The notes under the pieces are model-generated. The model had not been told where the DNA came from and searched no databases. It was given only the letters and a program-made list of their open reading frames with translations. Position numbers and translations under genes: made by a program. 42,102 bases of DNA from Brevinematia bacterium. Its GTDB lineage: Bacteria > Spirochaetota > Brevinematia > DTOW01. Each line of letters begins with the position of its first letter. Position 1 is the first letter of the stretch. Shown here in pieces: positions 1 through 42,102 of the stretch. The stretch covers positions 1-42,102 of the forward strand of contig JBCNVF010000074.1 in assembly GCA_039630355.1 (NCBI GenBank). The letters are read 5' to 3'.

Positions 1-41
1 AGTCTTATAAAACTTCAGATTTCCTCGAATCTAAGCTCAAC

Positions 42-262
42 AAATTCCAATATCCATTATGTGAGTATAGGTCAGACTCTAAACTTTTTGCCCACTAACT
101 CTCTTTATTTCTAGATTGCATCACCAGCCACAAAACTTCACCTCACATCATGCCTTTTGGGTGCTTATTAAGAAGAGTATTTACCCAGTCCCGACAGGGA
201 CTGCGAAAGAAATAAGAAGAAACTATACCTAGTCGTGAGTTTTAAGCTTCACTAGTTTTAGA
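42..262 (+). repeat. Dispersed intergenic element, copy 1
   Basis: This non-coding copy shares long stretches with gaps at 7768, 16832, 23905, 26213 and 34250. It starts with AAATTCCAATATCC, continues through a TCTAAACTTTTTG block and a TTTCTAGA block, and carries a perfect hairpin at 186-203 (CAGTCCC, loop GACA, GGGACTG) followed by a purine-rich tail. It lies upstream of the gene at 331 and fills most of the first 330 bases. No reading frame is convincing in it. Promoter signals for the next gene may lie in 265-305, but they are weak. Confidence 0.8.
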
Positions 263-330
263 CTTTTGAATTTGAAAAGAACTATCATAATTCTTTATTT
301 TATCTCTAGCTAAGTGATCTGGAGGAACCA

Positions 331-891
331 ATGAAAAGAGTTTTGGTTGCTACTGCGATTCTCTTAGCACTCGCTATACCCTCTTTTGCCTTTAAGGAGG
401 CTATGTTAAATAAAAGCCTAGAAGTAGGCATAGGCTATGGATATGGTGGTTTTGCACTTGACGTAGGCCTTGAGAAAAAAATAGCAGATAAAGTTGACAT
501 ATATATATGGGGTGTTTTTGGTGGGATAGGAGGATACTTACTGGGTTTAGGAGCTCAAGCAGACTTTTCTATAAACGTCTTTAAGCATGATGTGTTCATG
601 ATTTCTGTAGTTCCAATAGCTGGAACGGATCTAGTAAGTAGTGGTAACTTGCTAGCAATTGACTTTGATGCAGGAGTCTATGGACTTTTCTCTTTTGATC
701 TTACGAAAGAAAAAATACCTCTTTCGTTCTCTCTAGGACTTGGTCCTAACTTTTCGTTTTCATATATAACTAGCCTAGGAGTATATTATACCATCAATCT
801 CTCAGTTTACCTAGGACAAGTCATACTACAAGTAGGAGGAACTCCAAAGTTCGCAGGAATAGTAGCAAAATTTACAAACATCTCTTTCTAA
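331..891 (+). CDS. Secreted beta-barrel-like outer membrane protein
   Basis: The 186-residue product has a clear signal peptide: Lys-Arg at residues 2-3, a hydrophobic core and cleavage expected after the SFA motif near residue 20. The mature part is rich in Gly, Tyr and Phe and alternates polar and hydrophobic residues. It ends in Phe, as small outer membrane beta-barrels often do. A good ribosome binding site (GGAGG, about 320-324) supports the ATG at 331. It appears to be transcribed alone, since the next gene runs on the other strand. I do not recognise a named family; an outer membrane barrel or periplasmic beta protein fits best. The assignment rests on composition and signal peptide only. 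Confidence 0.75.
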   Translation: MKRVLVATAILLALAIPSFAFKEAMLNKSLEVGIGYGYGGFALDVGLEKKIADKVDIYIWGVFGGIGGYLLGLGAQADFSINVFKHDVFMISVVPIAGTDLVSSGNLLAIDFDAGVYGLFSFDLTKEKIPLSFSLGLGPNFSFSYITSLGVYYTINLSVYLGQVILQVGGTPKFAGIVAKFTNISF

Positions 892-1017
892 AGTCTAGTT
901 TTTCTATACCCCAAATTGGAAATTAAACTTTACATAAGCTTGACAAGAGAACATTCTGAGGAACCAGGTATAAAAAGTTTGGAAAAGACAGGTGTAGCTA
1001 AGTAGATTTGAGAGTAT

Positions 1018-2877
1018 TTACAGAAGTTTTAAAACTGCATTAGCTATGGACTCACTATCCATTCCGAAATCTCTAAACAGTTCATCTCTAGAGCCAAGCC
1101 CCGGAAAAACATCAGGAACACCTATGTTTTCAAATTTTCCCTTAAAGCCATATCTATACAATTCAACACCTATCGTTTCTCCTATTCCCCCAAGTTTCAC
1201 ACCATCCTCAACTGTTATCACTGCTTTTGACTTAGTAGCAAGATACCTAAGCATTTCATTATCTAAAGGTTTTATAAACACAAGATCCACTACACCAACT
1301 TCTATACCCTTTTTTAGTAAAATCCCTCTCGCCTCAAGAACATACTTGAGCATGTGTCCCACTGAGATTATGAATATATCTTCTGAATCAAAGACCAACC
1401 TACTTCTACCCAGAGATACACAGGTTTGTCCACCTAGCAGTGAATCTGGATTGATGTTATCTTTGGGATACCTTATAGCTGTAGGAACTGCCAGAGTCAA
1501 CGAAAATTCTAGCATTCTTTCAAGATCACCTCCTGTTGATGGAGCCATTATGACGAAATTTGGCAACTGTTTCAAAAAGGATATATCAAAAATTCCTTGG
1601 TGTGTTTCACCATCATTACCAACTACACCAGCTCTATCAATCGCAAGTATAACCCTTTTACCAAATATTGCTATATCATGTATTACCTGATCATAAGCTC
1701 TCTGTAAAAAAGTTGAATATATTGCATACATAGGTATAGCGTTAGCTATGCTAAGCCCTAGAGAAAAAGTACATCCGTGCTGTTCCGCTATTCCTACATC
1801 AAAAAAGCGATCTGGAAATCTCCTTGCAAACTCAACCAACCCAGATCCCTCTTTCATAGCAGGAGTTATACATACTAAATTTTTATACTTTTCTCCTAAC
1901 TCAACGATCTTTTTTGAAAATACGTCGGAATAAGTCACTACTTCATTTTGTTTTCCTTCACTAATTACTCCAATCGCAGGATCAAATTTGGGAACAGAGT
2001 GGTATTTAACTGGATCTTCTTCCGCAAATTTGTACCCCTTACCCTTTTTCGTTAAGACATGCACTAAAACAGGCTTCTCAGGATCATGCTTTAGATGCTC
2101 AAATACATGCACCAATTCAATCACATTATGTCCATCAAAAGGACCTACATACCTAACACCTAACTCATCAAAAAACATACTCTTGGGTAAAAAGAATGAC
2201 TTTATTGACTCAATCAGTCTTCCCAATAAGATGTAGAAAAGGTTTTTCTTTCTGGATATATACCTTTTTACTATAAGCGATGTTTTTGACATTATTAACT
2301 TGTTGAATAGGTGAGTTATAGCCCCTACATTTGGTGAAATACTCATTCCATTGTCGTTTAGAACTATTATTAGTTTGCTTTTATAGAATCCTATGTTATT
2401 GAGAGCTTCATAGGCCATTCCTGCAGTTATTGCACCATCACCTATAACTGCTACAATGTGCTCATCAGCCCGATTTTGTATCTTGTTTCCTTCGTATATT
2501 CCCTGAGCTATTGACAATGAAGTACTACTATGACCAGCATGCACTATGTCATACTCACTCTCGGAAGGCTTTAGATACCCATAAAGCCCTTTATACTTCC
2601 TAAGCTCCCCAAACCTGCTTTTCCTACCCGTTAAAATCTTATGAACATATGCCTGATGTCCAACATCCCATATTATCTTATCCTTGGGCATATCAAAAAC
2701 ATAGTGAAGCGCAACTGACAGTTCTACCACACCAAGACTTGGAGCAAAATGTCCACCTGTTTTGGACACATTCTCTATAAGAAACTCTCTAATCTCACTA
2801 CACAACCTAGGAAGATCCTCAATCCTATATTTTTTCAAGTCACTCGGATAATTGATATCATCCAGTATTCTATGCAT
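1018..2877 (-). CDS. dxs: 1-deoxy-D-xylulose-5-phosphate synthase
   Basis: Dxs joins pyruvate and glyceraldehyde 3-phosphate in a thiamine diphosphate-dependent reaction, the first step of the MEP isoprenoid pathway, and also feeds thiamine and pyridoxal synthesis. The 619-residue protein has the usual family length. Visible landmarks are GHQAYVHKILTGR (73-85), HAGHSSTS (113-120), the cofactor motif GDGAITAG (146-153) with NDN at 174-176, the catalytic Glu in GIAEQHG (Glu365), and DRAGVVGNDGETHQG (414-428). The start lies 7 bases after the stop of the upstream gene on the same strand, with a weak AGGGA before it, so the two are probably co-transcribed. No damage is seen. Confidence 0.97.
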   Translation of the reverse strand: MHRILDDINYPSDLKKYRIEDLPRLCSEIREFLIENVSKTGGHFAPSLGVVELSVALHYVFDMPKDKIIWDVGHQAYVHKILTGRKSRFGELRKYKGLYGYLKPSESEYDIVHAGHSSTSLSIAQGIYEGNKIQNRADEHIVAVIGDGAITAGMAYEALNNIGFYKSKLIIVLNDNGMSISPNVGAITHLFNKLIMSKTSLIVKRYISRKKNLFYILLGRLIESIKSFFLPKSMFFDELGVRYVGPFDGHNVIELVHVFEHLKHDPEKPVLVHVLTKKGKGYKFAEEDPVKYHSVPKFDPAIGVISEGKQNEVVTYSDVFSKKIVELGEKYKNLVCITPAMKEGSGLVEFARRFPDRFFDVGIAEQHGCTFSLGLSIANAIPMYAIYSTFLQRAYDQVIHDIAIFGKRVILAIDRAGVVGNDGETHQGIFDISFLKQLPNFVIMAPSTGGDLERMLEFSLTLAVPTAIRYPKDNINPDSLLGGQTCVSLGRSRLVFDSEDIFIISVGHMLKYVLEARGILLKKGIEVGVVDLVFIKPLDNEMLRYLATKSKAVITVEDGVKLGGIGETIGVELYRYGFKGKFENIGVPDVFPGLGSRDELFRDFGMDSESIANAVLKLL

Positions 2878-2884
2878 ATATTCC

Positions 2885-4348
2885 CTACCACTTACCTTTT
2901 GTCCCTTTCTTCGTTCTCTTCTTTTTTTCCTCTAACTTCTTACTCATCTTCTCTTTCTCAAATCTGTTTTTCAGCCCCAAAGGTAATCCAAAGACACTAC
3001 TAACATCAAACACTACTCTGTTCGTTGATGATATAGATATATTGGTAACTATATCTAAAGGTACGTCAACTTGATTAATTTCACCACTATACTCAACTAG
3101 TGTATTTGTCACTTTAGCTGTAGTAACATTAGTAGCTCTTTTAAGCTTCACAAACCATATATCTCTTAGCGTTTTGTCGTTGTAAGAAGTTCCACCTACG
3201 TAGATAAAGTTTTTGTCAGCAAATACTGCGTAGGGAGTCTCGTCGTAACTGAAAGAATAGCTCTCTTCCCAAAGTATCTCAAAGTTCTCATTTGCCTCAA
3301 AAATGAATATATTGTTAGGAGAATAAGGATCAAATATCGTGCCCGTTGCAATTAGATTCTTATCTAACAAATGCAGAGAGGATATACTACCATTTAGATA
3401 TTTTTTCACCCACTCAATCTTACCATCTAGGTTAATCTTTAGTAAGGAAAAATGCTTTGCAGAAGTTGACACTACTACTCCATCCCCCAAAGAAACCGCA
3501 GAGCTTGGTGATTCAGCAAACTTAGTTCCAAACACCTTAAACCACTTCACTCTCCCATCCTTACCAATAGAAACGATAAAAATATCAGTTTCCCCAAACC
3601 CAAAAGACTTAGACTCCCCTATCAACCAACAATCTCCATTTGTTAATTCAACTACCGAGATCGGAGTTTCTCTACTAGAACCCGGAAATATCAAAACATT
3701 GCTAAAGTCTCCATACTTTGAAATTCTCACTAAACCTAAAGATAAAGCGTTGGAAGTTATAGCTTGAGAGGAAAAGGCAACAACAACATCCTCGCCTGAA
3801 AGTTTCTTTACCACAGGAGATGTGTTTCTACCTCCTCCTCTAAGTAAAATATCCCACTCAGGAGAAAAGTTTGTCAACTTAACTACCCATATTCCGCTTA
3901 CCTTTTTTACCACATCTGCAACTTCACCTGATAGATAAATTGTATTTCCCGAAGTATCAAAACTAGTCCCAACCTCATTTTCCCCCTTCTTACCAAGAAA
4001 TATATCCTTGACTATAATACCATCACGATCCACCGCGAAAAACCAAATATCCTCACTTCCACCCTTAGACTTGCTCCCCAGAAAGTAACTCTTATCTCTC
4101 TCAAATCTAATAACAGATAGATTATCCTCGTTTTCGTCTCCATATATCCTGTAAGAGTATACTTCGTTTATTTGTAAGCTATTGGTACTCGTAGTTTGAG
4201 TAGATCCAAAAACAACTGGAAAAACCCCCTTTTCAACAAAACTTCTAAAGTTTTTGTCATTGTAATATAACCCAAATAATACAAAAGCTATTGTCTGAAA
4301 TATTAACAACACCGAAAGTAGAACTACAGTTAACTTAAGCTTAACCAT
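2885..4348 (-). CDS. Membrane-anchored beta-propeller-like protein
   Basis: An N-terminal membrane segment (VVLLSVLLIFQTIAFVLFG) is followed by about 400 residues of repeated beta-strand units of the type 'DIWFFAVDRDG ... GNTIYLSGE ... W.VKL', typical of SBBP/delta-60-like or WD-like propellers. The end is a strongly basic Lys-rich tail. The bulk should lie outside the cytoplasm. The ATG at 4348 gives 487 residues and starts just before the membrane segment; a TTG at 4372 would add 8 residues, and neither has a clear ribosome binding site. It sits 7 bases before dxs and may share its mRNA, but nothing suggests a role in isoprenoid synthesis. I cannot name a function. Confidence 0.7.
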   Translation of the reverse strand: MVKLKLTVVLLSVLLIFQTIAFVLFGLYYNDKNFRSFVEKGVFPVVFGSTQTTSTNSLQINEVYSYRIYGDENEDNLSVIRFERDKSYFLGSKSKGGSEDIWFFAVDRDGIIVKDIFLGKKGENEVGTSFDTSGNTIYLSGEVADVVKKVSGIWVVKLTNFSPEWDILLRGGGRNTSPVVKKLSGEDVVVAFSSQAITSNALSLGLVRISKYGDFSNVLIFPGSSRETPISVVELTNGDCWLIGESKSFGFGETDIFIVSIGKDGRVKWFKVFGTKFAESPSSAVSLGDGVVVSTSAKHFSLLKINLDGKIEWVKKYLNGSISSLHLLDKNLIATGTIFDPYSPNNIFIFEANENFEILWEESYSFSYDETPYAVFADKNFIYVGGTSYNDKTLRDIWFVKLKRATNVTTAKVTNTLVEYSGEINQVDVPLDIVTNISISSTNRVVFDVSSVFGLPLGLKNRFEKEKMSKKLEEKKKRTKKGTKGKW

Positions 4349-4434
4349 ACTATTATTTTTTATCAGATCCAAAAGATATTACAAATTGACTGTAAAAACG
4401 AAATTTAAAATAGTATCAACAAAAAAGGCACTCG

Positions 4435-4530
4435 CTACTCCAAGCGTAAACGGCATCATATTCAAAAAATCAGTCCTGAGAGGGACTGCGAGAAAAATAG
4501 AGAGAAGATCACCCTTAGTTGTATTAGTTG
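4435..4530 (+). repeat. Dispersed intergenic element, partial copy 2
   Basis: Only the hairpin end is clearly kept. At 4471-4488 the sequence is CAGTCCTGAGAGGGACTG, followed by CGAGAAAAATAGAGAGAAG. One stem base has changed from C to T, which still pairs with G as a wobble, and the tetraloop is GAGA instead of GACA. It lies in the divergent gap between the genes starting at 4348 and 4583. Confidence 0.6.
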
Positions 4531-4582
4531 AAAAATATAAACTGATAACTATATTATTTAACAAGGAGGTTGTTTTACTATT

Positions 4583-5785
4583 ATGTTGAATAGGCTTATT
4601 ATTTACTTACTTCCATTAATACTACTTTTGTCTATGCAACTACCGTGTTTTGCAAGGAATGTTATAATATTCCCATTTTACAACAAAGATGGTAAAGACA
4701 TCCCTACAGCCTCAGTTGGAGTGCTTAAGTCTATAATGCAGTTTGCGAAATTCTACCCAAGTGCAAAAATAGTAGAATCTTCTTTTGATATTAAAAACAG
4801 AGACATCAGTGACATAATAAAAACAATCACAGGATACGACAGTTACATAGTAGGATATTTCTCTAAGAAAGACAATATATTCAACTACCATATCTCAATA
4901 TATGACTCCAAAGGTAATGTTGAAACTTCATTTTCTGCCTCTTCTGAAGACCTTTTTGAAATAGCGGACAGTATAATGAGCAAAATCTTTTCATTCTACT
5001 CTGGTAAAACTACAGGATTCGCAACTCTTAGCCTGAAGCTTGAACTTGACGAGAAACTAACATATACCATACTCCTGAATGACGAGGTGCTATCCTCAGT
5101 GGTAGGCAAAACCAATATTTCAGTGAAAGTTATTTCCAAAGTCCCTTACCACATAATTGTAAGAAACGATCAAACAAAAGAGGTTGTTTTGTCAAAAACC
5201 ATACTTCTTATGGATAATGAAACACTGTCTTTTCCAATCGGACAAGTCAAACAAGAGGAGAAAAAAGAAGTGGTAGATAAAATAGAGCAAAAGCCGGATG
5301 TTGACCAAACCACTTTGAAAATACGAGCCCTTCAAGATATAAAGAGGATGATAGAAAGCAAATTTATTCTTGATGATGACATACTTAAAGCAACAAAAAG
5401 CGAAGCTAAAATCCTTGACGGAGATTTACGTCTGAATTTATACAATCGGTATCATATCCCAATAGGAATCACTATACTGGGCTCAGTTCTTAACATCATT
5501 CCCGGTCTTGGCAGTCTTGTTTTAAACGACACTGGCGGAATCATAATTTCTCTCTTTACACCATATCTATCCTTAGGTGTAGCACTAATTCTTTCACCAG
5601 AAAGCCAAACTATTTCATTAGCATTTTCAGGGATAGCAGTTTTCGGATACATATACAATCTCGTCAGACCTTTCATCTATACTCACAACTGGAATACTAG
5701 ACTCAGAGAAGTGTTACTCTTAGATGAGGAGAAAGTCTCACTCTCAGTAAGCTATGACCACGTAGCACTAAACATAAAGTTCTAG
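4583..5785 (+). CDS. Secreted PEGA-like / P13-like membrane protein
   Basis: The 400-residue product begins with a signal peptide (cleavage probably after CFA, residue 24; QLPC is a poor lipobox). Residues about 25-130 look like an alpha/beta domain. Residues about 145-220 look like a PEGA-type beta sandwich (ATLSLKLELDE ... YTILLNDE ... VPYHIIVRN). The C-terminal part (about 295-375) has hydrophobic segments in the pattern IPGLGSLVLNDTGGIIISL ... IAVFGYIYNLVRPFIYTHNW, which resembles the P13 family of spirochaete membrane proteins. That likeness is from memory and is an inference. An AGGAGG at 4564-4569 lies 13 bases before the ATG, a rather long spacing. Its stop shares the palindrome CTAG with the convergent gph stop. 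Confidence 0.65.
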   Translation: MLNRLIIYLLPLILLLSMQLPCFARNVIIFPFYNKDGKDIPTASVGVLKSIMQFAKFYPSAKIVESSFDIKNRDISDIIKTITGYDSYIVGYFSKKDNIFNYHISIYDSKGNVETSFSASSEDLFEIADSIMSKIFSFYSGKTTGFATLSLKLELDEKLTYTILLNDEVLSSVVGKTNISVKVISKVPYHIIVRNDQTKEVVLSKTILLMDNETLSFPIGQVKQEEKKEVVDKIEQKPDVDQTTLKIRALQDIKRMIESKFILDDDILKATKSEAKILDGDLRLNLYNRYHIPIGITILGSVLNIIPGLGSLVLNDTGGIIISLFTPYLSLGVALILSPESQTISLAFSGIAVFGYIYNLVRPFIYTHNWNTRLREVLLLDEEKVSLSVSYDHVALNIKF

Positions 5786-6456
5786 TTAAAAGTATCACTA
5801 CAAACAATCTTACTTATCTCCTTTGGAGTATGAACTATGTAATCTGGATTCGCTGAAATAATCTCATTCTCTGTTTTAAATCCCCAGGTGACTCCTACTG
5901 ATCTCATACCTGCATTCTTTGCAGTTAGAATGTCAGTAGCACTATCTCCAACAAGAAATATCTCTCTAGGTTCAAGATTCATAATCTTTGCTATTTCAAC
6001 AGCTAGCCTAGGGTTAGGCTTCCTATCATCAGGATTTTCTATACCAATTACTGATACAAAGTCTATACCCCTAAAGAAATGGCTAACTAACTCCTTTGTG
6101 AAAAAATGCTGTTTGTTTGAAAGCACCGAAAGCTTAAAGCCTCTCTCCTTAAGAAAAACTAAAGTTTCATAAACTCCATCATAGGGCTTGGTTTTGTTAA
6201 GATAGTTCTTAGAATACTCCTCTTTCATCATACTTATTGCTAGTAAAAGTTTTTCATCGGAAAATCCCCCCCTATACTCAAGTAATCTCCTAAAAAGTTC
6301 TCTAACACCATCTCCGATAAACTCTCTGAATTTTTCTTTCTCAACAAAAGCTATCCCAAGCTTTCTAAGAACATTATTTCCAGCATCAACAATATCATCA
6401 AGCGTGTCTAGAAGTGTCCCATCAAGATCAAAAATAAATCCCTTCACCTCAACCAT
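5782..6456 (-). CDS. gph: HAD phosphatase, phosphoglycolate phosphatase-like
   Basis: This 224-residue protein is a haloacid dehalogenase-type phosphatase with the Gph/PGMB cap arrangement. Motif I is DLDGT (Asp10 nucleophile, Asp12 general acid), motif II is LSN (Ser113), motif III Lys is in RKPNP (146) and motif IV is GDSATD (170-175). Phosphoglycolate phosphatase is the closest family by length and motifs. Substrates of this group vary (beta-phosphoglucomutase, pyrophosphatase and others), so the symbol is tentative. The ATG has no ribosome binding site, and a TAAAAT hexamer ends 6 bases before it, suggesting a leaderless mRNA. It overlaps the convergent gene by 3 bases. Confidence 0.8.
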   Translation of the reverse strand: MVEVKGFIFDLDGTLLDTLDDIVDAGNNVLRKLGIAFVEKEKFREFIGDGVRELFRRLLEYRGGFSDEKLLLAISMMKEEYSKNYLNKTKPYDGVYETLVFLKERGFKLSVLSNKQHFFTKELVSHFFRGIDFVSVIGIENPDDRKPNPRLAVEIAKIMNLEPREIFLVGDSATDILTAKNAGMRSVGVTWGFKTENEIISANPDYIVHTPKEISKIVCSDTFN

Positions 6457-6462
6457 AAAAAA

Positions 6463-6491
6463 ATTTTAATCTAAAGGTAAAGTAAGAGCAA
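6463..6491 (-). promoter_or_regulatory. Candidate leaderless promoter of the HAD phosphatase
   Basis: On the minus strand, TTGCTC (6486-6491), a 17-base spacer and TAAAAT (6463-6468) precede the ATG at 6456 by 6 bases. Transcription would begin at or next to the start codon. The -10 matches five of six consensus bases, the -35 is poor, and no Shine-Dalgarno is present. Confidence 0.4.
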
Positions 6492-6677
6492 AATTCTTTC
6501 CTACATTTTCTAACCACTGCAACGTCAGCTAGACTATTTCATCGTTTTGGTTCCTGATATTTTAAGAAGAGTATACCTAGACCAAACACACCTTATGAAT
6601 GCAATAGGTTGGGTAGCAGGAGCTAGTAGCGTCTATGAAAAAGAATTCTAGAGCTCTATCATTACTCTACTGACATA

Positions 6678-7736
6678 TCAAAGTAAGACCATATTATCTA
6701 TGTGAACAACCTCTTCGTCAAATTCACTTATTCCAAGAATTTTCCCTATCTCGCTACTCTTCTTACCCTTTATCTTTTCTATTTCAGAATGAGAGTAGTT
6801 GGTTATACCAATAGCTATGTTGTTACCACTATCGTCAGAGATAAACACAGCATCCCCTACAGAAAATCTACCTTTGACATCTTTTATTCCGACCGGTAGC
6901 AAACTTTTCTTACTCTTTATAGCCTTCACAGCACCTTCATCTACAACTATATAACCCTTCTTCCTAAACATTATAAGTAGCCTATCCTTAAGCGATTTTT
7001 TCTCAGTATCTGGCACAAACCTAGTCCCTTCCATACCTTTTAACACACTTGCTATTATGTTCTCTTTAAATCCATTAGCAATAATGCACTCTATCCCAGC
7101 CTTCATACATATAAATCCTGCCTGTATCTTTGTCTTCATACCACCTGTTGAAAACTCAGATCCTCTTCCTTTCATAAACTTGCTAACCTCCCTCACATCA
7201 TTAACCACTCTAACAAGCTCTTGCCGAGTAGTCCCGTAGTTCCTATAGATTCCATCAACATCTGTAAGAATTATAAGTTTATCTGACACGATAGTTGTAG
7301 AAACTAAAGCAGATAGTATATCATTATTGCCAAATTTTATTTCTTCCACTGCAACAGCATCATTCTCATTTACTATAGGGACAGCTCCTATCTTAAACAG
7401 TTCGTTGATCGTGTTCTTAAGGTGTAGAAATCCTCTCTTTGAATTTATGTCATTATAGGTTAGAAGAATTTGTGCTATTTTGATATCGAAAGCAGAAAAA
7501 AGCTTCTGATATAGCTTCATAAGCTCAGGTTGTCCAATACTGGACAGTGCTTGCTTTTCCGACAGACTAGCATGCCCGAAAAAATTAAGCTTTTTCCTAC
7601 CTAAACCAATAGCTCCACTTGAGACTATTACTACTTTTTCCCCAGAAAGAACTAATTCAGAAATCTCTGAAACAACCCTAGAAAGAACTTCTTCGTTTAA
7701 CACTATTTTTGTACCAACCTTAATAGTCACAAGCAT
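6678..7736 (-). CDS. proB: Glutamate 5-kinase with PUA domain
   Basis: ProB phosphorylates glutamate to gamma-glutamyl phosphate, the first step of proline synthesis, in the cytoplasm. The 352 residues comprise an amino acid kinase domain (1-250) and a C-terminal PUA domain (about 258-335), as in Escherichia coli ProB. Visible motifs are IKVGTK (5-10), VVIVSSGAIGLG (35-46), NENDAV (123-128), ILTDVDGIY (156-164) and TGGMKTK (197-203). No proA is next to it, so the partner dehydrogenase must be elsewhere. The ATG has no ribosome binding site; an AATAAT hexamer ends 6 bases before it. The upstream gap holds dispersed element copy 3, whose first bases overlap the likely -35. Confidence 0.95.
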   Translation of the reverse strand: MLVTIKVGTKIVLNEEVLSRVVSEISELVLSGEKVVIVSSGAIGLGRKKLNFFGHASLSEKQALSSIGQPELMKLYQKLFSAFDIKIAQILLTYNDINSKRGFLHLKNTINELFKIGAVPIVNENDAVAVEEIKFGNNDILSALVSTTIVSDKLIILTDVDGIYRNYGTTRQELVRVVNDVREVSKFMKGRGSEFSTGGMKTKIQAGFICMKAGIECIIANGFKENIIASVLKGMEGTRFVPDTEKKSLKDRLLIMFRKKGYIVVDEGAVKAIKSKKSLLPVGIKDVKGRFSVGDAVFISDDSGNNIAIGITNYSHSEIEKIKGKKSSEIGKILGISEFDEEVVHIDNMVLL

Positions 7737-7742
7737 AAGCTA

Positions 7743-7772
7743 ATTATTTACAAACAAACTGCATTCTAACAA
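7743..7772 (-). promoter_or_regulatory. Candidate leaderless promoter of proB
   Basis: On the minus strand, TTGTTA (7767-7772), an 18-base spacer and AATAAT (7743-7748) lie 6 bases before the ATG. The -35 lies at the edge of dispersed element copy 3, so the repeat may contribute promoter sequence. Confidence 0.35.
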
Positions 7773-7975
7773 GCAACAAATTCTGACCTTCATTAAGGTT
7801 CAACTTTTTGTTTGCTCACTCTCTTTGTTTCTAGATAGCATTCACCAATCACAAATTTCACTCCACACTAAGCTTTTAGGCGTTTATTAAGAAAAATGTT
7901 CACCCAGTCCCGACAGGGACTGCGAGAGAAATAAAAAAACCACACCTAACTGTTAGATTCTGAAATTTATCTCCC
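7768..7975 (+). repeat. Dispersed intergenic element, copy 3
   Basis: This copy fills most of the 300-base gap between proB and malQ. It shares CAACTTTTTGTTTGCTCAC, CTCTTTGTTTCTAGA, a TTTCACTCCACACTAAGC block and TTTATTAAGAAAAATG with the other copies. The perfect hairpin CAGTCCCGACAGGGACTG is at 7905-7922, followed by CGAGAGAAATAA and CTAACTGTTAGATT. Neither strand has a plausible gene here. Confidence 0.85.
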
Positions 7976-8036
7976 TTCGTTATTGGAAGATATAAAGGCT
8001 TATCCACTTTTATACCCGTTGAAATATTAAGCAGAC

Positions 8037-9524
8037 TCATATTCTACTATAGAGTTTGGAGAGAGAATAGAGTTTTTCTGCAACTTTTTCCGTTATCTGG
8101 TCTTTCCTAACTCTCCAGCTCCAGTTTCCATAAGCTACACCTGGCTTATTCATCCTAGCTTCACTACCTAGCCCCAGAATATCCTGCATAGGGAAAATTG
8201 AGAACACAGCTGATGATGAGATAGCCAGCCTTATAAGTGCCCAGTTTATCTCTTTTTCGTTAGAAATTCCAACATACTTCATAACATATTTTCTATCTTC
8301 ATCGGAAATAGTTCTGAACCAACCAACAGTAGTGTCATTATCATGAGTTCCCGTGTATACAACACAGTTTCTATCATAGTTATGGGGTAAGTATTCGTTA
8401 TCTTGCCAGTTGTTGAAAGCAAACTGAAGTACTTTCATTCCTGGAAAACAAAACTTTTCCCTCAGTGCCACAACATCCGGCGTAATAACACCTAGATCTT
8501 CTGCAATAATAGGAAGGTTTCTACCTAAAACTTCCTGAACCACCGTAAAAAGCTCATCACCATAAGCTTTCTCCCATTTGCCATTGACTGCCGTTTCAGA
8601 ACCATAAGGCACAGCCCAATATCCGGCAAATCCCCTAAAGTGATCTATCCTAACGTAATCATACATCTTAAGAGACATTTTTACCCTAGCAATCCACCAC
8701 TCATAGTTTGTCTCTCTAAGTTTATCCCAGTCATAGAGTGGATTACCCCAGAGTTGACCAGTTGGACTAAAGTAATCAGGTGGCACCCCAGCAACTTTTA
8801 TTGGTGTAAGGTTCTCATCAAACATGAATATATCAGTATTACTCCAAGTATCTGCACTATCCATAGCAACGAAGATCGGTATATCCCCCACTATCTCAAC
8901 ACCATTCCTATTTGCAAAAGCCTTAAGCTCAAACCAATCATCAAAGAAGATAAACTGTAAAAACTTGTGAAACTCTATCTCCTCTTCAAGTAACCTCTCG
9001 TAGTAATCAACAGCATTGCGCCTTCTAAACTTTATGTCATCTTCCCACTCAAGCCAAGACTTCCACCCAAAGTGTGACTTTAAAGCCATAAAGAGAGAAA
9101 AATCCTCAAGCCACCAAGAGTTAGCTTTGCAGAATCTTGAAAAACTGCCCTTTAAAAAGTCTTCTCTCTTCTTAAAGTTGTCAAATGCTTTTCTAAATAT
9201 CTCATATTTAAACTTAATCACCTTACCGTAGTCAACATACTCTTCACTAAACTGTTCCAATGGAATATCAGCTTTTGAGATAAGCTTTCTCTGGATAAGC
9301 CTATCAATGTCTATAAGTAAGGGATTTCCCGCAAAAGCTGAAAAGCACTGATAAGGAGAATCGCCATACCCCGTAGGACCAAGCGGAAGAATCTGCCAAA
9401 GTCTTTGCCCCGAAATTACCAGAAACTTAACAAATTCATAAGCCTCATTCCCCAAAGAACCAATTCCATATTTCCCCGGAAGTGATGTAATATGTAGCAA
9501 AATCCCAGAGCTTCTTGGAAACAT
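8037..9524 (-). CDS. malQ: 4-alpha-glucanotransferase (amylomaltase, GH77)
   Basis: MalQ moves maltodextrin segments between chains and releases glucose, in the cytoplasm. The 495-residue protein has the bacterial GH77 length. Seen motifs: HITSLPGKYGIGSLG near the N-terminus, LPLGPTGYGDSPYQ, VRIDHFRG with the nucleophile Asp near 294, IIAEDLGV with the acid/base Glu near 342, and GTHDNDT with Asp near 395. I place the start at 9524, not at an upstream in-frame codon at 9569, because GGAGG precedes it by 8 bases and the protein then begins MFPRSSGILL as in the family. It is the last of five tightly spaced minus-strand genes, 16 bases after the lipoprotein. Its substrates could come from the secreted amylase at 39495. 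Confidence 0.95.
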   Translation of the reverse strand: MFPRSSGILLHITSLPGKYGIGSLGNEAYEFVKFLVISGQRLWQILPLGPTGYGDSPYQCFSAFAGNPLLIDIDRLIQRKLISKADIPLEQFSEEYVDYGKVIKFKYEIFRKAFDNFKKREDFLKGSFSRFCKANSWWLEDFSLFMALKSHFGWKSWLEWEDDIKFRRRNAVDYYERLLEEEIEFHKFLQFIFFDDWFELKAFANRNGVEIVGDIPIFVAMDSADTWSNTDIFMFDENLTPIKVAGVPPDYFSPTGQLWGNPLYDWDKLRETNYEWWIARVKMSLKMYDYVRIDHFRGFAGYWAVPYGSETAVNGKWEKAYGDELFTVVQEVLGRNLPIIAEDLGVITPDVVALREKFCFPGMKVLQFAFNNWQDNEYLPHNYDRNCVVYTGTHDNDTTVGWFRTISDEDRKYVMKYVGISNEKEINWALIRLAISSSAVFSIFPMQDILGLGSEARMNKPGVAYGNWSWRVRKDQITEKVAEKLYSLSKLYSRI

Positions 9525-9540
9525 AATTTTACCTCCAGAA

Positions 9541-10101
9541 CTACTTTTTCTCAATAACCGAAACTTCAATATCCTTTTTCACCGGATTATCAAAAAGTAT
9601 GAGAAGGTAAGGATATTTCTTCTCATTACAAGGAGATATGGAATATTCAATAGTAACGTAAGCTTTATCATTCTTTTCAATAGCGGAAGAAGAAAGGAGA
9701 GAGACATCGTATTCTCCGGGTTCAAAAGTCAGAAGCACAGCAGACCTATCTCTGAGAAAGTCATATCCAACGATTTCTTCACCAACCTTTATCATAAGAT
9801 TATCTTCTCTAACTGCTGGTGGAACATACTGCTTAAGCTCAACATAGATATTCCTCAATTCCCTTATATCTTTTATCGTAAACACTTTCTTACTTGGGTA
9901 TCTCAAAGGAACAGGTCTAAAAGTTGAGTAGTATAACTTTTTTACCTCATCAAACGCACTAAGCTTAGCAACCAAAATACCCGAATATGTAGCTAAAGGA
10001 ATGTTAATACCACCACTTGTAGTACCAACATACCTTTCTCTAGGACACCCTAGAACAAAAATCAAGCTTACGACTAAAATTGCTAAAGCAACTCTCCCCA
10101 T
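9541..10101 (-). CDS. Putative lipoprotein of unknown function
   Basis: The 186-residue product starts with a lipoprotein signal: a hydrophobic stretch ending in FVLGC, with the Cys near residue 19 to be lipidated. The rest is a beta-rich domain without motifs I recognise. AGGGG about 9 bases before the ATG acts as ribosome binding site. It lies 18 bases after the coiled-coil membrane gene and 16 bases before malQ, so it belongs to the same transcription unit. The location is either inner or outer membrane, facing the periplasm or outside. No function can be given. Confidence 0.75.
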   Translation of the reverse strand: MGRVALAILVVSLIFVLGCPRERYVGTTSGGINIPLATYSGILVAKLSAFDEVKKLYYSTFRPVPLRYPSKKVFTIKDIRELRNIYVELKQYVPPAVREDNLMIKVGEEIVGYDFLRDRSAVLLTFEPGEYDVSLLSSSAIEKNDKAYVTIEYSISPCNEKKYPYLLILFDNPVKKDIEVSVIEKK

Positions 10102-10119
10102 AGAGCCAACCCCTACTTA

Positions 10120-11559
10120 CTACGTTTTGTAAGATTTTCTTAGTTTGTGCCTAGACTTTTCAACTTCTTTCAAGAATTCCCTATAGACACCTTCCATATC
10201 TTTAATTATTCCAACTCTATATTTCTCATACTGAGATTTGTAACTTCTGAATAAGTTATCCACTTCATCTAAAACAAAAGTTGACACAAATCCCTCCTCA
10301 GAAGTAAGTTCTCTTATTACACTTTCAATCACCTTTGAGTTTGTAAAAATACTCCTCGCTACTTCCTCCGGCACTCCACTATCAATTTCAACCTTACAGT
10401 CATACTCCCCATTGAGAGTATCCATGAAAAGCTTAGAAGAAAAATTTACCACCACATTCTTAATGTTAGCAATATTCTCAAAACTACTAATCCCAATAGT
10501 TCCATCAATCTTTCCCTGACCCAGAAAGCCCCTAAAGTGAAAATTCCCACTTCTGCCCCATACCTTTCCCTCAACCTCCAAAAACACCCTGCCATTTGTA
10601 AGTCTCATACGGTAGATAGGATTCTCTAAGACAAGTATTTTTGGCAAACTTATAAACTCATAACTCACAAGCCTCTTTATAAGGTAATATGGAAAGTTCG
10701 CTAGATATCTGTCAATATACTTCTGAGGATCTCTCTTAAGCATATTCCCTTTTTCGTCCCAACCTATCTTGTAACCTTCTCTAAGAACTGAAAGCTTTTG
10801 GTAAATAGCATCTATCTTTTTTTGGTAAGAGGTTAGATTACTCTTAACCACTGCTACTTCTCTATCAAGAAACTGTACAAAAAGATCCGAAGGGAGTGAA
10901 GTCCTTCCTTTTTGAAGTTCCTCCAAATATTCGGAGTAAATTTCCTGTCTCAAACTATCAACTACACTCTCCATTTTCTTCTTAAAACTATCAGCTTCCT
11001 TAGAAAGCTCAATCTCAAGCATGCTCATTCTAACAGATACTTCTATCCAAGCATTTATAAGCTTCTCTGCATGATGATAGAAAATATCTTTGTTCCTGAT
11101 CTTTCCATCAACTATGATATTGCTAAAACTCTCAATAGAGATCTTATCTATGTAGTAACTAACTAGGTTGGTAACAATATTAAAAATCTCTTCATCACTC
11201 ATCCCTAAACTACCTATAACTCTGGACAAATCCTGAAAGTTCACAGAATTTGAATGAAACGAAAATTCCAAATAATCAGTTATTCCTGAAAGAAAATTCA
11301 ACACTTCATTATATTTTGCAACAAACCTACTCCCAAAAAACTCCGGAGAGTATGATACCTCTTCAAGTATAATATTCCCCATCAGATCCCTGTAACCTTT
11401 GTTTATACCCAAGGGAATACCAAAAACTGCTGAGGTTCTTTTATTCACATAATCTAGCTCTGTTGAACTTATAGGCAACTTTACAAACCAAACGATAAAA
11501 ATACCTATTAACACAACAACAATCAAAACTAGAGAAACTATAAACCATACCTTTTTCAT
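10120..11559 (-). CDS. Membrane-anchored coiled-coil protein of unknown function
   Basis: The product has one N-terminal membrane segment (VWFIVSLVLIVVVLIGIFIVWF), so most of the 479 residues should lie in the periplasm. A central region (about 180-280) rich in Lys, Glu and Leu is predicted coiled coil. Before the C-terminus comes a beta-rich part with repeated Gly-Phe strands. The start at 11559 is chosen because GGGGGAAG lies directly before it and the membrane segment follows at once; the longer frame from 11619 would overlap argH. It sits between argH and the lipoprotein with short gaps (37 and 18 bases). The shape recalls large uncharacterised envelope proteins of outer-membrane bacteria, but I cannot name a family. 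Confidence 0.7.
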   Translation of the reverse strand: MKKVWFIVSLVLIVVVLIGIFIVWFVKLPISSTELDYVNKRTSAVFGIPLGINKGYRDLMGNIILEEVSYSPEFFGSRFVAKYNEVLNFLSGITDYLEFSFHSNSVNFQDLSRVIGSLGMSDEEIFNIVTNLVSYYIDKISIESFSNIIVDGKIRNKDIFYHHAEKLINAWIEVSVRMSMLEIELSKEADSFKKKMESVVDSLRQEIYSEYLEELQKGRTSLPSDLFVQFLDREVAVVKSNLTSYQKKIDAIYQKLSVLREGYKIGWDEKGNMLKRDPQKYIDRYLANFPYYLIKRLVSYEFISLPKILVLENPIYRMRLTNGRVFLEVEGKVWGRSGNFHFRGFLGQGKIDGTIGISSFENIANIKNVVVNFSSKLFMDTLNGEYDCKVEIDSGVPEEVARSIFTNSKVIESVIRELTSEEGFVSTFVLDEVDNLFRSYKSQYEKYRVGIIKDMEGVYREFLKEVEKSRHKLRKSYKT

Positions 11560-11596
11560 ACTTCCCCCCAGATTAAAGAACCTACTATTAAACAAT

Positions 11597-12916
11597 TTAT
11601 TTCTTACTTCTTTTATCAATGCATATCCTAAAAAGTTCTCTCACATCCATTGAAAGAAATTCAATTACCTTAAGTGATATGCTATCACTGAATTTCTCTC
11701 TTAACAAAGGCAGACTACTCTCATCAGTATACAAGTCAACTATTTCACTTACCTTCCTATACGCTTCCCTAAACGGAAGATTGAAGTTCTTGACTATTTC
11801 AAAGGCTATGTCTGCGGAAAAGATCTTTTTGCTTGCTTTAGCATATACCGCCTCCTCATCAAAATTTATGTAATCAAGCATCTTCTCAAAAACTCCTAAG
11901 ATCTTCAGAGCTTCTTTAATACTTTCAATTGTAGTTTCCTTAGTTTCCTGCAAATCTTTGTTATATCCACTCATTACAGAAAATGTTATACTCATAGTTG
12001 AAACCAAGTAGCCAAGAATTTTCTTGAACTTTGCTCTTATAAGTTCAAATGCATCTGGATTTCTCTTATGTGGCATTATACTACTACCTGTTGTTATCTC
12101 CTCACCGAGCTTTACAAATCCAAACTCATCCGAAGAGAAAATGACAATATCGCTTGAAAACCTCGCTAAGTCACCAATCAGTAAGGCTATTGCAAATATC
12201 AAAATTGATTCATACTTACCTCTAGTGTTTTGGCAATAAAGAGGGTTTTCTATAAGTTTTCCAAATCCCAAAAGTTTGGTTGTATATTCTCTATCCAAAT
12301 TTAGAGGAACACCATATCCCGCAGAACTACCCAGAGGATTCCTATCAATGAAATCCAGAGTTATCCTAAACAGTGCCCTATCATCTTCAAGAGCTTCAAT
12401 TAGAGATCCAAGCCATACATCAACCGTAGTTGGCATTGCCTGCCTAAGGTGTGTATATCCAATAAAAGGCATTCCTTTGAACTTTTTTGACATCTCCACA
12501 AGCTTCTTTAAAACTCTGTCAATTCCTTCAATGAGTTCTGATACTTTCTCCTTTTCATACAACCTAAGTGCAGTTATAACCTGATCGTTCCTACTTCTAC
12601 CAGTATGAATTTTTTTACCAAGCTCACCAAGAGCAGAAACTAATCGATTCTCAATATAAGTGTGAATGTCTTCATCACTTATGGAAAGTGCTGGAGGTTG
12701 TTTTTTGAACTTTTCATAAAGATGTTCCAACTCCAACACAATCTTCCTAACCTCTTCATCGCTTAATATTCCTATTTTGTTCAACATCTTAACATGAGCT
12801 ATGCTACCTTTAATATCATGTAAAGCTATTTCTCTGTCATAGATATAATCCTTCCCAACCTCAAACTCCTCTACACTGTCTAAAACTTTTTTTTCTTTTC
12901 TCTCCCAAAGTTTCAT
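11597..12916 (-). CDS. argH: Argininosuccinate lyase
   Basis: ArgH splits argininosuccinate into arginine and fumarate, the last step of arginine synthesis. The 439-residue protein belongs to the fumarase/aspartase superfamily. Motifs are HTGRSRNDQV (about 104-113), GYTHLRQAMPT with the catalytic His near 156, and the superfamily signature GSSIMPHKRNPD (about 277-288) on the flexible serine loop. The ATG at 12916 gives MKLWER, matching the family's MKLW start; an ATG at 12934 would add six residues. Neither has a strong ribosome binding site. It begins 22 bases after the O-antigen ligase-like gene and is probably translated from the same mRNA. No argG is nearby. Confidence 0.95.
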   Translation of the reverse strand: MKLWERKEKKVLDSVEEFEVGKDYIYDREIALHDIKGSIAHVKMLNKIGILSDEEVRKIVLELEHLYEKFKKQPPALSISDEDIHTYIENRLVSALGELGKKIHTGRSRNDQVITALRLYEKEKVSELIEGIDRVLKKLVEMSKKFKGMPFIGYTHLRQAMPTTVDVWLGSLIEALEDDRALFRITLDFIDRNPLGSSAGYGVPLNLDREYTTKLLGFGKLIENPLYCQNTRGKYESILIFAIALLIGDLARFSSDIVIFSSDEFGFVKLGEEITTGSSIMPHKRNPDAFELIRAKFKKILGYLVSTMSITFSVMSGYNKDLQETKETTIESIKEALKILGVFEKMLDYINFDEEAVYAKASKKIFSADIAFEIVKNFNLPFREAYRKVSEIVDLYTDESSLPLLREKFSDSISLKVIEFLSMDVRELFRICIDKRSKK

Positions 12917-12938
12917 AAAACATCTCTTAGCCATTCTA

Positions 12939-14300
12939 TCAACTATCTACATTAACAGAATTTTGCGAAATTTGAAAACGATACACTTCTAGGAAAAAAC
13001 CCGTAACAGCAACATGATTCCATAGGTAGAACCTTAAAATATTCTGGTTGAAAGCTAGTAGAGCCATTTCAATAATTAGTCCGGAAATCAAAGCAAAAAG
13101 CACAACATATTCCCGCAACATATCCCTCCTAATTAGAGAGATAGACACCCTAACACAGTCATATACTAGAAAAAGCCCAAACAAAGCCATTATTAGAAAA
13201 CCAAATATACCAAGTCCTGCCAATAATTCTGCATATACACACATCCCCTCAAATGGCTTAACATCTTGGTTATTTCTTGGAGAAACTCCTGCCCTTACTG
13301 CCTTATGTGGTGCTACACCTCCTAAACTTGTACCTACTATTGGATTCTCAATAGCTACTTTCATGGTCTTCTTAAATTCTTCTAACCTTGGACCAAATGA
13401 GGTCTCTTCTCTACTTTCGGATATTTCACTAATCTTCTTCTCTAACGTTATTCGGTCATCAATCTGTGATCCCTGATATAGATAATAAGGCAAAGTGCCA
13501 ATAAGAAAACCGGTAATACCAAAAATGACCACAAAAGAAACAACTACCATTACCATATTTCTCCCGATTTGCAAAACAAACGACTTTATTCCCCCTTTAA
13601 AGGGGATTAATGCAAAGAAAAGCACTATAAAAAGTAATACCAAAACTAACACAATTAAGACTAATTTAGAAGTTGAAAAGAAGAGAGCAGATGCGATAAT
13701 ACCCACTGAAAGATAGTAAGGTAGATTTCTTTTCAGATCTTTAGGATCCAAAAACAAGCTATAAAGCAAAATTAGAATAACTACTGGCGAGAGATAGGTA
13801 ACAAAGTAAGAAGGTTCATAGGTAAAACCATTCATCCTACCAGGCTGAGCCATAAATATATTAATGCCAAAAAGGTAAAATCCAACTTGCTGTACTATAC
13901 CAAAAAGAGCATGAATTACAAACGAAAGAATGTAAAGTTTTAGAACAATATTCACATCTAGGCTTCTACTCAAGTTGAGAAAAACAAACACTAACAGAAC
14001 AAACAACCAAAACCACAGGGCATACATTACTCCCCTTAGTATTAGTATAGAATTAAAGACAAACACAGTATTAATCAGCACAGCTCCTACCAAAAACACT
14101 AACCACAGAGGGAAAACCAGCACAGTTTTCCCAAAGTTCCTAAGAATTACATACCCACCTACCAATATAAACGAAAGTAAAAACAACCCAACCATCCTAA
14201 AATTAAACCCAAGAATATTCAAATTCAAAGCTATATCAAAAGGAGCAAAAGTAAAAAGACCAAGCATAAGAAAATATAGAACATACTCTACAGCCTTCAC
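12939..14300 (-). CDS. O-antigen ligase-like polytopic membrane protein
   Basis: The 453-residue protein has about ten hydrophobic segments and a large extracytoplasmic loop (about 280-365). The pattern matches the Wzy/WaaL O-antigen ligase family: GFTYEPSYFVTYLSP around 156-170, a loop with NPIVGTSLGG, then a final region with YAELLAGLGIFGFL. Such proteins link or polymerise surface polysaccharide at the periplasmic face of the inner membrane. The start is GTG at 14300, supported by AGGAGGAG 5-10 bases upstream. It leads the five-gene minus-strand run ending with malQ. No glycosyltransferases lie nearby, so the polysaccharide made is unknown. The specific activity (ligase or polymerase) cannot be read from sequence. 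Confidence 0.8.
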   Translation of the reverse strand: MKAVEYVLYFLMLGLFTFAPFDIALNLNILGFNFRMVGLFLLSFILVGGYVILRNFGKTVLVFPLWLVFLVGAVLINTVFVFNSILILRGVMYALWFWLFVLLVFVFLNLSRSLDVNIVLKLYILSFVIHALFGIVQQVGFYLFGINIFMAQPGRMNGFTYEPSYFVTYLSPVVILILLYSLFLDPKDLKRNLPYYLSVGIIASALFFSTSKLVLIVLVLVLLFIVLFFALIPFKGGIKSFVLQIGRNMVMVVVSFVVIFGITGFLIGTLPYYLYQGSQIDDRITLEKKISEISESREETSFGPRLEEFKKTMKVAIENPIVGTSLGGVAPHKAVRAGVSPRNNQDVKPFEGMCVYAELLAGLGIFGFLIMALFGLFLVYDCVRVSISLIRRDMLREYVVLFALISGLIIEMALLAFNQNILRFYLWNHVAVTGFFLEVYRFQISQNSVNVDS

Positions 14301-14350
14301 ACTCTCCTCCTAATTATTAAATATTATAAACCTTACACTATCTTTTTCAA

Positions 14351-14615
14351 AACTATGCGAAAGTATTCTTGGATGTTCTCAATAGTCTAATCTTATCGTC
14401 CTCTTCCCTCCAAATTTCTTAGGAACCTATCTCTCACCTTCCTCAATAGCAAGGCTATGACTACGTATAGCATCAATCACTGCATTAGAATCTTATCTCT
14501 TTTCTTATCTTTTCTTACTTAGCTTCTCAATCTTCGCAAATTGTCAGACCCCAGTCTCTCTAAATATACCCAGCAAACTACTTCGCAATCTCCAACTTTC
14601 CATTAAGGCATTCAT
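14351..14615 (-). pseudogene. Possible decayed reading frame, unidentified
   Basis: On the minus strand an ATG at 14615 has an excellent ribosome binding site (AAGGAGG, 14624-14630, 8 bases away). It starts a 23-codon frame (MNALMESWRLRSSLLGIFRE...). After its TGA the same frame continues with protein-like sequence (DSNAVIDAIRSHSLAIEEGE, then VPKKFGGKRTIRLDY), interrupted by four more stop codons. This looks like a gene decayed by point mutation, perhaps of mobile origin, but I do not recognise the family. The rest of the gap 14301-14792 shows nothing else. Confidence 0.3.
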
Positions 14616-14792
14616 GTTTTCATCCTCCTTACCTCATCATTACTCTCTCCACAGCATATTAGAAAAAGAATAGAAAGAAAACCAAAACACGGAAGGCACT
14701 GGGGATCTAAACATCTGAGGTCATAATCTTAGGTCAAATTATTAATCATCTTCCAAAAATTTCGGACTTTACAGGAACTACTCTCATTTTGT

Positions 14793-14822
14793 TTGAAAAA
14801 TCTGATAGCATAAGCTTATAAT
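14793..14822 (+). promoter_or_regulatory. Candidate sigma70 promoter of tRNA-Asn
   Basis: TTGAAA (14793-14798), an 18-base spacer and a perfect TATAAT (14817-14822) lie 34 bases before the tRNA gene. Transcription would start near 14829 and give a short 5' leader for RNase P to remove. Confidence 0.65.
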
Positions 14823-14856
14823 ATCTTCAGCTTTAGCAAGAATAGGTTGAAAACAT

Positions 14857-14929
<73 letters not shown>

Positions 14930-14944
14930 CATTACTCTGAACAG

Positions 14945-14968
14945 TCTTTCAAACCTATACATGAAAGA
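14945..14968 (+). terminator. Possible weak terminator after tRNA-Asn
   Basis: An inverted repeat TCTTTCA (14945-14951) and TGAAAGA (14962-14968) with a 10-base loop lies 15 bases after the tRNA. There is no T run after it, so an RNA end or processing site is only a possibility. Confidence 0.25.
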
Positions 14969-15228
14969 ATAAAAGAGCAAGATAGTAGCTTACCGTCAGT
15001 AGTCACCCTCGCAGTTTCACTGCCCAGGCTTTGTGCTAGCAGGTTCGTTTTCTCTCCATATAAACTTATAACCTTCCTCTAACTAAAGAAAAACTATGTA
15101 ATCAAAATCGTCATACTTTAAAACATCAGTGAGGGTGTTCAAAAGATTGTTGGAAAGGTCTATAGAACTGACAGGAAGAGGAATGAGTTTGTGAAAGTAT
15201 ATTAAAATAATGTCTCTGGAGGAGAGAG

Positions 15229-15475
15229 ATGAATTTTCCCTCAAAAGTGTCAAAGAGATATACAGAGAGACAAAAAGAACGATTGCAAAGATTACTACAA
15301 GGGCAGAGGCAGAAGAAAGAAACATAGTGACGCTTTGATTGCCTTGATAGGACTTCTTATGACAGTGGGTAGGCTTTCATACAGGAAAGCGAGGAAGGTT
15401 GTGAAAAGGTGCATCTTGGGATAGATATTCACATTTCAAACATACACTACCGCTTGAAGAATTTTGATTAGTTGA
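15229..15475 (+). pseudogene. Frameshifted gene remnant, possibly transposase
   Basis: A strong ribosome binding site (GGAGGAGAG, from 15218) precedes an ATG at 15229 that opens a 32-codon, very basic frame (MNFPSKVSKRYTERQKERLQ...). It stops at a TAG near 15325. The +1 frame over the same stretch carries on with KGRGRRKKHSDALIALIGLL and MTVGRLSYRKARKVVKRCIL up to a TAG at 15420, and a third frame continues with GIDIHISNIHYRLKNFD. The basic N-terminus followed by a hydrophobic/basic helix pair resembles the start of some transposases. The match is by look only. An 80-codon frame on the opposite strand (15083-15325) is its antisense shadow. Confidence 0.4.
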
Positions 15476-15570
15476 GGGAGAAGATACTTGAGGTGAATAT
15501 GTGCTTTATTTTTGAACACTCTCAAAAAGAAGTGTAAGTTGACAAGTAACTCATTGATAATTAGTCTACC

Positions 15571-16830
15571 ATGGATGAAAGATATTCTAGACTTAGAGGT
15601 TTCCTAGATCTTTATGGCGATGATGTTTTTCTCTTTAACCTCATAGAGGATACTTTTATCAAATATACGAAAGCTTATGGTTTTGAAGAAATAAAACTTC
15701 CAATTCTTGAGAGGACTGAGCTCTTTGTTCGGAGTATAGGGGAAGGAAGCGACATCGTAGCTAAGGAAATGTTTTCATTTGAAGACAAGGGTGGCAGGAA
15801 AGTGACTATGAGACCAGAAGGCACTGCAGGAGTGGTCAGAGCTATTTTGGAAAACAACCTTTTCAGTAATCCGAAATACCACAAAGTATACTACATTGGT
15901 CCTATGTTCAGAGCAGAAAGACCACAGGCTGGAAGATTAAGACAATTCCACCAAATCGGTGTTGAGTGGTTTGGAAGTGACAGTGTCATAGTTGACTTTG
16001 AAACAATTTCTTTACTTTGGAACATATTACTAGACCTTAAAATCTCCCCAAAAGTGGACCTAGTGATAAACAGTGTTGGCTGTGATGAGTGTGTGCATAA
16101 GTATAAAGATGACCTTAAGGTTTTCTTTGACAAAAATTACGAAAACTTTTGTAAAGATTGTAAGACAAGAAGAGAAAAAAATGTGCTTAGAATATTTGAT
16201 TGCAAAAACCACAGTTGTCAAAATATTCTAAAGGAAGCTCCCAAGATCACAGATAAGCTTTGCAAGAACTGTGTTACTCACCTAGAGAGTTTGGAAAACT
16301 GGCTTTCTAAAGCTAGTATTCCCTTTTTAGTTGATCCACACCTTGTGAGAGGATTAGATTACTACACGAGAAACGTCTTTGAAGTAAGATATAGAGGCAT
16401 AGGAGCACAGAATGCAATTGCAGGTGGAGGAAGATACAACAACCTAGTCTCCGAGTTCGGCGGTCCAAATATCCCTGCATTTGGGTTCGCTATGGGAGTC
16501 GAAAGAACAATCTTAGCACTTAAAGAAAACATCACAGTCCCAGAAGAGCTATCCGTTGCAGTATGTAGTATCTCTCCCAACGAAGCTGAATTCTCACTCA
16601 AGGTTGCCAGTCTAATAAGATCCAAGGGATTAAAAACTCATGTTCTCTCTTACCTTGATGGTATCGGAAAACAAATGAAAACTGCAAGTAAGATTGGTGT
16701 TAAGTTTGCAATAATCGTAGGTGAGGATGAAGTAAAAGAAGAAAAAGTAACACTAAAGAATATGGCTACAGGCGAGCAAAAAAAATTACCTCTCACCTCA
16801 CTTGCTGAAACAATTCTAACAAATCCTTAA
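15571..16830 (+). CDS. hisS: Histidyl-tRNA synthetase
   Basis: HisS charges tRNA-His with histidine. The 419 residues have the class II catalytic core and a C-terminal anticodon-binding domain (about 325-410). Motifs are RPEGTAGVVR (81-90), FRAERPQAGRLRQFHQ (113-128), the histidine-specific RGLDYYTRNVFE (260-271), AGGGRYN (284-290) and FGFAMGVERT for motif 3. The insertion domain contains four Cys pairs (171/174, 194/197, 211/216, 231/234), as in several bacterial HisRS proteins, which may bind zinc. The ATG has no ribosome binding site; GATAAT (15556-15561) ends 9 bases before it, hinting at a leaderless or very short leader mRNA. The start is supported by the family N-terminus. Confidence 0.96.
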   Translation: MDERYSRLRGFLDLYGDDVFLFNLIEDTFIKYTKAYGFEEIKLPILERTELFVRSIGEGSDIVAKEMFSFEDKGGRKVTMRPEGTAGVVRAILENNLFSNPKYHKVYYIGPMFRAERPQAGRLRQFHQIGVEWFGSDSVIVDFETISLLWNILLDLKISPKVDLVINSVGCDECVHKYKDDLKVFFDKNYENFCKDCKTRREKNVLRIFDCKNHSCQNILKEAPKITDKLCKNCVTHLESLENWLSKASIPFLVDPHLVRGLDYYTRNVFEVRYRGIGAQNAIAGGGRYNNLVSEFGGPNIPAFGFAMGVERTILALKENITVPEELSVAVCSISPNEAEFSLKVASLIRSKGLKTHVLSYLDGIGKQMKTASKIGVKFAIIVGEDEVKEEKVTLKNMATGEQKKLPLTSLAETILTNP

Positions 16831-16831
16831 A

Positions 16832-17015
16832 GTCAATAAAATCCAAAATTTACAACTAAGAATCTTTTCTTTATTTTTCTCGCAGTCCCTGTCGGGACTG
16901 AGTAAACACTTTCCCAACAAGCACTTAAGAGGCTTGGTATGAAGTGAAATCTCGTAATTAAACGAGTGCTTAAGAGCAGTGTTACCGACCGAAATTAGAA
17001 TCTACTGCCTTAAAG
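16832..17015 (-). repeat. Dispersed intergenic element, copy 4
   Basis: This copy is in reverse orientation and fills the gap between hisS and the recombinase gene, beginning directly after the hisS stop. The hairpin at 16883-16900 is a perfect CAGTCCCTGTCGGGACTG (reverse strand of the consensus). Next to it are blocks matching AAGTGCTT, AAGAGGCTTGGTATGAAGTG and AAATC of the other copies. Its outer end (TTATTGACTTT on the minus strand) resembles the right end of copy 6. It may also act as the hisS transcript end. Confidence 0.8.
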
Positions 17016-17036
17016 CAACTTTAGTTGTAAACTTAC

Positions 17037-18005
17037 TTGTTTGAGGTAAATAATTCTCTTGTGAAAGATGAACATAGACATCTTTTACTTACTTTCCTAA
17101 ACCATCTTTCCTATGAAAGAGGTTTGTCAGAAAACACTGTAAATTCCTACAGATTTGACCTTTCCGAATTTCTAGATTACGTTGAATCCGAGGGAATTGA
17201 GCTAAAAAACCTAACTCCTAAGGATATTGACGCCTATATAAAAATGTGCTCCAAGAGAGGTGTAGAACCTGCTACTACAGCAAGGTATATTTCTGCCATC
17301 AGAACTTTCTTTAAGTTTCTCCTAATAAATGAATACGTTGAAGAAAATCCTGCAGAATTCGTTGAAAGACCTAAAGTAGTAAGAGATATACCCCTGTTTC
17401 TCACAGAAGAGGAGGTAGAACTTATAAAGAATACAATTATGAAAGTAGAAAAAAATGATGCTAAGAAAGTCAGAGACCTAACCATCATAGAACTCCTGTT
17501 TTCCTGTGGGTTAAGAGTATCGGAGTTAATCAATCTTAAACTAGAGGATATTAACCTTAATAATGACTATATCATTGTCAAAGGTAAAGGCAGTAGTCAA
17601 AGACTAGTTCCCTTGGGGAACGTTGCTAAAAGGTATCTCAGAGAATATTTGCTTGTTAGAAAGAAAACTATGCAAAAGTTTTCAAAAGATGATGGATTTT
17701 TGTTTATTTCAAAACTCGGTAAAAAAATTAGTAGAGTGAGTGTCTGGAAAATGATAAAAAAGCATGTCCTTATATTAGGATTGGATAAAAAAATCTCAGT
17801 CCACACTTTTAGACACAGTTTCGCAACAGAATTACTCAAAGGTGGAGCAGATCTTAGATCCGTTCAAGAATTACTAGGACATAAGAGTATCCTAGCTACT
17901 CAGATTTACACCCATATAACTGATGAAAGTAAGTTTAAGGCTATACTTAACCTCAAGACAATAAAGCAGTTAAAGAAAGGCAAAGCTGAAGGCATGCAAA
18001 CTTGA
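17037..18005 (+). CDS. xerD: XerC/XerD-type tyrosine recombinase
   Basis: This enzyme family cuts and rejoins chromosome dimers at dif sites. The 322-residue protein has an N-terminal SAM-like DNA-binding domain (about 13-105) and a C-terminal catalytic domain with the full set of active residues: Arg160 in GLRVSEL, Lys184, His256 and Arg259 in HTFRH, His282 in LGHKS, and nucleophile Tyr291 in QIYTH. Whether it is XerC, XerD or a single XerH-like enzyme cannot be told, so the symbol is tentative. The frame begins with TTG at 17037; GTG at 17061 is an alternative, with GAGG 14 bases upstream. I see no integron or phage genes beside it, so a housekeeping role is likely. Confidence 0.9.
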   Translation: MFEVNNSLVKDEHRHLLLTFLNHLSYERGLSENTVNSYRFDLSEFLDYVESEGIELKNLTPKDIDAYIKMCSKRGVEPATTARYISAIRTFFKFLLINEYVEENPAEFVERPKVVRDIPLFLTEEEVELIKNTIMKVEKNDAKKVRDLTIIELLFSCGLRVSELINLKLEDINLNNDYIIVKGKGSSQRLVPLGNVAKRYLREYLLVRKKTMQKFSKDDGFLFISKLGKKISRVSVWKMIKKHVLILGLDKKISVHTFRHSFATELLKGGADLRSVQELLGHKSILATQIYTHITDESKFKAILNLKTIKQLKKGKAEGMQT

Positions 18006-18065
18006 AACCATAGTCTAAAATGTTTATATTTTTACAACAAATTATGGAGGTATATTCAACAGGAA

Positions 18066-19226
18066 ATGGAACAGACATTTTCACCTAAATTTAAGGAAAC
18101 TCTATTTCCAGAGAGAGTGTTTCTAAAACTAAGACCTATTATCTCAAATCTTCTTTTAGAACACAAACCTCCCTTTCTAGTTATGGATTCAGCTACAATC
18201 AAACGCAAGTATTATGAACTTGTGAGAGCCTTTCCAGGATTTAAGATCTATTACGCAGTTAAGGCAAATGATAACACTGAGGTATTACGAGTATTAGCAT
18301 CAATCGGTGCAAACTTTGAAGTTGCTTCCACTTCAGAGGTGCTAAAGCTTATAGAACTAGGTATAGGCGGACATAGAATGATAACCAGTAATCCTATAAA
18401 ACCTCTTGAGTTTATTGAAGTATGCAGGCAAGTAGGAATAAACTACCTCTGTGTTGATTCAAAGGAAGAGATAGAGAAGATAAAGAGCGTTTTCCCTGAA
18501 GCAAATATCTACATAAGGCTTGATGTCCAAAACCCTGAGAGTTCGTGGCCACTGAGTGGTAAGTTTGGAGTATCTGAAGAAGAAGCTGAGGACATAATAA
18601 AATATTCGCTTAAAAAAAAGGTAAACCTGGTTGGACTAACATTTCATGCAGGATCTCAGAACAACTCAGTTGAAAGTATAGTTAAAGCTTTAGAAAGCTC
18701 AAAAAGAGTATTTGATATTGCAAAAAAGCATAGAGTATCCATGAAGATACTAAACATTGGTGGAGGATTTCCTATAGATTACACTGAAAAATCACGAAAT
18801 ATAGAGGAATTTAGAAAAAAGCTATTCAAAGCCTTAGAGGTATTTAGAGAATATAACGATCTAATTTTACAGATGGAGCCTGGTAGAAGAATAGTTGGTG
18901 AAGCTGGAGTAATAGTATCAAAAGTTATTGGTAAAACTTGCAGAGGCGGAGAAAATTGGATATACCTTGATGTAGGTGTGTTCAACGGACTTATGGAAGT
19001 TGTTGGAGGGATAAACTACCTCTTTAGAACAAACTCTCGTAAGAAGGAAAAAGTTTGGAATATTGGAGGTCCTTCCTGTGACAGTATGGATGTAATAGCC
19101 AAAAATATAGTTTTACCAGAACCAGACATTGGAGACTTAGTCTACATCCTCTCCGTAGGAGCATACACCACTGTATACGCAGCTCCTTTCAATGGATACA
19201 AAATACCTCACACTATAGTAATATAA
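18066..19226 (+). CDS. Ornithine decarboxylase-like PLP enzyme (fold III)
   Basis: The 386-residue protein belongs to the Orn/Lys/DAP/Arg decarboxylase group 2. Lys66 in YYAVKAN should bind pyridoxal phosphate; His194 in FHAGSQ stacks on the ring; the phosphate loop is GGGFP (232-236) with EPGR (271-274). The second-subunit active-site Cys is in GGPSCDSMD (Cys338, Asp339), the pattern typical of ornithine decarboxylases rather than LysA, whose motif is CESGD. It should therefore make putrescine from ornithine, though lysine or bifunctional activity is possible. GGAGG lies 15 bases before the ATG, an unusually long distance. It follows the recombinase gene by 60 bases. Confidence 0.85.
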   Translation: MEQTFSPKFKETLFPERVFLKLRPIISNLLLEHKPPFLVMDSATIKRKYYELVRAFPGFKIYYAVKANDNTEVLRVLASIGANFEVASTSEVLKLIELGIGGHRMITSNPIKPLEFIEVCRQVGINYLCVDSKEEIEKIKSVFPEANIYIRLDVQNPESSWPLSGKFGVSEEEAEDIIKYSLKKKVNLVGLTFHAGSQNNSVESIVKALESSKRVFDIAKKHRVSMKILNIGGGFPIDYTEKSRNIEEFRKKLFKALEVFREYNDLILQMEPGRRIVGEAGVIVSKVIGKTCRGGENWIYLDVGVFNGLMEVVGGINYLFRTNSRKKEKVWNIGGPSCDSMDVIAKNIVLPEPDIGDLVYILSVGAYTTVYAAPFNGYKIPHTIVI

Positions 19227-19228
19227 AT

Positions 19229-22200
19229 TCACTTACCTAATTTAGCTCTTGCTATATATTTCTTTGCCTGATCATTATCAGGATCTATATCAAGAACTTT
19301 TTGCCAGTATTCTATTGCCTTATCAACGTTTCCTTTTCTGTATTCCTCCACTCCTTTTGACATAAAGCTAGCTACATCCCTCTGGATCTTCTCTCTGTCT
19401 TTTGAAATAGCTTCGTTATACTTTGCTCTCGCTTCATCACGAAGCGTTCTAGCAAAAGTATTGTTAGGATCATCCTCCAGCACGAGTGATAACAGCCTTA
19501 TAGCCTCTTTATAATTGCCAGCATTATAAGCACTTCTACCAGCTGACAGATTTCTCAGAACCTTCTCCTCTAAACTTTTCCTAGCAAGCGAAAGCTTTGA
19601 CTTAGCTTCTACATCGTTAGGATCACTCTTCAATACCCCCTCAAGTATTATTATAGCTTTCCTGTAATTGCCCTTCTTGATAAGTTCATCAACTTCCATC
19701 TTAGCAGAAGACAAAAAGCCATAAAACTTTTCCAAAACTCCATCCCTGAGAATCTTTAGATTACTATCACTAGGGTTTAATCCCACAAGTTCATCAACAA
19801 TGTCCAATGCTTCAGAATACTTACCAACCTTAATCAGATTACTCACTTCATTCATTCCTTCTCTGATCTTATGAATGTTATCTATCTTAAGTTTGTAAAG
19901 TTCGTTATTTGGCGAAATCTTTAGAAGTGAGTTATACCCTTCAAGGGCTTTATCATACTCTCCACTAGAGTAAAACTTATCAGACTTATCCAACATCTCC
20001 TTCTCCAACACCTTAAGCTTATTCCTCACTTCAGAAAGAAGAAGCTTTATTTCCTGAGAATCTGGGTTATTCTTCAAGGCTATTTCAAGATATTCCTTTG
20101 CCTTAATATACTCCCCTCTCTCGTAAGCAAGCTTACCATCTTTAAAGCTCTTATCTTTCTCAAGAGCAAATTCCTCTTCCGCACTCTTGATATAACTATC
20201 AATCAAAGAAACATCATCTCCCAAGAGTATAAATTTTTCCTTAGCTTTCTTAAGACTGCTAATACCATCTGCATACTCCTTCTTTCTTATTTTCCTAAGA
20301 CCCTCCCCAAGTAGCTTATTAGCCTCATCTCTAAGAGTGACTTCTTTAGCCTTTCTGTCAATTTCCTCAATTTTCTTTCTAACTTCGGAGTTATTGGGGT
20401 CTAGTTTCATTATTGCCTCCAGGACCTTCTTCGCACTCTCGTAATCATAGTTTACCAAAAATGCATCTACCTCTTTCATCCTTTCCTCAATCATCCTTCT
20501 GGTTTCCAACTCCTTCACTACTTTTTTGCTTTCTTCGTAGTAGCTTTTAGATTTAGCATACCTTGTATCACTTACTGGTAGAATACCTAGTAACTCTTCA
20601 AACACAACTACCGCTCTAGAATAATCCTTTGCATTGAACATTCTTACACCATCGTTAAACCTACCATCTACATACTCATCAAACTTTTTCCTAGCTTTGG
20701 AATGTAAACTGTTTGCTTGGATGTTAGTTGGATCTAGCTTCAGTATTCCTTCCAAAGTTTTCATCGCGCTTATATAGTCACCAGCATTGAGAAAATCCTC
20801 AGCGTTAGCAATCTTTATACTAATACTTGATTTAAGTTCCTCCTTTCTTGAATCTATTTTCTGTCTCAAGCTCACCGCCTCTGGTAAGTCTTTTAACAAA
20901 ACCAAAGCTGATTCCCACTTCTCAAATGCCCTCCCAATTTCACCGCTAACGAAAAATTCATCCCCCTCTCTTTCAAGCACATTTGCTTGGGACCTCACAG
21001 TCAAAATAGTATTGCTGATCTCGGATTTAGCTATTTCATTGTCCCTATAAAACCTAAGTGCTTCCCTAAACTTATCAATGGCTTCCCAATATTTTCCTTC
21101 ACCCTTTAGCTTTTTCCCTTCAGCAACAAGTAACTCAGACTTTGATCTGTTCTCTTGGATCTTTGAAGAAATTTCAATCTCCTTCAGCGTTTTCTTCACT
21201 GCCTCTTCCGCTTCTTTATTCCCAGGATAAACCTCCAAAGCTTTATTGAAAAGTTCCAATGCTTTCAAGAAATTGTAGGAAGAAAACTCCTGCATACCTT
21301 GAGAGTATAAAGAGTAGGAAAGACTCTTCCTTTGTTCAACTTCAAACTTTTTACTCATTTCAGTCTGAATTCTATCATCTACTTCTTTAGCAAGCCTAGT
21401 AGATGGCTCATGGAATGGGTTTAACTCAATGTTTCTCGTTATAAGTTTCTTCGCTTCCAAAAGTTCGTTTCTGGAATACAGTACCAATGCCTCTTTATAG
21501 TTTCTATTAATCTCCTCTGAGACAATAGACTCTATTTCTTTTATACTATCCAATGCTTCCTTATTATAAGGGTTAAGCTCCAAAACTTTTTTATACTCTT
21601 TGATAGCTTCACCATATTTATTTTGAGATCTCATAACCTTAGCTCTAGTAAGCAATGTTTTTACATACTCTTGCTGTTCCTTAGTAAGAGCTTCATCCTT
21701 TTCAAGCCAAAGTCTAAGCTTTTGAATATAGATCTGGGCAACCTGATTTGAAGGATTATGCTTTAATGCCCTCTCAAAGTGGTAATTTGCGTTTGTAAAA
21801 TTACCTTTTTCATATTCCACTATCCCCTTCTCAACTTCTTCTTTATCAGGAGTAATCCCTAAAACTTGTTTTACTACCCTCTCGCTGAAAATTAGAAATA
21901 AAGACGGTATATGGTTATACCTCATCCCCTCATAACTTGCACTACCTACTCCTACTGGAGAACTAAGAAGAGAGAAAACAAAAGACACCGAGATCCCTTT
22001 ATTATCTATACCTAAAGAGATTTTCATTCCCTCAAAAGGCTCGGAAACAACTCCCACCCCTCCCCTAAAGTTTGCTACCTCATTCACAAATTTATCATTG
22101 GTAGGAAAGACTCTAACAAACCCAAATGACACAAACGGGTAAACAACAAGATATTTCTGCACACTCTTATCGTTGCTAAACAGTGATATAGGGGAATACC

Positions 22201-22834
22201 TTAGAGACAACTTAGTATCACCTCCAAAAGCAAAGTCTCCAAAGTATCCCCCTACGAAAAGCGCCTGAGACAACGAAAGCTCAAGACCGTAGTAAGTTGA
22301 CAACTTAGCTCCTACAAGCGGTATGAAAAATGCTTCAAGGTAATAAGACTCACGATCATATACTCCCTGCGGAAAAACCCAGTTATCAAATGAAAACATC
22401 AGTGATGCGCCAAAATCAACATCACCAAAATCAACCGAAAACACTTTGTCAAATTTTGTCCCGGCACCTAAAACCAGAAAATTTTGGTTACAGTTTCCAA
22501 TCAACTTAAATGTGTTATCATACATTTCAAGAGAAGAAAATTGGTGAGCAACTCCCAAGAACATCGGATAAGTAAAAACCTTAAAGTGTCCAACAGCAGA
22601 GAGAATACTCCCACCTACAGTATTGTTAACAGAAAAACCTAAAGAATACGAGGACGACGAATCTAAAGATTGCGGTGAATGGAAGACTCCAAACGGATAA
22701 GTGTTAAAAGGAGAAAAACCACTAAAAAAACCTTCGCTACTTGGAGTGAAAATATCAAGGAACCTATAAGAATTAAAAGAAAAACTCTGAAGCGTAAGAA
22801 TAAGTCCTATAACAATTAAACAAAGTTTTTTCAT
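19229..22834 (-). CDS. Giant TPR protein with N-terminal beta-barrel-like domain
   Basis: The product is about 1201 residues from the ATG at 22834, which I prefer because a signal peptide (KKLCLIVIGLILTLQSFSF) follows directly; the longer frame from 22894 adds 20 unlikely residues. Residues about 20-315 are rich in Gly, Phe, Tyr and Ser and look like a PorV/UPF0164-type outer membrane barrel. From about 330 to the end there are more than 15 tetratricopeptide units, with recurring patterns such as EYEKGNFTNANYHFERAL and DPNN/DPNDVEA, often spaced by charged coiled-coil stretches. It should be exported; the repeats would bind partners in the periplasm or at the surface. AATATA (TATATT on the coding strand) ends 6 bases before the ATG, suggesting a leaderless mRNA. 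Confidence 0.8.
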   Translation of the reverse strand: MKKLCLIVIGLILTLQSFSFNSYRFLDIFTPSSEGFFSGFSPFNTYPFGVFHSPQSLDSSSSYSLGFSVNNTVGGSILSAVGHFKVFTYPMFLGVAHQFSSLEMYDNTFKLIGNCNQNFLVLGAGTKFDKVFSVDFGDVDFGASLMFSFDNWVFPQGVYDRESYYLEAFFIPLVGAKLSTYYGLELSLSQALFVGGYFGDFAFGGDTKLSLRYSPISLFSNDKSVQKYLVVYPFVSFGFVRVFPTNDKFVNEVANFRGGVGVVSEPFEGMKISLGIDNKGISVSFVFSLLSSPVGVGSASYEGMRYNHIPSLFLIFSERVVKQVLGITPDKEEVEKGIVEYEKGNFTNANYHFERALKHNPSNQVAQIYIQKLRLWLEKDEALTKEQQEYVKTLLTRAKVMRSQNKYGEAIKEYKKVLELNPYNKEALDSIKEIESIVSEEINRNYKEALVLYSRNELLEAKKLITRNIELNPFHEPSTRLAKEVDDRIQTEMSKKFEVEQRKSLSYSLYSQGMQEFSSYNFLKALELFNKALEVYPGNKEAEEAVKKTLKEIEISSKIQENRSKSELLVAEGKKLKGEGKYWEAIDKFREALRFYRDNEIAKSEISNTILTVRSQANVLEREGDEFFVSGEIGRAFEKWESALVLLKDLPEAVSLRQKIDSRKEELKSSISIKIANAEDFLNAGDYISAMKTLEGILKLDPTNIQANSLHSKARKKFDEYVDGRFNDGVRMFNAKDYSRAVVVFEELLGILPVSDTRYAKSKSYYEESKKVVKELETRRMIEERMKEVDAFLVNYDYESAKKVLEAIMKLDPNNSEVRKKIEEIDRKAKEVTLRDEANKLLGEGLRKIRKKEYADGISSLKKAKEKFILLGDDVSLIDSYIKSAEEEFALEKDKSFKDGKLAYERGEYIKAKEYLEIALKNNPDSQEIKLLLSEVRNKLKVLEKEMLDKSDKFYSSGEYDKALEGYNSLLKISPNNELYKLKIDNIHKIREGMNEVSNLIKVGKYSEALDIVDELVGLNPSDSNLKILRDGVLEKFYGFLSSAKMEVDELIKKGNYRKAIIILEGVLKSDPNDVEAKSKLSLARKSLEEKVLRNLSAGRSAYNAGNYKEAIRLLSLVLEDDPNNTFARTLRDEARAKYNEAISKDREKIQRDVASFMSKGVEEYRKGNVDKAIEYWQKVLDIDPDNDQAKKYIARAKLGK

Positions 22835-22973
22835 ACAATAAATATAATAATACTCGGATATACAAGAAGAGAAATAAAACTTAAAGGCTCTCAAAATTTT
22901 CTTAAACGATGTTTTACTTTTTGTGCGTTTAGAAAGGAACCAAACTTCCGATCTTTTAACTAGTCTATAAGAT

Positions 22974-23819
22974 ATGATCCTTAGAAAGAAGAAAATAGGC
23001 GTTGCCCTAGGCAGTGGATCTTTTAAAGGATTATGTCATCTGGGCTTCATAAAAGCCTTGGAAGAAAGGGGAATTATACCAGATGTTATTGCAGGAAGTA
23101 GTATAGGAGCCTTAATTGGAGCATTATGGGCCTCAGGACTTAGATCTTCAGAGATAATAGAAGTATTCAAAAAAATAAACTCCAGAAACTTTTTAAAGTA
23201 CATCTCCTTCTCACTCTCCAGAAAAGGTTTTGTTGAAACTAAAGTTGAGGATTTTCTGAAAGAGTGTATAGGTAGAGTTAGATTCAGTGAACTCAAAACA
23301 AAGCTTATTGTTACAGCTACCGACATAACAAATGCAAAAAGACTAGCAATAAGTGAAGGTAATGTTGAAGAAGCTGTCAGGAAAAGCATCTCTGTTCCCG
23401 GAGTAATAAAACCCATTCTTGAAAACGGAAGTGTAATCATTGATGGTGGGGTTCTTGCTCCTCTACCTATAAAGGAGCTAGTTGAAGAGGGATGTAGCGA
23501 AATTTTCGCTTCGTCATTAGTTCCCAAAAATTTTGCACATATCCTACCTACTGTATTTGAAAGGTTCAGTAAAACCGCTAGAGAAAAAATAGAAGAGATA
23601 TTTAAGATAGAACTACCCGAACCATCCCTAACTGTTTATAGCATTGTCAAGAGATCTTTGGTAGTAATGAACATATTTTTGGAAGAATACGAAATCGCAC
23701 TGTATAAGCCTAAACTAGTCGTAAGATATGATATTGAAGATCTTGATATATCAGCACTTGACAGAATTCAATACTATATAGACCTATCCTACAAAGAAAC
23801 TTTGAAATCCAAGCTTTAA
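22974..23819 (+). CDS. Patatin-like phospholipase (RssA family)
   Basis: The 281-residue protein is a patatin-type serine hydrolase. The oxyanion-hole stretch is GSGSFKG (13-19), the nucleophile elbow is GSSIG with Ser43, and the catalytic Asp is in DGGV (Asp157). The dyad is complete, so it should cleave acyl esters of phospholipids or related lipids. It has no signal peptide and is probably cytoplasmic or bound to the inner face of the membrane, like Escherichia coli RssA. No ribosome binding site is seen before the ATG; TATAAG lies only 2 bases upstream. It is transcribed divergently from the giant TPR gene. Confidence 0.88.
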   Translation: MILRKKKIGVALGSGSFKGLCHLGFIKALEERGIIPDVIAGSSIGALIGALWASGLRSSEIIEVFKKINSRNFLKYISFSLSRKGFVETKVEDFLKECIGRVRFSELKTKLIVTATDITNAKRLAISEGNVEEAVRKSISVPGVIKPILENGSVIIDGGVLAPLPIKELVEEGCSEIFASSLVPKNFAHILPTVFERFSKTAREKIEEIFKIELPEPSLTVYSIVKRSLVVMNIFLEEYEIALYKPKLVVRYDIEDLDISALDRIQYYIDLSYKETLKSKL

Positions 23820-23904
23820 TATTCCAACCAAGTCTCTTCTAAAGACTAGAATTCTATAAAAAAGCCGAATTTTGTCTCTACTCTAAAGTATCAGCACTTA
23901 GCCA

Positions 23905-24098
23905 GTAAAGCCTAAAATCCACAATTGAGCGTTCTTTCACAGTCTCTGTCGGAATAGGCAAATACTCCCTTTGATCACACAAGAGGCTTAGGATGAAGTG
24001 AAATTCTGTGATTGACAAACGTTGTCTAAAAACAAAGAGCGTAAGTAAACAAAAAGTTTGAATCTTATCCACTCACCCAATGGAAATTGGAATTTATC
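23905..24098 (-). repeat. Dispersed intergenic element, copy 5
   Basis: A long copy in reverse orientation in the 488-base gap before the ABC exporter. The left terminus reads GATAAATTCCAATTTCC on the minus strand (about 24081-24098). The shared blocks GATAAGATTC, AAACTTTTTGTTTAC, CTCTTTGTTTTTAGA and TTTCACTTCATCCTAAGCC follow. The hairpin region (23940-23957) has drifted so that only part of the stem pairs. The 64-codon frame over it is not a gene. Confidence 0.8.
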
Positions 24099-24211
24099 GG
24101 AAAGGTGAAGTTTCTGATTTGTAGTAAGTCTATATAAGATTATGAAATTATGATCTTATTTCGCAAGGACGTTTTGGAGCGATTTTCACTTTAAATTTTC
24201 TTTCTTACGAG

Positions 24212-24244
24212 CTCACGTATTTGTTATACTTAGAAAAGCGTGAG
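24212..24244 (+). promoter_or_regulatory. Inverted repeat around a -10-like box before the ABC exporter
   Basis: CTCACG (24212-24217) and CGTGAG (24239-24244) form a 6-bp inverted repeat around TATACT (24225-24230), a good -10. The -35 region is weak. The site lies 64 bases before the ATPase start and could be an operator over a promoter. Confidence 0.35.
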
Positions 24245-24307
24245 AGTTGTTCTTGCTTGCCAGTGTTTTGTAGGTTGTTGTAGAACAGGAGTTTATGGGG
24301 CTGGTAT

Positions 24308-25219
24308 ATGTCTGTAATCAACATTGAGAGACTCAATAAAAATTATCCTAATGTTCAAGCTTTGAAGGAAGTTAGCATAAGTATAAGAAAAGGAGAATGT
24401 GTTGGTTTTCTGGGACCTAACGGGGCAGGCAAGACTACTCTTGTTAAGGCTATTGTGGGGTTAATTAAAGTAGATAGCGGAGAAATAACAGTTATGAACA
24501 TGTCCATACGGACTAAGTTAAGAGAGGCGAAAAAATATATAGGTGTAGTTCCTCAAGAAAATAACCTTGATAACGATATTTCAGTCTTTGAGAACCTAGT
24601 GCTATATGGAGAATTGTTTGGGATACCAAGAAGAGTTCTTAAGAGGAGAGCTATGGAACTGCTTAAAGAGTTCGGAATAATGGATAAAGCAAATGACAGG
24701 GTTGAGCACCTTTCTGGTGGGATGAAGAGAAAACTTATGATAGCAAGGGCTTTGATGAACAACCCAGAGATAGTCATATTGGACGAACCTACCGTTGGTT
24801 TAGATCCCGAGGTAAGGAAAAACATTTGGGATAAGATAGTTTCTCTTAAGGAAGAAAATAGGACAATTATTTTAACAACACACTATCTTGAAGAAGCGCA
24901 AGCATTGTGTGATAGAGTCTTTATTATGAACAAAGGAGAGATAATAGAGAGTGGTCCCCCTGAAGCACTCATAAAGAGATATTTGCCAAAATACGCAGTT
25001 GAAGTATATCCGAAGATTGAAATTAACAACAGATTTGAGAATAAGAACATAAGGAAGATAGATTTTGAGAATCATTTGATAATTCTTACAGATGATCCTT
25101 CAGAAATCAAGTTATTACTCGTTGACAAAGATATAAGAAAATTCAATGTAAGAAATTCAAATCTTGAGGATTTATTCTTTATATTAACAGGGAAAGGTTT
25201 TGAATACGAGGCTGATTGA
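24308..25219 (+). CDS. ABC-2 type exporter, ATP-binding subunit (NodI/CcmA-like)
   Basis: The 303-residue ATPase carries Walker A GPNGAGKTT (36-44), Q-loop VVPQENN, signature LSGGMKRK (135-142), Walker B VILDEP (156-161) and the switch His in TTHYLEE. The C-terminal 80 residues form the extra domain common in the DrrA/NodI group. It energises export of a lipid, drug or polysaccharide together with the next gene, whose start lies inside its last 20 bases. The ribosome binding site is weak (GGGGCTGG before the ATG). The substrate cannot be read from sequence. An inverted repeat around a -10-like box lies upstream. Confidence 0.93.
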   Translation: MSVINIERLNKNYPNVQALKEVSISIRKGECVGFLGPNGAGKTTLVKAIVGLIKVDSGEITVMNMSIRTKLREAKKYIGVVPQENNLDNDISVFENLVLYGELFGIPRRVLKRRAMELLKEFGIMDKANDRVEHLSGGMKRKLMIARALMNNPEIVILDEPTVGLDPEVRKNIWDKIVSLKEENRTIILTTHYLEEAQALCDRVFIMNKGEIIESGPPEALIKRYLPKYAVEVYPKIEINNRFENKNIRKIDFENHLIILTDDPSEIKLLLVDKDIRKFNVRNSNLEDLFFILTGKGFEYEAD

Positions 25220-25982
25220 ATCCATAATACTGATTAGGGAGCATATGGGATGGTTAGTGATTCTGAAAAGAAATTTTATTGCTTGGAAGAAAGGCTGGTA
25301 TGGTGTGATATTCAGTTCCATTGAAATTCTTATATTCATACTTGGATTTGGTGTTGGACTTAATCAGATAGTTGGTGAGGTTAACGGCATGAGATACGTT
25401 GAGTTTATTTTGCCAAGCATAGTCATTATACCTTCTATGAATAATGGCTTTTTTGAAACGACTTATAACTCCTTTTCAAAGATGTTCTATGGAAAGATGT
25501 TCTATGCTTATTTGTATACCCCTGCAAGCGTTCTTGATATCTACGTAGGTGAGTTACTTTGGGGAATTACAAGAGGGCTTATGTCTTCGGCGATAAGTTT
25601 GCTGGTTTTAAGCATTTCGGGACTTGTAGATCTATCTTTCGGCAAAGTGTTAACATTACTTGTTCTTTCCACGTATGTAGGTTTATGCCTGAGCGCCCTT
25701 GGACTACTTTTGACAGCTGTGGCACCCAACATCAACTTTTTTGATTATTTTTTCTATGTCTACATAAGTCCGATTACTCTTCTCTCAGGGACATTCTTCC
25801 CTTTAGATGTTTTTCCAAGTGTGTTTGAAAACATAGTATTTTTAGTTTCTCCATTGTATCACGGATTGAATTTATTCAGAAGTGAGAGCATAAACGTAGT
25901 GAATATTGTCTATCTGCTAACCTTTTCAGTAGTGGTGATAGCACTTGGCGTTAAGATGTTGAACAAGAGGTTGATAGAGTGA
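25200..25982 (+). CDS. ABC-2 type exporter, membrane subunit (NodJ-like)
   Basis: The 260-residue protein has about six membrane segments and the ABC-2 signature region near YISPITLLSGTFFPLDVFP (about 190-208), followed by SPLYHGLNLFR. This matches NodJ/DrrB-like permeases that pair with NodI/DrrA ATPases. The TTG at 25200 overlaps the ATPase gene by 20 bases and has GGGAAAGG just before it, so translation is probably coupled; an ATG near 25245 is an alternative start. Function follows the ATPase: export of an unknown hydrophobic or sugar-linked compound. Confidence 0.9.
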   Translation: MNTRLIESIILIREHMGWLVILKRNFIAWKKGWYGVIFSSIEILIFILGFGVGLNQIVGEVNGMRYVEFILPSIVIIPSMNNGFFETTYNSFSKMFYGKMFYAYLYTPASVLDIYVGELLWGITRGLMSSAISLLVLSISGLVDLSFGKVLTLLVLSTYVGLCLSALGLLLTAVAPNINFFDYFFYVYISPITLLSGTFFPLDVFPSVFENIVFLVSPLYHGLNLFRSESINVVNIVYLLTFSVVVIALGVKMLNKRLIE

Positions 25983-26212
25983 TTATTGTTTATTGCTCTC
26001 CCATCTTATACTCGCTGGTTCTACTACTAAAGTTCTAAATGAGAATAGAAAAACTCAAAGCGAGGACTTAGTGATCACTGAGCACGAGTGGTAAAAGCCA
26101 TTAGCACAATAATAGCAAAGATCAAACTATCACTTCTCACAATCAACCTTCCCTACAAGGGGTATAGAGTAACAAAATACAAAATTTCAAGGCCTTATGA
26201 AGTTCAACAATA

Positions 26213-26425
26213 AATTCCAATTTCCATTAGGCAAGTAGATAAGATTCTAAACTTTTACTTGCTTACCTCCTCTAGTTTTCGCTAGTTACAAAACTTTACT
26301 TCATACCAAACCCCCTGAGTACTCATCAAGAAAAGCATCTACCCAGTCCCGATAGAAACTGCAAGAGGGGTAAAAGAAAATTATACTCAACTGTTAAATT
26401 TCGGAACTTATTGGAAATCCGAATT
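26213..26425 (+). repeat. Dispersed intergenic element, copy 6, with terminal inverted repeats
   Basis: This is the most complete copy, in the 485-base gap between two convergent genes. Left end AATTCCAATTTCCATTAGG (26213-26231) and right end CTTATTGGAAATCCGAATT (26407-26425) are imperfect inverted repeats, 15 of 19 positions. Between them lie GTAGATAAGATTCTAAACTT, TTTACTTCATACCAA and the hairpin region at 26344-26361, here with two stem mismatches. No frame inside is convincing. The first part of the gap (25983-26200) shows no other feature. Confidence 0.8.
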
Positions 26426-26467
26426 ACAAAGGTTGGAACAAAATTTTAGGTCAGCAAAGTAGAGACA

Positions 26468-28339
26468 TTAATCAAGGATGAGAATTTTAAAGAAACTTTT
26501 TACCTTTCCTCTAGTGTGTTCAATGAAGTATATCCCCCTTCTAATGAAAAGAGAGGAATCTAATTCATAAATTCCTGCTTTTTGAATTTCAAACTCTTTC
26601 ACGAAATACCCATCTCTAGTGAAAAATTTCACTCTGTCTCCTACATCTACATTGATAAGTCTAACTGGTTCTCCTACTTTTACCACACTTCTTTCAACAA
26701 TAGGAGATCCCTCTATTGAAACGCTAATAGCATTGCTGGGTATCACAAAAAATGTTTCATAGAATCTCTTGCCTGTTTTGTAATACTCTAGCGTAACTTC
26801 ATCGTTCTCTCCTACAAAAAGCACATCTGACTGATTCGTGGAAATCAAAAATTCCCCATAATACCAGAAACCAAAATTTGTGAGAGTAATAACCCTAGAA
26901 ATTTTCGTGCTTTTAGTATAAACTCTAACAAGAGCAACATTCTCTAGTGGATCTTCAACAACGAATATCTTAACTTTTGTTCCTACTGTCTTGTATTTAC
27001 TGTCAACAATTATTGATGGATTTGCAAAACCGTTGTATCTTGCTGGAGTTTCCTGCCAATTCAGAAACCTCCCTCCAAATTCTGTTGAGAAAGCATTTGG
27101 CAATAAACTTACAGTAGGATTGCCGGAGAAGATAAAAATATTAGAATGACTAAACGGGATCATCCTCAAAGTTTTATTCTCAAGGAAGTGCAGTATTTTA
27201 CCACCTTTGTAAGGATGTCCATCTTTAAGCATATAAGTCATATTACTAGATATGCCCGGAGCACTTATGAGTAGATACTCATAAGGTTCAGCATAACCTA
27301 AAATAGTAGAGAAACCCCTTTTTGAAGAATAGAACACACTCGTGCTAAGGTTGAGGATAATTTCCGTATTTGTTGAGATGCCGTGGAGATATAAATTTGT
27401 AATAGGAATCTCTTCAGAGGAAATATTTACAATTTCAACGTATTTATCACCTTCCCTAGCAGGCCCTACACCACTACCTCCTTGAAAATACTCAACCCAA
27501 CGTTTTGTTGGAGAAAAACATACTTCGTTTAGAAGGAGCTTTTTCCCTAGGTTTGTAGATGTTTCAAACAGATTAAGAACCCTAGCGGTAGAAACCATTT
27601 CACCAAACCTTGCTACAATTCTCTCGCCGTTGTGTCCGGGTGTTAAACTTGCTTTAAAAGTGTTTCCAGAAACTCTAGTCAGAGTTATGGTTGCTCTACC
27701 TAGAACTTCAACATCTACACTATCAGTGTTTGTATCTATGCTTAAAAACAGCTCAATTGAGTCATATATTTCGTACAAGGGTTTTGAAAACCACATGCTT
27801 TTATTCTTTCCCCAAAACCCGAAAGAAGGTTTTTCAGAAAGAACGAATCTATCTCCATTTCTTTCAATTGTTATACCCTTACCACTAGTTGAACTGTAGA
27901 CCACAGAATCAATCACAGTGCCATTGGAAAGAAGCTTAATAGTGGAGAGTATTTCTTCGTTTAATGGTGTAGCCCGAGCCAAGTATTTTGTGGAAGTCGT
28001 CAATATGACAGCATTCGTAGGGAAAAAGAAAGGTTTTGATGAAAGCGAGTAAGAGTAAGGTAGTATTACCGCAAACTGACCAGGTTTGAGTAGGAAGCTG
28101 TTAGTTATTCCTTCAGTCTCAAGTTCAGATAGAAAAATATTGGTAATCTTCACCTCATAACCCTGAACAAGAATAGAAAATTCCCTTAAATCAACCGAAT
28201 TAGTGGAACTATTGAAAATCTCAATATACTGGCAAATTTCTTTCTCGTAAGGATAATTGAACAAAACCTCAGTTATAATCTGAGCAAAAATATGGCCACA
28301 TAAAAGAAGAAAAAATGCGAACGTTAAAATTCCTTTCAT
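26468..28339 (-). CDS. Secreted lamin-tail-domain surface protein
   Basis: About 623 residues from the ATG at 28339, chosen because a signal peptide (KGILTFAFFLLLCGHIFA) follows it; the longer frame from 28375 lacks support. Two lamin-tail (LTD) type beta-sandwich domains are visible: one at about 20-110 (IITEVLFNYP ... YIEIFNSST ... VDLREFSI) and one at about 275-390 (LLLNEVCFSP ... KYVEIVNISSEEIPITNLYL). The final 70 residues (VKFFTRDGYFVKEFEI ... RRGIYFIEHTRGKVKSFFKI) resemble FlgD-Ig/type-A sorting-like C-terminal domains. The protein is probably on the cell surface or secreted; the partner is unknown. TATCAT ends 6 bases before the start, with no Shine-Dalgarno. Confidence 0.75.
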   Translation of the reverse strand: MKGILTFAFFLLLCGHIFAQIITEVLFNYPYEKEICQYIEIFNSSTNSVDLREFSILVQGYEVKITNIFLSELETEGITNSFLLKPGQFAVILPYSYSLSSKPFFFPTNAVILTTSTKYLARATPLNEEILSTIKLLSNGTVIDSVVYSSTSGKGITIERNGDRFVLSEKPSFGFWGKNKSMWFSKPLYEIYDSIELFLSIDTNTDSVDVEVLGRATITLTRVSGNTFKASLTPGHNGERIVARFGEMVSTARVLNLFETSTNLGKKLLLNEVCFSPTKRWVEYFQGGSGVGPAREGDKYVEIVNISSEEIPITNLYLHGISTNTEIILNLSTSVFYSSKRGFSTILGYAEPYEYLLISAPGISSNMTYMLKDGHPYKGGKILHFLENKTLRMIPFSHSNIFIFSGNPTVSLLPNAFSTEFGGRFLNWQETPARYNGFANPSIIVDSKYKTVGTKVKIFVVEDPLENVALVRVYTKSTKISRVITLTNFGFWYYGEFLISTNQSDVLFVGENDEVTLEYYKTGKRFYETFFVIPSNAISVSIEGSPIVERSVVKVGEPVRLINVDVGDRVKFFTRDGYFVKEFEIQKAGIYELDSSLFIRRGIYFIEHTRGKVKSFFKILILD

Positions 28340-28345
28340 TGTAGA

Positions 28346-28374
28346 ATGATAATTAGGATCAACAAAAAATTGCA
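28346..28374 (-). promoter_or_regulatory. Candidate leaderless promoter of the lamin-tail gene
   Basis: On the minus strand TATCAT (28346-28351) lies 6 bases before the ATG at 28339. An upstream TTGCAA (about 28370-28375) with an 18-base spacer could be the -35. The 85-base gap after the NtrC gene could therefore hold a separate promoter. Confidence 0.4.
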
Positions 28375-28424
28375 AGAATCCCTAAAAAAAAGAGCTTCTG
28401 CTTTGGTTAAAAGTAGAAATAACA

Positions 28425-29780
28425 TTAATTACCCATAGTTTCTGTGCTTATTCCGAGGCTTTCAAGCTTTCTGTAAAGGTATGTTCTATCAAGACCAGTA
28501 AGTTCTGCGAGTTTTGATATACTTCCTTCAGCTCTATCAAGCATTTTAGTAAAGTAAAGCTTTTCAAAACGACTTTTTGCCTCTCTATAAGGTAGATTGA
28601 TATCTAGATCTAGCCTAATTTCTCTACTCAATATCTCTGGAGTATAATTCACAACATCATCTAGGGTTATCTTATTTCCTTGCGACATTATTACAAGCCT
28701 TTCAATGATATTCTTCAGCTCTCTCACATTTCCTGGCCAGTGGTAGTTGACAAACTTTTTCATAACCTCTTCATCAATTGAGAGAATCTTTTTGCCATAA
28801 CTTCTTGAGAATTCGCTAAGGTAATAGTTAGAGATAGCAATAATATCTTCTTTTCTCTCTCTCAGCGGAGGTATATGAATAGGTATAACATTTATCCTAT
28901 AGAATAAATCTTCACGGAACTTACCTTCCTTGACCATCTGCTTAAGGTCCTTATTCGTTGAGCATATTAATCGCACGTCTACTGATATGTCCTTATTACT
29001 CCCAAGTCTCTGTAAAACCTTCTCTTGAAGCACTCTCAATAACTTAGGTTGCAAATGTAAGGGTAATTCTCCTATCTCGTCCAAGAACAAAGTTCCCTTA
29101 TCAGCTAGCTCTATTTTACCTTTTTTTGAAGAAACTGCTCCCGTAAAGGCTCCCCGTTCATATCCAAAAAGCTCAGATTCTAGAAGAGTATCGGGTATTG
29201 CAGCACAATTTATAGCAATGAATTGTTCCTCTCTTCTTGAGCTTTTATAGTGTATAAGCCTCGCAACTACTTCCTTACCAACGCCATTTTCACCAGTAAT
29301 CAAGACAGTTGAAGAATTATCGCCTACTTTCTCAATGATGTCAAGAATTGATTTGATTGCTTCAGATTCTCCTATGAGCTTATATTCTCTCCAGAAATAG
29401 GACTTTTCAGTCTCAAGCTCCTTAAACTTAACAGCATTTTTTACTGTGCTCACAAGCTTCTCTATTGAAATAGGTTTCTCAATAAAGTCAAAAGCCCCAA
29501 CCTTTATACACTCAACTGTTGCGGATATTGTACCATGTCCGGAGATTATTATGACAGGTATCAGCGGAAATTGTGCTACAATCTCCTTCAATATCTCTAC
29601 ACCATTTTTTGAGGGCATAAGTAAATCAAGAATTACAACATCTATATCCTCTGTATTCAAAATATTGAAAATCCTAAGCTCATCGTTGAGAGTTAGAACA
29701 TAAAACCCATAGTCCTCCAAAACTTCCTTTATCGTCTTCGTTATATTAACCTCATCATCAACAACTAGCACTTTCTTCAT
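28425..29780 (-). CDS. NtrC-family sigma54-dependent response regulator
   Basis: The 451-residue protein has three parts: a receiver domain (1-118) with acidic pair Asp8/Asp9, phosphorylation site Asp52 and Lys102; an AAA+ domain (about 135-370) with Walker A GENGVGKE (163-170), the sigma54 loop GAFTGA (210-215) and Walker B LFLDEIGE (231-238); and a Fis-type helix-turn-helix (about 410-450). It should activate promoters used by RpoN-RNA polymerase. No histidine kinase gene is adjacent. The ATG at 29780 follows a perfect TATAAT (29788-29793) by 7 bases and has no Shine-Dalgarno; a TTG six codons upstream is less likely because [10 protein letters not shown] is the usual receiver start. Confidence 0.95.
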
Positions 29781-29787
29781 ATAAGAA

Positions 29788-29793
29788 ATTATA
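29788..29793 (-). promoter_or_regulatory. -10 box placing the NtrC-family transcript start at its ATG
   Basis: A perfect TATAAT on the minus strand ends 7 bases before the ATG at 29780. A TTGTGT about 18 bases upstream may be the -35. The mRNA would have no 5' leader. Confidence 0.45.
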
Positions 29794-29895
29794 AGCAAAA
29801 CTAAAATAGATACACAAGAATGATTTCTTCCTAATAATAAAAAGTTGCAAACCCTATATACAATATTTGATACTAGAACTGAAAAGGTGAATTCT

Positions 29896-30768
29896 ATGAA
29901 GATCTTTATCAGTGGAGCTAGATATTACTCTTCTCCCTTGGTAACTGAAACTGAAGATCAAACTATGCTTGAGATATACAAAACTATTATGAATAATGCT
30001 AATCAAGTGAAGGAAGTTCATACTTTAGCTAGAAGGCTGAAGGATCCTAAATTTTTCCAAAAGCTCATATTTCTATTGACAGGTATACAACTTGATGAAG
30101 ATACTGCCAGGGCTATGTGGGATGAAATAGAAAAGTATCACAAGGACGTAACTAATGCTTTAGGTAGAAAGATCCACATAAGCGCAACAGTAGTGGACTA
30201 TATGCTTAGGGTAAAACACTATCTCAGGAACCCTTCAGCTATTGAACTGATTCTTACTGAGAAGATAGAAAATTCTGCCCTTCAGGATTTCTTCACGGGG
30301 CTATATAAAGGGAGCTTTTTTGAAGAATTTGTAAGGAAAGAAGTGAACCGTTCCAAAAGGCACAATCACCAATTCTCTCTAGTACTCTTCCAGGTCAATG
30401 GCTTAGAAAATGTTTCTATATCTGGTAATACATCAGTTGCCACTAAGATATTGGCGGATATAGGCTCTATAGTTAAGTACTCTAAGAGAGCTGAGGATAT
30501 TGGCTTTAGATTCAGTGTAAGTAAGTTTGGTTTGATTCTACCTCAGACGGATAAGAAAGGAGCTATACTTTTTAGTAGAAGGCTTATTACTGATATAGAC
30601 AATGCAATTCTTAGCACTTCAGGACTGGTTTTTGGTCTATCCTTGAGTTTGGGATTACAAACTTTTCCTGAAGATGGAGATGATGCAAAAACCTTGGTAT
30701 CAAATGTAGAAAAAGCTTGCTATAAAGCTAAAGTGATGGGTCCAAACAAGATGGTTTATGAGTTGTAA
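29896..30768 (+). CDS. Degenerate GGDEF-domain protein
   Basis: About 291 residues; the ATG at 29896 has AAGGTGA 5 bases upstream, so I prefer it to a start at 29845. The N-terminal 130 residues are helical and unassigned. The C-terminal half has the fold pattern of a diguanylate cyclase (FSLVLFQVNGLENV ... KYSKRAEDIGFRF ... GLILPQTDKKGAILFSRRL ... LSLSLGLQTFPEDGDD ... KACYKAKVMGPNKMVYEL). However, the signature GGDEF is replaced by SVSKF and the first metal Asp (usually DID or DVD) by QVN. It should not make cyclic di-GMP; it may bind a nucleotide or protein as a sensor. It is divergent from the NtrC-type regulator, 115 bases apart. Confidence 0.75.
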   Translation: MKIFISGARYYSSPLVTETEDQTMLEIYKTIMNNANQVKEVHTLARRLKDPKFFQKLIFLLTGIQLDEDTARAMWDEIEKYHKDVTNALGRKIHISATVVDYMLRVKHYLRNPSAIELILTEKIENSALQDFFTGLYKGSFFEEFVRKEVNRSKRHNHQFSLVLFQVNGLENVSISGNTSVATKILADIGSIVKYSKRAEDIGFRFSVSKFGLILPQTDKKGAILFSRRLITDIDNAILSTSGLVFGLSLSLGLQTFPEDGDDAKTLVSNVEKACYKAKVMGPNKMVYEL

Positions 30769-30775
30769 AGTTAGA

Positions 30776-32536
30776 TCAAAGATTACCCAAAGCCTTATTC
30801 ACAAGATCCATTCTTTCAAAAGATGGAAATTTTTCCTTTATTCTGTTGTAGTATATTATCGCTTCCTCTCGATTACCAGACTTTTCAAGAGACAAAGCTA
30901 ACTCAAAGAGTACTTCTGGAGTCTCTTTTATTGTGATAGCCTGTTTATAGAATGTAACTGCTTGGTTAAAGTTTCCCTTCTTCGCATAACATTTACCAAG
31001 CCCTACCAAAGCTCTGTAAGAGTCTTTAAACTTTTCCCTAACTTTAGAATAATACCCAACAGCATCGTCATAAAAGCCTTCATTCAGAAGAGCATCTCCC
31101 ATACCTATAAGTGCATTGTAATCATAAGGATTAAGAGACAGAGCTTTCTTGAAAAATTTCATTGCCTCTGCTGTTTTATTCTTCCTAAGGTAAACAAATC
31201 CGAGTCCAGAATAAGCTTCTGGCAGATTAGGATTATTCTTCATAACCTCGGAGAACAGTGAAAATGCTTTATCACTATCACCCTCTCTAAGGTGAAGGTT
31301 TGCCAATGTTGTCAGAAGCATAGGATCACTTTTGTTTATTGAGTAAGCTAATTCTATATACTTTTTCGCCATTGTGGGGTCTTCCTTAACGAAAAGATAA
31401 GAATTTCCTAAATTATACAAAGCAACAAAGTTCTTTGAGTTAACCTTAACTGCCATAGCGTAAAATGGCATTGCTTTATCAGGTTGTCCAAGTTTATCAT
31501 AAGAGTTACCTATCTTAACAAGCAAAGAGTCATTGTTTTTCTCATATTTGTAAGCGTTAAGAAAGTAACTTAAAGCTTTCTCATACTCACCATTTAAGTA
31601 GTATATTGTTCCTAGGTTTATGTAGGGCTTAGAGTAAGTAGGATTTGCGGATATCGCTTGATTGAAGGATCTTATGGAGTTGTCTTTATCACCAACGGCA
31701 TAGTAGCTAAGTCCTAAGTTATAGTAGGCTTTGTCAAAGTTTGGTAGGAGTTCGGTCGCTCTCTTAAACTCCCTTATAGCATCATCATACATTTTCCTCG
31801 TGTAATAAATTATTCCCATCCTATATCTCATTTCAGCATCGTCCTCACCACTTGAAATAAACTTATTAAACTCATCCAATGCATTATCGTAGTCATTGTT
31901 ATCGTAAAGTATGTTTCCTTTTGTAAGATGTGAATATGGTTCATTTTGATCAACAGAAATAACTTCGTTGGCAATCTTCAATGCTTTTTCACTGTTACCT
32001 TTTTTGTAAGTGGTATAGGACAAAGCTCCTTTATTCTTGGTATTGTCTGGATCAAGTTCATTAGATTTCTCAAATCTCAGATGGGCATTATTTATATCCT
32101 TCTTTTTCAAGTAGTTGATTCCCTCTTCGTAAAGTTCTCTTGCCTGTGACTTCCTATCTTTCGTTTTGTCCTCTCTTATGGGTTCTACTTTTGTTTGCGA
32201 TGGTTGGGAAATATCTTCTTTTGTGACTTCCCTAGGTATATCTACCTTGACCATAACTTCTCTCTTTGACAATTCTTCTTCCTTCTGTCTTTTCCTCTTG
32301 AGGATTTCCTTCCTAAGCCTAGAAACTTCCTCGTCTTCCATATTTTGAATGTAAAGCTTGTCTAGGTAATCCAATGCTCTGTCATAGTCACCACCTTCTA
32401 CGTATATTTTCACAAGATTAAGTATCTTTTCTCTCTCACTAGTCTCTCCTCTGCCTAAAATCAAAACTAAGGATACTACAACTAGAATAAGTAACACAGC
32501 AATTCCAACTGCAACAAGAAACTTCTTTCTGTCCAT
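30776..32536 (-). CDS. Membrane-anchored TPR protein
   Basis: The 586-residue protein has one N-terminal membrane segment (FLVAVGIAVLLILVVVSLVLIL) and a charged linker (about 75-125, rich in Lys, Glu and Arg). About thirteen tetratricopeptide repeats follow to the C-terminus, with regular units such as AYYNLGLSYYAVGDKDNSIR and AYSGLGFVYLRKNKTAEAMK. The repeats probably face the periplasm and hold protein partners. GGGGGT 6 bases before the ATG serves as ribosome binding site. Its 3' end nearly meets that of the GGDEF-like gene (convergent, 7 bases apart). The specific role is unknown. Confidence 0.85.
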   Translation of the reverse strand: MDRKKFLVAVGIAVLLILVVVSLVLILGRGETSEREKILNLVKIYVEGGDYDRALDYLDKLYIQNMEDEEVSRLRKEILKRKRQKEEELSKREVMVKVDIPREVTKEDISQPSQTKVEPIREDKTKDRKSQARELYEEGINYLKKKDINNAHLRFEKSNELDPDNTKNKGALSYTTYKKGNSEKALKIANEVISVDQNEPYSHLTKGNILYDNNDYDNALDEFNKFISSGEDDAEMRYRMGIIYYTRKMYDDAIREFKRATELLPNFDKAYYNLGLSYYAVGDKDNSIRSFNQAISANPTYSKPYINLGTIYYLNGEYEKALSYFLNAYKYEKNNDSLLVKIGNSYDKLGQPDKAMPFYAMAVKVNSKNFVALYNLGNSYLFVKEDPTMAKKYIELAYSINKSDPMLLTTLANLHLREGDSDKAFSLFSEVMKNNPNLPEAYSGLGFVYLRKNKTAEAMKFFKKALSLNPYDYNALIGMGDALLNEGFYDDAVGYYSKVREKFKDSYRALVGLGKCYAKKGNFNQAVTFYKQAITIKETPEVLFELALSLEKSGNREEAIIYYNRIKEKFPSFERMDLVNKALGNL

Positions 32537-32750
32537 AGTTTACCCCCAAACTTGTTTCCACTCCAATAATAACATAGGTAAAGACCGAAATACAAATTTA
32601 TCCGATAACACTTTTCTGACACTTCTTAAACCAGAGCTTGAGTTTCTTGAGAGAGTTTGGTAAGTGTTTCTAACATACCTTCTGGATGAGAACTCTTAAG
32701 GTATGCTGAAAGTTTGATTAAATCGTAAGGACTTTACAGTTATAGGATAC

Positions 32751-34184
32751 CTAACTTAGTAGTTTTGTTAAAATCTCATTCACTAGTTTAGGGTTTGCTT
32801 TACCTTGACTCTTTTTCATGACCTGTCCCACTAAGTAAGCCAATACATTTGTCTTTCCTGATTTATATTTCTCCACCTCGGCGGGATTTTCTTGAATTAC
32901 CTCTTTGCATAATTTTTCTATTTCTCCAGTATCTGATAATTGAATTAGTCCTTTCTCCTCCACAATCTTGGCTGGAGGTTTCTGGGTTCTTACGATCTCG
33001 GGGAATATGTCTTTTGCTATCTTTATGCTTATCTTTCCATCATCAATCATATTCAGTAGTTCTGAAATATATTCTGCAGGAACACTAAATGATGAGATAT
33101 CTATGTTGTTTTCATTCAGATACCTCATAACTTCACTCATTATCCAGTTTGACACTTTTTTAGGCTCTCCTTTGTAGCTCTTAACTGCTTTCTCAAAATA
33201 GTCTGCTAGGGTTTTGTCTTCTGTCAGTATCAGTGCATCGTAACTAGGTAGAGAATACCGTTCTCTAAATCTTCGGTATTTCTGATAGGGTAGCTCAGGT
33301 AAAGAAGATCTTATTTGCTCTACTAATTCCCTTGGAATTACAACAGGTGGTAGATCTGGATCTGGAAAGTATCTATAATCTTCTGCTTCTTCCTTGGTTC
33401 TCATAGTATATGTTCTTCCACTTTCAACATCAAAAAGCCTAGTTTCTTGAAATACCCTTTCGCCTCTCTCAATCAAGGAGATTTGCCTCTTTATCTCATA
33501 TTCCAATGCTCGTCTTAGGAAGTTAAACGAATTCATATTTTTGATCTCAACCTTTGTGCCAAGCTTATCGCTACCCTTTGGTCTTACTGAAACGTTTGCA
33601 TCAACTCTCAGAGAACCTTCCTCCATATTTACATCACTCACCCCTATATATTTCATAGTGTTTCTTAAGGTTTGAAGATAATAATACGCTTCATCAACAC
33701 TAAACATATCAGGGTATGATACTATTTCAACTAATGGTGTTCCTGCTCTGTTTAAGTCTACATAACTTTCGTTTCCTACTTCGGAGTGGACAAGTTTTCC
33801 TGCGTCTTCTTCAAGATGCGCTCTTATTATTCTGACTCTCTTCACTCTATTATCTGGTAACTCAAACTCTAGGTACCCTTCGTAATTAAGTGGCACATCG
33901 TATTGCGATATTTGGTATCCCTTAGGCAAATCAGGGTAGAAGTAACTTTTCCTATCAAACTTAGTGTATTCAGCTATCTTACAGTTCAAAGCTAATCCGA
34001 CTGCTATTGCCTTCTTGAGAGCTTCATAATTAAGCCTAGGTAATACCCCCGGGTATCCCATACATATGGGACAAGTGTTTGCATTAGGGTTTGCACCAAA
34101 TTCTGAAGAACAAGAACAAAAAAGCTTTGACTTAGTATTTAGCTGAACATGAACTTCTAGCCCTATTACTGGTTCATATTCCAT
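32751..34184 (-). CDS. gatB: Asp/Glu-tRNA amidotransferase subunit B
   Basis: GatB, with GatA and GatC, converts Glu-tRNA-Gln (and Asp-tRNA-Asn) to the amide forms. The 477-residue protein has the family N-terminus EPVIGLEVHVQLNTKSKLFC, Cys residues at 23, 25, 38 and 41 near the zinc site, the kinase-like core (YFYPDLPKGYQISQYD, HLEEDAGK), and the C-terminal helical tail with the YqeY-like domain ending near KANPKLVNEIL. GAGGATC 4-5 bases before the ATG supports the start. gatA and gatC are not adjacent. The gap of 214 bases after the gene (32537-32750) shows no clear feature. Confidence 0.96.
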   Translation of the reverse strand: MEYEPVIGLEVHVQLNTKSKLFCSCSSEFGANPNANTCPICMGYPGVLPRLNYEALKKAIAVGLALNCKIAEYTKFDRKSYFYPDLPKGYQISQYDVPLNYEGYLEFELPDNRVKRVRIIRAHLEEDAGKLVHSEVGNESYVDLNRAGTPLVEIVSYPDMFSVDEAYYYLQTLRNTMKYIGVSDVNMEEGSLRVDANVSVRPKGSDKLGTKVEIKNMNSFNFLRRALEYEIKRQISLIERGERVFQETRLFDVESGRTYTMRTKEEAEDYRYFPDPDLPPVVIPRELVEQIRSSLPELPYQKYRRFRERYSLPSYDALILTEDKTLADYFEKAVKSYKGEPKKVSNWIMSEVMRYLNENNIDISSFSVPAEYISELLNMIDDGKISIKIAKDIFPEIVRTQKPPAKIVEEKGLIQLSDTGEIEKLCKEVIQENPAEVEKYKSGKTNVLAYLVGQVMKKSQGKANPKLVNEILTKLLS

Positions 34185-34249
34185 ATGATCCTCTGTAGAA
34201 CTTTGATTTTAAATAATTCAAAGTCTATCTTCCAAAATTCTAGCTAGAT

Positions 34250-34404
34250 AACCAATTGGAGACCAGATGAGTTTTCTTCTTAGCAAGCATCTAGGAAGTC
34301 TAGTGTGAAGTCAAGTTTTATAACCTGAGTACTATCTAGAACCAAAAAGAGCAAGTAAGCAAAAAGTTTAGAATCTTACCTATTTACCCAAATCGGAATT
34401 TATT
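34250..34404 (-). repeat. Dispersed intergenic element, truncated copy 7
   Basis: In the 328-base divergent gap between gatB and pfkA. On the minus strand it starts with AATAAATTCCGATTT and keeps GGTAAGATTCTAAACTTTTT, GCTTACTTGCTCTTT, TTCTAGATAGTA and ACTTGACTTCACACTAGAC. The hairpin end is missing: the similarity stops before the place of CAGTCCC. The rest of the gap (34405-34500) probably holds the pfkA promoter; TATACT near 34471 is a possible -10. Confidence 0.75.
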
Positions 34405-34512
34405 GCTTTTAGAATGGGTTTTTGAGTTTGTATGTTCTGAAGATTTATAATTTTGGTAGTTACTGGCAAAGTATACTTCTAACCTTAACAAACTCTAGTA
34501 TTGGAGGTTAAG

Positions 34513-35490
34513 ATGGGAATAAGAAGTTTAGCAGTGCTAACAAGTGGTGGAGATTCAGCAGGTATGAACCCATGCATAAGAGCTGTTGTAAGGTATGCCA
34601 TATACAATGGCTTAAGAGTCTATGGTGTTTACAGGGGGTATAAAGGACTGGTTAATGGTGAGATATTTGAGATGAATGTTTCTTCTGTAGGTGGTATAAT
34701 AAACAAGGGGGGAACGATCTTATATACCGCGAGGTTGCCAGAGTTTAAGCAGTATGAGGTGAAGAAGAAGGCAGTGGAGAACTTAGAAAAATTAGGAATA
34801 GATGCTTTGGTTGTGATAGGAGGTGATGGTTCGTTTAGGGGGGCTCATGAGCTCTTTAAGGACTTCGGTTTGAGGGTTATAGGAGTTCCTGGAACAATAG
34901 ATAACGATATCAAAGGAACAGACTACACAATAGGGTATGACACTGCAATAAACGTAGCAATGGAAGCTATTGACAAAATAAGAGATACTGCAACTTCTCA
35001 CGAGAGATTGTTTATAGTTGAAGTTATGGGGAGAAATGCAGGTTATATTGCAAACGCTGTAGGACTTGCATCTGGTGCCGAAGATGTGCTAATACCTGAG
35101 GTAGAATTGAACTTAGAAGAAACGATAGAGAGAATAATACAGGGTAGGAAACGAGGTAAAACTAGTAGCATAATTGTGGTCTCAGAAGGAATAAAAACAT
35201 CAATGAATATCCTTCAGCTTGCTGGATACATCGAGGGCAAAACTGGTTTCGAAACGAGAGTAACTATACTAGGGCACCTACAGAGAGGAGGTTCGCCAAC
35301 TGCACTAGACAGAATATATGCTTCGAGAATGGGTAGCTACGCTGTAGAATTGTTAATCAGAGGAGACACAGACAAAATGGTAGGAATAGTTTCCGATGAG
35401 CTGGTCTCTATTCCACTAGAAGAAGCTTTTGAGAAAAAGAAGGATTTCGATGAGTCAGTTTATAGACTCATAAAAGTCTTAGCAATCTGA
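34513..35490 (+). CDS. pfkA: ATP-dependent 6-phosphofructokinase
   Basis: PfkA makes fructose 1,6-bisphosphate, the committed step of glycolysis. The 325-residue protein has the short bacterial type: TSGGDSAGMN (10-19), YRGYKG (40-45), GGDGSFRGA (103-111), PGTIDNDIKGTD (126-137) and MGRNAGYIA. Gly in GGDGS and Gly in PGTIDND are marks of ATP-using enzymes; pyrophosphate-using ones have GGDD and PKTIDND. The start at ATG 34513 is supported by GGAGG five bases upstream; a TTG at 34501 is part of that site. It leads a three-gene plus-strand run with lysA 8 bases and aroK 24 bases later. Confidence 0.97.
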   Translation: MGIRSLAVLTSGGDSAGMNPCIRAVVRYAIYNGLRVYGVYRGYKGLVNGEIFEMNVSSVGGIINKGGTILYTARLPEFKQYEVKKKAVENLEKLGIDALVVIGGDGSFRGAHELFKDFGLRVIGVPGTIDNDIKGTDYTIGYDTAINVAMEAIDKIRDTATSHERLFIVEVMGRNAGYIANAVGLASGAEDVLIPEVELNLEETIERIIQGRKRGKTSSIIVVSEGIKTSMNILQLAGYIEGKTGFETRVTILGHLQRGGSPTALDRIYASRMGSYAVELLIRGDTDKMVGIVSDELVSIPLEEAFEKKKDFDESVYRLIKVLAI

Positions 35491-35498
35491 AAGGAAAT

Positions 35499-36722
35499 AT
35501 GAACTTAAGAAAATTAGATAACTTTAAGGATATAGATCTTCTCTCAATTGCCAAGGAATACGGAACTCCCATATATCTGTATAATCTAGACAAAGTAGAA
35601 GAGAACTTTAGAAATCTTCTGAACTCAATTCCCTATGAAAATAAGAAAATTCTCTTTGCAATGAAATCAAACTTTAACTGTGAAATTCTGAGATTAATAA
35701 GAGATCTCGGCGGTGGTGTGGACACAATCTCACCAGGTGAGATAGAGTATGCTTTAGACCTAGGCTTTAAAAAAGATGACATTCTATTCACAGGGATAGG
35801 AATATCAGATGAAGATATTGAGTTTTGCTTGAAAAACGGTATAGTTCCCAATGTAGGCTCACTTGACCTCTTAATTAGAATAGGCAACAGGTTTCCAGGT
35901 AGCAAAGTAAGCATAAGGATAAATCCAGACTATGGCACCGGTCATCACGATCATGTTATAACCGGAGGTCCTCAAAGCAAATTCGGGATATACCAATCTT
36001 ACTTAGAGGAAGTGAAGAATATATCAAAGAAATACGATCTAACCATATCGGGAATACATTTCCACATAGGTTCTGGAGCGCTGGATTACAGAGTTTATCT
36101 AAAGGCTATAGAGAAAGCTGTTGAGATCTCAACAATGTTTAAAGATGTGGAATTTGTTGATATAGGGGGGGGTATAGGAATACCTTACAAGCCTGAACAG
36201 AATTCTTTTGACTTGAAGGAATTTGGGAAAGAGATATCCAACGTTATGGAACGATTTTCAGCCAAAGAGAAGAGAGAGGTGAAACTTCTCCTAGAGCCTG
36301 GTAGGTATATAGTAGCAGAAAGCGGAGTGCTTCTCTCAAAAGTTGTGGAAGTGAAGACCACCCCCATGTATAAGTTCGTCATAGTCAACACAGGGTTTAA
36401 CCACCTTATAAGACCAGTGATGTATGGTAGTTACCACGAGATAATAAACTTGTCAAAACTGAACTGTACCGAGCTTGAGAAACAAGTTATTGCTGGAAAT
36501 GTATGCGAAAGCGGAGACATATTTACAAGAAACGAGAATGGAATACTCCCAAGAAAATTACCCAAGGCTGACTATGGCGATATAATAGGAATATTTGACG
36601 CAGGAGCTTATGGCTTTGTTATGGCCTCCCATTACAACTTAAGAAAGTTACCTAAGGAGATTGCAGTAAAGAACGGAAAAGTTTACCTAACCCCCAGAGA
36701 GTATATGAAGTATATTCTCTAA
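35499..36722 (+). CDS. lysA: Diaminopimelate decarboxylase
   Basis: LysA removes CO2 from meso-diaminopimelate to give lysine. The 407-residue fold III PLP protein has Lys56 in FAMKSN, FHIGSG with His188, the phosphate loop GGGIGIPY (223-230), EPGRY (266-270) and the LysA-type CESGDIF (336-342). This separates it from the ornithine decarboxylase-like gene at 18066. AAGGAAAT directly before the ATG is the ribosome binding site. It begins 8 bases after pfkA, which is not a usual metabolic partner, so the pairing reflects shared expression rather than one pathway. Confidence 0.94.
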   Translation: MNLRKLDNFKDIDLLSIAKEYGTPIYLYNLDKVEENFRNLLNSIPYENKKILFAMKSNFNCEILRLIRDLGGGVDTISPGEIEYALDLGFKKDDILFTGIGISDEDIEFCLKNGIVPNVGSLDLLIRIGNRFPGSKVSIRINPDYGTGHHDHVITGGPQSKFGIYQSYLEEVKNISKKYDLTISGIHFHIGSGALDYRVYLKAIEKAVEISTMFKDVEFVDIGGGIGIPYKPEQNSFDLKEFGKEISNVMERFSAKEKREVKLLLEPGRYIVAESGVLLSKVVEVKTTPMYKFVIVNTGFNHLIRPVMYGSYHEIINLSKLNCTELEKQVIAGNVCESGDIFTRNENGILPRKLPKADYGDIIGIFDAGAYGFVMASHYNLRKLPKEIAVKNGKVYLTPREYMKYIL

Positions 36723-36746
36723 AGCCAAGTTTGGAGTTTATGTAGC

Positions 36747-37262
36747 ATGAAAAGACAGGTGTTTTTGGTAGGTTACAGAGCTACAGGTAAGAGCACCATA
36801 GGAAAAGAACTTGCCTCTGCAATCAACTGGAAATTTGTTGATCTTGATAAGGAGATAGAAATGCTTTCTTCAAAAAGCATAAGGAAGATTTTTGAAGAAG
36901 ACGGTGAAGATAAGTTTAGGGAACTTGAGACTGAGGCACTTAGGTGCTTTTCTAAAGAAGATAAGGTAGTTATCTCAACAGGCGGAGGTGTGGTTATAAA
37001 AGAAGAGAATCGCAGGATAATGGAAAATGGGTTTGTTGTGCTGATTGAGTCAAGTATGGAAACTATAATCAAGAGAATGAAAGCTGACTCCAGTCGTCCT
37101 CCCTTAACTACCTTAACTCTTGAAGAAGAGGTCAAAAAAACTATCTCGGAGAGAAAACCTTTTTATGAGAAAGTCTACCACATAAAGGTAATCAACGAAA
37201 ACATATCAATTGAATCTCTCGTCCAACTGATAAAGAATTCACTTCCCTTTAACCTGCACTAA
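36747..37262 (+). CDS. aroK: Shikimate kinase
   Basis: AroK phosphorylates shikimate in aromatic amino acid synthesis. The 171-residue P-loop protein has GYRATGKST (9-17), the shikimate-binding DLDKEIE with Asp32 and Asp34, FRELETEAL with Arg58, STGGGVV with the Gly triplet at 79-81, and SRPPL in the lid. Length and motifs are standard. It follows lysA by 24 bases and is probably the last gene of the unit. A weak GGAG lies 12 bases before the ATG. No other aro genes are in the window. Confidence 0.94.
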   Translation: MKRQVFLVGYRATGKSTIGKELASAINWKFVDLDKEIEMLSSKSIRKIFEEDGEDKFRELETEALRCFSKEDKVVISTGGGVVIKEENRRIMENGFVVLIESSMETIIKRMKADSSRPPLTTLTLEEEVKKTISERKPFYEKVYHIKVINENISIESLVQLIKNSLPFNLH

Positions 37263-37317
37263 ATACCCTAAGGAAATACAAAGCTCTATGGATTGCTTAG
37301 CATTTTGATGATTTTTT

Positions 37318-39165
37318 CTACTCTGTGAAGAACAAAATATATGCTCCTGCTCCAAAACCAAGCATAGGAACTGCTCCCTTAAAGGATTCATCTTTTTCAT
37401 CAAGTAACTCAGGTATCATGTAAAATCCATTGAAAGCCTTATTCTCAATCCGTGAGACTAACTCTTTGGATTTACTCAGATTACCCAGTTTTTTGTACGC
37501 CAGGGCAATCCTGAGGTTTATTATGCACCACTCTTGGTTATCATACCATCCACCATCCAAATTTCTTCTGTATCCCTCCCTGCCTTTGATCTTAAGATTT
37601 TCTTCAAATGCGGATAAAGTATTTATTGAGACTTCCTTGGGCACCAAACCAAAGTTTATAGCTTCAACGACAGCTCCATCAACATACTTAGGATATCCCC
37701 TACTAACATAATGCTCATATGAACCCACCAACACTTTCCTCTCTCTATCAACTAAGTTTCTATTAAGTCCCTCAAGAAGCAAATCCACATACTTTCTAGT
37801 ATCATAACTTGACTTTTTCCCAAACCTCTCAAATGTTTTAGTTATCTCATCCAACCCTTTTATAGCCATTATCGTGGTATAAGTAAACCTTTTTGCACCA
37901 TCATATCCATTGTCCCTGATATGCCTCTCCCACGGTCCAGATTCAGGTCTTATTACCCCCAAATTTGTGTCAATGTTGCAGATTAGAGGATAGATTATCA
38001 ACCTATCAATCACTTCAAAATATCTGTTAAGAAAATCTTTGTCGTTAGAAGCATTTAGGTACTCCGCAAGTGCCCATAGAGACATTCCAAAACCATCTAT
38101 CTCTATGTTTACCCCGTTGCCATTATCATCAGACTCTTCCTTTCCGTTTCCATAGTATCTGCACACAGAGATCTTGTAGTCAACCCCGATTCCCCATTCT
38201 TTCCGATCAAAAATGTAAGACTTGTAGTATCCTGTATCAGCCTCAAGAAAGAATTTCAGAGCATCTTTGGCCTCTTCAAGGTGCCCAGCTCTAACAAGAG
38301 CAACAATTGAGTAAACACCATCTCTAACCCAGGCAATGTTCCAACTACCTGTTGTGAGTGAAGCAAGAATCTGTCCATACCCCTTGCCTTCTTCCCTTAC
38401 TTGCCCCATCTTTATGAATGCAAGAGATTGCTCATATAGGGCCTTTTGCTCCTCAGTCAAATTGTTCGGAAATTTGGTTTTCCTATGCCAATTTTTCCAA
38501 AACTCAAGTTCTTTTTCAAGAGGATCAAAGAAAGTAGAGTAATAGTAATTCGCTATCTTCAGAGAGGTCTCTAGATCTTTAGCTAAAACTACTAAGTCAT
38601 AAAGAGAAAGCTCTACTTCCCTCTTAGCAACTTCTTTGAAGTAAAAAAGTAATGTACCATGCTCCGAGTTTATATACTGGTTTTCTTGGTCATAGGGAAC
38701 TATCTGATGTCTTCCAGAAAACCCTATAGATCTTGTTATCTCTATAACACCTCTATCCTTAGGCCTGATCTCTAGCTTAACTACAAAGGACGGACAGTTT
38801 AGAGTAAAGGGGGAAAAAAGATACATAACAACATCTGCTATTTCACTAGAGAAATTTACCTTTATTATCCCAGTTCCAGGAATGTAATTTATATCTTTTA
38901 TCTCCGAGTCCTTAAGGAAGAAACTCTTGTCGTTCAGCGTTATTTTGTAATCAAGAGACCTTAGTATAAATGAAACCTCTTTTGATTTCTCATCATACTT
39001 TCGGTAAATTGAAGGATAGAATGCAGAAACTCTTTTCTTAACCAATGAGAAAACCACTGCTGAAAAACCATTAGCACTCACAAGCATATTAAACCCTCTC
39101 TTTTGAGCAAGTGCTAATTCTGAAGTTAGCAAAAGAAGCAATAGTGATAAGAAAAGCTTTCTCAT
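37318..39165 (-). CDS. Secreted GH15-like glucosidase
   Basis: The 615-residue protein has a signal peptide cut after LALA (residue 20). Residues about 25-200 are a beta-sandwich like the N-terminal domain of bacterial glucoamylases. From about 235 an (alpha/alpha)6-barrel is seen, with TTGSWNIAWVRDGVYSIVAL (271-290), IEIDGFGMSLWALAEY and GPWERH (Glu413, likely general acid); GGWYDNQEW (538-546) may supply the base Glu545. The arrangement matches GH15 glucoamylase/glucodextranase. It should release glucose from alpha-glucans in the periplasm or outside. Substrate choice is inferred from the neighbouring alpha-amylase gene. GGAGGAAAG next to the ATG is a strong ribosome binding site. Confidence 0.78.
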   Translation of the reverse strand: MRKLFLSLLLLLLTSELALAQKRGFNMLVSANGFSAVVFSLVKKRVSAFYPSIYRKYDEKSKEVSFILRSLDYKITLNDKSFFLKDSEIKDINYIPGTGIIKVNFSSEIADVVMYLFSPFTLNCPSFVVKLEIRPKDRGVIEITRSIGFSGRHQIVPYDQENQYINSEHGTLLFYFKEVAKREVELSLYDLVVLAKDLETSLKIANYYYSTFFDPLEKELEFWKNWHRKTKFPNNLTEEQKALYEQSLAFIKMGQVREEGKGYGQILASLTTGSWNIAWVRDGVYSIVALVRAGHLEEAKDALKFFLEADTGYYKSYIFDRKEWGIGVDYKISVCRYYGNGKEESDDNGNGVNIEIDGFGMSLWALAEYLNASNDKDFLNRYFEVIDRLIIYPLICNIDTNLGVIRPESGPWERHIRDNGYDGAKRFTYTTIMAIKGLDEITKTFERFGKKSSYDTRKYVDLLLEGLNRNLVDRERKVLVGSYEHYVSRGYPKYVDGAVVEAINFGLVPKEVSINTLSAFEENLKIKGREGYRRNLDGGWYDNQEWCIINLRIALAYKKLGNLSKSKELVSRIENKAFNGFYMIPELLDEKDESFKGAVPMLGFGAGAYILFFTE

Positions 39166-39254
39166 TCTTTCCTCCGGAAAACACCTTCAAAGGAATTTTT
39201 TAGCGGTTTCGTATAAATTTTCAAGTTTGAAAGAAGTTCAACAGAGCCTAGTTA

Positions 39255-39350
39255 CAATTTGATTTGACGTATTTTTTTACTTCTCTCGCAGTCTCTGCTG
39301 GGACCGGAAAATATTTCCAATTCAACATGAAAAGCTTCTAAAACCTTAAG
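39255..39350 (-). repeat. Dispersed intergenic element, partial copy 8
   Basis: In the 329-base gap between the GH15-like gene and the amylase gene. On the minus strand the hairpin region (39289-39306) reads CGGTCCCAGCAGAGACTG, with one mismatch and one wobble in the stem, followed by CGAGAGAAGTAAAAAA as in other copies. The left half of the element is not recognisable. The rest of the gap shows only the G/C inverted repeat at 39469-39485. Confidence 0.6.
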
Positions 39351-39468
39351 ACTCCTAAAATGCCTTAATTCGCTAGACTATAGCAAAATGTGTATAAAAA
39401 ACTTTCTTTCTAATCCCTAAATACTCTAACTCATCTAAGGCAATAACTTTTTATGATAAAACCTTATA

Positions 39469-39485
39469 GGGGGAATTACCCCCCC
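39469..39485 (-). terminator. Possible transcript end of the amylase gene
   Basis: GGGGG AATTA CCCCC forms a short, strong stem-loop 10-25 bases after the amylase stop. There is no clear T run on the minus strand, so an intrinsic terminator is only possible. Confidence 0.35.
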
Positions 39486-39494
39486 TTTGTTGCA

Positions 39495-40871
39495 CTAATA
39501 TCCTACTGGAGCATAAACAGCATAACCTCTGGGTGCTGCCCAAAGGTCCGTACGTCCACTACTATCAGTAGTCTTCTGCGCAGGTTGAGCAGTGTCCTTA
39601 CCATTCCATGCATAACAATGCAGAGTGGTATTGGTCCATTTAGTGCTAACAGTAGCCCCAAGCCAAGAACTGGGATGATCGTTTATTACAACTATCAACC
39701 CTGGGTTAGAGCCATATCCGTTTCTCTGGGCTATATAAAGATCTGAACTTGTGTAGAGAACAGTTGTAGTCCCACCAGCAAGCCTCCAGTTAACCCACAG
39801 CAATTGCCTTATCCCTAGAGCATCAGTCCTCCTTAGGTTGTAAACATAATAATCCTTCCAGAACACACAACTATCTCCTTCCGCTGTAAGCGTATAAGCA
39901 TATGCCATCATCTTGTCATAAATGATAGGGTCACTCACATCTGTATCGTGATTCTCAACAAATGTAACTGCCTTCAATGGGTTTATTCCTACAAGCCCAG
40001 CTCCACTGAGATTCGCCATATTAAACGAGCCACCAGTAGTATTGCACATACTTTTCAATGTGTAGAAGAGGGGAAAATCAAATGCCTTAACATTAGCTCT
40101 GTTTACACTATTGAGCCAACTGTTAATAGCATTCCTATCGCTACTCCAATACTCGCCAATAATAAATGGTGATCCTGTGTTGTCATGAATATACTGAGCA
40201 ACCCAAGGTGCATAACCTTGCACATAGTCAAGTCTCCAGAAATCAAACCCAGCATTCGCAGTATTCTTCAGCCAGTTAAGCCATGCAGTAATATTGGTCT
40301 TCACATATTCCTTGTCTTGACAAAGATCAGGCATACCGGCAAATGTGCCATACCCGTCAGTCGAATGCAAATCATTCGGATGGAAATCATAGTAACTCCT
40401 TAAGAACCTACCACTTGCTACACCCGAAAAGTCAGTCCAAGTATTACTACCAACAAAGGGGTTATACTGGGACGCACCACCACTGTTGTGGTTTATGACT
40501 ATATCAGCCATAACTTTAACACCACTAAAAGACTTTATCCTAGAAATAAGAGCCTTCAGCTGAGCTTGAGTACCATACCTTACTTGAGTAGCACCTTTCT
40601 GATTGTAAGCCCCAAGGTCATAGTAGTCATAAGGCTCATAACCGTTGTTGTCCCAAGAGATACACTTCTGCGGTGGCGGTAGATAGAAACAATCAATCTT
40701 GTCAGTTACACACTCACCAACCTTAAGATACACATTGGAGTACCATGAAGGTGTTCCAGTTGGGACATTCCAGTAGAATGCTTGCATTATTCTCCAACCA
40801 TTCACCTCGCTCACCAGCACTAGTGATATTACTACCACTAGCGCTAACATCACAAACCTCAACCGCCTCAT
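39495..40871 (-). CDS. Secreted archaeal-type alpha-amylase (GH13)
   Basis: The 458-residue enzyme cleaves internal alpha-1,4 bonds of starch. After a signal peptide (about 1-25) comes the catalytic barrel: IMQAFYWNVP (28-37), DIVINH (123-128), WRLDYVQGYAPW with nucleophile Asp215, IIGEYW with acid/base Glu240, and VENHDTD with Asp309. Many stretches (NPFV..NTWTDFSGVASG, DFHPNDLH, VQGYAPWV, NPLKAVTFVENHDTD) closely resemble amylases of Pyrococcus/Thermococcus (GH13 subfamily 7 type). By eye its base composition is clearly richer in G and C than neighbouring genes, which fits horizontal transfer. GGAGGTAAAG directly before the ATG gives strong translation. The promoter region fits sigma70 and sigma54 patterns. 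Confidence 0.93.
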   Translation of the reverse strand: MRRLRFVMLALVVVISLVLVSEVNGWRIMQAFYWNVPTGTPSWYSNVYLKVGECVTDKIDCFYLPPPQKCISWDNNGYEPYDYYDLGAYNQKGATQVRYGTQAQLKALISRIKSFSGVKVMADIVINHNSGGASQYNPFVGSNTWTDFSGVASGRFLRSYYDFHPNDLHSTDGYGTFAGMPDLCQDKEYVKTNITAWLNWLKNTANAGFDFWRLDYVQGYAPWVAQYIHDNTGSPFIIGEYWSSDRNAINSWLNSVNRANVKAFDFPLFYTLKSMCNTTGGSFNMANLSGAGLVGINPLKAVTFVENHDTDVSDPIIYDKMMAYAYTLTAEGDSCVFWKDYYVYNLRRTDALGIRQLLWVNWRLAGGTTTVLYTSSDLYIAQRNGYGSNPGLIVVINDHPSSWLGATVSTKWTNTTLHCYAWNGKDTAQPAQKTTDSSGRTDLWAAPRGYAVYAPVGY

Positions 40872-40882
40872 ACTTTACCTCC

Positions 40883-40897
40883 TGCCCGTAGTGGGCA
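40883..40897 (-). promoter_or_regulatory. Palindrome at the amylase transcription start
   Basis: TGCCC GTAGT GGGCA is a 5-bp inverted repeat directly beside the -10 box and just before the ribosome binding site. The start of transcription would fall within it, so a DNA operator is likelier than an RNA hairpin. Confidence 0.4.
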
Positions 40898-40925
40898 ATC
40901 ATATTTATTGCAAAATATATGCCAA
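40898..40925 (-). promoter_or_regulatory. Amylase promoter with sigma70 and sigma54 patterns
   Basis: On the minus strand TTGGCA (40920-40925), a 16-base spacer and TATGAT (40898-40903) match sigma70 boxes at five of six bases each. The same stretch reads TTGGCATATATTTTGCAA (40908-40925), with GG and GC ten bases apart as required by sigma54 -24/-12 promoters. Confidence 0.55.
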
Positions 40926-40944
40926 CTTGACATTCATTAAAGTA

Positions 40945-40968
40945 TTCTTGATTTTTATTTTTCAAGAA
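40945..40968. promoter_or_regulatory. Inverted repeat upstream of the amylase promoter
   Basis: TTCTTGA (40945-40951) and TCAAGAA (40962-40968), ten bases apart, form a 7-bp inverted repeat about 20 bases upstream of the -35/-24 box. It could be an activator site. The remaining gap up to 41058 shows nothing else. Confidence 0.4.
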
Positions 40969-41058
40969 ATTAAAAAATCCCAAAACATTTTGGTATTAAC
41001 CCTCTCCAATTTTGTAAACAAGAGAGCTTATGAAAGATAATTTACTAAAACTGCACCA

Positions 41059-41101
41059 TTAAATGCACAAAATTGAACTAGTGCAATGTTGTGCAATTTA
41101 A
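41059..41101 (-). terminator. Inverted repeat at the end of the deacetylase gene
   Basis: TTAAATGCACAA (41059-41070) and TTGTGCAATTTAA (41089-41101) pair with one bulged base around an 18-base loop, spanning the stop codon. No T run follows, so it may stabilise or end the transcript. Confidence 0.35.
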
Positions 41102-42076
41102 GAGGGGAAAAGCTGATTTTAGACCCAGTTTTTTCTTCTCAAAGTCCAATGACTTGTAAAGGTCCCCAAGACTGAGGAAGTAGTATTTATCTTTGTTTTT
41201 GTGATACCATTTAGCTAATGTATGCAATGTTCCTTTTCTTGCGTGACCTATTGCTATGCAATAACCCTTTGTCCTAGCAATCTTTTCCATATTCTCAAGC
41301 TGATCAAGAATATGGTATCTTGTAGAGTAGTTATCCAGAAATATGTCTCTCTTCAAAGGGACCATACCACACTCTCTAGCTTTTCTCATACCTACGGTGT
41401 TCGGAGTTGTAATAGAATCTAGGAAAAATTTGTTCTTCTTTCTGAGAAAGGAGATTACTGCAGTCATAACTCTCTCATCCTCGGTGGCTTTAGATCCCAT
41501 GTGGTTATTAATACCTTCTGCATCTATTTCCTGAAATGCTTCCTCAAGGAAGGATACAATCTGCTCTTCGCTCATGCTGGTTCTTATATACCTTTTCTCA
41601 TTTCCTTCATTTCTATAAGCTTCCATAGGAATATGGAGGATCACTTCCTTTCCAAACCTCCTTGCTATCTGGTAAACCTCCTTAGAACGCTCTAGAAAAG
41701 GAATTATGCTTATTGTTATTGGAAGGTCTTTAATCGCCTTCACCACATACTCCTCAAGAGAGTAGCCAAAGTCATCTATCACTATACAGATTATGGGTTT
41801 ATCTCTTTTCAGTAAGCCTTCAGTTCTCTCATCTAGTCCAAAAGAGTTGCTTTCCGAAACTTCACCGTCTAGTTTGTTCTCATTAGTTAGTTTTCCTGAA
41901 GGTGAGGGTAGTTCAGGATACTCATGGTATACCTTGTACTCTTTTTTGTGATCCCCCCTTGAGATCTCTTCAGAGAAGGAACTATATAGAACCTCTGAGA
42001 TAAGTGGAACACCAACAACTATTAAAACTACAGCGAGGATATAGGAGATTACTGAAATAAAAATACTCTCTTTCAT
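41078..42076 (-). CDS. Divergent polysaccharide deacetylase (YibQ-like)
   Basis: The 332-residue protein has an N-terminal membrane segment (about 5-27), a low-complexity charged linker to about 90, and a divergent polysaccharide deacetylase domain (about 94-320). The domain shows CIVIDDFGYS with Asp101/Asp102, LPITISIIPF, LHIPMEA with His148, INNHMGSKATED with His192, and the final IGHARKGTL. This matches the YibQ/DUF610 family, thought to act on envelope polysaccharides, with uncertain activity. AAGGG 4 bases before the ATG is the ribosome binding site. It reads towards the amylase gene, with a 206-base gap that contains the amylase promoter, so they are expressed separately. Confidence 0.85.
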   Translation of the reverse strand: MKESIFISVISYILAVVLIVVGVPLISEVLYSSFSEEISRGDHKKEYKVYHEYPELPSPSGKLTNENKLDGEVSESNSFGLDERTEGLLKRDKPIICIVIDDFGYSLEEYVVKAIKDLPITISIIPFLERSKEVYQIARRFGKEVILHIPMEAYRNEGNEKRYIRTSMSEEQIVSFLEEAFQEIDAEGINNHMGSKATEDERVMTAVISFLRKKNKFFLDSITTPNTVGMRKARECGMVPLKRDIFLDNYSTRYHILDQLENMEKIARTKGYCIAIGHARKGTLHTLAKWYHKNKDKYYFLSLGDLYKSLDFEKKKLGLKSAFPLLNCTTLH

Positions 42077-42102
42077 AAAACCCTTAGGTTATGATCGGAA
42101 TT

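Follow-up and report, generated by a model that had tools for sequence, protein, structure and literature searches.

A MITE family in a Brevinematia genome with a putatively exapted palindromic site

Copies of the family in the window

The window analyzed here is the whole stretch of 42,102 nucleotides making up contig C74 (GC content 37%) of a 1.75-Mb draft genome in 126 contigs, referred to as G000. By hisS, its closest named relative is "Spirochaetes bacterium isolate RSWP19" (62% identity), which yields the same hisS match as the genome G004 compared below and is very probably identical with it. Eight intergenic gaps of this window, including those next to hisS, xerD, gatB, and the glutamate 5-kinase gene, harbor copies of a short repeated element. 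When the window is compared with itself by blastn, these gaps are connected in both orientations (best E 1e-27), and an iterated family profile matches exactly eight places (E 7e-51 to 8e-8) and nothing at E<=0.01 in a 616-kb reversed-sequence decoy. The initial annotation, made from the letters of the window, had described a related family in eight gaps and in both orientations, and this is borne out by the profile and its strands. However, the gaps are not all comparable: those at 4435-4530 and 39255-39350 hold only right-hand fragments, and copy 7 is devoid of its right third. In the following list, an internal palindromic site is called perfect when its letters match at all 14 stem positions, a palindrome matched on both strands being counted once.

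38-252, plus strand: copy 1, near full length (profile E 7e-51), with a perfect site at 186-203
4470-4523, plus strand: copy 2, right-hand fragment (model positions 148-200 of 217; profile E 4e-8), with a near-perfect site of the near class, CAGTCCTGAGAGGGACTG, at 4471-4488
7774-7970, plus strand: copy 3, lying upstream of the glutamate 5-kinase gene, near full length (profile E 4e-45), with a perfect site at 7905-7922
16834-17010, minus strand: copy 4, with an internal deletion in the left part (profile E 3e-33 as far as 16970, covariance model to 17010), with a perfect site at 16883-16900, between hisS and xerD
23903-24098, minus strand: copy 5, near full length (profile E 5e-41), with a decayed site (10/14)
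26208-26413, plus strand: copy 6, full length, with ends CAATAAATTCC and GGAACTTATTG (profile E 1e-47) and a near-class site, CAGTCCCGATAGAAACTG, at 26344-26361
26199-26207 and 26414-26422: decayed 9-bp target-site duplication of copy 6, GAAGTTCAA and GAAATCCGA, identical at 6 of 9 positions
34259-34405, minus strand: copy 7, left two thirds only, palindromic site missing (profile E 4e-30)
39240-39315, minus strand: copy 8, right-hand fragment (model positions 139-216 of 217; profile E 8e-8), with a near site, CGGTCCCAGCAGAGACTG

An identity with a known RNA family was rejected, as a tRNA is the only Rfam family matched at or above the gathering score in the window.

Structure, abundance, and history of the family

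The family consensus is 216 bp long (CAATAAATTCCAATTTCCATTAGGTGAG...ACCTAATTGTAAATTTTGGAATTTATTG) and has no coding capacity. Its terminal inverted repeats are imperfect and extend over ~25 bp, with CAATAAATTCCAA... at both ends. Regarding target-site duplications, the two flanks are most alike over exactly 9 bp (identity 0.40 vs 0.27, z 8.2), and 13 of 82 full-length copies exhibit a 9-bp duplication matching at 7 or more of 9 positions, where 0.4 would be expected (e.g., GGAACCGGT at C93:52855 and TGGTTAACA at C26:14984). Prokaryotic MITEs are non-coding elements of ~70-300 bp that combine terminal inverted repeats, a target-site duplication, and a high copy number. All of these features, namely the length and non-coding nature, the repeats, the duplication, and a dispersed high copy number, are found here, and by its structure the family is a MITE.

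The copies in G000 were analyzed mainly in 616 kb of DNA fetched around them, about one third of the genome, and their recruitment was partly biased toward copies bearing the palindromic core. In this DNA, 192 copies are detected at E<=1e-4, with ~12 more in further stretches; at least 152 copies are recovered in G000 by a sequence-only model, and the total is about 200. The proposal of a very abundant MITE-like family thus holds at the scale of the genome, and mere chance-level similarity, an outcome that would have spoken against it, is not what is found. Copies are dispersed in both orientations and are either full or truncated. Some are located at or near the ends of contigs C6, C24, C25, C44, C70, C90, C97, and C122, so that this mini-transposon family probably adds to the fragmentation of the assembly. 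No sequence match to the family was found in plasmid and phage records, one viral contig having the bare palindrome without the element, and an exact-core scan of GTDB genome contigs, a set from which the genome itself was possibly excluded, gave no match.

Adjacent copies are separated by a spacer of exactly 9 bp in five cases, in tandem or inverted (C105:6627-7044, C122:4388-4805, C44:13377-13694, C17:21121-21499, and C63:19167), and by 8 or 10 bp in two more. As a 9-bp spacer corresponds to one target length, the edge of a resident copy seems to be favored by new insertions.

The relatives compared include three congeners, G001, G002 (the sister species), and G003, as well as G004, from the nearest genus of the same family. 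At least 44 copies, and 50 by the sequence-only model, are present in G002; their consensus shares ~85% identity with the G000 consensus, and target duplications are not detectable. No copy was detected by the model in G001, G003, and G004, where extremely decayed remnants would escape it, nor at E<=1e-6 in the rest of a 120-genome sample of the phylum. Copies of G000 share a mean pairwise identity of 67%, the best pair reaching 92%; most of each copy decays toward AT and few copies look recent. Fifteen genes have a copy upstream in both G000 and G002, and in five of them the facing end and the distance agree. These apparent shared insertions include gatB (copy 7 of the window, with the same end at 13 vs 14 bp from the start), manC, and L179/L196, whereas the other upstream copies differ in end or distance and, judged from these features, look independent. 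The family therefore appears to have moved both before and after the split from G002, and it is old, considering the mean identity and the insertions predating this split. Fixation at the same places in distant relatives, which had been considered as an outcome contradicting the MITE proposal, is not what is found; some insertions look shared with G002 and others do not.

A single copy separates gatB from the phosphofructokinase gene in G000 (window 34185-34500); in G002 each of these genes has its own upstream copy, at different loci (L217; L198:11665-11861). Recombination between copies may have reshuffled the gene order in this poorly syntenic genus.

With regard to the transposase, the families PF00872, PF01609, and Y1 were looked for. 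The ends of the family may resemble those of IS256, which generates target duplications of 8-9 bp, a range fitted by the 9 bp observed here. The search for an IS256 partner gave no PF00872 protein in four genomes, and that for an IS4-type partner gave no PF01609 protein in G000 and G002. No long element between matching ends was found in the fetched DNA either, and the transposase with matching ends envisaged in the initial annotation is thus missing from these searches. The family would presumably have been mobilized in trans by a DDE-type transposase making a 9-bp staggered cut, undetectable in the genomes searched.

A palindromic site retained in part of the copies

Only 1.7% of the copy bases overlap predicted genes (gene starts being given by a simple codon model), in DNA that is 85% coding. 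The view that copies never lie inside genes is thereby correct for 98% of copy bases in the fetched DNA, but not in absolute terms. The number of copies per kb of remaining intergenic DNA is highest in divergent gaps (4.4), followed by tandem (3.0) and convergent ones (1.1), values to be taken as relative because the fragments were chosen around copies. The distance from the end of a copy to the start codon is typically about 50-75 bp, and -10-like boxes frequently occur 10-40 bp ahead of that codon, which places most copies just upstream of putative promoters. In many G000 genes, -10-like boxes (TATAAT and similar) are often only 10-35 bp before the start, which hints at leaderless or very short-leader mRNAs.

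The internal site of 23 bp, C-CAGTCCC-GNNA-GGGACTG-CGAG, occupies model positions 147-169, with CAGTCCC-GNNA-GGGACTG at 148-165. Its state is bimodal, with 53 perfect, 24 near, and 75 decayed sites, and 43 copies without the site. In decayed copies, C and G of the site are lost at the rate of the remaining element, and from these rates about 1 perfect copy of 131 would be expected. That about a quarter of the copies are letter-perfect at the palindrome, a fraction biased upward because some copies were recruited via the core, suggests that the cell now uses the site. A control set is provided by copies whose left end is intact and which are detectable independently of the core: 19 of these 66 are perfect (P about 2e-25) and the divergence outside the site is equal (0.799 vs 0.796). 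Conservation in perfect copies extends to C147, G155, C166, and G167 (p 1e-4 to 1e-7), four positions that played no part in defining the class, so the retained site is asymmetric around a symmetric core; outside 147-169 the classes hardly differ, position 137 going in the opposite direction. In G002, by comparison, the site shows a unimodal decay (5-11 of 14), and two positional orthologues (L196, L203) are decayed where their G000 partners are perfect.

Outside the elements, no inverted GTCCC/GGGAC pair with a spacing of 0-11 bp was found in the fetched DNA. A methylation-type role of GGGAC was rejected, this motif being neither over- nor under-represented outside the elements. Perfect and decayed copies show no clear difference in gene orientation and distance context. 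The genes adjoining perfect sites are mixed housekeeping genes (e.g., recA, uvrC, gyrB, dnaK, EF-G, proS, glyQ, hisD, and rpoN) with no common pathway, and a pathway regulon was rejected on this ground. Two further candidates were discarded, namely a sigma-54 enhancer site, no -24/-12 signal being seen downstream of perfect sites, and an intrinsic terminator, neither strand having a T-run after the hairpin.

Taken together, the eight gaps represent one MITE family whose ~50 perfect sites would constitute an exapted DNA site under purifying selection, a reading to which a probability of roughly 0.6 can be given from sequence comparison. Purifying selection on the 23-bp site in G000 is strongly indicated by comparison, as 53 copies match at 14 of 14 stem positions without being younger than the rest.

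It is unlikely, by comparison, that the family is a plain selfish MITE whose palindrome is needed for transposition (by binding the transposase or an accessory protein) and whose perfect copies are newer insertions without gain for the host. Perfect copies do cluster weakly into subfamilies (z 2.0-2.6) and include some close pairs (0.89-0.93), and internal IHF sites have been proposed to aid the transposition of Correia elements (PMC2229807). However, perfect copies do not have better target duplications (7 or more of 9 in 3/19 vs 5/49) or better conserved terminal repeats, and their left end is present less often (21/54 vs 55/75 in decayed copies, p about 1e-4, partly as a result of how short copies were found). 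Moreover, at least two of them lie at insertion points shared with G002, and perfect copies are as similar to one another (pairwise identity 0.666) as copies of different classes are, on which ground a recent subfamily was rejected as the sole cause of perfect sites. The state of the ends, duplications, and left end and the equal divergence thus indicate that the perfect class does not come from recent transposition.

Still less probable is a structured RNA, for which the element would be transcribed and kept for its fold as an sRNA, a processing site, or a leader. The consensus fold on the plus strand does beat all 200 shuffles (z -6.4), and the conserved loop letters G..A recall those of GNNA tetraloops. 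However, with perfect copies left aside, neither pairing nor double changes exceed the level expected under independence in any helix; only the palindrome deviates, via the perfect class. In addition, most sites precede putative promoters whose leaders would be very short, and the hairpin orientation relative to genes is unbiased. A mutational artefact, in which palindrome-directed repair by template switching would keep the arms matching, agrees with the conserved part being a palindrome and with compensated arms in a few copies (C54:7575, C46:2094, and C113:8215) but is very improbable, as repair keeps pairing rather than exact letters and 53 copies are identical in both arms, as the non-palindromic C147, C166, and G167 and the loop G155 are kept too, and as nothing of the kind is seen for the element in G002.

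With recent transposition, RNA structure, and palindrome-directed repair set aside, purifying selection on a DNA site remains. Of the retained regulatory or RNA role imagined initially, the RNA part finds no covariation and the retained part is narrowed to the 23-bp palindromic DNA site. This site would act as DNA upstream of promoters: copies landing upstream of genes may have been kept as putative binding sites as the remaining element rotted. The site is probably bound by a protein, and a global regulator or a chromosome-organizing protein can be put forward as the candidate sequence-specific binder, the general housekeeping neighbors pointing to a role that is global or structural rather than that of a pathway regulon. 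That about 50 identical directional sites for one protein serve to organize the chromosome or to regulate genes globally in this one species is a tentative and rather doubtful extension. If true, a mobile element would have seeded a genome-wide set of sites for one protein.

The only Y1/RAYT-like gene of G000 encodes a degenerate domain without one of the two HUH histidines. This 518-aa ORF (C44:20358-21911, minus strand; L242:1018-2574), found in G000 but in none of its three congeners, is like a relic Type IIG (PglX/Eco57I-like) methyltransferase in which a REP-associated Y1 transposase domain is inserted just before the NPPY place; motif I, NPPY, and one HUH histidine have been lost, yet the frame is still open. 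Its product is a candidate binder that could read the site as a hairpin, a weak lead drawn from co-occurrence in just four genomes. Another genome of the class, G013, harbors a 1108-aa Type IIG methyltransferase (L247:16-3342, minus strand) with an in-frame Y1/RAYT-like domain at the same insertion place before NPPY and an intact DHFHLL motif. A homologue from G036 has no Y1 domain, which points to an apparent in-frame insertion of the transposase domain in G013.

Comparison with known repeat families

Bacterial MITEs are frequently regarded as a store of regulatory sites, but the retention of a site can rarely be told apart from an effect of copy age. Here, in the same element, genome, and age, a 23-bp block is frozen in ~50 copies, whereas it varies freely in the others and in the sister species. 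The family is in this respect a natural experiment, which makes the recruitment of transposon DNA as protein-binding sites directly testable.

Correia/NEMIS elements of Neisseria are described as short non-coding elements with terminal inverted repeats, mostly intergenic and in >100 copies, some having an internal IHF site with a shown effect on the mtrCDE operon (PMC10969869; PMC2229807). The family reported here is likewise non-coding and intergenic, with inverted-repeat ends, >100 copies, and an internal site. Unlike Correia elements, which have a TA motif, it has an unrelated sequence, a 9-bp duplication, and a site kept while the surrounding element decays. The CIR repeats of Caulobacter and other alphaproteobacteria, intergenic and ~110 bp long, have a conserved GANTC (CcrM) motif (PMC2229807). 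They are similar to the present family as intergenic repeats with a conserved internal protein-recognition motif; however, theirs is a short methylation site conserved across species, whereas here a 23-bp palindrome is kept in one species and lost in its sister.

REP palindromes associated with RAYT also occur as short extragenic hairpins in tens of copies. In REP systems the palindrome stands free, has a GTAG or CGTC foot, and is served by an active Y1 transposase, whereas the present palindrome has a fixed place within a larger element that shows terminal repeats and a 9-bp duplication. Membership in the REP/RAYT group was rejected, the palindrome being always within the element, flanked by ACC/CGAG, and without a GTAG/CGTC foot, and the single Y1-like domain lacking one HUH histidine.

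Among other MITEs, Chunjie from Geobacter uraniireducens, QMITE1 and QMITE2 from Coxiella, and ERIC comprise many diverged full and truncated copies, and truncated QMITE2 copies come to resemble REPs (PMC10969869). The passages considered describe no frozen internal site of the present kind for these elements. While the family itself is new and of the known MITE type, it is in our view the separable retention of one site that sets it apart.
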